Below are positions 1 to 64,000 of a stretch of 64,000 bases of DNA, piece by piece. The DNA comes from an uncultured Bacteroidales bacterium. GTDB taxonomy: Bacteria > Bacteroidota > Bacteroidia > Bacteroidales > Paludibacteraceae. The DNA lies in the NCBI GenBank assembly GCA_946406195.1, contig CAMJJT010000001.1:124001-188000 (forward strand). Direction: 5' to 3'. Made by a program: the position numbers and the translations under genes. The notes beneath the pieces are model-generated. The model searched no databases. It was given only the letters and a program-made list of their open reading frames with translations, and was not told where the DNA came from. How positions within the stretch are numbered: the first letter of the stretch is position 1; each line of letters begins with the position of its first letter.

Positions 1-2
1 CC

Positions 3-1280
3 ATGTCTGTCCCCACCTGGGCGCACCTCAATATACCAGAGATTGACTTCCAAGCCATCTCATACTATGCTGCTCCAAAGGCGAAAAAGAATGATGCGAA
101 TGATGAGAATGATGCCAATGATGCCAATGATGCCATCGACGAGGAGATCATGAAGACCTTCGACAAACTTGGTATTCCTTTGGAGGAACGGGCAGCACTC
201 GCGGGAAACATGGCGGTCGATGCAGTCATGGACAGCGTGAGCGTGAAGACGACGTTTAGGGAGACCTTGGCGGAGAAGGGTATCGTTTTCTGTTCGATTA
301 GCGAGGCGGTAAAGGAATACCCGGACTTGGTCAAGAAATACTTGGGAAGTGTGGTTCCTCCGACGGATAATTTCTATGCCGCGCTTAACTCTGCGGTTTT
401 CTCGGATGGTTCGTTTGTGTATGTGCCCAAGGGCGTGCGGTGCCCGATGGAACTGAGCACCTATTTCCGCATCAATGCCGGTAAGACAGGTCAGTTTGAG
501 CGGACCTTACTGATTGCAGACGAAGGCGCGTATCTGTCTTATTTAGAGGGATGTACAGCACCTATGCGCGATGAAAACCAACTTCACGCAGCGATTGTTG
601 AGATCATCGTTCATAAGGACGCCGAAGTGAAGTACTCCACCGTCCAGAACTGGTATCCGGGAGATAAGAACGGAAAAGGCGGAATCTATAATTTCGTCAC
701 CAAACGAGGTATCACCCACGAGAACGCGCGGTTGAGTTGGACGCAGGTCGAGACAGGTTCTGCCATCACATGGAAATATCCGAGTTGTATTTTAAAAGGG
801 GATAACTCCACGGCGGAGTTCTACTCGGTGGCGCTCACCAATAATTACCAACAGGCAGATACAGGTACGAAGATGATTCACATCGGCAAAAACACCCGTT
901 CTCGTATCGTCTCCAAAGGTATCTCCGCGGGGCATAGCCAGAACGCTTACCGCGGACTCGTCAAGATGGGTGTTCATGCCGAAAATGCCCGTAACTACAG
1001 TCAATGTGATTCGCTTCTGTTGGGCGATAAATGCGGCGCGCACACTTTCCCCGACATGATTATCTCCAACCCCACAGCTACCGTAGAACACGAAGCAACA
1101 ACCTCCAAGATCAACGAGGATCAGCTCTTCTACTGCCAGCAACGAGGTATCAGCATGGAAGACGCCGTTGGCCTCATCGTCAACGGCTACGCCAAAGAGG
1201 TCATGGACAAACTGCCGATGGAGTTTGCCGTTGAAGCACAGAAACTGCTGCAAGTCTCTCTCGAAGGAAGCGTGGGATAA
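3..1280 (+). CDS. sufB: Fe-S cluster assembly protein SufB (5' end outside window)
   Basis: Translation has SufB-family core ([60 protein letters not shown]). Homologs have more N-terminal sequence, so it is probably truncated by the window edge. Confidence 0.95.
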
Positions 1281-1389
1281 ATATTCTCTCGAGTTATCGA
1301 AAAATCTCAAAAAAATGGCATACCTCTTGCGTATGTCATTTTTTTTGTGTACCTTTGCAGCCGCAAAGGTTTAGAAAACAAGAACAACT

Positions 1390-1533
1390 ATGCAAACAGA
1401 CGTAAAACATCAACCCAATGACGCACCTATTACAACAGATGCAATAGGTACCGGAAATGTGCAGAAAAAGTACTATACTGCCGATGAAGCAATCGCTTTC
1501 CTTGAACCGCGCATTCGCGCTATGTTCCTATGA
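1390..1533 (+). CDS. Small antitoxin-like ORF (47 aa), possible TA remnant
   Basis: ATG..TGA read directly: MQTDVKHQPNDAPITTDAIGTGNVQKKYYTADEAIAFLEPRIRAMFL; overlaps the next ORF by ATGA. Confidence 0.45.
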   Translation: MQTDVKHQPNDAPITTDAIGTGNVQKKYYTADEAIAFLEPRIRAMFL

Positions 1534-1610
1534 AAGAAGTTGTTTACACCAAGCAAGCTCTTTTGCAGTTTGAAGAAAGTGTAAAAGAGTTAGTTGAACA
1601 GAAGAATTAG
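1530..1610 (+). pseudogene. Truncated ParE/RelE-like toxin fragment (26 aa)
   Basis: MKEVVYTKQALLQFEESVKELVEQKN resembles the N-terminus of ParE/Txe-like toxins, then stops. Confidence 0.4.
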
Positions 1611-1729
1611 AGAACGTATATAGTATAGTTTATCTTGCTAATAATAAACTAATCGGCCATCTGTTGGATATTAGTTTATAACTCAACCACCGCTGGCATC
1701 GACAGCGTAAAAAAGTGAATAGTACATAA

Positions 1730-1803
1730 GGGGTATTAGCTCATCTGGCTAGAGCGCAACACTGGCAGTGTTGAGGTGAGCGGTTCGAGTCCGCTATACT
1801 CCA
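1730..1803 (+). tRNA. tRNA-Ala(GGC)
   Basis: Cloverleaf: acceptor GGGGTAT/ATACTCC, D-arm GCTC..GAGC, anticodon stem CAACA-CTGGCAG-TGTTG (anticodon GGC), T-arm GCGG-TTCGAGT-CCGC. CCA not encoded. Confidence 0.93.
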
Positions 1804-1848
1804 CAAATACAAGCGCAAAGTGTTGCGCAAAAATATATTGATTAAAAG

Positions 1849-2024
1849 AAGCGTTTGCTTTCACTCTTTTGTTTGAGAACGTCGGAACTTTTCAAACTGA
1901 TAAATAAGAGAATGGCAAATAGTTTCCATGTTTTAGCGTGGAGTTACTATTGTTGCATACTTATTTATCACAGGTTTCCGACGACCTTCAAACAAGAGTG
2001 TGTGGCATAGCAGCCTCACGCTTT
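1849..2024 (+). ncRNA. ssrS: Candidate 6S-like (Bacteroidales-1-type) rod-shaped RNA
   Basis: Extended hairpin: AAGCG/CGCTT, CACTCTTTTGTTTGA/TCAAACAAGAGTG, CGTCGGAA/TTCCGACG, GATAAATAAG/CTTATTTATC, GCAAATAGT/ACTATTGTTGC, CCATG/CGTGG. No ORF. Strand inferred. Confidence 0.55.
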
Positions 2025-2082
2025 TGTTTATTTATAACCGCTTTTGCAGGAGGCAGGCGAAGCAATGTAAAATTTTAAAATT

Positions 2083-2283
2083 ATGTCTTCAGAAGATTTG
2101 TGGGTAATCGTAGCCCTTATTTGTGTGTTCTACTTATGCCGTGAATTAAATTGTTGGTATCTAAAAATCAACGAACGTAAAAAACAAATGGATCAAATGA
2201 TTGAAAACCAAAAAGAGATTATTGAATTACTAAAAAAAGAGAGAACAGCAAATACACAAAATAGGGAAAACTCAGAAAACTAA
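2083..2283 (+). CDS. Small membrane-anchored coiled-coil protein
   Basis: One N-terminal TM segment followed by a charged helix; start/stop from ORF track. Confidence 0.55.
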   Translation: MSSEDLWVIVALICVFYLCRELNCWYLKINERKKQMDQMIENQKEIIELLKKERTANTQNRENSEN

Positions 2284-2289
2284 TAGTAT

Positions 2290-2661
2290 ATGAAAAACAA
2301 ATCGTTTTTTTGTTTAATAATGGTTTTTGTACCATTTTTAATGTGTGCAAAAGAACCACAACTATCACTCGTTGCAATAAAGCAGACTGGGCAGAGCCAG
2401 ATCTTTAACATTAGGGACTACCCATGTCTTACCATCAAAAACGAGAATGGTGTACCATCCTTCAATATCAAAGATAAGCAGAACATCGTAGCGAGCGGTG
2501 TAATAACTTGCGTTTTTGAAGTCACCGAAACAAATGATATTGAAGTCGTGACTAATCAAGAGACATCTAATCGAATAGTAAAAAAGTATATAAAAAATGG
2601 TACTCTTTATATAGAGCACAACGGCAAATTATACTCTGTCATAGGACAACGCATAAAATAA
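2290..2661 (+). CDS. Secreted hypothetical protein
   Basis: Signal peptide; C-terminal LYIEHNGKLYSVIGQRIK typical of secreted Bacteroidales proteins. Confidence 0.6.
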   Translation: MKNKSFFCLIMVFVPFLMCAKEPQLSLVAIKQTGQSQIFNIRDYPCLTIKNENGVPSFNIKDKQNIVASGVITCVFEVTETNDIEVVTNQETSNRIVKKYIKNGTLYIEHNGKLYSVIGQRIK

Positions 2662-2681
2662 CAATTATAAAACAATACTAT

Positions 2682-3920
2682 ATGAAAAGAAATCTCATAC
2701 TTGCCATAATTTTTATAATGGCATTTGGCACGATGCGTGCGCAACAGTATTTGTATTTATGGAGAACAGATGGTTCTCACATCTCTTATCCCGTAGCCGA
2801 TATAGACAGTATCGGGTTCTGGGCTCCGTTTTATATTGTAACCCTAGAAGCAGATGGAAAAGGAACTGTAAGCGGAAGTGGTGAATATGCAAAGGGCTCA
2901 ACAGCAACTCTTGTCGCTACTGCAGAAAAAGGATATTCTTTTAGTCAATGGTCGGACGGCAACACAAGCAATCCCCGTATTGTCACCTTAAATGACAACC
3001 TCACTCTAACAGCAACTTTTAGTCTTGCAGCAAGTGCTTTCAGTGTCAGTCCCACAACTAAGGTCATGTTCTCACCGGGTAACTTGCAGTACAATCACTC
3101 ATTAGGTTCTCATCAGTGCGCAGACGGGACTTCCAAAGTTGGAACTTGGCGTTTCGCCGAACATCAATGGGATATGATAGGTTATGGATATGGTATGACT
3201 TGGTCCATGTATGATAATAATGTAGGCGGAACAGTAGAGGGAAGTAGCAATAACAATGGTACTAATGCTTGGAAAGATTTGTTTTGCTGGGGAACAAGTG
3301 GTTGGAAAAGTGGAGCTAATGCGTATAATCCATTTGCTGTTAGTGAAAATTATTGGGATTATTATTTAGGGGGTGATCCAAATTATGATTTCTCGGGCAA
3401 TTATATTTACGCAGATTGGGGAACCTATAATCAAATAGGCGATGATGCACCCGGAATATGGCGTACTTTGACAAAGGATGAGTGGGAGTACCTCCTACAA
3501 AAAAGACCCGAGGCACTCAACAAATATGGAGCAGCAAGAGTGAATGGAATAACCGGTATAGTTATTTTGCCTGACGATTGGACATTGCCTAATGGTTGTA
3601 CTTTCGTTGCAGGAATGACCACTGCTAACGACAACAAGGACTGGGGATTTGTTAATAATGTCTATGTTGGTTCTCAGTGGGAATTAATGGAGGCTAATGG
3701 AGCTGTATTCTTGCCTGCAAGTGGCTTTAGAAGTGGTAATTCCAACTATTCTTCTAATATTATCTCGCAATATGCTGGAGTAGCAGGATATTATTGGTCG
3801 TCAACAGTTTACAATGAAAGTTCTATTTACGGCCTCTATTTCACTAGCAATACTCTATATTATCAGAAAGATTTGACCCGCGGTTTTGGGCGAGCAGTAA
3901 GATTAGTTGTAAATTTGTAA
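2682..3920 (+). CDS. Secreted protein with InlB/List-Bact-type repeat and FISUMP/C-type-lectin-like C-terminal domain
   Basis: Signal peptide; repeat ADGKGTVSGSGEYAKGSTATLVATAEKGYSFSQWSDGNTSNPRIVTL..TLTATF; C-term LPASGFRSG..GYYWSSTVYN..GRAVRLV. Confidence 0.75.
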   Translation: MKRNLILAIIFIMAFGTMRAQQYLYLWRTDGSHISYPVADIDSIGFWAPFYIVTLEADGKGTVSGSGEYAKGSTATLVATAEKGYSFSQWSDGNTSNPRIVTLNDNLTLTATFSLAASAFSVSPTTKVMFSPGNLQYNHSLGSHQCADGTSKVGTWRFAEHQWDMIGYGYGMTWSMYDNNVGGTVEGSSNNNGTNAWKDLFCWGTSGWKSGANAYNPFAVSENYWDYYLGGDPNYDFSGNYIYADWGTYNQIGDDAPGIWRTLTKDEWEYLLQKRPEALNKYGAARVNGITGIVILPDDWTLPNGCTFVAGMTTANDNKDWGFVNNVYVGSQWELMEANGAVFLPASGFRSGNSNYSSNIISQYAGVAGYYWSSTVYNESSIYGLYFTSNTLYYQKDLTRGFGRAVRLVVNL

Positions 3921-3990
3921 CATAATTATCATATTATCTAACCAATGCTCAATGGGATATAAGTGAGCAAAAACGAGATGAAAAAAAATA

Positions 3991-4389
3991 GTGTTGTTTT
4001 TAACCATGTTAGGTATGGTATCGTGCTTTACTGATAGTAATTTGACGGAGCATGAAAAACGGGTAAAAGAGGCAAAGGAGTATCTGTCTGCTGATGTGGC
4101 TCTCTCCAACAAACAAACCGCTGGAACAAAAGTGAACGAGTTCACCAAGTTGGAATCAATTGTTTTTGATGGTCAAAATGTAATTTACACATATGAAGTA
4201 GATGAAAGTTATTATACAATCAGCCTATTAAGGACAGTTCAAAGTGAGTTAGAAAAAGAACATAGAAAAGAATTTTATTCGAATAAAGAATTAGCCGAAA
4301 TAAGATATTATCTATCCATTCTTGAAGGAACAGCAATCTATAACTATGTTGGAAATAAAACAAAGCAAGTATTAACTATCAAAATATAG
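3991..4389 (+). CDS. Putative lipoprotein, apparently frameshifted at its start
   Basis: ORF track start is GTG; an ATG at 3978 would give MKKIVLFLTMLGMVSC if one A were removed from the A8 tract. Confidence 0.5.
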   Translation: MLFLTMLGMVSCFTDSNLTEHEKRVKEAKEYLSADVALSNKQTAGTKVNEFTKLESIVFDGQNVIYTYEVDESYYTISLLRTVQSELEKEHRKEFYSNKELAEIRYYLSILEGTAIYNYVGNKTKQVLTIKI

Positions 4390-4499
4390 CCCAATATCTA
4401 CTGAGCTTGCGATGAGGTTAGGGGAATGTATATACCATCACAGGACAGGAAGTGAAATAAAGCAGCACATAGATGAGCGGCGCATAAACGCTATAAAAA

Positions 4500-4663
4500 G
4501 CGGAATACAATTCCGCAGCAAAAGACGAAGTCAGGCGGGATATAATCCCGCGGAATGAACATACGAAAGGCAGCGAGAAATCCGCTGCCTTTTTTGGCGG
4601 CATCGGATGCCATCCGATGTAAAACCAAGAAGAAAGAGGAAGCGCGCCAGCGGAGGTGGCGCG
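4500..4663. repeat. Cluster of five perfect mini-hairpins
   Basis: GCGGAAT-ACA-ATTCCGC (4500-4516), GCGGGAT-ATA-ATCCCGC (4535-4551), GGCAGCG-N7-CGCTGCC (4569-4589), CATCGGAT-GCC-ATCCGATG (4601-4619), CGCGCCA-N7-TGGCGCG (4643-4663). Confidence 0.85.
4569..4595 (+). terminator. Intrinsic terminator candidate
   Basis: GGCAGCGagaaatcCGCTGCC followed by TTTTTT. Confidence 0.6.
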
Positions 4664-4737
4664 TACAGAACACCGAGGGGCGAAAAAAGCAGAGAAAAAC
4701 AAAAAAAGGAAAAGAAAACCTAAAAATATCATCAAAA

Positions 4738-4769
4738 TTTGCATATGTCAGAAATTTTTTGTATCTTTG
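4738..4769 (+). promoter_or_regulatory. Bacteroidetes sigma-ABfr promoter
   Basis: TTTG-N20-TATCTTTG. Confidence 0.75.
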
Positions 4770-5090
4770 CAGAGATTTTAGAAGTTCAACGAATTTTCGG
4801 TAGATTTTAGTCTTTTGGGGCCGTGGTTTTTGCGGTTTTGTCCCAATATCGTCACGTGATAATACCGTGAATAACCAAACAATATCTAAAATATTACCAA
4901 AGAATAACTAAAGATTTACTAAAGAAAATATAAGAAATGATAGGTAAGTCAATCGTAAAAAACAGGCAAGTCAATCATAAAATGAGAGACGAAATAAAAA
5001 TGTTTTGTATTTTTTTGTCTTATCTCAAAGATCATGTGGAAAAGTTCAGTAAAAAGAAATAAAACGAAATAAAAAGAAAGGAGAAAGGAT

Positions 5091-5495
5091 ATGTCAAGAG
5101 TAACATTAAGTCCGGGGATTGATATATGGAGAGGAAAAGTAAGTGGAAAATCGGGAATGACCATGCGTATCAAATCTTATCGTGACGATGAGGGACATAT
5201 CGTTAAGATGGGTCCGCAGGAGTATTACCGCAAAGACAAGCGTGATTTTAAACGCCATCCGCGGAGCGAGAAAGAAGAAGCGCAGAGGTTGGTGTGGCAG
5301 GAAGTTTGCCGAGAGGCAAGTGCGATCATGAAAGACAAGAACCATCCGAGGTATGCGGAGTTGCGGGCACGATGGAATGCGCAATTTAAAGAAAAGCCTG
5401 ATGTGTTTTTGAATGAGGGGTTGGCGGAAAAGAAGGTTTACGGGATGTTTCCGGTGTTTGTGCGGATGGTACTTCTGAAGGAGAGAAAAGGGTAG
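5091..5495 (+). CDS. Small hypothetical protein
   Basis: 134 aa; about 330 nt downstream of a consensus promoter; weakly similar in layout to the ORF at 46292-46651. Confidence 0.6.
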   Translation: MSRVTLSPGIDIWRGKVSGKSGMTMRIKSYRDDEGHIVKMGPQEYYRKDKRDFKRHPRSEKEEAQRLVWQEVCREASAIMKDKNHPRYAELRARWNAQFKEKPDVFLNEGLAEKKVYGMFPVFVRMVLLKERKG

Positions 5496-5546
5496 CGGAT
5501 AGCGGGCAATCAGATTAAAGGGTAGCGGATAGCGGGCAATCGGATT
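5487..5546. repeat. Two tandem 30-bp direct repeats
   Basis: aaagggtagcggatagcgggcaatc[a/g]gatt x2; second copy completes GGGCAAT-CGG-ATTGCCC hairpin. Confidence 0.9.
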
Positions 5547-5566
5547 GCCCTGTAAAAGAAGAAAAA

Positions 5567-6478
5567 TTACTCCAGATCGATGTGCTCCGCTTGGACTGGG
5601 GAGGAGAGGAAGAGCGATGCGGATTGCGAGAAGCGGTCCGCATTTTCTGTAGTCAGATAGGAGCATGTCCCGTTAGTGGAGAGTTGGTCGCGGTACTCGG
5701 GGTGACGATGCAGATAATCCGCGAGAGACTTGGCTTCGAGTTCGCCTTGTGCGATAGTAGTCACCTTTGGTGAATTCACCGGAAGAGGGAATTCCGACTC
5801 ATCCAGTTCATGACGAAACTCGAGCCAGTTGTCGATTCGCTCTTTCATGAGCGGATAGTGGGTACAACCGAGCACGAGGGTGTCAATCTGCGGATCTTTG
5901 GCGAGTATCTCACGCAGGTACTTGCCGATGAAATACTTAGCGCCCGGCCCGTTATATTCACCAGCCTCGATGAGCGGCACCCAGAGCGGGCAGGCTTGCT
6001 GAGAGATGAAGAGCCTACCCCCGCCCCCTCCCTGAAGGGAAGGGAGATTTTCGCTGATCTTGTTCAGCTCCAGCACATAACTCTCCGAGCTAACCGTCGC
6101 CGGAGTGGCAAGAATGCCGACATGTCCATTTTTGGTGATGGCAGGAACGGCCTCAACGGTCGGACGAATGACGCCCAATACATTAATAGGCCTACCCAAG
6201 CCCTCCCTCAAGGGAGGGATGTCATTTTGTTGGATAGTTCGAAGGGCTTTGGCACTGGCAGTATTGCAGGCCAGAATGATTAAGGCACAGTTTTTGTTGA
6301 TGAGATATTGAACGGCCTGAAGGGTGTACCGATAGATGACATCGAACGAGTGCGTACCATAAGGTGCACGGGCGTTGTCCCCAAGATAGATATAATCATA
6401 CTCGGGAAGCTCGCGACGGATGGCATCCAGAATGGTCAGACCACCGTATCCGCTATCAAAAACACCTATTTTTGCCAT
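5567..6478 (-). CDS. murI: Glutamate racemase
   Basis: MAKIGVFDSGYGGLTIL, ACNTASAKALR, VLGCTHYPL. Start moved to 6478. Confidence 0.93.
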   Translation of the reverse strand: MAKIGVFDSGYGGLTILDAIRRELPEYDYIYLGDNARAPYGTHSFDVIYRYTLQAVQYLINKNCALIILACNTASAKALRTIQQNDIPPLREGLGRPINVLGVIRPTVEAVPAITKNGHVGILATPATVSSESYVLELNKISENLPSLQGGGGGRLFISQQACPLWVPLIEAGEYNGPGAKYFIGKYLREILAKDPQIDTLVLGCTHYPLMKERIDNWLEFRHELDESEFPLPVNSPKVTTIAQGELEAKSLADYLHRHPEYRDQLSTNGTCSYLTTENADRFSQSASLFLSSPVQAEHIDLE

Positions 6479-6503
6479 AATCCGCTGCAAAATTACAAAA
6501 AAA

Positions 6504-6535
6504 TTTGCATATGTGCAAAAAAAAGTGTATCTTTG
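6504..6535 (+). promoter_or_regulatory. Promoter of dnaN
   Basis: TTTGcatatg..N20..TATCTTTG. Confidence 0.75.
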
Positions 6536-6592
6536 CACGCTATTTGTTAACAATTACAATAAAATTGTAAAAAATATTAAAACTATACGTAT

Positions 6593-7717
6593 ATGAAATT
6601 CAATGTATCGAGTTCGAAACTCTTTTCTCAATTGCAGGCTGTAAGCCGTGTGATTAACAACAAGAACGCGCTGCCTATTCTGGACGACGTGCTGTTTGAT
6701 TTGGTTGGTAACGAGTTGATGTTAACCGCCTCAGACGGCGAGACGACCATCCGCACAAGTATCGAGGTGGAGGGCGCAGAAGGAAACGGCAAAGTAGCTT
6801 CGGCAGCCAAGTTGCTGTTGGAGACCCTCAAGGAGTTCAGCGAGCAACCGCTGGCATTCACCATTGACGAGAATAATTTCGCAGTCAACATGGTAAGCCA
6901 GAACGGTACCTATTCGTTCGTTGGCGTTAACGGCAACGAGTATCCGGAGATGCCTGCCGCAGAAGCAGAAGCACGTCAGATCGCATTGCCGGCAAACGTA
7001 CTGCAGAGTGCGATTGAGAAGACCATTTTCTGCACGGCGGACGACGACTTGCGTCCCGTTATGAACGGTATATTCTTCGACATCGCAGCAGACAAAGTGA
7101 CGATGGTAGCAACCGACGCACACCGTTTGGTTCGTTATACGAACACCAGCGTAGCTGCCGGCGCAGAGGCAAGTTTCATTCTGCCCAAGAAACCCGCAGG
7201 GCTGCTAAAGAACCTGTTGGCGAAAGAGGAGAGCGAAGTAAAAGTTACGTTTGGCTCCAAGAACGCCCGCTTTGAGTTTGGCAGCACAATCATCGTTTGC
7301 CGTCAGATCGAGGGTCGTTTCCCGAACTACAACGCCGTTATTCCTCAGGGCAACCAGAACGTGGTAACCGTTGACCGTCAGACGATTATCAACGCCTGCA
7401 AGCGTGTAGCTGTCTTCGCTAACAACGGTACCGCACAGCTTCGTCTGGCGCTCAGCGAGAACCAAATCAAAATCTCCGCGCAGGACATCGATTTCTCGAC
7501 CAGCGCAGAAGAGACCATCAGTTGCGATTACAACGGCACGCCGATGGCCATCGGTTTCAAGGCACCGTTCCTGATCGACCTGCTGAGCTCGATTGAGAGC
7601 GCAGAAGTACAGTTGAAACTGGCAGATCCGGCACGCGCAGGCCTCATCCTTCCGGCTGAGAACCAAGAGAACGAAGACGTACTGATGCTGCTTATGCCGA
7701 TGTTGCTGAACGATTAA
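6593..7717 (+). CDS. dnaN: DNA polymerase III subunit beta
   Basis: Sliding-clamp translation (MKFNVSSSKLFSQLQAVSRVINNKNALPILDDV ... LLMPMLLND). Confidence 0.96.
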   Translation: MKFNVSSSKLFSQLQAVSRVINNKNALPILDDVLFDLVGNELMLTASDGETTIRTSIEVEGAEGNGKVASAAKLLLETLKEFSEQPLAFTIDENNFAVNMVSQNGTYSFVGVNGNEYPEMPAAEAEARQIALPANVLQSAIEKTIFCTADDDLRPVMNGIFFDIAADKVTMVATDAHRLVRYTNTSVAAGAEASFILPKKPAGLLKNLLAKEESEVKVTFGSKNARFEFGSTIIVCRQIEGRFPNYNAVIPQGNQNVVTVDRQTIINACKRVAVFANNGTAQLRLALSENQIKISAQDIDFSTSAEETISCDYNGTPMAIGFKAPFLIDLLSSIESAEVQLKLADPARAGLILPAENQENEDVLMLLMPMLLND

Positions 7718-7780
7718 GAGACCGCAGCCATAGGCTGCTCAAGGAATAAAGACCGCTTTGCTCAAAGACAAAGGACAAAT

Positions 7781-9772
7781 ATGTACCGCAAATTATCACA
7801 GCAAGAGATAGCGCAGATGGAGGCACAGGGATGTAGTGCACGCGATTGGGCGGACGTGGAGGTAGCCGAAGCGTTCGATGCCAGATACGTGCGCAACACC
7901 ACTTTCTCCGGACACAACCAACTGGGTGTTTTCGGACGCGAGATAGAGTTGCCCGGAGGACTGAAGATCCACTCAGGCATCTACAATGCCACCTTGCACA
8001 ACTGCGAGGTAGGCGACGATGCGCACCTCTACAACATCCATAATTACATCGCCAATTATCATATCGGAGCGCACACCTGCATTGAGAATGTGAACGCAAT
8101 CTTAGTGGATCGCCGTTCCACGTTCGGCAACGGTGTCCGCGTGCCGGTGATGAATGAAGGTGGTGGTCGCGAGATCCCTATTTTCAACGAATTGAGCGCC
8201 AGTTTGGCGTATATTCTAACGCTTTATCGTCATCGTCCGGCGATGATTCATGAGTTGGAGCGGCAAATCGATGCTTACGCGGAGTCGCAGGCTTCGGACC
8301 ACGGCTTTATCGGCGATCACGTACGAATACTGAACTGCGGCAGTATAAAGAATGTCCGCATCGGCGATTATGCAGAGCTGAACGGCGTGAGTCGTCTGAA
8401 GAACGGTACGCTCAACTCAAATGAAGCGGCGCCTATTCGTTTGGGAAGCGGCGTGAAGTGTACCGATTTCATTATTGCTTCGGGTGTTGAAATAGGCGAC
8501 TCGACCTTGGTGGACAAGTGCTTTGTTGGGCAAGGCTGTATCTTCGACAAGCACTACTCAGCGGGCGAAAGTCTCTTCTTTAGCAACTGTCAAGGAATGC
8601 ATGGAGAAGCGTGCGCTATCTTCGCAGGTCCTTACACCGTGACCCACCATAAATCGACGCTCCTCATCGCAGGTATGTTCTCGTTCTTGAATGCCGGCTC
8701 GGGTTCCAACCAATCGAACCACATGTACAAACTCGGTCCGATTCATCAGGGCATTGCCGAACGGGGCGCGAAGACCACGAGCGACAGTTATCTGCTCTGG
8801 CCCTCCAAAGTAGGTGCTTTCAGTCTCGTCATGGGACGTCACACCCACCATGCGGACACTTCGGAGTTGCCTTTCTCGTATCTGATAGAGAACAACTCGG
8901 AGAGTTACTTGGTGCCAGGTGCTAATCTGCGTACCGTAGGTACGATCCGCGACGCGCAGAAATGGCCGAAACGCGATAACCGCAAGGACCCGAATAAGTT
9001 AGACCAGATCAATTTCAACCTTCTGAGCCCATATACCGTGCAGAAAATGTGGCGCGGCAGAGAAGTACTGAACGAATTGCAAGCTTTAGGAGGAGAAAAC
9101 ACAGAAGTGTATGGTTATCGAAACTGCAAGATCAAGAATAGTTCGCTTCGTCACGGACGGGAACTATACACTATCGGCATTCAGAAATTTCTCGGTAACA
9201 GCCTGATTAGCAGGTTAGAAAAGGAAGAATGGCACACGATAGACGACATCCGTTCCGTGTTACGACCGGATAGCAAAACCGGAGCCGGAGACTGGGTAGA
9301 TATGGCGGGATTGATTGCGCCGAAGAGCGAAGTGACACGTCTGTTGGACGACATCGAGAAAGGGGCGCTCAGCCTCATTGATATCCAGAAACGGCTCGTT
9401 GAGATGCACGCCAATTACTATTCGTACGAATGGACCTGGGCGTGTGAGAAATTAGAGCAGGTTTGGGGTTGTAGCGTAGAACAAGTGACGCTGGAACAAC
9501 TGCGCAAAACAGTTGAGGAATGGAAAGAGGCGGTGGTCGGATTGGACAAAATGGTGTATAACGATGCCCGGAAGGAGTTCGATCTCAACAGCCAAACCGG
9601 TTTTGGCGTGGACGGAGACCGCGAACAAGCGGAAGCGGATTTCGAAGAGGTACGCGGTAATTTTGAGTCCAACTCGTTTGTCAAAGCCGTGTTGGAGCAT
9701 ATCAAAACAAAGAGCGAATTAGGCGATCGAGTGCTCGCAAAGCTCGCACAAATTGAAAATTTGAAGATTTGA
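7781..9772 (+). CDS. DUF4954-family left-handed beta-helix protein
   Basis: 663 aa with hexapeptide-like repeats and the layout of the Bacteroidetes DUF4954 family. Confidence 0.8.
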   Translation: MYRKLSQQEIAQMEAQGCSARDWADVEVAEAFDARYVRNTTFSGHNQLGVFGREIELPGGLKIHSGIYNATLHNCEVGDDAHLYNIHNYIANYHIGAHTCIENVNAILVDRRSTFGNGVRVPVMNEGGGREIPIFNELSASLAYILTLYRHRPAMIHELERQIDAYAESQASDHGFIGDHVRILNCGSIKNVRIGDYAELNGVSRLKNGTLNSNEAAPIRLGSGVKCTDFIIASGVEIGDSTLVDKCFVGQGCIFDKHYSAGESLFFSNCQGMHGEACAIFAGPYTVTHHKSTLLIAGMFSFLNAGSGSNQSNHMYKLGPIHQGIAERGAKTTSDSYLLWPSKVGAFSLVMGRHTHHADTSELPFSYLIENNSESYLVPGANLRTVGTIRDAQKWPKRDNRKDPNKLDQINFNLLSPYTVQKMWRGREVLNELQALGGENTEVYGYRNCKIKNSSLRHGRELYTIGIQKFLGNSLISRLEKEEWHTIDDIRSVLRPDSKTGAGDWVDMAGLIAPKSEVTRLLDDIEKGALSLIDIQKRLVEMHANYYSYEWTWACEKLEQVWGCSVEQVTLEQLRKTVEEWKEAVVGLDKMVYNDARKEFDLNSQTGFGVDGDREQAEADFEEVRGNFESNSFVKAVLEHIKTKSELGDRVLAKLAQIENLKI

Positions 9773-9776
9773 AAAT

Positions 9777-10595
9777 TTGAAGATTTTGAGCGAAGGAAAA
9801 GTAACCATATTAGGATGCGGCAGTGCCAAGCCGACGAGGACCACCTCGCCTTCGGCGCAATTGGTGGAGATAAGCGACAAATCATTCCTTGTCGATTGCG
9901 GCGAAGGAGTGATTTTGACGATGCAGAAATTGGGGATTCACACCTCAAGGCTGTATAACATCTTCATCTCGCATCTACATGGAGACCACTGTTTCGGTCT
10001 GATCGGGTTGCTTACCACGCTGGGCATGCTCAAACGTACGCAGCCCATGCATATTTACGCTCATCCGGATTTGGAGAAACTGTTGACGCCGCTCTTGGAG
10101 TACCACACGAACGATCGGTTATACGACATCATTTTCCATCCTATTAACCCGCGCAAGCACGAGGTCATTTTTGAGGATCGCACTGTTTCCGTGGAAACTA
10201 TTCCTCTCAAACATGGTGTTCCTACCTGTGGTTTTCTTTTCAAAGAGACCCATCGGGTGAAGAACGAAGATGGTACGTTCAGCCATGAGACCCGCAAGCG
10301 GTACGCTTATTGTTCAGACACGCAATACAGCGAAAAAATCCTTCCGATCATCGAAGGGGTGGATACGTTGTATCATGAGTCCACATTCCTTCAGGCACAC
10401 GGGGCTCGGAGCAAGGAAGTCAAGCACTCAACGGCTGCCGACGCCGCGACGATAGCCAAGATGGCAAAGGCGAAGAAACTGATTTTGGGTCATTATTCCG
10501 CACGGGTTGAAGACCATAATCTCTTCTTGCAAGAGGCCAAACCCATCTTCGATAACACTATCCTTGCAGAGGAAAACGACGTTATAACTCTCTAA
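9777..10595 (+). CDS. rnz: Ribonuclease Z
   Basis: FISHLHGDHCFGLIGLL, CSDTQYSEKILPIIEGVDTLYHESTF, ILGHYSARVED. TTG start. Confidence 0.92.
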   Translation: MKILSEGKVTILGCGSAKPTRTTSPSAQLVEISDKSFLVDCGEGVILTMQKLGIHTSRLYNIFISHLHGDHCFGLIGLLTTLGMLKRTQPMHIYAHPDLEKLLTPLLEYHTNDRLYDIIFHPINPRKHEVIFEDRTVSVETIPLKHGVPTCGFLFKETHRVKNEDGTFSHETRKRYAYCSDTQYSEKILPIIEGVDTLYHESTFLQAHGARSKEVKHSTAADAATIAKMAKAKKLILGHYSARVEDHNLFLQEAKPIFDNTILAEENDVITL

Positions 10596-10621
10596 TCGCG
10601 CATCTATGCACGATGTAAAAA

Positions 10622-11983
10622 ATGGCAAAGTCAACGATCCAATATGTCTGTTCGTCCTGCGGTGCTAAAGCTCCGCAGATGTTAGGACGCTGCCCGGTCT
10701 GCGGCGAATGGGGCACATATGAAGAGGAGGTCGTCGAAAGTCGAAATACCGGTATATCGAAATATCGGAATATCGACGAGAAAACCATGCCGAAACGTCT
10801 GCAAGACGTTGTGGCTACCAACGAGATGCGATTGGACATGCGAAACGGCGAGTTTAATCGTGTCTTAGGAGGAGGTCTGGTTCCGGGAAGTCTTGTGCTC
10901 TTGGGCGGTGAACCCGGAATAGGCAAATCCACACTCGCGTTGCAAGTGTTGATGCAACAAGGCGAGCGAAAGACTTTCTACGCTTCCGGAGAGGAGTCCG
11001 TACGCCAACTCAAACTGCGCGCCGAACGCTTAGCCGGCAATGCGGAAAATTTATACATTTCTTCGGAGACATCGTTAGAGCGCATTTTGGATCAAGTCAA
11101 AGAGTTGGAACCCGAGATTGTTGTCATCGACTCCATCCAAACAATTGGCACAGAGGCAGTTGAAGCCTCCATCGGCAGCCTCACACAAGTACGCGAATGT
11201 GCAGCGCGCATCTTGGAGTTTGCCAAGACGCGCAATATACCGTTTATCATCATCGGACATATTAACAAGGAAGGTTCGCTCGCCGGCCCGAAAGTGCTGG
11301 AACATATTGTAGATACCGTGCTGCAATTCGAGGGCGACCAGCAATATATGTACCGTATTCTGCGTGCGCAGAAGAACCGGTTCGGCTCAACGTCCGAGAT
11401 CGGTATTTATGAGATGCGGCAGGATGGTCTGAGGGAAGTAACGAACCCCTCGGAGTTACTGCTTTCTACTGCCCGCGAAGGCTTGTCCGGTATAGCTATA
11501 GCCGCAGCTGTCGAAGGGGTAAGACCTTTCCTCATTGAGGTGCAAGCACTCGTCTCCTCTGCTGCTTATGGTACGCCGCAGCGCTCCTCTACCGGGTTTG
11601 ACGGACGGCGACTAAACATGTTATTGGCTGTCTTGGAGAAACGCGTGGGGTTCAAACTGCTGCAAAAAGATGTCTTCCTCAATATAGCCGGTGGCCTCAA
11701 AGTGCAAGACCCCGCTATCGATTTGGCGGTTCTGGCTGCCGTCCTCAGCAGTAACATGGACATCGTCTTGGACGCGGGTACATGCCTCTGCGGAGAAGTG
11801 GGTTTGGCAGGAGAGATTCGCCCGGTCAACCGCATCGAACAACGTATCTCCGAGGCGCAGAAATTAGGTTTCCGTCGCATCCTCATCCCTGCCGAGCAAA
11901 AGGTAGAGACAGGGCGCTACTCTATTGAGATTGTGCCGGTTAAGAAAGTGACGGACGCTTTTCGCTTACTCATAAAAAATTAA
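10622..11983 (+). CDS. radA: DNA repair protein RadA
   Basis: Zn finger CSSCGAKAPQMLGRCPVC, Walker A GGEPGIGKSTL, KNRFGSTSEIG motif. Confidence 0.96.
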   Translation: MAKSTIQYVCSSCGAKAPQMLGRCPVCGEWGTYEEEVVESRNTGISKYRNIDEKTMPKRLQDVVATNEMRLDMRNGEFNRVLGGGLVPGSLVLLGGEPGIGKSTLALQVLMQQGERKTFYASGEESVRQLKLRAERLAGNAENLYISSETSLERILDQVKELEPEIVVIDSIQTIGTEAVEASIGSLTQVRECAARILEFAKTRNIPFIIIGHINKEGSLAGPKVLEHIVDTVLQFEGDQQYMYRILRAQKNRFGSTSEIGIYEMRQDGLREVTNPSELLLSTAREGLSGIAIAAAVEGVRPFLIEVQALVSSAAYGTPQRSSTGFDGRRLNMLLAVLEKRVGFKLLQKDVFLNIAGGLKVQDPAIDLAVLAAVLSSNMDIVLDAGTCLCGEVGLAGEIRPVNRIEQRISEAQKLGFRRILIPAEQKVETGRYSIEIVPVKKVTDAFRLLIKN

Positions 11984-11988
11984 ACACC

Positions 11989-12333
11989 ATGAACCGATTA
12001 TTTCTCTTTTTATGCTTGCTCACAGTATCCGCTACCACGATGGCGCAACGGGTTTATTCCACCGATCATGAGTATCAGGCAGACGTAAATGTTTACGTAA
12101 CGGACCATGAGTACCAAGCCGATTTATTGGTTTACTCGGCTGATCATGAATATGAAGCGAAAGGCAATGAAGGCAAATGGTATTTTGTGGATCATGAGTA
12201 TCAAGCAGATGTAAATATCTACTTTGTAGATCATGAGTACCAAGCGGATTTGACCATTTGTTTTGTTCGTCAGGAATACAATGCCGGTTGGCGAAATAAT
12301 TCCAAAAAGCACTTCATGTACAAATCCAATTAA
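11989..12333 (+). CDS. Secreted 7(1) septoil knot / DUF6150-like repeat protein
   Basis: Signal peptide plus repeated [TSV]DHEYQAD units. Confidence 0.7.
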   Translation: MNRLFLFLCLLTVSATTMAQRVYSTDHEYQADVNVYVTDHEYQADLLVYSADHEYEAKGNEGKWYFVDHEYQADVNIYFVDHEYQADLTICFVRQEYNAGWRNNSKKHFMYKSN

Positions 12334-12382
12334 TCCAAACGGACACGATAATCGATAAATCTGCATCAAAAGTGCAGATTTA

Positions 12383-12413
12383 TTTGCATATGTCCATTTT
12401 TTTTGTACCTTCG
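12383..12413 (+). promoter_or_regulatory. Promoter with imperfect -7 element
   Basis: TTTGcatatg-N-TACCTTcg, preceded by hairpin AAATCTGCA-tcaaaag-TGCAGATTT. Confidence 0.55.
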
Positions 12414-12490
12414 GCACGCCCTTATAAACAAGGAATTCTCCGAAGGAAGAGTAAAAAAATCCTGCAAATGGCAAAATAAAACAAGTTTTA

Positions 12491-12522
12491 TTTGCACATT
12501 CGGATTTTTTTTTGTACCTTTG
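12491..12522 (+). promoter_or_regulatory. Promoter upstream of the DUF6089-like gene
   Basis: TTTG-N20-TACCTTTG. Confidence 0.75.
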
Positions 12523-12538
12523 CGCCCGATTTTGTAAT

Positions 12539-13288
12539 ATGAATAATTATGCGCGTGTGCGCAGGAGAAGAATGAGGCGGTACATCTATATAATAACGAG
12601 CGTGTTAGTGCTTGCGTGTGTAAGCGTAGAAACACGCGCACAGGTGCTCAGTACGGACCAGCCGTACTTGTGCGAATTAGGTGTACAGGGAGGATTCGGG
12701 TATTATGTAGGAGACGCTGCGCCGCATATTTTCATGAATATCCGCGAGGCGTACGGTATTCATTTCCGGTATAAATTCACCAAGCGCTGGGCGATACAGG
12801 CAAAAGTGTCGGGGCAGCGCATTGCCGGCAATGATTTCGATATACGCGGTACAAAACTGGATACCCGTTGGCAGAACCAGATGATCAACGTGGACGTGAT
12901 GGCGGAGTTTAATTTTTTCCGTTTCGGTACTTCCAATAAATACGACAAGCGTATCCGTCCTTACACCCCGTATATTTTCTTAGGTATCGGCGCAGGTATG
13001 TATGGTTTAGGAGACCATGCGGATTTATCCCGCGGCACTCATGCCACTGCCTATATTCCGCTGGGAATCGGATTCAAATGGAAGTTTCATCGCTTCATTG
13101 GCATGAATATTGCATGGCAACATAATATATACATGGCGGATAACTTGGAGAGCCGCGATGCGTTGGATAACAAGCATCAGTTGAACGGCTGGAATTGGAT
13201 GAACTGCGACCTGACAGGTATGTTTACGGTCGGGCTTGTTTTTGAGTTCGCCAAGGCCAAGAAAGAATGCCGGATATGTAATTTTTAA
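12539..13288 (+). CDS. Outer membrane beta-barrel protein (DUF6089-like)
   Basis: Signal peptide, beta-barrel pattern, located upstream of uppS-bamA. Start adjusted from 12512, which lies in the promoter. Confidence 0.75.
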
Positions 13289-13293
13289 AGACA

Positions 13294-14034
13294 ATGGATT
13301 ATAAAGAACAAATAGACAAATCGACCCTACCGCGCCACATTGCCATCATCATGGATGGTAACGGTCGTTGGGCAAAAAAACAAGGTCTGGCACGTATGTT
13401 CGGGCATAAGCAAGGCGTAGAAACCGTGCACAACATCACCGTAGCAGCAACCAAGTTGGGCGTTGAGTATCTGACGCTCTACACTTTCTCCACGGAGAAC
13501 TGGAACAGACCCAAGGAGGAAGTAGATGCCTTAATGACCTTGTTGGTTGATACGATTGTGAAGGAGACCCCGACGCTGATGAACAACAATGTTCGTCTGC
13601 AGACAATCGGTGATATCGAGCGCTTACCGGAAGGTACGAAACAGAAATTCCTCGGTTGCATTGAGCAGACGAGCCGCAACACGGGTCTGACGATGGTGAT
13701 TGCACTCAGCTATTCTTCGCGTTGGGAGATCACGGAGGCAATGCGTACGGCAGTTCGTCGTGCACAAACAGGAGAACTGCGTGCCGAGGATGTGAATGAA
13801 CAGCTCGTAAGCAGCCTCATGACCACCCACGAGATGCCGGATCCGGATCTCCTCATCCGAACCAGCGGTGAGTATCGTATCAGCAATTTCCTGCTTTGGC
13901 AACTGGCATACAGCGAGCTGTATTTCACCGACTGCCTATGGCCGGAGTTCACAGAAGAAGAGTTCTACAAAGCCATTGTAGATTATCAGAAGAGAGAACG
14001 TAGATTTGGAAAAACAAGTGAACAGATTCATTAA
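13294..14034 (+). CDS. uppS: Isoprenyl transferase (undecaprenyl diphosphate synthase)
   Basis: [37 protein letters not shown]. Confidence 0.96.
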
Positions 14035-16585
14035 TATCATATTCTTTTTGCTCTTCAGCATCGGTGTTTTCGCGCAAGACATCGAGTACGGCTTAACCAG
14101 TAAGACGTACGAGATTGCCAGCATCGAAGTAGAAGGCGCTGACAACTACGAGGATTTCGTGCTGATCGGATTCTCCGGTCTGGCGGTAGGCGATAAGATT
14201 GACGTACCGGGTCCGCAGATTACCAAAGCCATCAAAAGGTTCTGGAAACAAGGTCTTTTCTCCAATGTCAAGATCAAAGCGAAGAAGATTGAGGGGAATA
14301 AGATCTGGTTAGTGATCGAGTTGGCGCAGCGTCCGCGTATCAGCGAAGTCAAATACGAGGGTCTCAAGAAAAGCGAACGGGAGGATGTGGAGATCAAAGC
14401 CGGTATCCGTCCGGGGTCGCAGATGACGCCGAACGTAGAGGATCACGCCAAGACAGTAATCAAGAAATTCCTTGCGGACAAAGGATTCCACAACGCGGAG
14501 ATACATATTGTTCAGAAACCCGATCCGGACCACAAGGGCTATGTGCGTGTGCTGGTAGCGGTGGATAAGAAAGCCAAGACCAAAGTAGGAAAAATATATA
14601 TCACCGGAAACAAAGCCTTGAGTCACCTACAGATTAACAAGGCGATGAAGAAGACGAATGACAATCACATCATCAATATGTTCCGCACGAAGAAATTCGT
14701 AGATGCAGAGTACGAGAAAGACAAACAAGCGGTGATTGATAAATATAACGAGGTAGGTTATCGCGACGCGTACATCGTAGCCGATTCCGTGGTACCGAGT
14801 CCGACAAAGAAGAACCGCGTAGATGTCTATATGACCATCAGCGAAGGTGATAAATACTACGTCCGCTCCATCAAATGGGTAGGAAACACTATTTATCCTT
14901 ACGAATATCTGGATGCAACGTTAGGCGTCAAACCGGGAGATGTATATAACCTGAAGACGCTCAACGAGCGCTTACAGACCGACGACGATGCCGTCAGCAA
15001 ATTGTACACCGACCGTGGTTATCTCTTCTTTAATGTAGAACCTGTTGAGGTGAATGTGGAGAATGACTCGATTGATTTCGAGATGCGCTTGTACGAAGGC
15101 AAACCGGCTACCATCAATGATATCAAGATTGTAGGTAACACGAGGGTCTATGAGCATGTCGTTCGCCGTGAGTTATACACCAAACCGGGACAACTATACT
15201 CCCAATCGGATATTATGCGCTCCCTGCGTGAGTTGGCGCAGATGGGACACTTCGATCAAGAGAAACTGGTTCCGGATATTCAACCGGACCCAGAGAACGG
15301 AACGGTGGACATCACTTATAATCTGGAGACTAAGTCCAGCGACCAAGTGGAGTTCTCCCTCGGTTGGGGCGCTACAGGTATTACGGGTTCGATTGGTTTC
15401 AAGTTCACCAACTTCGCTATCCAGAACCTCTTCAACAAGAAATCTTACCGCATCGTGCCGCAAGGAGAAGGTCAGACTTTCTCCATCAACCTGCGTACGA
15501 ACGGTATCTACTCGACGTCGGTCTCGCTGTCATTCCTTGAGCCATGGCTGGGAGGAAAACGTCCTAACAGCCTCAGCGCCAGCTTCTTCTTCTATAACCA
15601 AACGGGTTATTCCAGCCGTTACCAACGTGCGTACCAAAACTTATACAACTCCTATTCGGATTATTACTATTATTCCGGTAACTCCAATTATTACCAGCAG
15701 TTAGCGGAAGCCGAGGCGGATAAAGGCAAGTTCATTCGCCAGTTCGGTTTTGCACTCGGTTATGGTAAACGTCTCCGTTGGCCGGATGATTATTTCACGT
15801 TCTATACTGAGCTGAGCTATACGCTCTTCTGGATGCGTGATTGGGCTTACATGCAAGTGGCTAATGGTACCATGCACAACTTGGCGCTGAACCTGCAAAT
15901 CAGTCGTTCGTCTATCGACAACCCGATTTATACGCGTCGCGGTTCGCAGTTCAGTTTAGGCGTCAAACTGACACCACCTTGGTCGCTCTTTGAGAAAAAA
16001 GACTACTCCACCCTGACGCCGGAGGAGAAATTCCACCTTATTGAGTATCATAAATGGACATTCAAAGGAAAAGTGTTCACTCCGCTTACGCGAGACAGCA
16101 AACTGGTACTCATGACCCGTGCAGAGTTTGGTTATCTCGGACACTACAACAAATATAAGAAATCACCGGTTGAGACCTATACGATGGGTGGTGACGGTAT
16201 GGCGGGATACTCCGGTGGTTACCAAACCGAATATATATCCATGCGTGGTTACGCAGCCGGTTCGCTCACACCGTACGACGCCTATACAGGACGTAACTTA
16301 GGATATGTATATAATAAGTTTACCATCGAGATGCGCTATCCTATTACGCTGGAGCAGAATGCCACTATATGGGTACTCGGTTTCTTGGAGGCCGGAAACT
16401 GCTTCGCGAACATAGAGGAGTATAACCCCTTCGATCTCAAGCGTTCCGCCGGTGTGGGTGTCCGCTTTTTCCTGCCGATGTTCGGTCTGCTCGGTATAGA
16501 CTGGGGTTGGGGCTTCGACGAGATTAACGGAAGCAGAAACTACAGCGGTAGTCAATTCCACTTCGTGCTTGGACAAGAAATGTAA
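14006..16585 (+). CDS. bamA: Outer membrane assembly factor BamA
   Basis: POTRA domains and C-terminal barrel; overlaps uppS end. Confidence 0.94.
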
Positions 16586-16603
16586 CAATAATAAAATAAG
16601 AAA

Positions 16604-17122
16604 ATGAAAAGGACAATCATTATACTAATAGCGGCTGTGATGAGTTTTGGCACGGCTTTTGCTAAGGATCAATCGGTAGCATATATTGATATGCAGTATA
16701 TCCTGAAGAATCTGCCTCAATACGAGCAAGCAAACGAACAGTTAACGATGCTCTCCAAGAGGTGGCAAAAAGAAGTGGACGCGGCGCAGCAGGAAGCGCG
16801 TGTGATGGCCACCAATTATCAAACGGAGCAGATCTTCCTCTCCGAAACGATGCGCGCCCAAAGAGAGCAGGAGATTGTTCAGAAAGAGCAAGAGGTATTG
16901 GAACTCAAGCGTAAGTATTTCGGTCAGGAAGGCGAGTTATACAAGAAACGCGAGGCGCTTATCCGCCCTATCCAAGACGAGATATACACGGCTATTCAGG
17001 ATCTGGCGAACGAGAAACATATTGATGTTGTCAAAGACCGTTCTGCCGACCCGGCATTGATTTATATGTCCTCCAAACTGGATGTATCGGATCAGGTTCT
17101 CCAGAAACTGGGTGCAAAATAA
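16604..17122 (+). CDS. OmpH/Skp family chaperone
   Basis: Signal peptide, VAYIDMQYILKNLPQYEQAN, coiled coil. Confidence 0.9.
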   Translation: MKRTIIILIAAVMSFGTAFAKDQSVAYIDMQYILKNLPQYEQANEQLTMLSKRWQKEVDAAQQEARVMATNYQTEQIFLSETMRAQREQEIVQKEQEVLELKRKYFGQEGELYKKREALIRPIQDEIYTAIQDLANEKHIDVVKDRSADPALIYMSSKLDVSDQVLQKLGAK

Positions 17123-17165
17123 ATCCTACCCCTAATAACGAAATAACGAATTAAAAAATACAACA

Positions 17166-17657
17166 ATGAAAAAGATTATTATCACAATCATGTTGGCGTT
17201 GCCGATGCTCGCCAGCGCACAGAAGTTTGGTCACATCAACACGCAAGAGCTCTTTGCTCAGATGCCGGAAGTGGCACAGGTAAAACTGAAAATGGATACT
17301 ATCAATGCTCAGTACGAGTCCCAGTTGACTTCGATGCAGGAGGAGTTCCAGAAGAAACTGCAAGATTATCAATCCCAAGAGGCTACAATGGCTGATGCAG
17401 TGAAGCAGATTCGTCAGCAGGAATTGCAAGAAATGCAGCAACGTATCCAGCTTTTCTATCAGACCGCAGAGCAAGATATCCAGAAAAAGCAGCAAGAACT
17501 GCTGGCTCCGGTGCATGAGAAAATGTCCAAAGCCATCAAAGCCGTTGGTGAGCGCGAGGGTTATACCTATATTTTTGACTCCGCAGCGATGGTGCATATC
17601 GGCAGCGATGCTACCGACGCCACTCCCGCAGTTAAGAAAGAACTCGGTATTAAGTAA
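17166..17657 (+). CDS. OmpH/Skp family chaperone (second copy)
   Basis: KFGHINTQELFAQMPEVAQ, coiled coil, YTYIFDSAAMVHIG. Confidence 0.9.
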   Translation: MKKIIITIMLALPMLASAQKFGHINTQELFAQMPEVAQVKLKMDTINAQYESQLTSMQEEFQKKLQDYQSQEATMADAVKQIRQQELQEMQQRIQLFYQTAEQDIQKKQQELLAPVHEKMSKAIKAVGEREGYTYIFDSAAMVHIGSDATDATPAVKKELGIK

Positions 17658-17681
17658 AATTGTACATCATACATTGACAAT

Positions 17682-17807
17682 ATGGCTGACGGCTATTTGG
17701 AAAGTCATTACGCCGAGTACGAAAAGAAAAAAGCGGCATGGCTAAAAAAGAAAAATTCTTATTCATACAATTATGGTAAAAGCAATACAACAAACACTTC
17801 GCGATAG
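17682..17807 (+). CDS. Small ORF (41 aa), probably conserved
   Basis: MADGYLESHYAEYEKKKAAWLKKKNSYSYNYGKSNTTNTSR; not in ORF track; overlaps MFS start. Confidence 0.5.
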   Translation: MADGYLESHYAEYEKKKAAWLKKKNSYSYNYGKSNTTNTSR

Positions 17808-19143
17808 TGCAGCTGCCAGATGGACAGTACTAGTCCTCGTGGCATCGATGATGTTCTTCGCGTACATGTTCGTAGATATCCTTTCCCCATTGGCATCGTT
17901 ATTGAATGATACGATTGGTTGGGACCAAGGTGTCTTTGGTACTTATGCAGCCGGTGAATATCTGCTGAACGTCTTCGGATTCCTCATCCTCGCAGGTATC
18001 ATCCTCGATAAGATGGGTGTTCGTTTCACGGGTCTGCTCAGTGCCAGCCTGATGGTGATCGGCGCAGCAATCAAGTACTGGGGTATCTCATGGACAGATG
18101 CCAACACGGTCGAATGGCTGAACGCTTGGTGGCCCTCAATGCCGGGTAGCGCTAAATTGGCGATGTTCGGTTTTATGATTTTCGGTTGTGGTTGCGAGAT
18201 GGCAGGTACCACAGTGAGCAAGATCCTCGCCAAATGGTTCAAAGGTAAAGAGATGGCATTGGCGATGGGTCTGGAGATGGCGATCGCGCGACTCGGCGTC
18301 TTTGGCGCTATGTGGCTCGCCCCGATGCTTAGCGAGAAATTTGCGGTGGACGGAACGAACTCCGTAACAGCGCCGTTGCTCTTTGCATCGCTGCTGTTGG
18401 TAATTGGATTGCTCAATTTCTTCATTTTCACTATTATGGATACGAAGTTTGACAACCAACTCGTAGCTATCGGTGAAGCTACCGCGGAGAAAGATCCGGA
18501 GGATGAGTTCCATGTTTCGGATTTGGGTCAGATCTTCCAATCGAAGATGTTCTGGATTGTTGCATTGCTTTGCGTGCTCTACTATTCCGCCATCTTCCCC
18601 TTCCAGCGTTTTGCAACGAACTTCCTCGAAGAGACGCTTGCTATTTCCAACGCCGAGGCAGCCGGCCTCTTCAAATGGTTCCCGATCTTGGCGATGGTTC
18701 TGACACCTTTCCTCGGTGCGTTTATTGACTACAAAGGAAAAGGTGCTTCGATGATGTTGCTCGGAGCAGTGATTATGATTGTATGCCATTGTGTCTTTGC
18801 TTTCGTATTGCCAGCATACCCCAGCAAAACGCTTGCGCTTGTCACGATTTTGATTCTCGGTGTGAGTTTCTCGCTTGTGCCGGCTTCCATGTGGCCGTCG
18901 GTACCAAAGATCATAGATGAGAAAGTGTTAGGTTCGGCTTACTGCTTGATTTTCTGGGTACAGAACATCGGTTTATGCCTCGTACCGCTGCTGATCGGCA
19001 AACTGCGTGTAGCCACTAATGGTTACCTCATACCGATGTGTGTCTTTGCATCGTTCGGCGTTCTTGCTTTCTTGCTGAGTCTTGCATTGAAGATTGAGGA
19101 TAAAAAGAAGAACTATGGATTGGAACTTCCTAATAAAAAATAA
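17773..19143 (+). CDS. MFS transporter
   Basis: About 12 hydrophobic segments, MFS pattern. Confidence 0.88.
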   Translation: MVKAIQQTLRDSAAARWTVLVLVASMMFFAYMFVDILSPLASLLNDTIGWDQGVFGTYAAGEYLLNVFGFLILAGIILDKMGVRFTGLLSASLMVIGAAIKYWGISWTDANTVEWLNAWWPSMPGSAKLAMFGFMIFGCGCEMAGTTVSKILAKWFKGKEMALAMGLEMAIARLGVFGAMWLAPMLSEKFAVDGTNSVTAPLLFASLLLVIGLLNFFIFTIMDTKFDNQLVAIGEATAEKDPEDEFHVSDLGQIFQSKMFWIVALLCVLYYSAIFPFQRFATNFLEETLAISNAEAAGLFKWFPILAMVLTPFLGAFIDYKGKGASMMLLGAVIMIVCHCVFAFVLPAYPSKTLALVTILILGVSFSLVPASMWPSVPKIIDEKVLGSAYCLIFWVQNIGLCLVPLLIGKLRVATNGYLIPMCVFASFGVLAFLLSLALKIEDKKKNYGLELPNKK

Positions 19144-20326
19144 AGAATCACTCCAAGTCACGACAGATAGCCGGAAGGTCACTTCCGGCTCTATCTTTGT
19201 TGCGCTGAAAGGTGAACATTTCGACGGTAACGATTTCGTAGAGCAAGCAAAAGCGCAAGGAGCAGAGTACGTCATCTGCGGCGAGAACGCATTGATGGAG
19301 CTACAAGATTTAGCGCGCGCTTGGCGTCGCGAATTAGGATTGCCGATCTTAGCGATTACCGGTACAAACGGCAAGACAACAACCAAGGAACTGTGTGCCG
19401 CGGTGCTTAAGACGAAATACAATATCTATTACACGCAAGGCAACCTGAATAACAGTCTCGGCGTACCGCTCACCTTATTAAATATAACGCGCGCGCATGA
19501 GATGGCAATCGTAGAGATGGGAGCCAGCCATCCGGGAGACATCAAAGAGTTGGTAGAGATAGCCGAACCGAATTACGGGCTGATCACGAACGTGGGTAAG
19601 GCACACCTACAAGGTTTCGGTTCTTTCGAAGGCGTGCAAACTACTAAACGGGAGTTGTACGATTACCTCGTCGCCCATAAGGGAACTGTCTTCATTAACG
19701 AGGACAACCCTTATCTGGATAAGATGTTAGAAGAAGCAAAAAAACAAATTGTCAATTGTCAATTGTCAATTGTTAATTATTCTACGGGCACGATGCCGGA
19801 AGGCACTCATCTGGTAGGAAACTACAACGCAGAAAATATCTCTGCGGCGCTGCGCGTGGGCTTGTATTTCGGCATAGCGGAAACAAGGGCCTTAGCCGCT
19901 ATCCGCGCGTATATACCCTCTAATAACCGCTCGCAGTTGATGCAGACAGAGAGGAACATCGTAGTAATCGATGCCTACAATGCCAACCCGACTTCCATGA
20001 CCGCAGCGATTGAAGCCTTCGACCATCGAGGCGCTGACTTGACCATTAACCAACGACCGAAGGCTTATATCCTCGGAGCAATGCGCGAGTTGGGCAAATA
20101 CAGCCATCTGGAGCATCAGAACATCGTGAATATCTTGCTGGAACGCAAGGCGGACAAGGTATTGTTAGTGGGTGAGGAATATAAAGAGACTACAGCTCCC
20201 TATCCTATTTTTGAAAACGTAGAGGCGCTGTGTTCCTTCCTTGAGCAAGAACCGCTCAGCGGCTATACCCTCTTGCTCAAAGGCAGTCGCAGCAACCAAT
20301 TAGAGAAAGTGATTCCGTTATTATGA
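19115..20326 (+). CDS. murF: UDP-N-acetylmuramoyl-tripeptide--D-alanyl-D-alanine ligase
   Basis: ITGTNGKTTTKEL, GNLNNSLGVPLTLL, DAYNANPTSM. Start at ATG 19115. Confidence 0.93.
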   Translation: MDWNFLIKNKESLQVTTDSRKVTSGSIFVALKGEHFDGNDFVEQAKAQGAEYVICGENALMELQDLARAWRRELGLPILAITGTNGKTTTKELCAAVLKTKYNIYYTQGNLNNSLGVPLTLLNITRAHEMAIVEMGASHPGDIKELVEIAEPNYGLITNVGKAHLQGFGSFEGVQTTKRELYDYLVAHKGTVFINEDNPYLDKMLEEAKKQIVNCQLSIVNYSTGTMPEGTHLVGNYNAENISAALRVGLYFGIAETRALAAIRAYIPSNNRSQLMQTERNIVVIDAYNANPTSMTAAIEAFDHRGADLTINQRPKAYILGAMRELGKYSHLEHQNIVNILLERKADKVLLVGEEYKETTAPYPIFENVEALCSFLEQEPLSGYTLLLKGSRSNQLEKVIPLL

Positions 20327-21204
20327 CAGAGCAAACAAACAAACATATATGGCTTCTCATCGTCCTTTTAGTGGCTGTCATCGTCGGGTTAGTTGCTTGG
20401 AACCTGACGCAGCGCAACGAACTGAACGATATAGTAGAACAGATGACGATTGAGAAAGAGGAGCTGCAAGAGGAGTACGAAGATTTAGCCATCCAGTTCG
20501 ACGGATACCAACAGATGGACATCCGCAATGACTCGTTGCAAGATCTGCTCAGCCGCGAGCAACAACGAGTACAGGACCTGCTTGAAGAGTTGCGACATAC
20601 CAAGGCATCCAACGCGCGGAAGATTGCAGAGTTGAAGAAAGAGTTGGCTACCGTCCGCATGGTCATGAAAGATTATGTACGCCAGATTGATTCGCTCAAT
20701 GCTACCAACGCGCGTTTGACTGCAGAAAACCAACAATATAGAGCGGAGAACCAGCAAGTCAAAGAGCAGAATTCTCAATTGTCAATTGTCAATTCTCAAT
20801 TGGCAGAGACGGTCACCCGCGCATCCATGATGGAGGTGACTGCCTGCACTGTAACCATGCTGAACAAAAACGACCGCAAGACACGCATGGTGAGTCATTT
20901 ATGTAAACTGCAGTTTGACTACACGATTGCTAAAAACATCACATGTACCCCCGGACTCAAAGATCTATACGTACGAGTCATGGACCCGAACGGCAATCTA
21001 CTGGGAGAGGAAGAAGAACATCTCTTTGCTTTCGAGAGCGACGAGATACCGTACTCGTTGACGCAACAGATTGAATATACCGGCGAGGTATATGAAGGCA
21101 CGTGCTATCAGGCGATGGGGAAAGCCGTTGAAGGATTCTATACCATTGACTTCTTCTGCGAAGGAAACATGATCGGTTCATTCCCCTTCCAACTGAAAAA
21201 GTAA
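20323..21204 (+). CDS. Membrane-anchored coiled-coil protein
   Basis: N-terminal TM then long coiled coil; overlaps murF stop. Confidence 0.65.
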   Translation: MTEQTNKHIWLLIVLLVAVIVGLVAWNLTQRNELNDIVEQMTIEKEELQEEYEDLAIQFDGYQQMDIRNDSLQDLLSREQQRVQDLLEELRHTKASNARKIAELKKELATVRMVMKDYVRQIDSLNATNARLTAENQQYRAENQQVKEQNSQLSIVNSQLAETVTRASMMEVTACTVTMLNKNDRKTRMVSHLCKLQFDYTIAKNITCTPGLKDLYVRVMDPNGNLLGEEEEHLFAFESDEIPYSLTQQIEYTGEVYEGTCYQAMGKAVEGFYTIDFFCEGNMIGSFPFQLKK

Positions 21205-21399
21205 ATAAATTAGCAGATTTTTGCCAAAATATTTGGTCAATTCAAAAAAAAGCAGTAATTTTGCACGCTTTTTCGTGAAAAAGCAAGTAAATCCGGCGAA
21301 GTTGTGATCCATGCGATACTCCTTTAGCCGACATTGTTTAACTCCCATTTGTTAAATGGTCCAACGGCCAATGACAAATGGCCAACGACACATTAAATC

Positions 21400-21669
21400 A
21401 TGTATTTAACTTCTGAGAAGAAAGCGGAGTTGTTCGCTAAGTACGGCAACGACGCAAAAAACACCGGTTCTGCTGAGAGCCAAATCGCTTTGTTCACCTT
21501 CCGTATCAACCACCTGACCGAGCACCTGAAGGAAAACCGCAAGGACTTCGGTACAGAGCGTGCGCTGACCGCATTGGTAGGTAAACGTCGTCGTATGCTG
21601 GATTATCTGAAGGCAAAAGACATTGAGCGTTACCGCGCAATCATCAAAGAACTTGGTATTCGTAAGTAA
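21400..21669 (+). CDS. rpsO: 30S ribosomal protein S15
   Basis: GSAESQIALFTFRINHLTEHLKENRKDFGTERALTALVGKRRRMLDYLK. Confidence 0.97.
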   Translation: MYLTSEKKAELFAKYGNDAKNTGSAESQIALFTFRINHLTEHLKENRKDFGTERALTALVGKRRRMLDYLKAKDIERYRAIIKELGIRK

Positions 21670-21692
21670 TTTTACGAAAAAATCAGAGAAAA

Positions 21693-21748
21693 GAATGGCA
21701 TACCCTTGCGTATGTCATTTTTTTTGTGTATCTTTGCAGCCGCAAAGA
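21693..21748 (+). promoter_or_regulatory. Palindrome + promoter module upstream of hflX
   Basis: aatggcatac-cctt-gcgtatgtcattttttttgtgTATCTTTGcagccg. Confidence 0.8.
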
Positions 21749-21750
21749 TT

Positions 21751-23049
21751 ATGATAGAGATAAAAACGTACATAGAGCACGCGGTGTTGGTCGGACTGAT
21801 CACTCCGAGCCAGCCGGAAGACCGCACAAAAGAATACCTCGACGAGTTGGCATTCCTCGCCGACACGCATGGTATTGTGCCCGTCAAACGGTTTACTCAG
21901 CGCTTGGATCAGCCCAATACGGCTACGTATGTCGGCGAAGGAAAGTTAGAGGAGATTGACCAATTTATTCAAACCTCTCCCCTGCCCTCCCCTCAAGGGA
22001 GGGAGACCGTCATTGATGTGGTGATCTTTGACGATGAGTTGAGTCCGAGACAGATTCGAAACATAGAGAAAGCGCTGAACCACAAGGGCAAGCCGGACGT
22101 GCGTGTGATCGACCGAACGATATTGATTTTGGAGATTTTCCTCCAACGTGCGCAGACCTCGTACGCGAAGACGCAGGTGGAGATGGCCCATCTGCAATAT
22201 ATGTTGCCGCGTTTGACCCGTATGTGGTCTCACCTCGATCGTCAACGAGGCGGAGGAGGCACGAACCGTGGTATGGGTGAGACCCAGATTGAGGCGGATA
22301 AGCGTGTCATCGGGCAGCGTATTGCTTTGCTGCGCGAACAACTCAAGACCATCGACAAACAGATGGCCACCCAACGCCAGCACCGCGGCAAGATGGTGCG
22401 CGTGGCGCTCGTCGGATACACCAATGTCGGCAAATCGACGCTGATGAACCTCCTCTCCAAATCCGATGTCTTTGCGGAGAATAAACTCTTTGCTACCCTT
22501 GACACCACGGTACGCAAAGTGACGATTGAGAACCTGCCGTTCCTTCTCTCCGACACCGTTGGTTTCATTCGCAAACTGCCGCACCATCTTGTCGAATCCT
22601 TCAAATCAACGCTGGACGAAGTGCGCGAAGCGGATCTGTTAATCCACGTGGTGGATATATCGCACCCAAATTTTGAGGAACAATACAATGTGGTGGAGCA
22701 AACAATACAGGAGATAACCTCACCCCAACCCTCTCCACAAGAGAGGGAGAAGGGGAGGTCAGGAGGGGTTTCGATTCCCCACATCGTGGTGTTCAATAAG
22801 ATAGATAATTTTAAATACACCCCGAAAGAAGAGGATGACCTCACGCCGATGCAGCGGGAGAATTATTCCTTGGCGGATTTGCAGAAGACGTGGATGGCGC
22901 GGCTGGGTGAGGATTGCATATTCATTTCCGCAAAAAACAAAGAGAACATAGACGCTTTGCGTACGCTAATGTACGATCGTATAAAAGCGATTCACGTGAA
23001 GCGCTATCCGTATAATGATTTCTTATTTCAAAACTATGAGGACAGTTGA
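21751..23049 (+). CDS. hflX: GTPase HflX
   Basis: ERDRTILILEIF-like region (VIDRTILILEIFLQRAQT), GYTNVGKSTLMNLL, DTVGFIRKLPHHLVESFKSTLDE. Start at 21751. Confidence 0.94.
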   Translation: MIEIKTYIEHAVLVGLITPSQPEDRTKEYLDELAFLADTHGIVPVKRFTQRLDQPNTATYVGEGKLEEIDQFIQTSPLPSPQGRETVIDVVIFDDELSPRQIRNIEKALNHKGKPDVRVIDRTILILEIFLQRAQTSYAKTQVEMAHLQYMLPRLTRMWSHLDRQRGGGGTNRGMGETQIEADKRVIGQRIALLREQLKTIDKQMATQRQHRGKMVRVALVGYTNVGKSTLMNLLSKSDVFAENKLFATLDTTVRKVTIENLPFLLSDTVGFIRKLPHHLVESFKSTLDEVREADLLIHVVDISHPNFEEQYNVVEQTIQEITSPQPSPQEREKGRSGGVSIPHIVVFNKIDNFKYTPKEEDDLTPMQRENYSLADLQKTWMARLGEDCIFISAKNKENIDALRTLMYDRIKAIHVKRYPYNDFLFQNYEDS

Positions 23050-23581
23050 CGAACAAGGTTATCATTTTGAAGAGTGGTTAACCCCTCAACAAATAGCGAA
23101 AGATGTGTCTCAAGTAGCAGATCGCATCAGTAACGATTATCACGACAAAGAACCGCTCTTTGTGGTTATTTTGAACGGTGCTTTTGTCTTTGCGGCAGAC
23201 TTGATGCGCGCGCTCAAGGGGGTACGTTGCGAAGTGACGTTCATTCGCGTCAGTTCCTATTGGGGCATGTCTTCTACGGGGCAGTTGGAGTTTATCGTGC
23301 CCTTACAGCAAGTAGTGGAAAACCGCGATGTGATTATCGTGGAGGACGTAGTAGATTCCGGTCTGACCATTCATCAGCTCAAGGCGCACATGAGGGCGCA
23401 GGGCGCTAACTCGGTCAAAGTAGCTACGATGCTCTTCAAACCCAATAAGTTAGAGTACGACGATGCCAAACCGGATTATATCGGACATGAGATAACCGAT
23501 GAGTTCGTTATTGGTTACGGGCTTGATTTTGACGGATTTGTGCGAAACTTGGACGCCATTTACAAAGTGAAACAGTCGTAA
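23036..23581 (+). CDS. hpt: Hypoxanthine phosphoribosyltransferase
   Basis: VIIVEDVVDSGLTIHQL PRPP motif. Confidence 0.92.
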   Translation: MRTVDEQGYHFEEWLTPQQIAKDVSQVADRISNDYHDKEPLFVVILNGAFVFAADLMRALKGVRCEVTFIRVSSYWGMSSTGQLEFIVPLQQVVENRDVIIVEDVVDSGLTIHQLKAHMRAQGANSVKVATMLFKPNKLEYDDAKPDYIGHEITDEFVIGYGLDFDGFVRNLDAIYKVKQS

Positions 23582-23645
23582 TAACGACTTATCGTAATAT
23601 CGTAATACCAAACAAATTATTAATAACAATTTAACATTAATCACC

Positions 23646-25433
23646 ATGAACGAAGAATTGAAAAAAGTAATGGAGGTTGCTGAGGTATGGACCAAGGAGC
23701 CTTTTGACGCGGAGACCCGCGCACAAGTGAAAGCCATGATGGATGCAGAGGACAAAACGGAACTCCTCGATGCGTTCTATCGTACGCTTGAATTCGGTAC
23801 CGGCGGTCTGCGTGGTATCATGGGACCGGGTACCAACCGGATGAACAAATATATCGTTGCCATGGCTACCCAAGGCTATGCCAACTACATGCTCAAAGTG
23901 CAACGCGAAGGCGGTTTTGACCATGTGCAGGACGGTCGTGTAGCGGTTGTAGTGGGACATGACTGCCGTAATAACGGACGTCTCTTTGCCGAGACCGTAG
24001 CGAACATTTTCTCCGCTAACGGCATTAAGGTCTATCTCTTCGAATCTCTTCGTCCGACGCCGGAGGTTTCCTTCGCTATCCGTCATCTCAAATGTCAGGG
24101 TGGTGTGAACGTAACGGCTTCTCACAACCCGAAGGAATACAATGGCTACAAGGCATACTGGGAGGATGGTTCGCAGGTTCTTCAGCCGCATGACCAGGGT
24201 ATCATCGACGAAGTGAACAAAGTAACCCTCGCGGATGTTAAATGGGAGGCTAACAAAGACCTCATCGAGATCATCGGCGGCGAAATGGACTACGACTACA
24301 TGATGGCTGTGAAGGACGTCATGATTGACCAAGACTCGATCCTCCGCCAAAAAGACCTCAATATCGTTTATACCCCGATGCACGGTGCCGGACGTCAGAT
24401 TGTACCGATGTGTCTGCGTTCATGGGGATTCCAGAACATCCACGTGGTACCCGAGCAGATGGTCATCGACGGTAATTTCCCGACGGTTGTTTCCCCAAAC
24501 CCAGAGAACGCAGAGGCAATGACCCTTGGTATGAAACTCGGTACGAAGCTTGGCGCTGACCTCGTGATCGCTTCCGATCCGGACGCTGACCGTATCGCGA
24601 TTGTATGCCGTAACGACAAGGGAGAGTGGGTTATCATCAATGGTAACCAGACCAACATTATGTACCATTATTACATTATCAATAACATGAAGCGACTGGG
24701 TAAGATGCGCGATGACATGTATATCGTCAAGACCATTGTTACCTCTGAGCTCATCCGTAAGATAGCGGACGCGCAAGGCGTGACGCTTACCGACGAATAC
24801 ACCGGCTTCAAATGGATTGCCAATCGTATTCGTATGTGGGAAGGCAAGCGCAAATACATCGGTGGTGGTGAAGAGTCCTTCGGCTTCCTGCCGTACGACG
24901 CTGTACGCGATAAATGCTCGCCTTCGGCTATCTGCCTCATCTGCGAGATCGCTGCGTACGCGAAGGATAATGGTATGACGCTGTATGATTACCTCCTCAA
25001 GATCTACGCAGACTACGGCTTCCAACGCGAGACGACCATCAATGTCGTTCGTCCGGGTAAGACAGGTGCTGAGGAGATTCAGCAAATGATGAAGGACTAC
25101 CGCGCTAACGCTCCGAAAGAGATTGCCGGCGAGAAAGTATGCCTCATCAAGGACTACAAGACCCTCAAACAATGCAAGCTGGAGAACGGTCAATGGGTTG
25201 AGAGCGACATCGAGATGCCGCTGAACGCAACGAGTAACGTACTCCAGTACTTTACTGAGGGTGGTCTCAAGGTGTCCGTTCGTCCGTCCGGAACAGAGCC
25301 GAAGATTAAGTTCTACTTTGAGATTCCGGTGAAGACCGAACTCGGTAAGCCGTTCACAGGCGCTGACTACGAGCGTTGCACCGCCGAAGCGGAAGCACGT
25401 GTACCGGCTATCAAAGAGAGTTTAGGTTTGTAG
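23646..25433 (+). CDS. Phosphoglucomutase / phosphomannomutase family
   Basis: GTGGLRGIMGPGTNRMN, TASHNPKEYNGYK, ASDPDADRIAI, VRPSGTEPKIKFY. Confidence 0.94.
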   Translation: MNEELKKVMEVAEVWTKEPFDAETRAQVKAMMDAEDKTELLDAFYRTLEFGTGGLRGIMGPGTNRMNKYIVAMATQGYANYMLKVQREGGFDHVQDGRVAVVVGHDCRNNGRLFAETVANIFSANGIKVYLFESLRPTPEVSFAIRHLKCQGGVNVTASHNPKEYNGYKAYWEDGSQVLQPHDQGIIDEVNKVTLADVKWEANKDLIEIIGGEMDYDYMMAVKDVMIDQDSILRQKDLNIVYTPMHGAGRQIVPMCLRSWGFQNIHVVPEQMVIDGNFPTVVSPNPENAEAMTLGMKLGTKLGADLVIASDPDADRIAIVCRNDKGEWVIINGNQTNIMYHYYIINNMKRLGKMRDDMYIVKTIVTSELIRKIADAQGVTLTDEYTGFKWIANRIRMWEGKRKYIGGGEESFGFLPYDAVRDKCSPSAICLICEIAAYAKDNGMTLYDYLLKIYADYGFQRETTINVVRPGKTGAEEIQQMMKDYRANAPKEIAGEKVCLIKDYKTLKQCKLENGQWVESDIEMPLNATSNVLQYFTEGGLKVSVRPSGTEPKIKFYFEIPVKTELGKPFTGADYERCTAEAEARVPAIKESLGL

Positions 25434-25581
25434 CCATTTTCGAAATCTCGTCTTTGCATTGTTTCAGCAATGTAGAGACTTCTAAGGCGAGGCGCTTGTA
25501 TTCATCCATACTAAGCGCCTCTGCTTTTTCTAACTGCTCTATCAGTTGTTCGGCGCGCTGTATTGCTTCATCGTATGTCAT
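25411..25581 (-). CDS. xseB: Exodeoxyribonuclease VII small subunit
   Basis: MTYDEAIQRAEQLIEQLEKAEALSMDEYKRLALEVSTLLKQCKDEISKMATNLNSL read on the minus strand; below ORF-track length cutoff. Confidence 0.85.
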   Translation of the reverse strand: MTYDEAIQRAEQLIEQLEKAEALSMDEYKRLALEVSTLLKQCKDEISKMATNLNSL

Positions 25582-26605
25582 AATTCAACGAATTGGAAAG
25601 GTAAGTTTCTGTTTGCTCGCATTGTGCACGTGATGAGAAAATACTTTTGAATAAATGTTTCCCGATGTCATTGCGACGACTATATTCCTCATAGTTTTCC
25701 TTTTCAAAAGCTATCTCATGGTGCGGATAACTATGAGGCGTAATATTGATATAGGTAAAAAGGGGTATGAGGTTCTCTCGCGGATCCGGATGAACCGTTT
25801 CCTCAAAACGCTCTATATTGATCTGTTCGGGAAAGAGCACAATAATACCGCGTTTCCGACATCTTTCCGCCAAAGGACGAATGACCGTTTCCAAACTGGC
25901 GGAAACGATGGTGAGATCAAAATTAGTATAGGACGAATCACCTATTTTGCGGATTGGACGCAGTTGTAATTGATTAATCGGTATATCGGCAAACAACTTG
26001 TCAAAATCGGCCAGTTCTTCCACATTATCTGCATTCATGGTATAGTTCACACGAACATTAAATGCCGGAAAATGCGCTTTCACTCGTTTGATAGACTGCA
26101 ACAACTCGAGGAATGCATCATAATTCGCGGTGGGACCCATGAGGTTCTCATACGTCTCCCGATGAATACCATGTAACGATATCGTCAATTCATCTAATCC
26201 GGCTTCGACCAGTGTGCGTAACTGTTCATAGGTAAGCCTTACCCCATTACTGGTCAAAGCGATATAAGGAATGCCGTACTGCTTGCCCTGTCTGACCAAT
26301 AATAAGGCACCCTCCGGATCCATGGTAGGCTCTGCGCCACAACCTATCTGCAGTTTGATCGTTCTATGAAAAATAGAACGCGCTATATGATGAATCTGCT
26401 CAGATGTCAATTTACCGCGTCTGCGTTTGCGCTCCTCTTCGTTACTGAAATAGCACATGCGGCAGCGATAGTTGCAGGCCAGTACGGAATCGATAAAAAC
26501 ACCGACGTAACGGCGCCTGGTAATATGCATCAACCATAATGCCGCCAATTTGATACGACTACCTCCTAATTGGGAAAAACGATGTAATAGTTGATAGATA
26601 TTCAT
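25568..26605 (-). CDS. Radical SAM protein
   Basis: DSVLACNYRCRMCYF cluster-binding motif CxxxCxxC. Confidence 0.88.
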   Translation of the reverse strand: MNIYQLLHRFSQLGGSRIKLAALWLMHITRRRYVGVFIDSVLACNYRCRMCYFSNEEERKRRRGKLTSEQIHHIARSIFHRTIKLQIGCGAEPTMDPEGALLLVRQGKQYGIPYIALTSNGVRLTYEQLRTLVEAGLDELTISLHGIHRETYENLMGPTANYDAFLELLQSIKRVKAHFPAFNVRVNYTMNADNVEELADFDKLFADIPINQLQLRPIRKIGDSSYTNFDLTIVSASLETVIRPLAERCRKRGIIVLFPEQINIERFEETVHPDPRENLIPLFTYINITPHSYPHHEIAFEKENYEEYSRRNDIGKHLFKSIFSSRAQCEQTETYLSNSLNYDIR

Positions 26606-26607
26606 TC

Positions 26608-27882
26608 CTACTTACCTTTTCCTTGAATAATAACTCCTACTGTAAAGAATAGTATTTTCAGATCAAGCAGCAATGACATATTCTCCACATAGACTACGTC
26701 GCAATTGAGCCGCTCTATCATTTTCTCCATCGTATCCGTATATCCTACACGGATGGGTCCCCAGCTGGTAAGTCCCGGACGCACCTTATAAAGCAGACAG
26801 TAGTAAGGCGCCTCTTTCATGATTTGCTCCACGAAATAGGGTCTCTCCGGACGCGGACCGACGATAGACATCTCGCCGCGGAGTATATTCCATAACTGCG
26901 GCAGTTCATCCAAACGGTATTTGCGTAACCATCGCCCTACCTTCGTGATACGAGGGTCATTACCCTGTGTCAGATGAGGCACTCCATCTGCCTCTGCGCC
27001 GGCTATCATCGTGCGGAACTTATAGATTTTGAAGGGCAGCCCATATAAACCAACGCGCTCTTGACTGTAGAAAATAGCACCTTTGGAGGAGCATTTGATC
27101 TGTAAGGCGATGAGTGCCACGAGCGGCAAAAGCAATACCAATCCCATCGCAGAAACCAGTACATCAAAGGCACGTTTGATACAGATCTCCGAATCACTCA
27201 TCGCTTGCTCGGTGATGCGGATCAGAGACGGCCGGTCCAGATGACCGATACGCGCCGCACCCGTGAGCATGTCATACACGCGCGGAACCATACTGATCTC
27301 ACACGAAAGCGGATACAGGCGCGCAATGACCGTATACAGTTCCCGATCGGAGTAACCTTGCGGCAAGTCGATAATCACTTCGTCTTGTTCTCCGGCAATC
27401 AGATGTTCCGTTTCCTCCATCGAGTGAATGGTCTTGGTGCGTATAATTCCACGACGACGAGAAAGAAGAGTAATCGTCAAACGCGGGATGTAACTCAACA
27501 CAAACTGCAACCCGAACAACACTCCTAACGATACGATATACTGCCGGTAATTAACAATCGGGTCGTCTATGATGATGAAGAAAAAGAAGAGCAGCGCAAT
27601 GATGCCGGCACAAACAAAAGTCCGCATAAACTCCCGCCACAATGGTTTTTGGAAAGGACGAAGGTAATAACCCGACATATAATAGATGATCAGACAAACC
27701 ACCGGATAAACCAACAGCGGGGGCCAAAAATTGAATGCCGGAATGAGCACGTCTTCCAACAAACCGACACGACCGTCATAAACCATCCAGCGGAAAATAA
27801 GGAAACACAACCACACCAATTCACTACTGATGAGGTCCGCGATCACATATCGTAACTGTTGTTTACGTCTAAGATTCATCAC
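26608..27882 (-). CDS. Polyprenyl glycosylphosphotransferase (undecaprenyl-phosphate sugar transferase)
   Basis: KRAFDVLVSAMGLVLLLP..GAIFYSQERVGLYGLPFKIYKFRTM..RLDELPQLWNILRGEMSIVGPRPE. Confidence 0.93.
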   Translation of the reverse strand: MMNLRRKQQLRYVIADLISSELVWLCFLIFRWMVYDGRVGLLEDVLIPAFNFWPPLLVYPVVCLIIYYMSGYYLRPFQKPLWREFMRTFVCAGIIALLFFFFIIIDDPIVNYRQYIVSLGVLFGLQFVLSYIPRLTITLLSRRRGIIRTKTIHSMEETEHLIAGEQDEVIIDLPQGYSDRELYTVIARLYPLSCEISMVPRVYDMLTGAARIGHLDRPSLIRITEQAMSDSEICIKRAFDVLVSAMGLVLLLPLVALIALQIKCSSKGAIFYSQERVGLYGLPFKIYKFRTMIAGAEADGVPHLTQGNDPRITKVGRWLRKYRLDELPQLWNILRGEMSIVGPRPERPYFVEQIMKEAPYYCLLYKVRPGLTSWGPIRVGYTDTMEKMIERLNCDVVYVENMSLLLDLKILFFTVGVIIQGKGK

Positions 27883-28484
27883 TCCCTTATTATTTTAAAC
27901 GACCCATCGTCGTTCACTTTAATTATACTACTCGGTTCGTGCGGACAGTCATCATCCCGTCTAAACCGGCATACATAGTCTGCGCCGTTCAGTATCGCTG
28001 CCTCTATCTCCCCGAAAAATGGTGCAGAAGGATGACCGCTGATGTTCGCGCTCGTCGATACAATCGGATGCCGCAACTGTTCACACAGCGCCTTGCTGAA
28101 CGGCTCGCTCGTGATCCGGATACCTATACTGCCGTCTCCTGCAATCAGGTTTTCCGCCAAATGCCGTGCGTTCGGATAGATGATCGTCAGCGGCTTCCCC
28201 ATTCCCTCATTTTCCGTTGCCTCCATTAGTATTTCTGCTGCTTCAGGGACATCCACGTAGTAGTTCAGTTTAGCCACCGAATCGAGCAGCACGAGCATCG
28301 ATTTGCTGTCCTCGCGTTGCTTCAAGGCATAAATCCGTTTCACCGCCTCCGCATTCGTTGCGTCGCAACCTATTCCCCACACTGTGTCGGTGGGATAAAC
28401 GATGATCCCGCCGCTTCGCAGTACACGCAATGCTTCCTGCAAATCTTCCTTATCGTAACGCTTTGCATCCATAATCGGCTGCAA
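27879..28484 (-). CDS. L-threonylcarbamoyladenylate synthase (Sua5/YciO/YrdC family)
   Basis: GGIIVYPTDTVWGIGCDATNAEAVKRIYALKQRE, STSANISGHPS. Confidence 0.92.
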   Translation of the reverse strand: MQPIMDAKRYDKEDLQEALRVLRSGGIIVYPTDTVWGIGCDATNAEAVKRIYALKQREDSKSMLVLLDSVAKLNYYVDVPEAAEILMEATENEGMGKPLTIIYPNARHLAENLIAGDGSIGIRITSEPFSKALCEQLRHPIVSTSANISGHPSAPFFGEIEAAILNGADYVCRFRRDDDCPHEPSSIIKVNDDGSFKIIRE

Positions 28485-28783
28485 AGGTACTGCTTTTTTC
28501 TGGATTACACAAATTTTTTACTGATTTTATTTACGCATACCATACTTTTGTTGTCACTTTGCTGCGGATTTAAAAATGGTCAACTAATAAATGGACCAAC
28601 GGCGGGGCAACAAACGGTTTATGTCCGTATTGCCTTCGAGATTCTTTCGAGATGAGTGCGTAATGCCCCCGATAACAACTTTATAAAACCCTCAAAAACA
28701 AATACATATGGAAAGGGGACACAAAGAGCGGTAGGCGGTAAGGAGGGAAAAAGTGTGTGTTTGAGCGGTTTTTCTCTTTTTTA

Positions 28784-28815
28784 TTTGCATATATGCAAAT
28801 TTTATTGTACCTTTG
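28784..28815 (+). promoter_or_regulatory. Promoter of the PLP decarboxylase-like gene
   Basis: TTTGcatatatgcaaa..TACCTTTG, N20 spacer. Confidence 0.8.
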
Positions 28816-28847
28816 CACGCGGAATTATCTTTAACATAAAAAATCAT

Positions 28848-30062
28848 ATGAAAAGATACATTTTTGGGGTGCTATTAGCGGTCACCGTATTGACCCTTAC
28901 CGGCTGCACGAAGAGCTCGGGGTTCGACAAACTCGACCAATGGACGGAGAGTTGGAAAAAAGGTCAGCAGACCTATTTCGGGTATCCTTGCAACCAGCAA
29001 TCGGCTTTGCATGATTTCTACGAGTGGTACGTGGGTACAGGTTTGGACAGGGTGAACCTCAATAACGCCGGTGACCCGATGACCGATCATCCATGGAGCA
29101 TGTCTACTCAGGCTTTCGAGCGTGAGGTGATTGAGTTCTTCACCCCCTTATACGGTTTCGACAAAGACGATGTATGGGGTATCGTGACCTATAGCGGCAC
29201 TGACGGCAATAACCACGGAATATATTTTGGCGCCAACGACCTCATGAACCGCACCGGTCAGTTGCCTATCGTTTATGTGAGCGATGAGGCGCATTACTCA
29301 AACATGCGCCTTTGCGACTTGCAGCACTTGGATGTCAGACTGATCAAGAGCGACGCCATGGGCCGTATGATCCCCGAAGAACTGGAGGCATCGCTGGATA
29401 CCACTCGTCCTGCCCTGATTGTCTATGCTATGGGTTCGACTTTCAAAGGTGCCATCGATGATATAGAGGCGCTCAACGCCGTGTTGGCAAAGCACCCCTC
29501 GATGGAGACCTACCGCCATGTGGACGCCGCGCTCTTCGGCGGATACCTGCCCTTCACCGAGCACCAACGGATGGTTAGCAGCAAAGAGATGCATTTCGAG
29601 TCCATCGCTATCAGCGGACATAAGTTCTTCGGCATTGATTCGCCCTCTGGACTGTTCCTCTGCACCCGTAAAGTGTATGACAACCAGAATAATTTTAATG
29701 TCACTTACCTTAATGGTAACATGAAGATGATCAGCTGCTCGCGCGACGCCGTACAACCCCTCAAGTTCTGGTGGCTGATTCAGAAAGTAGGATACGACCA
29801 ATGGTCGAAGCAGGCGAATCAAATGTTAGATTGCACCGCTTACTTGGAGCAAGAGTTGAAAAAGATCGGTTGGCCCTGCTGGCGAAACGAGTACAGCAAC
29901 ACGGTCTTCTTCAGACGCCCATCGCCTGAGTTATGCAGTCTCTATAACCTCGCCTTGGGTTACGACGAGGCGTTCGGCGGAGAACTCGCGCACTTGGTGG
30001 TAATGCAGCACGTAACCAAAGAGAAAATAGACGGATTCGTTAAACGATTGACGAACGACTAA
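28848..30062 (+). CDS. Histidine decarboxylase-like PLP enzyme with lipoprotein signal peptide
   Basis: MKRYIFGVLLAVTVLTLTGC lipobox; TYSGTDGNNHGIYFG, HVDAALFGGYLPF, SISGHK-like AISGHKFFG, SRDAVQPLKFWW. Start at 28848 downstream of promoter. Confidence 0.8.
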   Translation: MKRYIFGVLLAVTVLTLTGCTKSSGFDKLDQWTESWKKGQQTYFGYPCNQQSALHDFYEWYVGTGLDRVNLNNAGDPMTDHPWSMSTQAFEREVIEFFTPLYGFDKDDVWGIVTYSGTDGNNHGIYFGANDLMNRTGQLPIVYVSDEAHYSNMRLCDLQHLDVRLIKSDAMGRMIPEELEASLDTTRPALIVYAMGSTFKGAIDDIEALNAVLAKHPSMETYRHVDAALFGGYLPFTEHQRMVSSKEMHFESIAISGHKFFGIDSPSGLFLCTRKVYDNQNNFNVTYLNGNMKMISCSRDAVQPLKFWWLIQKVGYDQWSKQANQMLDCTAYLEQELKKIGWPCWRNEYSNTVFFRRPSPELCSLYNLALGYDEAFGGELAHLVVMQHVTKEKIDGFVKRLTND

Positions 30063-30119
30063 ATACCCCCTCCTACATAGGGAGGAGAATAATTATGAAT
30101 TGTAAATTGTGAATTTCCT

Positions 30120-30275
30120 ATGAAGAATATTCTAACAGGAGCAACCCTCTTCCTTGGCGGCGCTATCGTCGGAGCCGCAGCCATTATCCTTCTTGCACCT
30201 AAAGCCGGTGAAGAAGTGAAACAAAAGATTACCGACCTCATTGACAAAGCAAAACAAGAGCAAGATGGAGAATAA
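30120..30275 (+). CDS. YtxH-like small protein
   Basis: MKNILTGATLFLGGAIVGAAAIILLAPKAGEEVKQKITDLIDKAKQEQDGE. Confidence 0.75.
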   Translation: MKNILTGATLFLGGAIVGAAAIILLAPKAGEEVKQKITDLIDKAKQEQDGE

Positions 30276-30756
30276 TTTTATCCAAATGATCAAGAAAGAG
30301 CTTTCCTCTTACTGCGCCGCAGTGGGCAAAGCCGGACAACTCCGCCTCGTCGGAATCATCAGTCGTATTTTGGGACTTTTCCTGCTTATCTTCACGATTG
30401 TTCTTTTGGTTTTTGCAGTGCTCTCTTTCATGGCGGTGGCTATCATCTCCGCCCTCTCCTATCACATGCCTGTCTGGGCAGCAGCACTCATCATAACCGC
30501 GGTTTATATTGCCCTCATCGCTGTGGCTATCGTCTGTCGCAAACCTCTGTTCATCCATCCTTTCATCCGTCTGATGACCAAACAGATCCGTACCGAGCAG
30601 GAACTGGAGATGAAAACCATCGAGGCGGATCATGAGGTGGAGATCCAGCAGGTACGTTTTGACAATCGCATCGAAAATGCAACGAATAACCTCAATTTTG
30701 TGCTCAACCTCCTTAGTTACGGATGGTCCTTCCTTCAAAAACTCTTCAAGAAATGA
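30265..30756 (+). CDS. Phage-holin-family-like membrane protein
   Basis: Two TM segments and amphipathic flanks; overlaps previous ORF. Confidence 0.65.
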   Translation: MENNFIQMIKKELSSYCAAVGKAGQLRLVGIISRILGLFLLIFTIVLLVFAVLSFMAVAIISALSYHMPVWAAALIITAVYIALIAVAIVCRKPLFIHPFIRLMTKQIRTEQELEMKTIEADHEVEIQQVRFDNRIENATNNLNFVLNLLSYGWSFLQKLFKK

Positions 30757-31433
30757 CATTGGTTTTTGCAAGCAATAATGCCCATAAACTGGAAGAAGTA
30801 CGTGCCATGATGCCCGTGTCCGTCCGCGTATTAAGCCTGAAAGACATCAGGTTTGAGCAAGACATAGACGAAACCGGTACTACGCTGGAGGAAAACAGTC
30901 TCATCAAAGCCCAAGCCGTGTGGGAGTTTATTAGCCATCAGAAATCAGAAATCAGCAATCAGATGGATGGTGTATTTGCGGACGATACGGGTCTGGAGAT
31001 AGATGCCTTGGATGGTCAGCCCGGTGTTTATACCGCGAGATGGCACTTGGAAAGGAGGAAGGACGAAGGAGGAAGGACGAAGGTGATGGGTGAGAGGGAG
31101 ATTTTTGCGGCGAACAGAGCCAAAGCCCTGCACGAATTAGAAGGCAAGACCCATCGCGGCGCCCAATTCCGGACCGTGATTACGTTAATCAAACGACCCA
31201 CTACTAACGACCAACAACCATCTGTGATTCAGGTGGAAGGCGTTGTGCGCGGACGGATAGCCGAAGAGGAATATGGCAGCGGAGGATTCGGTTATGACCC
31301 TGTCTTCATTCCCGAGGGTTACGATAAGACCTTCGGCGAACTGCCGGCAGAAGTGAAAAATAGTATCAGCCATAGAGCCAAAGCCCTTGAGGAACTGGTG
31401 AAAGTGATAAACAAGACATATGATCAGATATAA
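30753..31433 (+). CDS. rdgB: XTP/dITP pyrophosphatase (RdgB/HAM1)
   Basis: LVFASNNAHKLEEVRAM, FADDTGLEIDALDGQPGVYTARW, GGFGYDPVFIPEGYDKTF. Confidence 0.93.
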   Translation: MTLVFASNNAHKLEEVRAMMPVSVRVLSLKDIRFEQDIDETGTTLEENSLIKAQAVWEFISHQKSEISNQMDGVFADDTGLEIDALDGQPGVYTARWHLERRKDEGGRTKVMGEREIFAANRAKALHELEGKTHRGAQFRTVITLIKRPTTNDQQPSVIQVEGVVRGRIAEEEYGSGGFGYDPVFIPEGYDKTFGELPAEVKNSISHRAKALEELVKVINKTYDQI

Positions 31434-34400
31434 ATTTATAGCAGGCATTGTCCTTTGCTGTCTGCTTGTGCAAGTACAGGCGGCGAGTTGGACCACTCAT
31501 TTTGCGTATAATAACGTCACTCGGATTGCTATGACGCCTGATAAGGTGTTTGCCCTGTCGGACGGCAACCTCTTCAGCGTCGATAAACAGACCGAACAGA
31601 TTCGCATCTATAACCGTCAGTCCGGACTCCATAGTACCGGCATTTCGTCTATCGCGTATGACGAGACGGGCAAACAGCTCATCATCGGTTATGAGACCGG
31701 TAAGATAGACATCCTCAGCTCCCTCGGCGTACATTACATCGGCGAACTGTACGACAAGGATATGACACAACGCAAAACGATCTATAACATTACCATCAAG
31801 GGACGCTTGGCTTATCTGGCAACCCATTATGGTATTCAGACGATGGACCTCCGAGAGCATAAGTTAGTGGATAGCTACTGGTTGCGCCCTGGTGGCGAAG
31901 AGACACCCGTAAAAGATGTACTGCTGGCAAACGACAGTATTTATGCCTTCACGGATGACAGTCTCTTCTGTGCCGCTATGAAGGATAACCTGCCGGACTA
32001 TCATTTCTGGAAACGCGGAGCACGCTCAGGACGAATCAGCCCCGACCCCGAAAAGGGCGTTCATTATCAAGACGAGTCTGGTCATTGGTACGCCGGACAG
32101 GCAGAGGGTATCGTACGTTTCACTCCAGTTGAGCGACTGACTTACAAGCCACAAGGACCGCTGGTCAACGAACCGAATCGCATCTCTATCTCCCACGAGA
32201 AGGTATGGGTCACACGCGGTGGACGATGGACTACGCAATACCAGATAGCAGGCGCAGTCATGCATTATGACGGTTCCCGATGGACCAACATTGACCGCGA
32301 CGCCATCCTCGCAAAAGGATGCAAGGACGTGTTGGATTTCATGAACATTGCCGCAGACCCTAACGATCCTACCCATTTCTACGCCACCAGTTACGGAACC
32401 GGATTATACGAGTTTCGCGACGATACTATCCGCCAATTCATTGCGGACGGCACGAATCCCCTTAGTTCGGCAGCACTGACAGATCCTGCGCACTACACCC
32501 GTCTGGATTACGCCACCTTCGATACAAACGGACACTTATGGTTCCTTAATGCCGGTCAAAGCACTGAGATAGCCTATCCGCTCATCTGTATTGACAAGAA
32601 CGGCGAGTGGCATGGTCTGAGCGTCATAGAGGGCACTAATGCCATCAGTTTGGTAACACCCACGGGTCTGGTCATTGACGCTTTCAATAACCAACGTAAG
32701 TGGTTCGCCAACGGGCGCTATGGTCCCTGTCTCTGCCTCTTGGACGATGGAGGCACCCTTTGGGATCCGTCCGATGATAGAGTCAAGAGCCGTATCTCAT
32801 GGACCGACCAACTCGGTAATAACTTTCAGCCGAATAACATCTTCTCTATGACACAAGATGCAAAAGGAGGCATATGGATTGGCACGGATTTAGGCGTAGC
32901 GTACATCGAGCCGGAGACTGATTACTTCCAATCGGAGGCAATAGTCCGTCCCTACCTCTTGGACGAGATAGGCGAGACGCCCCTGACCGAACAACGGATA
33001 GATGCCTTATGTATCACTCCAGAGGGCGAAATATGGATTGGCACACAGAGTAAAGGGATCTATGTTCTTGATAGCGAAGCCACTCGCATCCTGCAACATT
33101 ACACCATTGAGAACACGGCACTACCCTCCAACGGTATTCTTTCGTTAGCGTGCAGCGAGAGCGGTATCGTATGGATTGGTACAGGGGATGGTCTGGTGGC
33201 ATATGACCCTAACGGTACCACCGAAAAACTAAACCGTATCACCGACGAGAACGGCTTTGAGTGGGAGTTTGGTAGCACCGGGCAATGGAAACTACATTTG
33301 TCTTATACCGACCCTACTGAGATAGCAGCCTCTTCTTCACGCATCTATGCGCAAGCACAAGGAGCCGTCTTTTATTTGGACCGCGCAACAGACCAACTGG
33401 AGTACCTCAGCCGTGCTACCGGTCTGAAAGGTTCATCCGCCGCGCATATAGCGTATGACGAGCCTACCCAACAACTCATCATCGCCTATGAAGACGGGCG
33501 AATTGACCTCATGGATAAGGACAACAATGTCCGCCAGATGCCCGACCTGCCTCTCAAAGCAGGTTCGATAAGTGTAGCTATCCATTGTATCACACCCGGT
33601 ACCAATTACGCCTATCTCGGCACCTCCTTCGGTATCGTTACCATAAACCTAAAAAAGGCGGAGATAGCCGACACCTATTATATAGGACATGAGGCAGCCG
33701 CCATAGAAGTGCAGCAGATCGTGGAGTTGGGCGACACGCTCTATGCCTTCTCCTACGACTCGCTCTATAAAGCATGCCTCAAGGACAACCTGCCCGACTA
33801 TACGTTTTGGCACACCGAGAAACTGCCCTGTGTGCAGGTACAACAGGCTGTCGTTTGGCGCGACAAGATGTATATATTGTGCGATAACCGTCTCTACCGC
33901 CGTACTGCTGCAGGATGGCAAACCGTACTGCAAGAAAAAATACGATGGATACATGCCAACGACGGACAGCTGCTGCTCTATACAGACGCCGGACTCTTCC
34001 GTCTGACCGAAGACGATCAAACGCAGGCACTCAGCAATCGATACTCCATGAACGATGCGATCTACTCAAAGGGCGAATATTGGGTAGCTGAGTACGGTTT
34101 CGGATTGATCAAACTGGGTACGGAAGGAGATTCTTATTATCATCCCCAAGGCCCCAATAGCAACTATGGATACTGTATGAACACGGCGCATAACCAACTA
34201 TATAGCGCCATAGGTGGACGATGGGCTTCTAACTGGGGACGCTATGGACGAATCAATATTTACGATGGACAGAAATGGAGAAGCATGGATCCGGATTATA
34301 TCGGATACCGCGCAGGCTCATGGCCGATGGATATATCCAGTATAGCCGTTGCCCCCAACGATCCCGGACATTTCTTCGCTGCCACCTACGCGACCGGTGT

Positions 34401-35523
34401 CTTTGAGTTCCATAACTATGGGGAAGACGGCATCAAGCATTACACTGCCGACACCGTGTATCATACCACCACGCTCCGTGAAGCTGTTCCGGGATTGTCA
34501 GCGAAGGACTACCAATGGTTCATTCGTACCGATGGCGCCATGATGGATAAGAGCGGTAACTTATGGGTACTCAATGCAACCACGGTAGGAAAACCATTGC
34601 ATGTCTTCACACCGAACAAACAATGGCACGCGCTGAACTTGCGAAGCGGAGGAACGAACCTGACGCTGACCACCCCGGCAGGTATCTGGGTGGACCGTCG
34701 CAACGAGAACCGCAAATGGCTATTTGACCAACGCTTCTCGCAAGGTGTCATCCTCTTAGACGATGGTGGTACGCCTACCCTCAACTCCGATGACCGCTGT
34801 ATCAAGCGTTCTTCCTTTACCGACCAAAATGGCAATGTGCTCACCCCTACACAATTCCGTTGCTGGGCGCAAGACAAACAAAACCGTATATGGATCGGTA
34901 CCGAAAAAGGTCTCTTCCTCATTCCTGAAAAAGTGGACTTCTTCCTCTCTGATGCTTGCCATCGTATCATTATCCCGCGTAACGACGGCACCGGATTAGG
35001 CGATTACCTCTTGGGTAACGAACAGATCAATTGTATGGCGATTGATGGGGGAAACCGTATGTGGATCGGTACCGCCAACTCCGGTCTGTACATCATCGAA
35101 GACGACACCATCACTGTGGCACAATTCACGGAGAACAACTCCCTGCTGCAATCCAATGCCATCCAGTCGATTGCTATCATGCCGAAGACGGGCGAAGTGT
35201 TCGTCGGGACGGATAAAGGAATCGCTTCTTTCCGTAGCGATGCCAGCGAACCACAGGAATCCATGGGCGGCGCATATGCTTTCCCGAACCCCGTACGACC
35301 GGACTATATAGGTTATATCACCATTACCGGTCTCACGGAAAACACAACGGTAAATATTATCGATGAAGGAGGCAACCTTGTTTGCAAGACCCGCAGTAAT
35401 GGAGGTACAGCCGTTTGGGACGGTAAGTTAGCCGACGGACGACGTGCTACCCCTGGCGTCTATACCGCCCTTTGCAATAGTACCGGCGGACACACGGCTG
35501 TCAAGATATTAGTGATTCACTAA
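31420..35523 (+). CDS. PorZ-like beta-propeller protein with duplicated propeller module and C-terminal sorting-type domain
   Basis: WTTHFAYNNVTRIA..DGNLFSVDKQTEQIRIYNRQSGLHSTGISSIAYDE; duplicated at about residue 620; C-term FPNPVRPDYIGYITITGL..DGRRATPGVYTAL. Confidence 0.82.
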   Translation: MIRYKFIAGIVLCCLLVQVQAASWTTHFAYNNVTRIAMTPDKVFALSDGNLFSVDKQTEQIRIYNRQSGLHSTGISSIAYDETGKQLIIGYETGKIDILSSLGVHYIGELYDKDMTQRKTIYNITIKGRLAYLATHYGIQTMDLREHKLVDSYWLRPGGEETPVKDVLLANDSIYAFTDDSLFCAAMKDNLPDYHFWKRGARSGRISPDPEKGVHYQDESGHWYAGQAEGIVRFTPVERLTYKPQGPLVNEPNRISISHEKVWVTRGGRWTTQYQIAGAVMHYDGSRWTNIDRDAILAKGCKDVLDFMNIAADPNDPTHFYATSYGTGLYEFRDDTIRQFIADGTNPLSSAALTDPAHYTRLDYATFDTNGHLWFLNAGQSTEIAYPLICIDKNGEWHGLSVIEGTNAISLVTPTGLVIDAFNNQRKWFANGRYGPCLCLLDDGGTLWDPSDDRVKSRISWTDQLGNNFQPNNIFSMTQDAKGGIWIGTDLGVAYIEPETDYFQSEAIVRPYLLDEIGETPLTEQRIDALCITPEGEIWIGTQSKGIYVLDSEATRILQHYTIENTALPSNGILSLACSESGIVWIGTGDGLVAYDPNGTTEKLNRITDENGFEWEFGSTGQWKLHLSYTDPTEIAASSSRIYAQAQGAVFYLDRATDQLEYLSRATGLKGSSAAHIAYDEPTQQLIIAYEDGRIDLMDKDNNVRQMPDLPLKAGSISVAIHCITPGTNYAYLGTSFGIVTINLKKAEIADTYYIGHEAAAIEVQQIVELGDTLYAFSYDSLYKACLKDNLPDYTFWHTEKLPCVQVQQAVVWRDKMYILCDNRLYRRTAAGWQTVLQEKIRWIHANDGQLLLYTDAGLFRLTEDDQTQALSNRYSMNDAIYSKGEYWVAEYGFGLIKLGTEGDSYYHPQGPNSNYGYCMNTAHNQLYSAIGGRWASNWGRYGRINIYDGQKWRSMDPDYIGYRAGSWPMDISSIAVAPNDPGHFFAATYATGVFEFHNYGEDGIKHYTADTVYHTTTLREAVPGLSAKDYQWFIRTDGAMMDKSGNLWVLNATTVGKPLHVFTPNKQWHALNLRSGGTNLTLTTPAGIWVDRRNENRKWLFDQRFSQGVILLDDGGTPTLNSDDRCIKRSSFTDQNGNVLTPTQFRCWAQDKQNRIWIGTEKGLFLIPEKVDFFLSDACHRIIIPRNDGTGLGDYLLGNEQINCMAIDGGNRMWIGTANSGLYIIEDDTITVAQFTENNSLLQSNAIQSIAIMPKTGEVFVGTDKGIASFRSDASEPQESMGGAYAFPNPVRPDYIGYITITGLTENTTVNIIDEGGNLVCKTRSNGGTAVWDGKLADGRRATPGVYTALCNSTGGHTAVKILVIH

Positions 35524-35524
35524 G

Positions 35525-37222
35525 ATGTCAAACAAGGTCAAAACAGTATTTCGCAGCATAGTATTACTCACTATACTGCTTTTCCCGAATATCTTGGCTT
35601 GCTTTGTTGCCAGTGACCTGTCGTCCCCATTCAAAACCATCGCCTATCTGACGGTTGTATTTGCCGGTTTATGTGTACCGATGCTCGTTCTACGCAGGCG
35701 AACATATTTTGTTGTGATGGGTGCGCTTTGTCTTTTTTGCGCTCCGATAGAAATAGCGAGTCTGTACCTGAATCACAATCCCGCGACCGCTACCTTTGTA
35801 GGGCTATTCTATTCCACTAATTGGGAGGAGGTGGTCGGCGTGCTGAGTGCAATATGGCCTTTAGCAATCATGTTAGTGGCTATATGGGCGGGCTATTTTT
35901 TTCTGGCATGCCGCCAGCCGAACGAATGGATCATACCTCGCTGGATCGGAATATGGACAGCCGGTATCGGACTCCCCCTTCTCCTCATAGGCGCTCTTAT
36001 CTTCTTTTATCAGCACGCACGGAACATAAACAACATAACGGATAAAAAAGAAGCCATCACATTCGCCAAGGAGCTGATTGTGATGAAATTCAACAAGATA
36101 TTTCCCTATAATATCTACTTGAATACACAATCCGTCATAGCAGAGCAATACCATGCCAAACAGGCTCAAAAAGAACTGGACTCGTTCCTATTTGGAGTAG
36201 AAACTCCTAAGGATAGTTTGCCGGAACTATACATCCTTGTGATTGGTGAAGCAGCTAGAAGCGAAAACTTCGCGCTGAACGGATACGAACGGGAAACAAC
36301 ACCACGACTGCAGCGCCGTAAGAACATCATCAGCTATCCGAACATATATTCTCAAGCGGGCACTACCGAAGTGTCTGTACCACATATGATCAGCCGTATT
36401 GCTGCTACTGAAAAAGAGCGAATTAACACAGAAAAGACCCTTCCTGAAGCGTTTCATGAGGCAGGCTACCAGACTGCTTGGATTACCAATCAATCTCACA
36501 TTCTATGCACAGAACGCATTCTTGCTACGGTAGATAAACGCTTCGAGAGCGGAAAAGATATGAGTGTCACTAATAACTATGACGAGTATCTGCTAGCGCC
36601 ATTACAAAAAATACTGACCAACCGAAGTACCAAACAATTTATGATCGTACATACAATGGGTAGTCACTGGCGGTACGACACGCGTTATCCTTCTCAATTT
36701 GAACTATTTACACCCTCTTTGGGGGAAGATTTCCGATTATCCATGATTAAGCCGTCCAATCGTCAAAAGCTTGTCAACGCCTATGACAACACGATTCTCT
36801 ATACCGATTATTTCTTGGATTCACTCATCTCCGTGACGGAAAAGCAGCAGATACCGGCTGTCGTTCTTTATATATCTGATCATGGAGAGAACCTTTATGA
36901 TAATGAGCAAGAACTGATTTTGCATGGCAACTATAGTGCCAGCAAATGGCTGTATCATGTTCCGCTCATTGTTTGGTATAGCGATGCCTATGAAGCGCTA
37001 TATCCGGAGAAAGTAGCGGCGCTACATGCTCACGTCAACAGCCGTGACAACTCGTCCGTAGTATTCCACTCGATGATAGACGCAGCAGGTCTAAGATATA
37101 CAAACGATACTGCGGGCAACGCAACGATGCGCACCCGCAGTATATTCTCAAGCAGTTATTGCCCCTTAGACACGCTCTTTGCGCTCACGGCAGAAGGAGA
37201 ATGTATCGCTTTGGAGTATTAG
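35525..37222 (+). CDS. Phosphoethanolamine transferase (sulfatase fold)
   Basis: TM N-terminus, [35 protein letters not shown]. Confidence 0.88.
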
Positions 37223-37803
37223 CCTTTAATCAGTTTCATGAACTCTTCGCGGGTCTTGGCTTGCTGGAAGACCCCGGTGAAATCGGAGGTCACGGTCATC
37301 GCGTGCTGTTTCTGCACGCCTCTCATCTGCATACAAAGATGCTCTGCCTCGATGACGACCATCACACCTAACGGATTGAGCGTGTTCTGAATACAATCCT
37401 TAATCTGGGTTGTGAGCCGTTCCTGCACTTGCAGCCGACGGGCGAAGACATCCACCACGCGGGCAATCTTACTGAGCCCTGTGATACGTCCGTTCGGGAT
37501 ATATGCCACATGTACTTTCCCGAAGAAAGGCAGCATATGATGCTCGCAAAGGGAGTAGAAATCAATATCTTTGACTACCACCATCTGACGGTAATCCTCC
37601 TCAAAAAGCGCGGAACGAAGAATAGCTTCGGGATCCTCTTTATAGCCTTTGGTCAAAAACTGAATAGCTTCTCCAACCCTATGAGGGGTCTTGAGCAGTC
37701 CTTCACGCTTCGGATCTTCACCTATCTGCTGCAAGGTGGACTCCACGGCTTTCTCGATAGCAGCCGTCACCTCGGGGTTACTATGAAACTCCTGTAGATT
37801 CAT
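37219..37803 (-). CDS. folE: GTP cyclohydrolase I
   Basis: [37 protein letters not shown]. Confidence 0.95.
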
Positions 37804-38258
37804 TTCAACACTTTGATTTTATCCCGTACGATATAAGTATCTCCTAATAAATCCGGGAAAATTTGCACTACTTCTTTCTTATATTCCTTCGCTTCCTCAT
37901 ACTCGCGGAAATCTCCCAGACGCACTTTCCAGAACGGCGGAAGGTACTGCACATAAATGGTCTGGCTCACTTTCTCTTTCAGCCGGCTCTCCAGTTCTAG
38001 TGCCTCCGCTTTTGCGGTCTGCTGGCGGTTGGAGGAATAGACCTGCACACGATAACCATCTACCTCTATCCATTCTTCCTTACCACTCATAGCCGCCTCC
38101 ATGAGCGCATCCATCTGCGCATCTTGGATCACTTCCACACCGGGCATCGACTCCAACAGGTTAGGGCGCGGCGCCACTACCTCTATCGAATCATCCGCCC
38201 AAACACTCAGGGCTGCAAAAGCCATCAATATGACACTCCAAACTCTCATAATTCTCAA
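37800..38258 (-). CDS. SPOR-domain protein
   Basis: Signal peptide; [36 protein letters not shown]. Confidence 0.8.
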
Positions 38259-38290
38259 TTGTCAATTATCAATTATCAATTCTCGTGCCA

Positions 38291-39985
38291 TTAGTATCTG
38301 AACGACGAACCACCGACGAACTCGCGGAGGAAGGATGTTGGCGGAATCTCACGCTCTGGGATGGGCACGAAATACTGCAAGAACTTCAACAACCGGTGTG
38401 CTTCCGTATATTCCTGACAGAACTTAGGCACCTCCGACAGGATCGGTTCAGCATGGCGTTTGAGCACCGCAAACTCGAAGATCAGCGCCGAGTTAAACAT
38501 CACATCCGCTTCTTCTTGGAACGGATAGACCCATTTCTGCTCGCCTCGGATGACGGAGGGACAACGAGCAATCGTCTCTCGTGCCGAGAACCCGCGATAC
38601 TTATAATCGCGCACGATTCGGCGGAGCAGACGGATATCGGTCGTCGGGATCCAGTTATGGTTATCTATATTGATTGTCGTAAGGGTGGAGACATAGATCT
38701 TATAGGTCAGACTCTTATCCACATCCGGCAGGATGCAAGGGTTCAACGCATGCAACCCCTCAATAACGAGCACGCTGTCTTTCTGCAGTTTGAGTTTATT
38801 CCCCTTGAAGACACGCTCACCTTTGGTGAAGTCATAAGTCGGCAGATTGACCTCTTTCCCCTCCATCAGGTCTTTCATCTGCTCACGGAAGAAAGGCAGA
38901 TCCACCGCATTGACGTTCTCAAAATCATATTCGCCGTTTTCATCCCTCGGGGTATCTACACGATTCACAAAATAATCATCCATCGAGAGCACCTCGGGTT
39001 TGATACCATCTACCAACAGTTGTATCTGAAGACGTTTGGAGAACGTCGTCTTTCCCGACGATGACGCACCGGAGATAAAGACAATCTTCGGGCGTTTGGC
39101 AGCGATAGAATCCGCTATCTGAGCAATCTTTTTCTCGTGCAGCGCCTCAGCTAACTTGATCAACTCAAATGATTTATTGAGTTTGCAAGCCACATTAAAA
39201 TCGCTCACATTATTGATTCTCAGCAGTTTGTTCCATCGGTTATACTCTTGGAAGATAGAGAACATCTTGTCTTGCGACACCTCATCCTCGAGCACGGTAG
39301 GGTTCGAGCGGTTCGGGATCCGAAGCAATAAACCATCCTTGAAAGGAATCACGTCATAAACATTGATATAACCCGAACTGGGCAGAAGTACATTCGTATA
39401 ATAGTCCACGAAATCACCCATCCTAAAATAGCGGCAGTAAGGGTTTCCGAGTGCTTCGAAGATAGAGGACTCGTTATTATACCGCTCGGCGAACATCTTG
39501 ATCACCACCTTGGTCTGTTTTTCCTCCTCAATGATCGGTCTGTTTTCTGCAATGATGACCTCCATCCTCTCCTTGATAGCCTTCACCATCTCGGGTGTCA
39601 GTAGCGGCGGTTCTTTCTCCTCTCCGGGAGTGACCTCTTTGTTTAGATGCCATTGAAGAGTGCAGTAATAGCCTTTGCTGATGGGGTGCTCCACACGCAG
39701 GTCCATCTCCGGGTATAACTCATTCACCGCGCAAGCCAACACCATACCCAGTGTCCGCACATAAGCACGCATACCAGAGGGCGATGAGGCATCCAGAAAC
39801 TCTATATCTTTGGGTTTATAGAGCAGGAAATCGAGGTTCTCCACCTTGTAGTTCACATGCGCGGCGATGATCGGGTACTTCAACTGCAAGCCCAACAGGT
39901 CTTTGAGTTGAATTAGCGATATACCACGAGGGATCTCATGGTACGAACCGGTGTTCTTGCAAAAAATAGTGATCTTTTCTTCCAT
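38291..39985 (-). CDS. Nucleoside (uridine-like) kinase with N-terminal TGS/threonyl-tRNA-synthetase-like region
   Basis: FISGASSSGKTTFSKRLQIQL, LIEGLHALNP motif. Confidence 0.88.
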   Translation of the reverse strand: MEEKITIFCKNTGSYHEIPRGISLIQLKDLLGLQLKYPIIAAHVNYKVENLDFLLYKPKDIEFLDASSPSGMRAYVRTLGMVLACAVNELYPEMDLRVEHPISKGYYCTLQWHLNKEVTPGEEKEPPLLTPEMVKAIKERMEVIIAENRPIIEEEKQTKVVIKMFAERYNNESSIFEALGNPYCRYFRMGDFVDYYTNVLLPSSGYINVYDVIPFKDGLLLRIPNRSNPTVLEDEVSQDKMFSIFQEYNRWNKLLRINNVSDFNVACKLNKSFELIKLAEALHEKKIAQIADSIAAKRPKIVFISGASSSGKTTFSKRLQIQLLVDGIKPEVLSMDDYFVNRVDTPRDENGEYDFENVNAVDLPFFREQMKDLMEGKEVNLPTYDFTKGERVFKGNKLKLQKDSVLVIEGLHALNPCILPDVDKSLTYKIYVSTLTTINIDNHNWIPTTDIRLLRRIVRDYKYRGFSARETIARCPSVIRGEQKWVYPFQEEADVMFNSALIFEFAVLKRHAEPILSEVPKFCQEYTEAHRLLKFLQYFVPIPEREIPPTSFLREFVGGSSFRY

Positions 39986-40002
39986 GTTGGTATATGGTTT
40001 TG

Positions 40003-40782
40003 CTATTTGACAAGTTCGTCTATCCTCAGCGCCTGTTCGAGCAATGCTCTCATCTGCGAGAGGGGTACTTGGTTAGCGGCGTCCGAGATAGCCTGTTCGG
40101 GATCGGGATGGGTCTCGATGAAAAGACCATCAATACCTACAGCCGTAGCGGCACGCATGAGGGCAGGCACCATCGCCCTGTTTCCTCCTGTTATTCCGGC
40201 TTGCGAAGAAGGTTGCTGCACCGAGTGGGTGGCATCAAAAACGACGGGACACCCGAAACGTTTCATCTCCACGAGGCTGGTCATATCGACAATCAGCCGT
40301 CCGTATCCGAAAGAAGAACCGCGTTCGGTCAGCCATATCCGACCGTCACGGGCAGCCATAGGAGCCTCTTGTTCAATCTTTTCGATCGCTCCTTTCATGT
40401 CCCAAGGCGCCATGAACTGACCTTTCTTCACGTTCACTATCCGTCCGGTCTTAGCCGCAGCTTGCAGCAGGTCGGTCTGGCGACTGAGAAAAGCAGGAAT
40501 CTGCAACACGTCCGCCACTTCAGCTACCGGTGCACACTGCCATGACTCATGCACGTCCGTCAGGATCGGCAGCGAATAAGCGGACTTCACCTCTTGCAGG
40601 ATCTTCAGCCCCTCGTCCATCCCGACGCCGCGCGCCGAGGCAGAGGTGCGGTTCGCCTTGTCAAAAGACGACTTGAAATAGAGCGTCACGCCTAACTCAT
40701 AGCAAAGACTGTTCAAGGTCTCTGCCGTCCTCAAGACGATTTCTCTATTTTCAATGGCACAAGGCCCTGCAATCAGAAACAT
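40003..40782 (-). CDS. kdsA: 3-deoxy-8-phosphooctulonate synthase
   Basis: FLIAGPCAIENREI, FKSSFDKANRTS, FDATHSVQQPSSQAGITGGNRAMVP. Confidence 0.95.
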   Translation of the reverse strand: MFLIAGPCAIENREIVLRTAETLNSLCYELGVTLYFKSSFDKANRTSASARGVGMDEGLKILQEVKSAYSLPILTDVHESWQCAPVAEVADVLQIPAFLSRQTDLLQAAAKTGRIVNVKKGQFMAPWDMKGAIEKIEQEAPMAARDGRIWLTERGSSFGYGRLIVDMTSLVEMKRFGCPVVFDATHSVQQPSSQAGITGGNRAMVPALMRAATAVGIDGLFIETHPDPEQAISDAANQVPLSQMRALLEQALRIDELVK

Positions 40783-40804
40783 AGTTTAAATTACGGATTA
40801 CGAA

Positions 40805-42112
40805 TTAGTCCACTGCCCTATAGACGCGAGCCCACTGCACTTTCAGTTTTCCTTCGCCGCCTTTCTCTTTGCCCGGCAGGAACGATTGTGCCAAGAGGAA
40901 CATTGCCTCTTTGGGCAGACTGTTACGCAGACGAAGTATCTCTAAGTTATTGACGTACCAAACGATCTCGTTTTTGGTCCAACGGAACGTGTACACATGG
41001 TACATCGAGCGCAGCACACCGGTCAGGTCACCCATCCGGGTACGATCACCATCAATGAGCCCCATCTGGTGTACATCGCCGTTATAGTGATAGAGCGCTA
41101 CCATCGGCGCACCGGGTTTGCCGGTTGAGAGACCGAAGAAATGGTGACCCGAACCTTGCGAACGCACCTTCGCCATGAACATTCCTGCCTCCTGCGAGAA
41201 AGCCTCCTTGGTGTTCATCACATCGGAGGTATATTCGAACACATGCTCCGTGAAACCTTTCTTCTCATCCCAAGCCACTGCTTTCTTGCTCTCATGACGG
41301 GTCTCGATGTCCATACGTCCCTCCGCGAAGAACGTGTTCTTACCGTTGTTGTATGCCTGCTGCTCGTTGGTACGCGAATGACCATCTTTCATCGCCGGGT
41401 TCGCATAACCGTAACCCGCTTTCCAGTTCTTGTTGGAAATCATGTTGTCCTCAAAAGCCGGACGGAAGAGTTCAGCCCAGTCGATCTTCTCCTCGCGGGA
41501 CTCGAAATAGAACTTGATATCCTCCGACTTAGCCAACTCCAGATAGCGCTGCTCGATCTTATATTCCTCCGAGTGCTCCCAACGCTTACTGTCTGCCCAG
41601 AAGGCATTACGTTTCTGGAAATCCTCAGTCTGGATCTCTTTTTGCAACTCCGTCAGTTGTTGCAACTCAGGCGAATTGAGCACTTTCTGATAGTTCTTAT
41701 AGAACGCCGAGCGGAAGATCATGTTGTACATACGCCGCTCGGAAGCGGTGATCGAGTTATCCTCTTTGTTCTGGAACGCATCGCTGTCACGGTATTTCAG
41801 GAACGCTTGGAAAGTCTCACTCTCCAACGCGTACTGATAACCCTTCATGCGCAGCGAGGAGTTCAGTTTCTCGAAAGCACTCATTTTCTTGCCTTCGTCG
41901 GTATCTTTGTACTTACGGTTAGCCAGTTCGTTCTTGCGTTCTTGGAAGTCCGAACTTTCCACCTTCTTTTTCAGTTCCTGATACTCTGCCAGTTCAGGTG
42001 ATTTCTCAATTTCGCGCCATCTCTTGACACGTGCTTGCATGTCTTGGATAGCTTTCTCAAATGCTTCCGTAGAGAGCATTTTGCCGGTTAATCTGGCTGC
42101 AAATAGATTCAT
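40805..42112 (-). CDS. Helical-repeat protein fused to GH16/LamG-like concanavalin-fold domain
   Basis: N-terminal SPELAEYQEL-type repeats; C-term FMAKVRSQGSGHHFFGLSTG..VYTFRWTKNEIVWYVNNLEILRLRN. No signal peptide. Confidence 0.65.
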   Translation of the reverse strand: MNLFAARLTGKMLSTEAFEKAIQDMQARVKRWREIEKSPELAEYQELKKKVESSDFQERKNELANRKYKDTDEGKKMSAFEKLNSSLRMKGYQYALESETFQAFLKYRDSDAFQNKEDNSITASERRMYNMIFRSAFYKNYQKVLNSPELQQLTELQKEIQTEDFQKRNAFWADSKRWEHSEEYKIEQRYLELAKSEDIKFYFESREEKIDWAELFRPAFEDNMISNKNWKAGYGYANPAMKDGHSRTNEQQAYNNGKNTFFAEGRMDIETRHESKKAVAWDEKKGFTEHVFEYTSDVMNTKEAFSQEAGMFMAKVRSQGSGHHFFGLSTGKPGAPMVALYHYNGDVHQMGLIDGDRTRMGDLTGVLRSMYHVYTFRWTKNEIVWYVNNLEILRLRNSLPKEAMFLLAQSFLPGKEKGGEGKLKVQWARVYRAVD

Positions 42113-42138
42113 AAAATGCCTATTTATATTTTTATTGA

Positions 42139-42810
42139 TTACTTGTTTTTAGCATTCACTTTCTTCTCCAGAAGAGCTATCTCCGCCGGATCCTGCTTGA
42201 GGTAGAACTGGATATCCGCGCGTTTGGATAACTGTTTGTATCGCACTTCCTGCTGGTACTCATTCGTTGTTTTCCAACGGTTCGGGTTACTCCAGAAAGC
42301 ATAATCTTTCTTGAACTCAGGCGTAGCCATCTTAGCCATCAACGCCTTGAACTCCTCCGGAAGACCGCTGTTGACGAACAACTCATACAACTTATACTCA
42401 TCCGAGTGCTCGAAATTGTACATACGCTGTAACACCGCCGATTCGTCCACCGCCTTGCTGTCCTGCAATTTCGCATAATCAGGCGAGGCCTTGAAATTCA
42501 AGAACTCTTTCAAACGCTTACTACCCTCGATCTCCAAGAACGACTGCAAATCTCTGTTATTCAGCAATTCTTTGTAACGGGCTGCTGTCTCGTGAGTCGG
42601 GGTCATACGATAATCGGTGTTCATCCAGTTATATTTCTTCTGCACGAACTCCTCGCTCTCGACGATTCTGTCCAGCTCCAGATACTCTTTGAGCTCAGGA
42701 GAATTCTCTACTTCGCGATAACGTTCAACCAGTTCACTGTCCGCCATGTGACGAAGCTCTTTTTCTTTTTGGGGTTGGATTAGTCCAAACAGTTTTTTAA
42801 ACCAGTTCAT
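42139..42810 (-). CDS. Helical-repeat protein, paralog of the N-terminal part of its neighbor
   Basis: RMYNFEHSDEYKLYE..DYAFWSNPNRWKTTNEYQQEVRYKQLSKRADIQFYL matches neighbor AFWADSKRWEHSEEYKIEQRYLELAKSEDIKFYF. Confidence 0.65.
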   Translation of the reverse strand: MNWFKKLFGLIQPQKEKELRHMADSELVERYREVENSPELKEYLELDRIVESEEFVQKKYNWMNTDYRMTPTHETAARYKELLNNRDLQSFLEIEGSKRLKEFLNFKASPDYAKLQDSKAVDESAVLQRMYNFEHSDEYKLYELFVNSGLPEEFKALMAKMATPEFKKDYAFWSNPNRWKTTNEYQQEVRYKQLSKRADIQFYLKQDPAEIALLEKKVNAKNK

Positions 42811-42832
42811 AGGATATGTATTTTAAATATTT

Positions 42833-43366
42833 TCACTTTTCAATTTTCTCAAACAGTTCTTCGAGTGAATTGACGAAGACGGGCTTGTAGGCCTCTTGTT
42901 CGGGAATGAAATGAAGAGTCCGCATTAACTCTATCTGCTGTTTGAGGGGCTCGTAGAAACCTTTGTAGTTCAGCACATACGTCGGTTTATGGTGCTCGCC
43001 TACGATCGCAGATGAGGTAGCGTCCATCATTTCGTCCAGCGTGCCGTAACTGCCCGGCAGACAAACGATCACATCCGCTATGTCTCGCATCGCTTGTTTG
43101 CGTTCGGACATACAACGCACACGGTATAACTCATCGCAGTTGTCCGCTTTACGTCCGCAGGCTACGATCCGAGGAGGAATCACTCCTATCACGTATCCGC
43201 CTGCCGACTTAGCAGCGTCACTCACGCGGGACATCAATCCGCCTGTCGCTCCGCCATAGACCAACACATGCCCGTTCTCTCCGAGCCATGTACCCAATGC
43301 GTCTCCCAGAGCCAAATACTCCTCAGGAATAGCATCCTTCGCACTACAATATACTGCAATCTTCAT
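42833..43366 (-). CDS. LOG family / TIGR00730 Rossmann-fold protein
   Basis: YGGATGGLMSRVSDAAK, LPGSYGTLDEMMDATS. Confidence 0.9.
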   Translation of the reverse strand: MKIAVYCSAKDAIPEEYLALGDALGTWLGENGHVLVYGGATGGLMSRVSDAAKSAGGYVIGVIPPRIVACGRKADNCDELYRVRCMSERKQAMRDIADVIVCLPGSYGTLDEMMDATSSAIVGEHHKPTYVLNYKGFYEPLKQQIELMRTLHFIPEQEAYKPVFVNSLEELFEKIEK

Positions 43367-43560
43367 TAATTACGAATTACGAATTACGAATTAAATCTTT
43401 CTAAGCATTTCTCCGATTTTCCGGAGTCCAATTCAGAGTCGTATCATTTCTCCGATTTTGGAATTTGTCTTGAGCAGATTAGGTTTTTCCGGTGAGGGAG
43501 TTATGGGGTCCATAATGACCGAACCGAAAAGCCAAAGATGCCAAGAGAAAACCAAAATCC

Positions 43561-45747
<2,187 letters not shown>

Positions 45748-45807
45748 TTATACCAACAAATGCGTATAACAAATAAATTAGTAATAAAATTGTTACTAAT
45801 TATAAAA

Positions 45808-45969
45808 TTACCTGCATTTTTCGCCTTTTGTATCCACGTTCTCAATTCCTTCTGTAATCGGGTGAGCCGGATCTTGGAAGAGTGCCTTCAGATAGGTATC
45901 TCCGCTTACATGAACGATACGAATGGCATTCTTGTCACCGTCACTCCAACGCCCGAATTGAAATAATCG
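45808..45969 (-). pseudogene. Remnant of a secreted InlB-type-repeat protein C-terminus
   Basis: Minus-strand frame RLFQFGRWSDGDKNAIRIVHVSGDTYLKALFQDPAHPITEGIENVDTKGEKCR*, preceded by an in-frame stop. Confidence 0.55.
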
Positions 45970-46101
45970 TTAGAGCACCGCGAGATAAGAATTCGGGCTA
46001 TCGGCTCTGCCGACCTCTGCCCACGATGTCCTGTGTTCGGCACCTCCGTTGCCGAATAAACAATCGTCCACGGTGTCCTGTGACCGCGAGTTCCGCGAGC
46101 G

Positions 46102-46150
46102 GTTCTCCCTTCTCCCTTCTCCCTTCTCCCTTCTCCCTTCTCCCTTCTCC
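46102..46150. repeat. TTCTCCC heptamer tandem array
   Basis: About 7 nearly perfect copies of ttctccc. Confidence 0.95.
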
Positions 46151-46188
46151 ATTGCCTCCTTGCATCGGGTTTGCACCCTTCTCGCAAT

Positions 46189-46232
46189 GGGTGCTCAATG
46201 GATGCTGAAAGGGTGCTCAATGGTTGCTGAAA
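46189..46232. repeat. Two tandem 22-bp repeats
   Basis: gggtgctcaatgg[a/t]tgctgaaa x2. Confidence 0.95.
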
Positions 46233-46291
46233 CCATCCTGAGCACCCTCTCGCTTATCTATCAACCCTCGGATCACTATCCTTCGGTCTTC

Positions 46292-46651
46292 TTACGGCTC
46301 TATCGTTCTGCCTGCTTTCAACGCCTCACTCACCTCGTGCCGCACGTAGTCGCACAACCGCCCCTGAATAGGCTTATTACGCCGTCTCGCCTTGCGTTTG
46401 GCCTCATCATACTTGGCTTGCCACGCCGCACGACGCTCCGGATCATTAAGAACAGCTTTGCTGGCAGTTATATAATCCGCAAAACTCTTGCATGTCGGAT
46501 GAGCAGCTTTCTTTTGCTTCGTCTTTTTGCTTAACTCCGGCTTCAAACACACTGCCGCCCATTCTCCGTTACCGGGTATATGTCTTGCATAATGTCTGCT
46601 GTCTATATTTCCTTGCAAATCATCTATTATACTGGTCCATTTGGCTTTCAT
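46292..46651 (-). CDS. Small basic hypothetical protein
   Basis: MKAKWTSIIDDLQGNIDSRHYARHIPGNGEW...; start adjusted to 46651. Confidence 0.6.
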   Translation of the reverse strand: MKAKWTSIIDDLQGNIDSRHYARHIPGNGEWAAVCLKPELSKKTKQKKAAHPTCKSFADYITASKAVLNDPERRAAWQAKYDEAKRKARRRNKPIQGRLCDYVRHEVSEALKAGRTIEP

Positions 46652-46906
46652 ATTGCGGCACTTTTTTACTTGATTACTAATTCGACGACAAAGGTACACA
46701 AAATTTTTGATATATGCAAATTTTCGTACTTGCTTTTATAACAAAAACTTAGTTTTTTTGCTTTTTCCGCCTTTTGTATCCTCCAAAATTGGCGGATTGG
46801 GCGGTGACACTACTGTTGATATATGCAAATAAATTAAGAAAAATCTTCTTTTTCTTGCACATATCAAAAAAAAGCAGTAATTTTGCAGCGCAAAATTGAT
46901 CAGTCT

Positions 46907-48544
46907 ATGAGACGAATAATCGGATTACTATTTTTGGCGGTAACAAGCGTCAGTCTGATGGCGCAGGTCAAGTTACCGCAAGTGAGGGTATTGGAGACGA
47001 AGGGATGGCAGATACAGCACTCGGTGATGTCATGGGATTCGCTGAGCATCTATTTCTCGGCTCAGGCACCGGGAGCGAGCAGTTATGATCTGTATGTAGT
47101 GCGCGCAGAAGGTTGGCGATGGAGCGAACCGGAGCGGCTGGAGACCATCAGCACAGACGAAGACGAGTGGTGGCCTTCTATCAGCAGCAACGAACAAATG
47201 CTCTTTTATGTGCACCGCACCGCTGCTAACCCGAACGAGAAAAACAGCCGCGAGAAACAACAGATCTACCGTGCTTGGCAGAAGAACGGCACATGGACCG
47301 AACCGGCGCCGATCATCATTAGCAGCACCGACGACTCGGAGCCGCAGCTCTTGGAAGATAACAGTACCTTGCTCTTCGTGCGCCGCACGGAAGGCAAACG
47401 GCACGAGAAAACCGCCACACCGATGGTAGCCTCCATGATGGACAGTCATAACTGGACCCTGCCTTCCGCATACACGGAGACGCCCCAACCCAATCCCATC
47501 TTAGCCCTCAGCGGCAATGTAGTTATGACGAAAGGACGCCGTCCCCTGACTACCGGCTTAGTGATGGTCTATGACGCCATGACCGGACAACTGGAGCAAG
47601 AGGCGTTGGTTCATCCCATGAGCGGACATTGGCGCGTCGCGCTCGGCAAAGACAGACATTACCGCTTGGCGATCACCGCTCCCGGCTATTCCTACCAATA
47701 CCTCGATATTCGCACCGACTCCTTGCCGGCACGTGAAGAGCGGAGCGTAGCAACGATCGTCCTCGATAACCAACTATCGCTGCGTCTGAACGGCTACGAC
47801 GCCGAGACCCAACAAACGGTGTACAGCACGCGTCAAGTACTCCCCTTAGGTCAACTGCACTCCCTGCCTATTGAGCAGAAAGGCTACGAAGACACCACCT
47901 TGGTCATTAACACCAAACGACCGACCGTCTTCACCGAGACCGAACTGGACATCCCCTTACACCCTCTCAAGAGCCGGCACCTCTTCATCGTGACGAACGC
48001 CCAGACCGAAGAGTTGGTGGAGGACGCAAGGCTGCGCCTGAACGGTCAACCTACCGCCGCCGACACGACCTTACGAATCGGACAGGAGGTAGCGCTGCAG
48101 GTCTCCGCACCGGGCTATCTCTTCTATGACACCGTCCTCAATACAGGCACCTCCACCCAACAAGCCACTATCCGTATCCGCCTCCTGCCCATCGAGAAAG
48201 GAATGGTCCTTCAACTGCGGAATATCCAATTCGAATACGACTCTTACGAGTTGACCGAGAGTTCCAACGACGCTTTGGAAGCTCTCGCACAACTGATGTT
48301 CATCAACCCCACGCTGCGTATCGAACTATCCGCACACACGGACGATCAGGGCTCCGACCGATACAACGACAAACTCTCCACCCTCCGCGGACAAGCCGTT
48401 CAGTCATGGCTCAAACAGCGCGGTATCGCCATCGAACGGATCGAATCCGTAGGCTACGGAAAGCGTAAACCCTTAGTAGCCAACGACAGCGAAGAGAACC
48501 GCGCCATCAACCGAAGAGTGGAAATGAGGGTGATTGATAATTGA
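46907..48544 (+). CDS. OmpA-family protein with WD40/PD40-like N-terminal region
   Basis: Signal peptide; C-term IQFEYDSYELTESSNDALEALAQLM..ELSAHTDDQGSDRYNDKLSTLRGQAV..NRAINRRVEMRV. Confidence 0.9.
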   Translation: MRRIIGLLFLAVTSVSLMAQVKLPQVRVLETKGWQIQHSVMSWDSLSIYFSAQAPGASSYDLYVVRAEGWRWSEPERLETISTDEDEWWPSISSNEQMLFYVHRTAANPNEKNSREKQQIYRAWQKNGTWTEPAPIIISSTDDSEPQLLEDNSTLLFVRRTEGKRHEKTATPMVASMMDSHNWTLPSAYTETPQPNPILALSGNVVMTKGRRPLTTGLVMVYDAMTGQLEQEALVHPMSGHWRVALGKDRHYRLAITAPGYSYQYLDIRTDSLPAREERSVATIVLDNQLSLRLNGYDAETQQTVYSTRQVLPLGQLHSLPIEQKGYEDTTLVINTKRPTVFTETELDIPLHPLKSRHLFIVTNAQTEELVEDARLRLNGQPTAADTTLRIGQEVALQVSAPGYLFYDTVLNTGTSTQQATIRIRLLPIEKGMVLQLRNIQFEYDSYELTESSNDALEALAQLMFINPTLRIELSAHTDDQGSDRYNDKLSTLRGQAVQSWLKQRGIAIERIESVGYGKRKPLVANDSEENRAINRRVEMRVIDN

Positions 48545-48610
48545 GAATTCTTATCTCGCTTTGCTCGAACGATTATTTTCGACAAGCGAAAATCTTGATA
48601 ATTGACAATT

Positions 48611-50020
48611 ATGCGAAAGATATTCATATTATTGATTGCATGCGTGAGTGTATGCGCGCAGGCACAGGAGAAATACAGCGTGGTACTGGAGCGAACCAAA
48701 TCGCTCAGCCCTTACGAAGCCATCTACGAACTGATGGACTACCAGTACTGGAAACCCGAATTAGCAGCCGTCTATTACGAGTTAGGCAACCATTGTTACA
48801 GCCTGCTGCCTACCCGCGATCCGCTGCACCATTACACCGAACTGAGCACGCTCCTCTATCAATCCCGCCTGTTCTACGGTAACTGTCTCCATTTTGCCAA
48901 GGACCAGAAACTGCCCGGATGGCAGTACTCCGAGATAGCAGACGGTCAGAAAAAAATCGATTATGCCACCTTGGAAGCCTATGTTCGTCCGCGACTCAAA
49001 GAGGTGGAACGCCAACAGATAGCCTGCGACTCCATCTATCATACTTTCAACCGCATGTCCGACCGCTACAACCGCTGTCTGACGCTCTTCAGCACTTTCC
49101 TCGAAGCCTACACGCGGGAGAAAACAGCCCATCTGCAACTCCAACCCTCCGAACGGGACATGTTGATCGCTCTGCAACGCGAAGCGGACACGCTGGAGAT
49201 AGACATCCGCACTTTCAAACAAGCCCTGTCGCTGCAACCCATTCCCGGATACGAACCTGTCTTCCGCAAAGAAGAGATCGCCCTGTACCGTCTGGACGGG
49301 CTGACGCACACGGATTTCTTGCAGAACAACGTCGCCCTTTGGGACTACAGCCAATGGGTGAGCCGTTTCCTGAACGAACAGACCGAAGTCTATGAGCGCT
49401 TATACGCAGACATCGACCGCGAGTACGCACAATTATGCCGCCAGACGGCACTCTATGCGCAGGGTGAACCTATTTCAGGATATTTCGACGCCTCCCTAAG
49501 CGGACGATGCAACCGTCTGGAACTTCGTTCACCGCGTATCGATTCTATTCTCTTCATGCAACAATCCATCCGCCATGCCGCTGCGGAGCGCTTACTGGCA
49601 CAGAGCACCGATCCGCAGTCCATCCGCGAACTCCAACCTCTGCTGCAGATAGCATCGTCCGTCTATAACGAGACGCCCGATAGTGCCCTGACGCTAATCA
49701 AAGAGCACCTCATCCGGATGGCACAACCCCTCCGCGTAATGCAGTCTCCTAATTATATCCATCCTGTCAGCGGCGAGACAATCCGTTACAATGCCTATGC
49801 CGGAGAACAAGTTCATTGCCTGCTGCCTGACGAGAACGGATTCCGCTGCGTCATCAGCGATGAGGAAGGCACCCGTGTACTGCTGCTCAACCGCGACATG
49901 GAAGCCCTCCGCGTAGTGACGCACGCCACCAACGAGAAGCCGCTCGTCTATACCCGTATCCCGGGCAACCGATGGGCTTTGATAACCGACCAAAATATCT
50001 ATATCGATGATTTGCAATGA
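48611..50020 (+). CDS. Secreted hypothetical protein
   Basis: Signal peptide MRKIFILLIACVSVCAQAQ; helical; follows the OmpA-family gene. Confidence 0.65.
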   Translation: MRKIFILLIACVSVCAQAQEKYSVVLERTKSLSPYEAIYELMDYQYWKPELAAVYYELGNHCYSLLPTRDPLHHYTELSTLLYQSRLFYGNCLHFAKDQKLPGWQYSEIADGQKKIDYATLEAYVRPRLKEVERQQIACDSIYHTFNRMSDRYNRCLTLFSTFLEAYTREKTAHLQLQPSERDMLIALQREADTLEIDIRTFKQALSLQPIPGYEPVFRKEEIALYRLDGLTHTDFLQNNVALWDYSQWVSRFLNEQTEVYERLYADIDREYAQLCRQTALYAQGEPISGYFDASLSGRCNRLELRSPRIDSILFMQQSIRHAAAERLLAQSTDPQSIRELQPLLQIASSVYNETPDSALTLIKEHLIRMAQPLRVMQSPNYIHPVSGETIRYNAYAGEQVHCLLPDENGFRCVISDEEGTRVLLLNRDMEALRVVTHATNEKPLVYTRIPGNRWALITDQNIYIDDLQ

Positions 50021-51038
50021 TCTACATAGCGCCTTGACACCCTTTCTCACGGACCACCAACAGGTCTGCATCGTACGCGATGAAGGAGTGAAGGAGTTAA
50101 GGATTGAAGGAGTGAAAGAGTTAGTACTCCGCACCTCCGAGCAGACTAAATCCATAGAGACGGTACAGGTCATCTGGGATTTTCTCTTTGCGCAGGAGAT
50201 GACGCGCCACGGACTGCTCATTGCCATCGGCGGAGGAGTACTGACAGACTTGGCAGGTTTTGCTGCCTCGACCTACAAACGGGGTATCGATTACATCAAT
50301 ATTCCTACCACCCTTCTTGCTATGGTGGACGCCTCGTCCGGAGGTAAAACGGGCGTTAACTACCACGGACTGAAGAACAGTATCGGGGCTTTCTATCCGC
50401 CCGTAGAGACACTCATCTGTCCTACTTGGCTCAAGACCCTTCCTGCAGAACAGTTCCTTTCGGGCTTCGCTGAAATGCTCAAAACAGGACTAGTAAAGAA
50501 GAGGGAGGGAGAAAAGGAAGCCTTGTGGGAGGCATTGTTGGGTTATGATCTGGACACGTTGCCGCTGGATACACTGACACCCCTAATCGAGCAATGCGTT
50601 GCCGTCAAAGAGGAGATTGTGGCGGCAGATCCGAAAGAGTCCGGTTTGCGCAAAGTGCTTAATTTCGGGCACACCTTCGGGCACGCGTTGGAAGAAATCC
50701 AAATGGTAAATGGTCAATGGTCAAATGGTAAATGGCTTCACGGCTACGCCGTCCTCTACGGCATGATTGCGGAGTTGTACCTGAGCGTAGTAAAACTCGG
50801 CTGCCCCAAAGAACCCCTCCAACAACTGACGCAACTCATGCTCCATTATTACGGTCGTCCGCAATGTAACTGTTCAGACCGCGAGGCGCTTATCTCGCTT
50901 ATGCAGCAGGATAAAAAGAACGAGCGTACCGCTGAGATCAACTGCACGCTCTTACAAGAAATAGGTTCGCCTCGCACCAATCAAGTAATCACGACCGACG
51001 AAGCAAACGAAGCCTTAGAATATCTTTTCGCCCTGTAA
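50007..51038 (+). CDS. aroB: 3-dehydroquinate synthase
   Basis: LLIAIGGGVLTDLAGFAASTYKRGIDYINIPTTLLAMVDASSGGKTGVN, NFGHTFGHALE. Confidence 0.94.
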   Translation: MICNDLHSALTPFLTDHQQVCIVRDEGVKELRIEGVKELVLRTSEQTKSIETVQVIWDFLFAQEMTRHGLLIAIGGGVLTDLAGFAASTYKRGIDYINIPTTLLAMVDASSGGKTGVNYHGLKNSIGAFYPPVETLICPTWLKTLPAEQFLSGFAEMLKTGLVKKREGEKEALWEALLGYDLDTLPLDTLTPLIEQCVAVKEEIVAADPKESGLRKVLNFGHTFGHALEEIQMVNGQWSNGKWLHGYAVLYGMIAELYLSVVKLGCPKEPLQQLTQLMLHYYGRPQCNCSDREALISLMQQDKKNERTAEINCTLLQEIGSPRTNQVITTDEANEALEYLFAL

Positions 51039-53030
51039 GGTATAGCACCCTTCTTCGGTCTGCACTACCACCACACCGTCTCGTACCACGAGGCGGTTTT
51101 CTCTTTCATCCTCCACCTGTCCGATACCTTGAGGCGCATAGCGTTCCTGACGGATGATATACAGCGTCACGACGTCATAATCATAACTGACAATAACATA
51201 CGTACGCGTCGGAACATCTTGAACGAAAGACGATAACCGGAACTTATTCTCTACGGCGTACTTCTTTCCTTTATAACTCAATTCGGTCCATCCGTTCACT
51301 ACCGTACTATCCAGCACTAAATAGCGACAAACATCGATGGAATCGATACTTTCTGGTGCTTTTTCCGGCAAAACCTCCTCATTCATTCCTATCCGGAAAG
51401 GCTCTGTCGGAGACAGTTCAGGTACTCCGAAATAATTCATAAACCGTCCGACCACACCGGACAAAGGATCACCGGCTTTCACATCCGCACCGTACCGTTT
51501 ACCTGTCACGCCGTCCCCGCGGTCAAATAGCAACATACTGCCGGTTTCATCGCGTACATAGATATAGTTGTCATATTTCTTGGTAACCACTACATCGTTC
51601 AGATAAGTCATCGCGTAGTCTGCCGACTCAACTGCCTCGCTCACGTTTTTCTTACGTTCCAGATGCAGCAGAACCAAAACCGACGTTTGTACATCGCCGG
51701 ACGTAAACAACAAAGTATCCGTATAATGACCCGCTTGAATGACATTATACGTAATCGTCAATACGTCTCCGTCACGATCTAAAATATCCGATGAAAGCGA
51801 GAAGAATTGCGTATTGGTATGAGTCACTTGAATATCCTCAGACAAAAGATTTGCATTGATCTCAATAGTCTTCGCTCCGGAAGTCTCGGTCGTTATTCCG
51901 AAGTTTACCATCGGCGCTATAATAGCCGCTACATCTCCGATAGCTTCCACACGGCGATAGAGACAAACCGGAGTCTGCGAACGCTCTGCGTAACAAGCAA
52001 AAAGCGTAGGATTATTCGAGGCGTTATACTGAATAATCTTCGCCAGACTGTTACCCTTGTTGGTAATCACCGCCTCGCCTCCATTTTCAATCCTTATATC
52101 CCAATAACCGTAGTTCCCGTAAGTCTGCTCGCTGACTACATCCGTCCAAAGCGCCAAACGGTTCTTGGTGCGTCCTCCCGACGCCACCAAATAAGCTTCT
52201 TCGTATCGTAACTCGTCTTGGAAGATATACGATTTTTCTCCGTTGAAATCGGCGATATGTAGGGTATAGATCGCTCTTTCATCTGCCTCCACGTGCATAC
52301 GGTCAGACGAATAGTGCGCCTTGATAGCATGTATATTATTGACACTCTCGTACTCGTCAAAATAACCCATTATATAGTTCACACCCTCTTTATAGACACC
52401 GAAGATCACTTGGTCGGAGTCCTCTAACTGCGCCACATCCGTCACCAACTGATAAGTATCCATCGTGAAGACAGTGCTACCTCCTGCGCCCGAACGGATA
52501 GTGACAGAGTTGATATAAATAGCGTTCTCGGTACACTTAACCCATAACTTGATTTTACCACTCTGCGGAGTCGCAAAAGTTACGATGGAATCGCGGTTAT
52601 ATACACCTTCTCCACTGCTCGCCGGTTTGGTCACAACGATACTATCCGGTCCGTTTTCACCTACCTGCACGTAGATCACTCCGCGTCCCCTACTGCTGTT
52701 CTGACAGAAATTGACCGTCACGCGTCGTACCTCTTCAAAAGCCAAGACAGACGTACACCCTGCTCCGCTGGTACCTGTTTTGACACCCACGCCGCACGAA
52801 TAAAGTCTCCCGTCCGCGGCATTTCGTCCGGCGGCATACTCAGTCGCCTCTTTATCACAAACCCAGCCGTCCGTCTTTCCGTCACAGGCATTTGCTCCCA
52901 CTCTACTTGCCCATTTCAACGAAGTAAACGTATAAGTCGTCACACCTCCTGCTACAGACAGCGGAAAAAGAAACAAAAGGAATGTACAAAGACTCAAAGT
53001 ACCCAGTACCAATTGATTGTGTGATTTCAT
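51015..53030 (-). CDS. Large secreted Bacteroidales protein
   Basis: Signal peptide, beta-rich, C-terminal VVQTEEGCYTLQGEKIF. Confidence 0.65.
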   Translation of the reverse strand: MKSHNQLVLGTLSLCTFLLFLFPLSVAGGVTTYTFTSLKWASRVGANACDGKTDGWVCDKEATEYAAGRNAADGRLYSCGVGVKTGTSGAGCTSVLAFEEVRRVTVNFCQNSSRGRGVIYVQVGENGPDSIVVTKPASSGEGVYNRDSIVTFATPQSGKIKLWVKCTENAIYINSVTIRSGAGGSTVFTMDTYQLVTDVAQLEDSDQVIFGVYKEGVNYIMGYFDEYESVNNIHAIKAHYSSDRMHVEADERAIYTLHIADFNGEKSYIFQDELRYEEAYLVASGGRTKNRLALWTDVVSEQTYGNYGYWDIRIENGGEAVITNKGNSLAKIIQYNASNNPTLFACYAERSQTPVCLYRRVEAIGDVAAIIAPMVNFGITTETSGAKTIEINANLLSEDIQVTHTNTQFFSLSSDILDRDGDVLTITYNVIQAGHYTDTLLFTSGDVQTSVLVLLHLERKKNVSEAVESADYAMTYLNDVVVTKKYDNYIYVRDETGSMLLFDRGDGVTGKRYGADVKAGDPLSGVVGRFMNYFGVPELSPTEPFRIGMNEEVLPEKAPESIDSIDVCRYLVLDSTVVNGWTELSYKGKKYAVENKFRLSSFVQDVPTRTYVIVSYDYDVVTLYIIRQERYAPQGIGQVEDERENRLVVRDGVVVVQTEEGCYTLQGEKIF

Positions 53031-53093
53031 GCTATTAACAATTTAACGTCACAAAGTGACCATTTTAACGATTTAACGTTTGCTTTAGCAAAC

Positions 53094-54017
53094 CTATTTA
53101 TATGCCGCCACGATCTTCTTCACCAGCGGATGACGGACGATATCTTTCTCGTTGAATTCGATGATTCTTATACCTTTTATATTATGGAATCGCTCCATCG
53201 CATCGCGTAATCCGGATTGCTGGGAAGGGGGCAAATCGATCTGGGTCAAGTCACCGGTAACAATCATCTTTCCGCCAAGTCCCAGACGGGTAAGGAACAT
53301 CTTCAGTTGGAGCGCCGTTGTGTTCTGCGCCTCATCCAAGATCACCACGGCATCGGAGAGTGTCCGTCCACGCATGAAAGCCAACGGCGCAATCTGAATA
53401 GTGCCTTTCTCCATGTATTCTGCCAACTTAGCCGCAGGGATCATGTCCTGCAACGCATCGTAAAGAGGTTGCAGATACGGATCGATCTTCTCCTTCATGT
53501 CTCCGGGCAGAAAGCCTAATTTCTCGCCGGCCTCCACCGCCGGACGGGAGAGGATGATACGACGTACCTCTTTATTCTTCAATGCCCTTACAGCAAGAGA
53601 TATCGCCGTATAAGTCTTACCGCTACCTGCCGGACCGACCGCAAAGAGCAGGTCATTCTCTTCGTATGCCCGAACGAGTGCCTGTTGGTTGACCGAACGG
53701 GCATAAATAGATTTGCCGTTCACGCCATGAAGGATGAGATTATCAGTAGCCTGCTCATGAGGCTTGTCGCCATGCAAGAGTAGGAGCACATCCTGCTCGG
53801 TAAGACGGTTATTGCGTATGCAGAACTGCTCGCAGAGCCGCAGTGATTTCTCAAACTGCGACACCGCCGTTTCTCCACCCGTCACCTTCACCTGATACCC
53901 TCTCGCTACAACGCGTACGTCCGGGTGTTGGTTCTTGAGACAAAGGATATTGCAGTTATTCACGCCGTAAAAGGTCGGCGTATCGAGGGAATCCTGAAGA
54001 GTAATTATTGTTTCCAT
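53094..54017 (-). CDS. phoH: PhoH family protein
   Basis: FAVGPAGSGKTYTAISLAVRALKNKEVRRIILSRPAVEAGEKLGFLPGDMKEK. Confidence 0.93.
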   Translation of the reverse strand: METIITLQDSLDTPTFYGVNNCNILCLKNQHPDVRVVARGYQVKVTGGETAVSQFEKSLRLCEQFCIRNNRLTEQDVLLLLHGDKPHEQATDNLILHGVNGKSIYARSVNQQALVRAYEENDLLFAVGPAGSGKTYTAISLAVRALKNKEVRRIILSRPAVEAGEKLGFLPGDMKEKIDPYLQPLYDALQDMIPAAKLAEYMEKGTIQIAPLAFMRGRTLSDAVVILDEAQNTTALQLKMFLTRLGLGGKMIVTGDLTQIDLPPSQQSGLRDAMERFHNIKGIRIIEFNEKDIVRHPLVKKIVAAYK

Positions 54018-54393
54018 CTATACAAATCGTCTGTGCCCCGTTAGAGAGCAACAGATATGGTACATTGAGTTTTCGGTTATACGTGATAGCCTGATCTAAG
54101 GTCTTTTGTGTCAAGGGGACTGTCTCTGCCTTACATTCGATGAGCATCAAGGGGTGCATCTCCTTATCGTACACGACCGCATCGCAACGTTGGTTAATTG
54201 AGAATTGACAATTGACAATTGACAATTTTTCCAGAGGCACCTCTACCGCGATGAGCGAAGCGGGATACCCCCCTTCACTCACCATGCGGTGTAATAACTG
54301 CTGGCGGATCCACTCTTCGGGTGTCAAACGAACCCAACGGCGACGCCATTCACAGAAGATCTGCTCCTTGTTGTTTTGAACACGCGTCCTCAT
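53956..54393 (-). CDS. HSDR_N-like (type I restriction R N-terminal) nuclease-fold protein
   Basis: RLTPEEWIRQQLLHRMV, RCDAVVYDKEMHPLMLIECKA. Confidence 0.75.
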   Translation of the reverse strand: MRTRVQNNKEQIFCEWRRRWVRLTPEEWIRQQLLHRMVSEGGYPASLIAVEVPLEKLSIVNCQFSINQRCDAVVYDKEMHPLMLIECKAETVPLTQKTLDQAITYNRKLNVPYLLLSNGAQTICIDGNNNYSSGFPRYADLLRRE

Positions 54394-54420
54394 GACAGAC
54401 CGCTCCGCTGTTAGACTTAT

Positions 54421-56133
54421 TTACTTCAAGTAATTATCTTTGAGGGAGCAAGTACGGTTGAGGACAAGATGTCCGGGTTTAGAATCGTCGTCCACCACAA
54501 AGTAACCTTGTTTGAGTAACTGGAAATGATCGCCTTGCTGCGCTTTTGCCAACGATGCTTCTACCTTAGCGCTCACCACTTTGAGGCTGTCGGGGTTGAG
54601 CAGGTCGCGGAAATCACCTTCCTCAGCGCTCGGGTTCTCCACCGCAAAGAGACGGTCATAAAGACGTACCTCCGCCTCTACGGCAGAGTTGCACTCCACC
54701 CAGTTGATGGTAGCTTTAGTCTTGCGGTTACCGCCTTCCGTGCCCGATTTGGAGTTCGGGTCGTAGGTAGCATAGACGGTTGTGATCTTTCCGTTCTCGT
54801 CCTTCTCGCAACCTGTAGCTTGGATGATATACGACGCTTTGAGACGTACTTCGCGCCCACCCGGGGAGAGACGGTAGAACTTATTATCTGCCTCTTCGAG
54901 GAAGTCTCCGCGTTCGATCCAAAGTTCCTTGCCGAACTTCATCTCACGCGTACCGAGTTCCTCATGTCCGTCGATGTTCTCAGCGATAATAGTCTCGCCT
55001 TCGCCCTCATAGTTGGTGATCACTAATTTAACCGGATCGAAGATAGCGCATACACGCGGTGCGGTCTCTTTGAGATCCTCACGTATAACGTGCTCCAACA
55101 GTCCTTGGTCAATCATTCCTTCCACCTTCGTGTACCCGATCTTATCCATGAACGTACGGATAGCCTGCGGAGTGTATCCACGACGACGCAGACCGCATAC
55201 AGTCGGCATACGCGGGTCGTCCCAACCGGCTACCAAACCCTCTTTGACGAGCTGTAACATCTTACGCTTCGACATGACAGTATAGGTGATATTGAGGCGG
55301 TTGAACTCACGCTGTTTTGGACGATAGTCGGGTCCGTAAGGCGAGAGTCCGGCGAAGTTCTCGCCTGTTATCTGATCCAAGAAATAGTCATAGAGCGGAC
55401 GGTGCACCTCAAACTCGAGCGTACAGATCGAATGGGTCACACCCTCGAAATAATCGGACTGTCCGTGGGCAAAGTCATACATCGGATATACCTTCCATTT
55501 CGTACCCGTACGATGGTGCGGATGGGAAGTGATGATACGGTACATAATCGGATCGCGGAAATGCATGTTCGGATTCGCCATGTCAATCTTGGCGCGCAGT
55601 ACCATCTTGCCTTCCTCTATCTCACCGCGCTGCATCGCCTCAAAGAGACGTAAGTTCTCCTCAATCGGACGGTCGCGGTACGGCGAAGCCACACCGGGTT
55701 CAGTCGGCGTTCCTTTCTGCTCAGCAATCTGCTCAGCAGTCTGCTCATCTACATACGCCTTGCCCTCTTTGATGAATCGGATAGCAAGGTCGTAGAGCTG
55801 CTGGAAATAATCGGAGGCATAATAGATCTGTCCCCATTTGAAACCCAACCAAGCGATGTCACGCTCGATGGTCTCTACATACTCCGTGTCCTCCTTTGCA
55901 GGGTTGGTGTCGTCAAAACGCAGGTTACATACACCGTTGTATTTCTCCGCGATACCGAAATCCATGCATATCGCCTTGACATGACCGATATGCAGGTATC
56001 CGTTCGGCTCAGGCGGGAAACGGGTCTGAATACGTCCGTTATTCACTCCCTCTGCCAAGTCTTTTTCTACAATTTGCTCAATAAAATTGAGACTGCGAGC
56101 CTCTTGCTCATTTTCACATTTATTCGTTTCCAT
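54421..56133 (-). CDS. glnS: Glutamine--tRNA ligase
   Basis: TRFPPEPNGYLHIGHVKAICMDFG, VMSKRKMLQLV. Start at METNKCENEQ. Confidence 0.93.
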   Translation of the reverse strand: METNKCENEQEARSLNFIEQIVEKDLAEGVNNGRIQTRFPPEPNGYLHIGHVKAICMDFGIAEKYNGVCNLRFDDTNPAKEDTEYVETIERDIAWLGFKWGQIYYASDYFQQLYDLAIRFIKEGKAYVDEQTAEQIAEQKGTPTEPGVASPYRDRPIEENLRLFEAMQRGEIEEGKMVLRAKIDMANPNMHFRDPIMYRIITSHPHHRTGTKWKVYPMYDFAHGQSDYFEGVTHSICTLEFEVHRPLYDYFLDQITGENFAGLSPYGPDYRPKQREFNRLNITYTVMSKRKMLQLVKEGLVAGWDDPRMPTVCGLRRRGYTPQAIRTFMDKIGYTKVEGMIDQGLLEHVIREDLKETAPRVCAIFDPVKLVITNYEGEGETIIAENIDGHEELGTREMKFGKELWIERGDFLEEADNKFYRLSPGGREVRLKASYIIQATGCEKDENGKITTVYATYDPNSKSGTEGGNRKTKATINWVECNSAVEAEVRLYDRLFAVENPSAEEGDFRDLLNPDSLKVVSAKVEASLAKAQQGDHFQLLKQGYFVVDDDSKPGHLVLNRTCSLKDNYLK

Positions 56134-56160
56134 ATTATAGATATATTCATTTTTCACATT

Positions 56161-56877
56161 TTACGCCCTCACGATGCCTCTCGTAGAACGCCGCACAAAA
56201 TCAATGATCATGTCTCTTTCCGGACTAACCGGCATCGTTGCCTCTATATGATCGAGTGCTTGCGTAGTATTCATACCTCCCTGATAAAGAAGGCGATAGA
56301 CCTCCTGAATCGTATGAATCTGGTCGGGAGTGAACCCGCGGCGGTTGAGACCCACGGAGTTGATTCCGCAGAAAGCGATAGGGTCACGCGCAACGATAGC
56401 AAAAGGCGGAATATCTTTGTTGATCTTCGAGCCTCCCTGTATCATGACGTGTCCGCCGATATGCGTGAACTGGTGAACCAAAGTGCCTCCTCCAATCACC
56501 GCATAATCGTCTATCTCCACCTCGCCTGCCAACTGGGTGACATTAGACATGATAATATTATCATGCAGGATACAATCATGCGCTACATGGCAGTATGCCA
56601 TGATGAGGTTGTTATTCCCGACCACCGTTTTGCCTTTACTAGCCGTACCGCGATGGATCGTGACAAACTCACGGAGCACACAGTTATCGCCGATAATAGT
56701 CCAAGTCTCTTCTCCTTTGTATTTCAAATCCTGCGGAACGGCACCGATCACCGCCGAAGGAAAAACATGACAGTTGTCGCCAATAATCACATTATCATCA
56801 ATATATGCAAACGCATCGATGGTCACGTTCTTACCAATCTGCGCTTTCGGGCTCACATATGCTAAAGGACTAATCAT
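56161..56877 (-). CDS. lpxA: UDP-N-acetylglucosamine acyltransferase
   Basis: Hexapeptide repeats; AYCHVAHDCILHDNIIMSN, NSVGLNRRGF. Confidence 0.94.
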   Translation of the reverse strand: MISPLAYVSPKAQIGKNVTIDAFAYIDDNVIIGDNCHVFPSAVIGAVPQDLKYKGEETWTIIGDNCVLREFVTIHRGTASKGKTVVGNNNLIMAYCHVAHDCILHDNIIMSNVTQLAGEVEIDDYAVIGGGTLVHQFTHIGGHVMIQGGSKINKDIPPFAIVARDPIAFCGINSVGLNRRGFTPDQIHTIQEVYRLLYQGGMNTTQALDHIEATMPVSPERDMIIDFVRRSTRGIVRA

Positions 56878-56904
56878 ATTATTTTCGATTTAAGGATGTA
56901 CGAT

Positions 56905-57807
56905 TTATTCGGATAAGATTTGGTTTCTCAATCGGCGGATACACTGCGTATTAAAGGTATGTCCGGGCTTATACGCCACCACTTTCCCTTGTAATCGCAG
57001 TCCCAAAAGCGACACGTCTCCGATGATATCCAGCAACTTATGACGCGCCGGTTCGTTAGGGTAGTTCAGCGGTGAGAGATAACCTAACTTGGTAGCATCC
57101 AAATGCGGCTGACCTAATTTGTCGCAGAAATAATCCATACCCGACTGCGACAACTCTTGCTCGTAGATCACGAGCGCGTTCTTGAGGTCTCCTCCCTTAA
57201 TCAGTCCTACGCGCAGCAAAGGTTCTATCTCACGTACAAAACAGAACGTACGCGCCGAAGAGATATCTTGCGGATAATCCTTCAAGTCTGTCAGCGTAGC
57301 ATGCTGCTCTCGGAGAATATTAGACTGAAAAGAGATCGTCACATCCACCTCATAATGGTCACATGGTTCGATACGCATACTATGTCCGTGCTCAGAGATA
57401 TACTCGATAGGTTCTTTGACCACATAAACCTCCTGCTCCGCATCCTGCTCTACCAAACCGACACGCTGTATCTCCTGTACAAACAAACGGGCACTGCCAT
57501 CCAAGATAGGCATCTCCGGGGCATCCACATCGATAATACAGTTATCCACACCCAAGGCATATAACGCGCTGAGCGCATGTTCCACCGTGCTGATCTTCCA
57601 TTTACCACGCTCCAACACCGTACCGCGCTCCGTACCGGACACATAATCCGCCAAGGCTTGATGGCATGGTTGTCCGGGCAGGTCCACACGACGCAGACAG
57701 ATACCCGTATTCTCCTTGGCTGGATGGAAAGTAGCGGTTACAAACAAACCCGTATGCAATCCGACCGAACGGAGGGTAAAACTTTCTTTTATTGTATGTT
57801 GTTTCAT
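56905..57807 (-). CDS. lpxC: UDP-3-O-acyl-N-acetylglucosamine deacetylase
   Basis: STVEHALSALYALGVDNCIIDVDAPEMPILDGSA, HKLLDIIGDVSLLG. No FabZ domain. Confidence 0.94.
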   Translation of the reverse strand: MKQHTIKESFTLRSVGLHTGLFVTATFHPAKENTGICLRRVDLPGQPCHQALADYVSGTERGTVLERGKWKISTVEHALSALYALGVDNCIIDVDAPEMPILDGSARLFVQEIQRVGLVEQDAEQEVYVVKEPIEYISEHGHSMRIEPCDHYEVDVTISFQSNILREQHATLTDLKDYPQDISSARTFCFVREIEPLLRVGLIKGGDLKNALVIYEQELSQSGMDYFCDKLGQPHLDATKLGYLSPLNYPNEPARHKLLDIIGDVSLLGLRLQGKVVAYKPGHTFNTQCIRRLRNQILSE

Positions 57808-58820
57808 TTCTCTTTAGCTGCTTGTTTGAATTTAACGACAGCGCGACGCCATAAACCGGCATCGATCGCCGGATAACCCATATACGTACCAGGTTTGCGG
57901 ATGGAGTTAGGCACACCGGTCTGCGCACCAAAGACACAATTATCTGCTATCTCGATATGTCCGGCAACTCCTACCTGTCCGGCTAAGATACAATGCGCAC
58001 CGATCTTCGTACTACCGGCTATACCAACCTGCGCACAAAGGAAAGTGGATTCGCCAATCTCTACATTATGTGCAATCTGCACAAGGTTATCGATCTTCGC
58101 ATTTTTACGCACAACCGTCGAACCCATCATCGCACGGTCAAGGGTGGTGTTTGCCCCGATCTCCACATCATCTTCAATGATGACATTACCAATCTGCGGA
58201 ATCTTTTGGTTCACGCCCTGTGCATCGGGCTCAAAACCAAAACCATCCGAGCCTACTACTACCCCGGCATGGAGGATGCAATACGCTCCTATTTGGCTAT
58301 GGGCGTACACCTTCGCACCCGCGTACAACACAGTATGGTCGCCAATCGTCACATTATCACCGATATAGACGTTCGGATAAATCTGCACGCCCTGCCCCAA
58401 ACGGACGTTCTTGCCTATATAGGCAAAAGCTCCCACATAGGCATCCTGCGGCACAACTACCCCTTCACTGACGAAAGAAGGTTGCTCTATCCCCTGTTTG
58501 GGCGGGTTCATCGCTTTGGAAACGATGCCTAACAACTGACCCATAGCACCACGGGCGTTTTCCACTAAGATCACAGCACCGCCAGCTTTTCCTTCTCCCT
58601 CCGGAAAAGTAATTTTGCCCTCCACCACACTGCGCGTGATAAGCACCACCCCTGCTTTGGTCTGCTGCAAATACGGCAGGTATTTATCCTCCGTAATAAA
58701 TGCCAGTTGGTGCGGCTGTGCCTGTTCTATCGGCGCTACGTCACTGACTTTAGCGTTTGAATTGCCGTATAAGGCGCCGCCTAACAAGTTTGCTATCTGT
58801 TGTGCACTAAATTCCATCAA
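57804..58820 (-). CDS. lpxD: UDP-3-O-(3-hydroxyacyl)glucosamine N-acyltransferase
   Basis: IGDNVTIGDHTVLYAGAKVYAHSQIGAYCILHAGVVVGSDGFGF hexapeptides. Confidence 0.94.
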   Translation of the reverse strand: MMEFSAQQIANLLGGALYGNSNAKVSDVAPIEQAQPHQLAFITEDKYLPYLQQTKAGVVLITRSVVEGKITFPEGEGKAGGAVILVENARGAMGQLLGIVSKAMNPPKQGIEQPSFVSEGVVVPQDAYVGAFAYIGKNVRLGQGVQIYPNVYIGDNVTIGDHTVLYAGAKVYAHSQIGAYCILHAGVVVGSDGFGFEPDAQGVNQKIPQIGNVIIEDDVEIGANTTLDRAMMGSTVVRKNAKIDNLVQIAHNVEIGESTFLCAQVGIAGSTKIGAHCILAGQVGVAGHIEIADNCVFGAQTGVPNSIRKPGTYMGYPAIDAGLWRRAVVKFKQAAKEK

Positions 58821-58840
58821 GCCATTTACTATTTAGTCAT

Positions 58841-60088
58841 TTACAATGTACCATTTATCGGGTCCAAGCGATACTTAAACAAATATCGCTTGATCGGTTT
58901 GCGTGTGAGTGACGCGAGATCCAAGATCTCACTGGCATCAGATATATCGCGGATCGTACCATCCGAATATAAGATATCAATCGAATCAGCCTTCTCCGAA
59001 TACGTATTACTGGTAGATACGTGCTCGCTCCACAAATATTCCGCTTCCTTCTCCGTAATCCCCAGTTTAGCAGCATACTCTTTATCCAAAGCCTTTTTCT
59101 GCTCCTCGTTCAGAGCTTCACTCAGCAATTCGCCGCGGAAAAGTTGGCGGTTGATGAACGATTTACTGAGAACACTGAGCACTTTGTCTCCGCCTGCAAT
59201 CCATGCCTTGATGGCGCAGAGTACATCATTATCATCCAGCAGCGCATACTGCTCCAAGGCTTCGCTGGTAGGCGAAAACATATCAAAAGAAACGGGTTGG
59301 TACAAGAAATAACGCAACGCCGGAGAGCAGAAGAGTTCGTCCTTGGTCGTACGTGCCAACTCTTTTGCTCGGCTGAGAATCTTAATCAGATGTTGCTCCG
59401 CTGCTACAGAAGTCTTATGCAGATAGACCTGCCAATACATCAACCTACGCGCCACCAGAAATTTCTCCACCGAATAGATGCCTTTCACCTGCACCACCAA
59501 CTTATCGTTGCGCACATCCAGCATCTTCAGTAATCGTTCGCTCGCCACACGCCCCTCCTGCACGCCTGTAAAAAAGGAGTCGCGACAGAGATAATCCATC
59601 CGGTCAACATCCAACTGACTGCTGATGAGTTGATGCAGGAAATGCTTCGGGTACTCGTTGCGGAAGATAGAGATGGCGGTATCCAATTGTCCGTTTAGAT
59701 CAATATTGATACGTTCCATCATCAGCAGCGATATATCTTCGTGCGTCACGCCATCCACCAGCGTGCGTTCCAACACATGCGAAAACGGTCCGTGCCCTAC
59801 ATCGTGCAACAGAATAGCAATCATCGCCGAAGTAGCCTCATGCTCTGTTATCTCCACGCCTTTCAATCGCAACGAACTGATAGCCTCTTGCATCAGATGC
59901 ATTGCTCCCAACGAATGACCGAAACGGCTATGCATCGCACCCGGATACACCAAATAGGAAAGACCCAACTGACGAATACGGTTCAATCGCTGCACGTATG
60001 GGTGCTGCAGCACATCGTATATCAACTCGTTCGGCAATGACAGAAAACCGAAAACAGGGTCATTGATTATCTTACGTTTATTAGCCAT
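58841..60088 (-). CDS. HD-domain phosphohydrolase
   Basis: MHSRFGHSLGAMHLM, LHDVGHGPFSHVLE, DVDRMDYLCRD. Confidence 0.9.
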   Translation of the reverse strand: MANKRKIINDPVFGFLSLPNELIYDVLQHPYVQRLNRIRQLGLSYLVYPGAMHSRFGHSLGAMHLMQEAISSLRLKGVEITEHEATSAMIAILLHDVGHGPFSHVLERTLVDGVTHEDISLLMMERINIDLNGQLDTAISIFRNEYPKHFLHQLISSQLDVDRMDYLCRDSFFTGVQEGRVASERLLKMLDVRNDKLVVQVKGIYSVEKFLVARRLMYWQVYLHKTSVAAEQHLIKILSRAKELARTTKDELFCSPALRYFLYQPVSFDMFSPTSEALEQYALLDDNDVLCAIKAWIAGGDKVLSVLSKSFINRQLFRGELLSEALNEEQKKALDKEYAAKLGITEKEAEYLWSEHVSTSNTYSEKADSIDILYSDGTIRDISDASEILDLASLTRKPIKRYLFKYRLDPINGTL

Positions 60089-60240
60089 AAATACAAAATG
60101 CGTGCAAAGATACTACTTTTTTTATAGAGTTATGTGTAAAAATTGACACTTTTAACTATTTATGTGCAAAATTTAACGTTTCTATCATTTTTTCTTGCAT
60201 ACATGGGAAAAATGTTGTACCTTTGTACCCGATTTTGATA

Positions 60241-60326
60241 GCCGCGGTGGTGGAATCGGTAGACACGAAGGACTTAAAATCCTTTGGCCAGTGATGGCTG
60301 TGCGGGTTCAAGTCCCGCCCGCGGTA
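60241..60326 (+). tRNA. tRNA-Leu(UAA)
   Basis: Acceptor GCCGCGG/CCGCGGT, anticodon stem AAGGA-CTTAAAA-TCCTT (TAA), long variable arm, T-arm GCGGG-TTCAAGT-CCCGC. Confidence 0.95.
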
Positions 60327-60327
60327 C

Positions 60328-61671
60328 ATGTTACCTGTTGATTTCATAGAGAGTATGCGTCAGCAGATGGGGAATGAGGCTGAGCTACTATTACGGGCGC
60401 TGGAAACGGAGCCCGTAACTTCTATTCGGCTCAATACTAAATTAGATGTTCTCACGTTCGCGTGCGATACCGATGAGGTACCTTGGCATATTGACGGTTA
60501 TTACCTGAGCGAACGTCCCCAATTCACTTTAGACCCGCTTTTCCATGCCGGTTGTTATTATGTGCAGGAAGCAAGTTCGATGTTTCTCCAGCAGGCTCTG
60601 GAACAATATCTCAACCCCTCTTCTATCGTTTTGGATCTTTGTGCTGCACCTGGAGGTAAAAGCACGCTCATCAGCGAATACTTGGGCTCGGATGGTTTAT
60701 TGCTGAGCAATGAAGTGGTGCGTCAACGAGTGTTTATCTTGAGCGAGAACATCCAGAAATGGGGAAACGGTAACACGATCGTCACGCACAACAGCGCCGC
60801 CGAATACGGCGAGCGGTGCAAGCATCTCTTCGATTGCATATTAGTCGATGCTCCTTGCTCAGGAGAAGGTATGTTCCGTAAGGACGAGCAGGCACGCAAT
60901 GAATGGAGTCTTCGCGCAGTCAAACAATGTGCGGAGCGTCAACGAAGCATTCTGATGGATGTATGGGACGCCCTCAAACCCGGCGGATTACTGCTCTACT
61001 CCACCTGCACCTTCAACGAAGAGGAGAATGAGAAGAATGTAGAATGGCTGGCTGAGACATTAGGAGCGGACGTGCTTCCGATTGATTACGACCCTTCTTG
61101 GGGTATAACAGAAGGAACTGTGGGCTATCATTTCTATCCGCATAAAGCCAAAGGCGAAGGATTCTATCTATGTGCATTGCGCAAAAATGAGGACGAGCCA
61201 TTGGACATGGTCAAGATCAAAACCCCGAAGAACGCTGCCAACATGCCCCATCCGGAATATATGCCGGTGATGCGGAGTTGGTTGCAGCACCCCGACGACT
61301 GGGCTATCCGCTATTCGGATCGTTTTGCTACCGCTTATCCTATGAAGTATAAAGAGATTATCGACTGGATGAGTACCCAGTTGACCTGTATCTCCACGGG
61401 ATTCGGTCTGGGCGAAGAACGCGGACGGGGTATCGCCCCGCAGCATAGTTTGAGTATGCAAAAAGACCTCCGTAAGGAAGCCTTTCCGAATATACCATTG
61501 ACGCGCGAACAAGCGCTGTCGTATCTTAGGACTGAGGCGCTGACTTTGAGCGATGTGCCCCTCGGTCTCTGCCTTTTGACTTACGAGGGTGTCCCCCTCG
61601 GTTTCGCGAAGAACGTCGGGAACCGCCTGAATAACCTTTACCCGAACGAGTGGAGGATTCGTAAGCTTTAG
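60328..61671 (+). CDS. NOL1/NOP2/Sun (RsmB/RsmF-like) rRNA m5C methyltransferase
   Basis: VLDLCAAPGGKSTLI, LVDAPCSGEGMFRKD, LLYSTCTFNEEENE; C-term PUA-like GVPLGFAKNVGNRLNNLYPNEWRI. Confidence 0.92.
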   Translation: MLPVDFIESMRQQMGNEAELLLRALETEPVTSIRLNTKLDVLTFACDTDEVPWHIDGYYLSERPQFTLDPLFHAGCYYVQEASSMFLQQALEQYLNPSSIVLDLCAAPGGKSTLISEYLGSDGLLLSNEVVRQRVFILSENIQKWGNGNTIVTHNSAAEYGERCKHLFDCILVDAPCSGEGMFRKDEQARNEWSLRAVKQCAERQRSILMDVWDALKPGGLLLYSTCTFNEEENEKNVEWLAETLGADVLPIDYDPSWGITEGTVGYHFYPHKAKGEGFYLCALRKNEDEPLDMVKIKTPKNAANMPHPEYMPVMRSWLQHPDDWAIRYSDRFATAYPMKYKEIIDWMSTQLTCISTGFGLGEERGRGIAPQHSLSMQKDLRKEAFPNIPLTREQALSYLRTEALTLSDVPLGLCLLTYEGVPLGFAKNVGNRLNNLYPNEWRIRKL

Positions 61672-62779
61672 AAGGATCCAAAAACCACTCTATCCTTTTC
61701 CAGTATTTCATATCATCCGGTGAGACCAGCGTCATGGCTTCGCCGCTATTCTCTGCCCGCGCCGTACGACCGATACGATGGACATAATCCTCGGGATCGT
61801 GCGGTACGTCGTAATTGATCACCAGCGGCACATCGGTCACGTCAATACCGCGGGAAACGACATCCGTAGCCACTAACACATCCACCTTACCATTCCGAAA
61901 ATCAAGCATCACCTGATCCCGTTCGTTCTGCTCCAAATCACTATGCATCGCACGCGCGTCTATTTTTAAGGAGCGTAACGTGCGCGTGAGATCCTTGACG
62001 CGCTGTTTCTTTCCGGCAAAAATGATAACCTTTTTAAGACCGGATTTTCCTGACAGACAAGCAAGTACTGCCTCCACTTTCTTATTCTCATCCACGAACT
62101 CATGCATCTGTTTGATTGTCTCGGGTGGACGGGAAACGGCTATCTGCACCTCCGCCGGATCATGCATGATGGTCTTCGCCAACTGACGGATCTTCGGCGG
62201 CATCGTAGCAGAGAACATAATCGTTTGTCGCTCTTTCGGCAACTTACGCACGATGGTCATGATATCGTCATAGAAACCCATATCAAGCATTCGGTCCGCT
62301 TCGTCCAGAATAAAATACTTGACGCCGGAGAAGTCAATATCATAGATATTCATTTGGCTGAGCAGTCGTCCGGGCGTAGCGATGACGATGTCCGCTCCGC
62401 GTTGTAATCCGGTTACCTGCGTGCCCCATGCCCCATTATCTTTACCTCCGTATATAGCAACAGACGAGAAGGGCACATAAAACCCAAAGCCCTCCATCTG
62501 CTGGTCTATCTGTTGTGCCAACTCCCTCGTAGGCGCCATAATAATCGCGTTCAGTTTATCCGGGTCATGGTCATCAAAAGCAAGATTGGTCAGGAGTGGC
62601 AGGATATACGCTGCCGTCTTGCCTGTTCCTGTCTGGGCACAAGCAATCACATCCCGGCGATCCAGAATCACCGGAATCGCCTTCTCTTGCACCGGGGTAC
62701 ACTCATCGAAATGCATGTCCCACAGCGCATCTAATACTTCGTCTGATAGTGCTAATTCGTCAAAATACATTATTCCCAA
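61526..62779 (-). CDS. DEAD/DEAH-box RNA helicase (RhlE-like)
   Basis: ACAQTGTGKTAAYILPLL, DEADRMLDMGF, SATMPP, HRIGRTARAE; basic RGS tail. Confidence 0.94.
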   Translation of the reverse strand: MGIMYFDELALSDEVLDALWDMHFDECTPVQEKAIPVILDRRDVIACAQTGTGKTAAYILPLLTNLAFDDHDPDKLNAIIMAPTRELAQQIDQQMEGFGFYVPFSSVAIYGGKDNGAWGTQVTGLQRGADIVIATPGRLLSQMNIYDIDFSGVKYFILDEADRMLDMGFYDDIMTIVRKLPKERQTIMFSATMPPKIRQLAKTIMHDPAEVQIAVSRPPETIKQMHEFVDENKKVEAVLACLSGKSGLKKVIIFAGKKQRVKDLTRTLRSLKIDARAMHSDLEQNERDQVMLDFRNGKVDVLVATDVVSRGIDVTDVPLVINYDVPHDPEDYVHRIGRTARAENSGEAMTLVSPDDMKYWKRIEWFLDPSKAYESSTRSGKGYSGGSRRSSRNRGGHPRKSKGRDRGAHRSKSAPQS

Positions 62780-63990
62780 CCCTCAAATACCTCTGGTCCG
62801 TATATATTATCCTCCTTGGCATCGTGAAGCGGTGCCCATAACTGCGCAAAGAACGGGTTCTGCTTCGCTACGCGGTCCCAATGCCACGGCACTTGTTTCT
62901 CTTTCGGTTCACTCGGGTACGGATACGGCATGTCGTACGGAGACCAGTGTCCGCCGAGCAGAACCAGCCTGCGTCCGGCTTTGAACGTATTGCCATTTGC
63001 ATCCTGCCACATGTCGTTACCGAGGTACTTACCGCCGCGGAAAGCCGCTGCCTTGTTCAACTCCTCGTCAGTCAGCGTCTCCACATCCTTGCTCTCGTCA
63101 TAGCCATGATCCAGCAGAACAGGCGTCTCGCTATTATGGCTCACATCAAAATGCTCCCAATCCGGGATTGCTTGGTAAGCCTCCATCGAACCGTAATAGG
63201 CGTTGATACGCTTGGTGACATTGTTCTTAATCCACCACTGAGTACCATGCTCTTTGCTGTTTGCCATGAACCACATTGCCGCTTTGACGCAATGCGGGAA
63301 GAGTTTGGCAATGCGGGTCTTGGCGGCGAACTTGATTCCCGCCGGCAGCGATTTAGCTTTTGCCATCTGCGCGAAATATTCCTTCACCGGCACGTTCGCA
63401 CGGAAATGCAAATACTCCTCTAATTTATCGCCGTCTATATACCACATTCCGTGGAAATTACGGGTAGTGAACCAATTGGCATTGAAGATCTGTTCGGGTT
63501 TGGGGCAACCGATACAATCGAGCAACAAACACTCGAACTCATAATTGCTGAGCCGGTACTCTGCGCCGGAACCGATATTATAATAGTTCCGCCAGAAATC
63601 AGCAGGCACTTCCGGCCGGCATACCCTTTCCAACAAACGACCGCTGTCCTCCACTGTTGCCCATTCCAACACGCCGCGAATCGGCACATGGAACATAATC
63701 GGGTCATAGTTCTTGAGAATCGCCGGATAGAGAATACCGGACTGACGAAGCGAAACCCATGTCTTGATTCCCGAATCGGTAATGATCCGTTCAGCCAGGG
63801 CTTTGGTCAGACCGTAATGGTCGTACGCCGAGACACAAATCGGGTCGCCGGCACGTCCCCAATGAAGCGGTTCGCGACGATCTCCCATCTGAGCCACCGA
63901 ACCGATATAAACCACTTTGGGTTGCTGCTCTTCGGGTTGCGCAAGAACGGCCTTGGTGATGTTCTCAGCTGCGGTGATATTCGTCCGCAA
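62770..63990 (-). CDS. NAD-dependent epimerase/dehydratase family protein (N-terminus outside window)
   Basis: KVVYIGSVAQMGDR, YGLTKALAERI; continues past right edge. Confidence 0.8.
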   Translation of the reverse strand: MRTNITAAENITKAVLAQPEEQQPKVVYIGSVAQMGDRREPLHWGRAGDPICVSAYDHYGLTKALAERIITDSGIKTWVSLRQSGILYPAILKNYDPIMFHVPIRGVLEWATVEDSGRLLERVCRPEVPADFWRNYYNIGSGAEYRLSNYEFECLLLDCIGCPKPEQIFNANWFTTRNFHGMWYIDGDKLEEYLHFRANVPVKEYFAQMAKAKSLPAGIKFAAKTRIAKLFPHCVKAAMWFMANSKEHGTQWWIKNNVTKRINAYYGSMEAYQAIPDWEHFDVSHNSETPVLLDHGYDESKDVETLTDEELNKAAAFRGGKYLGNDMWQDANGNTFKAGRRLVLLGGHWSPYDMPYPYPSEPKEKQVPWHWDRVAKQNPFFAQLWAPLHDAKEDNIYGPEVFEGWE

Positions 63991-64000
63991 AGTCGCTTTC

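Follow-up and report, generated by a model that had tools for sequence, protein, structure and literature searches.

The window, a 64,000-nucleotide stretch from an uncultured Bacteroidales bacterium of the Paludibacteraceae, encodes what is likely to be an exported, periplasmic group II PLP decarboxylase that belongs to a subfamily of its own and is unlikely to act on histidine, with localisation, PLP loading, activity, substrate and role all predicted from the sequence. The gene is preceded by a promoter-like element, and its product opens with a putative lipoprotein leader:

28784..28815, + strand: Bacteroidetes-type promoter identified by pattern match, -33 TTTG / -7 TAnnTTTG, TTTGCATATATGCAAATTTTATTGTACCTTTG
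28848..30062, + strand: coding sequence of the predicted exported group II PLP decarboxylase, 404 aa, from ATG to stop codon inclusive
28848..28904, + strand: lipoprotein signal peptide, residues 1-19 (MKRYIFGVLLAVTVLTLTG), assigned by inspection and hydropathy
28905..28907, + strand: Cys20, predicted lipidation site and first mature residue

The original prediction placed the gene at 28784-30062; its end stands, while 28784 marks the start of the promoter element, and coding begins 32 bases beyond that element at ATG 28848. Matches to TTTG-N18-23-TAnnTTTG number 10 in the window against 0.94 expected, a count reached in none of 100 shuffles, and comparable elements lie upstream of the related loci L017, L018, L019 and L021. 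The mechanically called start, GTG 28656, was discarded because it lies upstream of the promoter; with the ATG 32 bases past it, the signal peptide is part of the translated product. Translation from a start downstream of the signal peptide had been named as fatal to the export claim, and no credible start of that kind was found; the motifs originally quoted all occur in one frame (GYPCN, GTDGNNHG, HVDAALFGGYLPF, SGHKFFG and, at the N-terminus, MKRYIFGVLLAVTVLTLTGC).

The leader combines a KR n-region with a hydrophobic core (maximum 10-residue mean hydropathy 2.8) and the lipobox LTLTG immediately before Cys20, by inspection and hydropathy the hallmarks of a bacterial lipoprotein. Its relatives were drawn from 80 loci in the genome collection and others from a family search, giving 81 distinct sequences after duplicate removal; leader classes, assigned by hydropathy and inspection, comprise 42 Sec/SPI-type leaders, 12 lipoproteins (the window protein among them) and 27 leaderless proteins. 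The lipoprotein signal first claimed for this PLP decarboxylase is thus borne out by the lipobox and by export leaders in dozens of relatives. Mature domains diverge with dN of 0.05-0.11 and dS from about 0.9 to saturation (dN/dS pairs: L065/L019, 0.049/1.06; L017/L065, 0.066/0.92) and leaders are mostly far looser, so that, judged from these rates, the mature domain is under strong purifying selection while the leaders drift. One family copy, L027:5001-6224, carries an in-frame stop and may be a pseudogene or an assembly error. No acidic cluster resembling the LES motif defined for surface-exposed Bacteroidetes lipoproteins (PMC5080379) follows Cys20, where the sequence reads CTKSSG, and none lies directly after the Cys in the lipoprotein relatives, which makes the periplasmic face the predicted site.

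Cytoplasmic members of the family comprise a 25-member Prevotella clade (support 100/100 in a reduced careful tree) and two horse-gut sequences, alongside versions in Chlorobiaceae, and the Prevotella clade indicates that export is not obligatory. These versions, together with the fact that PLP is made in the cytoplasm, favour a reading of the hydrophobic N-terminus as only a membrane anchor, or as the product of a mis-assigned start, with the enzyme acting in the cytoplasm. That reading is very improbable, however: with the promoter where it is, the first start must be ATG 28848, K/R n-regions with SPI or lipobox cleavage sites are found in 54 sequences, 38 of the 42 SPI leaders have Gln at +1 of the predicted site in keeping with the Bacteroidetes Q-rule (PMC5837995), and SPI and SPII leaders replace one another across the trees with export retained.

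For an exported enzyme, the original question of how PLP is supplied is a real puzzle, though precedents exist. P. putida Alr and V. cholerae BsrV, two broad-spectrum PLP racemases, are PLP enzymes that are exported and work in the periplasm, as is predicted here, but they have another fold, are not decarboxylases and are not known to be homologous to the window enzyme. Alr has been found active in the P. putida periplasm (PMC6034422), and E. coli GadB engineered to carry a Sec (PelB) leader showed extracellular activity at low temperature, Tat targeting being better than Sec (PMC4993724). The open-access literature searched yielded no natural group II decarboxylase described as exported, an absence that is weak evidence, and the main text of a proteome paper on P. 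bryantii B14 makes no mention of a decarboxylase (PMC7709123). In the proposed mechanism, the protein would pass through Sec, lose its leader to signal peptidase II and be lipidated on Cys20, and, with no surface-export signal, would stay anchored to the outer membrane on its periplasmic side; there, with PLP bound via Lys259 and working as the usual dimer, it would release CO2 from a free L-amino acid to leave an amine, with consumption of one periplasmic proton, a reaction that, being periplasmic, would need no amino-acid/amine antiporter.

Membership of the group II decarboxylases is supported by a PF00282 (Pyridoxal_deC) score of 82.5 bits against a gathering cutoff of 27 and by matches to group II decarboxylases in the PDB with E down to 4e-48, the best by sequence being plant SerDC 8jg7 (168 bits) followed by P. 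phosphoreum HDC 7erv (140 bits). An AF2 model (pLDDT 88, pTM 0.86) likewise returned 8jg7, 8jik, 8jij and 7erv as top Foldseek matches, with TM about 0.80. The motifs of the active site are distributed along the chain as follows:

28980..28994, + strand: GYPCN (45-49), N-terminal substrate-pocket motif, with Cys48 at the plant Ser/Ala selectivity position
29196..29213, + strand: GTDGNN (117-122), PLP phosphate-binding loop, with Asp119 where all HDC/SerDC references have Glu
29286..29300, + strand: EAHYS (147-151), with His149 stacking on the PLP ring, by alignment to 8jg7/7erv
29517..29555, + strand: HVDAALFGGYLPF (224-236), with Asp226 binding PLP N1 and Ala228 packing on PLP
29613..29633, + strand: SGHKFFG (256-262), with Lys259 forming the Schiff base with PLP
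29706..29744, + strand: catalytic loop YLNGNMKMISCSR (287-299), with Tyr287 as proton donor and Ser298 as phosphate contact from the neighbouring subunit

The roles of the PLP-contact and catalytic residues are taken from a study of CsAlaDC and AtSerDC (PMC11407765). The longer motif GTDGNNHG spans residues 117-124, and G117, T118, H149, T198, D226, A228, H258, K259, Y287 and S298 are conserved in exported and cytoplasmic relatives, except at T118, where the cytoplasmic Prevotella clade has Ser. Absence of active-site residues from the alignment had been named as grounds for rejecting the assignment, and the catalytic set is intact, including the four PF00282 active-site residues: PLP Lys (K259), N1 Asp (D226), stacking His (H149) and loop Tyr (Y287).

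The original description of a histidine-decarboxylase-like PLP enzyme therefore holds for a PLP decarboxylase with an intact active site, and fails for histidine as substrate. A true histidine decarboxylase that gives rumen bacteria periplasmic histamine is unlikely, even though the best NCBIfam model is NF002748 (PRK02769 histidine decarboxylase), the catalytic set is held in common with P. phosphoreum HDC along a full-length alignment, and seven discriminating positions match HDC only; the score of 265 bits falls below the curated equivalog cutoff of 305, a value not exceeded in any of 393 genomes from the order. Where HDCs have the invariant YPES, W77 and ALSG, the window protein has YPCN, P77 and ALFG, and five positions at which four HDC references all agree carry other residues (E48 to V/A/C, S49 to N, W77 to P, S230 to F and D292 to M). 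Described PLP-HDC clusters contain the antiporter gene hdcP, and a survey of histamine genes recovered them from Proteobacteria alone (PMC8465708), whereas no conserved antiporter neighbour was present in 79 loci of the family. Score and residue differences together exclude histidine decarboxylase as the most likely identity, and the suggestion of histamine as product is not sustained, since residues including the selectivity position differ from HDC and the protein scores higher against plant Ser/Ala decarboxylase.

The likeness to bacterial PLP-HDC (P. phosphoreum 7eru/7erv and plasmid HDCs of Klebsiella, E. coli and Vibrio anguillarum) extends to full-length homology, identical catalytic residues and similar length, at about 27-31% identity, but the window enzyme lacks YPES, W77 and S230, its family has no conserved antiporter neighbour, and it is predicted to be exported. 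Plant SerDC/AlaDC (AtSerDC, CsAlaDC; 8jg7, 8jij, 8jik) provide the best PDB match by both sequence and fold and have in common with it the PLP contacts, the catalytic loop Tyr, N49, P77 and F230; they differ in sharing only about 28% identity, in a selectivity residue that is Tyr/Phe in plants and V/A/C in the family, and in the loop residues M292, M294 and C297 and predicted export of the window enzyme, which also lacks the C-terminal zinc finger because its chain stops where the alignment stops. At 43 HDC/SerDC-discriminating positions conserved in the family, seven match HDC, 10 match SerDC and 26 match neither, and a further comparison gives 41 near-invariant subfamily positions that differ from every HDC/SerDC-type reference used; the best reading of these alignments is a distinct group II decarboxylase subfamily, separate from both histidine and serine decarboxylases.

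The YPX position decides between Ser and Ala in the plant enzymes, and AtSerDC lost its serine activity when the Tyr there was changed to Val or Ala (PMC11407765). At this position exported members mostly have V or A and the window protein C, against E in HDC references and the Tyr expected of a serine decarboxylase, and all 25 cytoplasmic Prevotella sequences have F, as in tea AlaDC. By analogy, mainly at this one position studied in plant enzymes, the substrate is probably neutral or aliphatic rather than histidine. Within the catalytic loop, the Asp, Thr and Gly of characterised enzymes are Met292, Met294 and Cys297, changes that would allow a PLP reaction other than decarboxylation. An exported enzyme catalysing something other than simple free amino-acid decarboxylation, such as aldehyde formation, transamination or a reaction at an amino group linked to a lipid or peptide, finds further encouragement in the 41 divergent positions, several of which lie in this loop, and in the Asp that replaces the GTEGN Glu conserved across eight diverse decarboxylases; it is nonetheless improbable, as Tyr287 is invariant in the family and the Tyr to Phe change abolished AlaDC/SerDC activity (PMC11407765).

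Outside the order, cytoplasmic orthologues of 47-52% identity are spread over 22 genomes from a single family in a different class of the phylum. A Fibrobacter identity for this group (f136) was rejected: TIGR02147, TIGR02148 and a 16S probe were uninformative, and the FMO protein PF02327, found in all 15 genomes tested, identified green sulfur bacteria. The cytoplasmic orthologue is widespread in green sulfur bacteria (Chlorobiaceae loci L168-L187); these proteins have most diagnostic residues (GTDGN, D264, C297, K306 and W309) in common with the window enzyme but possess no signal peptide, and their hosts are phototrophs, not gut bacteria. They form the sister group. Minimum parsimony requires three localisation changes, and a single clade of all exported sequences is rejected (AU p 1e-5); a position of the cytoplasmic Prevotella clade within the main exported clade is uncertain, the alternative having an AU p of 0.36. 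The simplest reading of these trees, not proof, would be a gain of export in Bacteroidales with later losses.

The gene is accessory, with any match in 15 of 200 genomes of the window's family, roughly ten being close matches, and the window's own genus contributes copies (L010, L011) that sit in distant parts of the tree. It is also solitary: no recurring neighbour, operon or transporter partner was seen around the locus in the 79 loci, and in the window it lies among Sua5, Ham1, PorZ and unassigned ORFs. Solitary context, accessory status and scattered same-genus copies suggest horizontal movement as a single gene. A split of roles between an exported and a cytoplasmic paralogue within a single genome was considered and dismissed, 38 of 39 genomes being single-copy; the MAG G588 holds both types, possibly through contamination. 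A separate 546-aa methionine-decarboxylase-like homologue with a GYQANQ motif occurs at L013 (G093, in the window's family). Of the 80 record titles, 62 point by their wording or series name to ruminants, the rumen or the horse gut, the other 18 being uninformative.

Elsewhere in the window, the PorZ-like T9SS protein at 31420-35523 (+) is 1367 aa long, about twice the 757-position PorZ model, and one half can be aligned to the other with 33-36% identity (E 2e-64), giving the appearance of a tandem-duplicated PorZ. It is adjoined by a phosphoethanolamine transferase-like gene at 35525-37222 (+), with EptA/CptA matches below cutoffs. On the opposite strand, a radical SAM protein at 25568-26605 (-), which reaches none of the listed curated NCBIfam cutoffs, adjoins a bacterial sugar transferase at 26608-27882 (-).

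Amino-acid decarboxylation in bacteria is regarded as a cytoplasmic process, usually antiporter-coupled; were the enzyme exported, amines would arise directly outside the cytoplasm, within the gut of hosts whose health biogenic amines affect. The balance tips slightly towards a previously undescribed extracytoplasmic decarboxylase subfamily of herbivore-gut Bacteroidales, supplying periplasmic amine free of any antiporter and retargeted from a cytoplasmic enzyme with green sulfur bacterial relatives. This raises the questions of the route by which PLP would get to an enzyme exported by Sec and of the benefit to the bacterium, and Segatella baroniae B14 (L086), a cultured carrier with a complete genome, makes the exported version directly testable. 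As read from the export signal conserved across dozens of herbivore-gut Bacteroidales species, the bacteria that carry the gene probably make an amine outside the cytoplasm.
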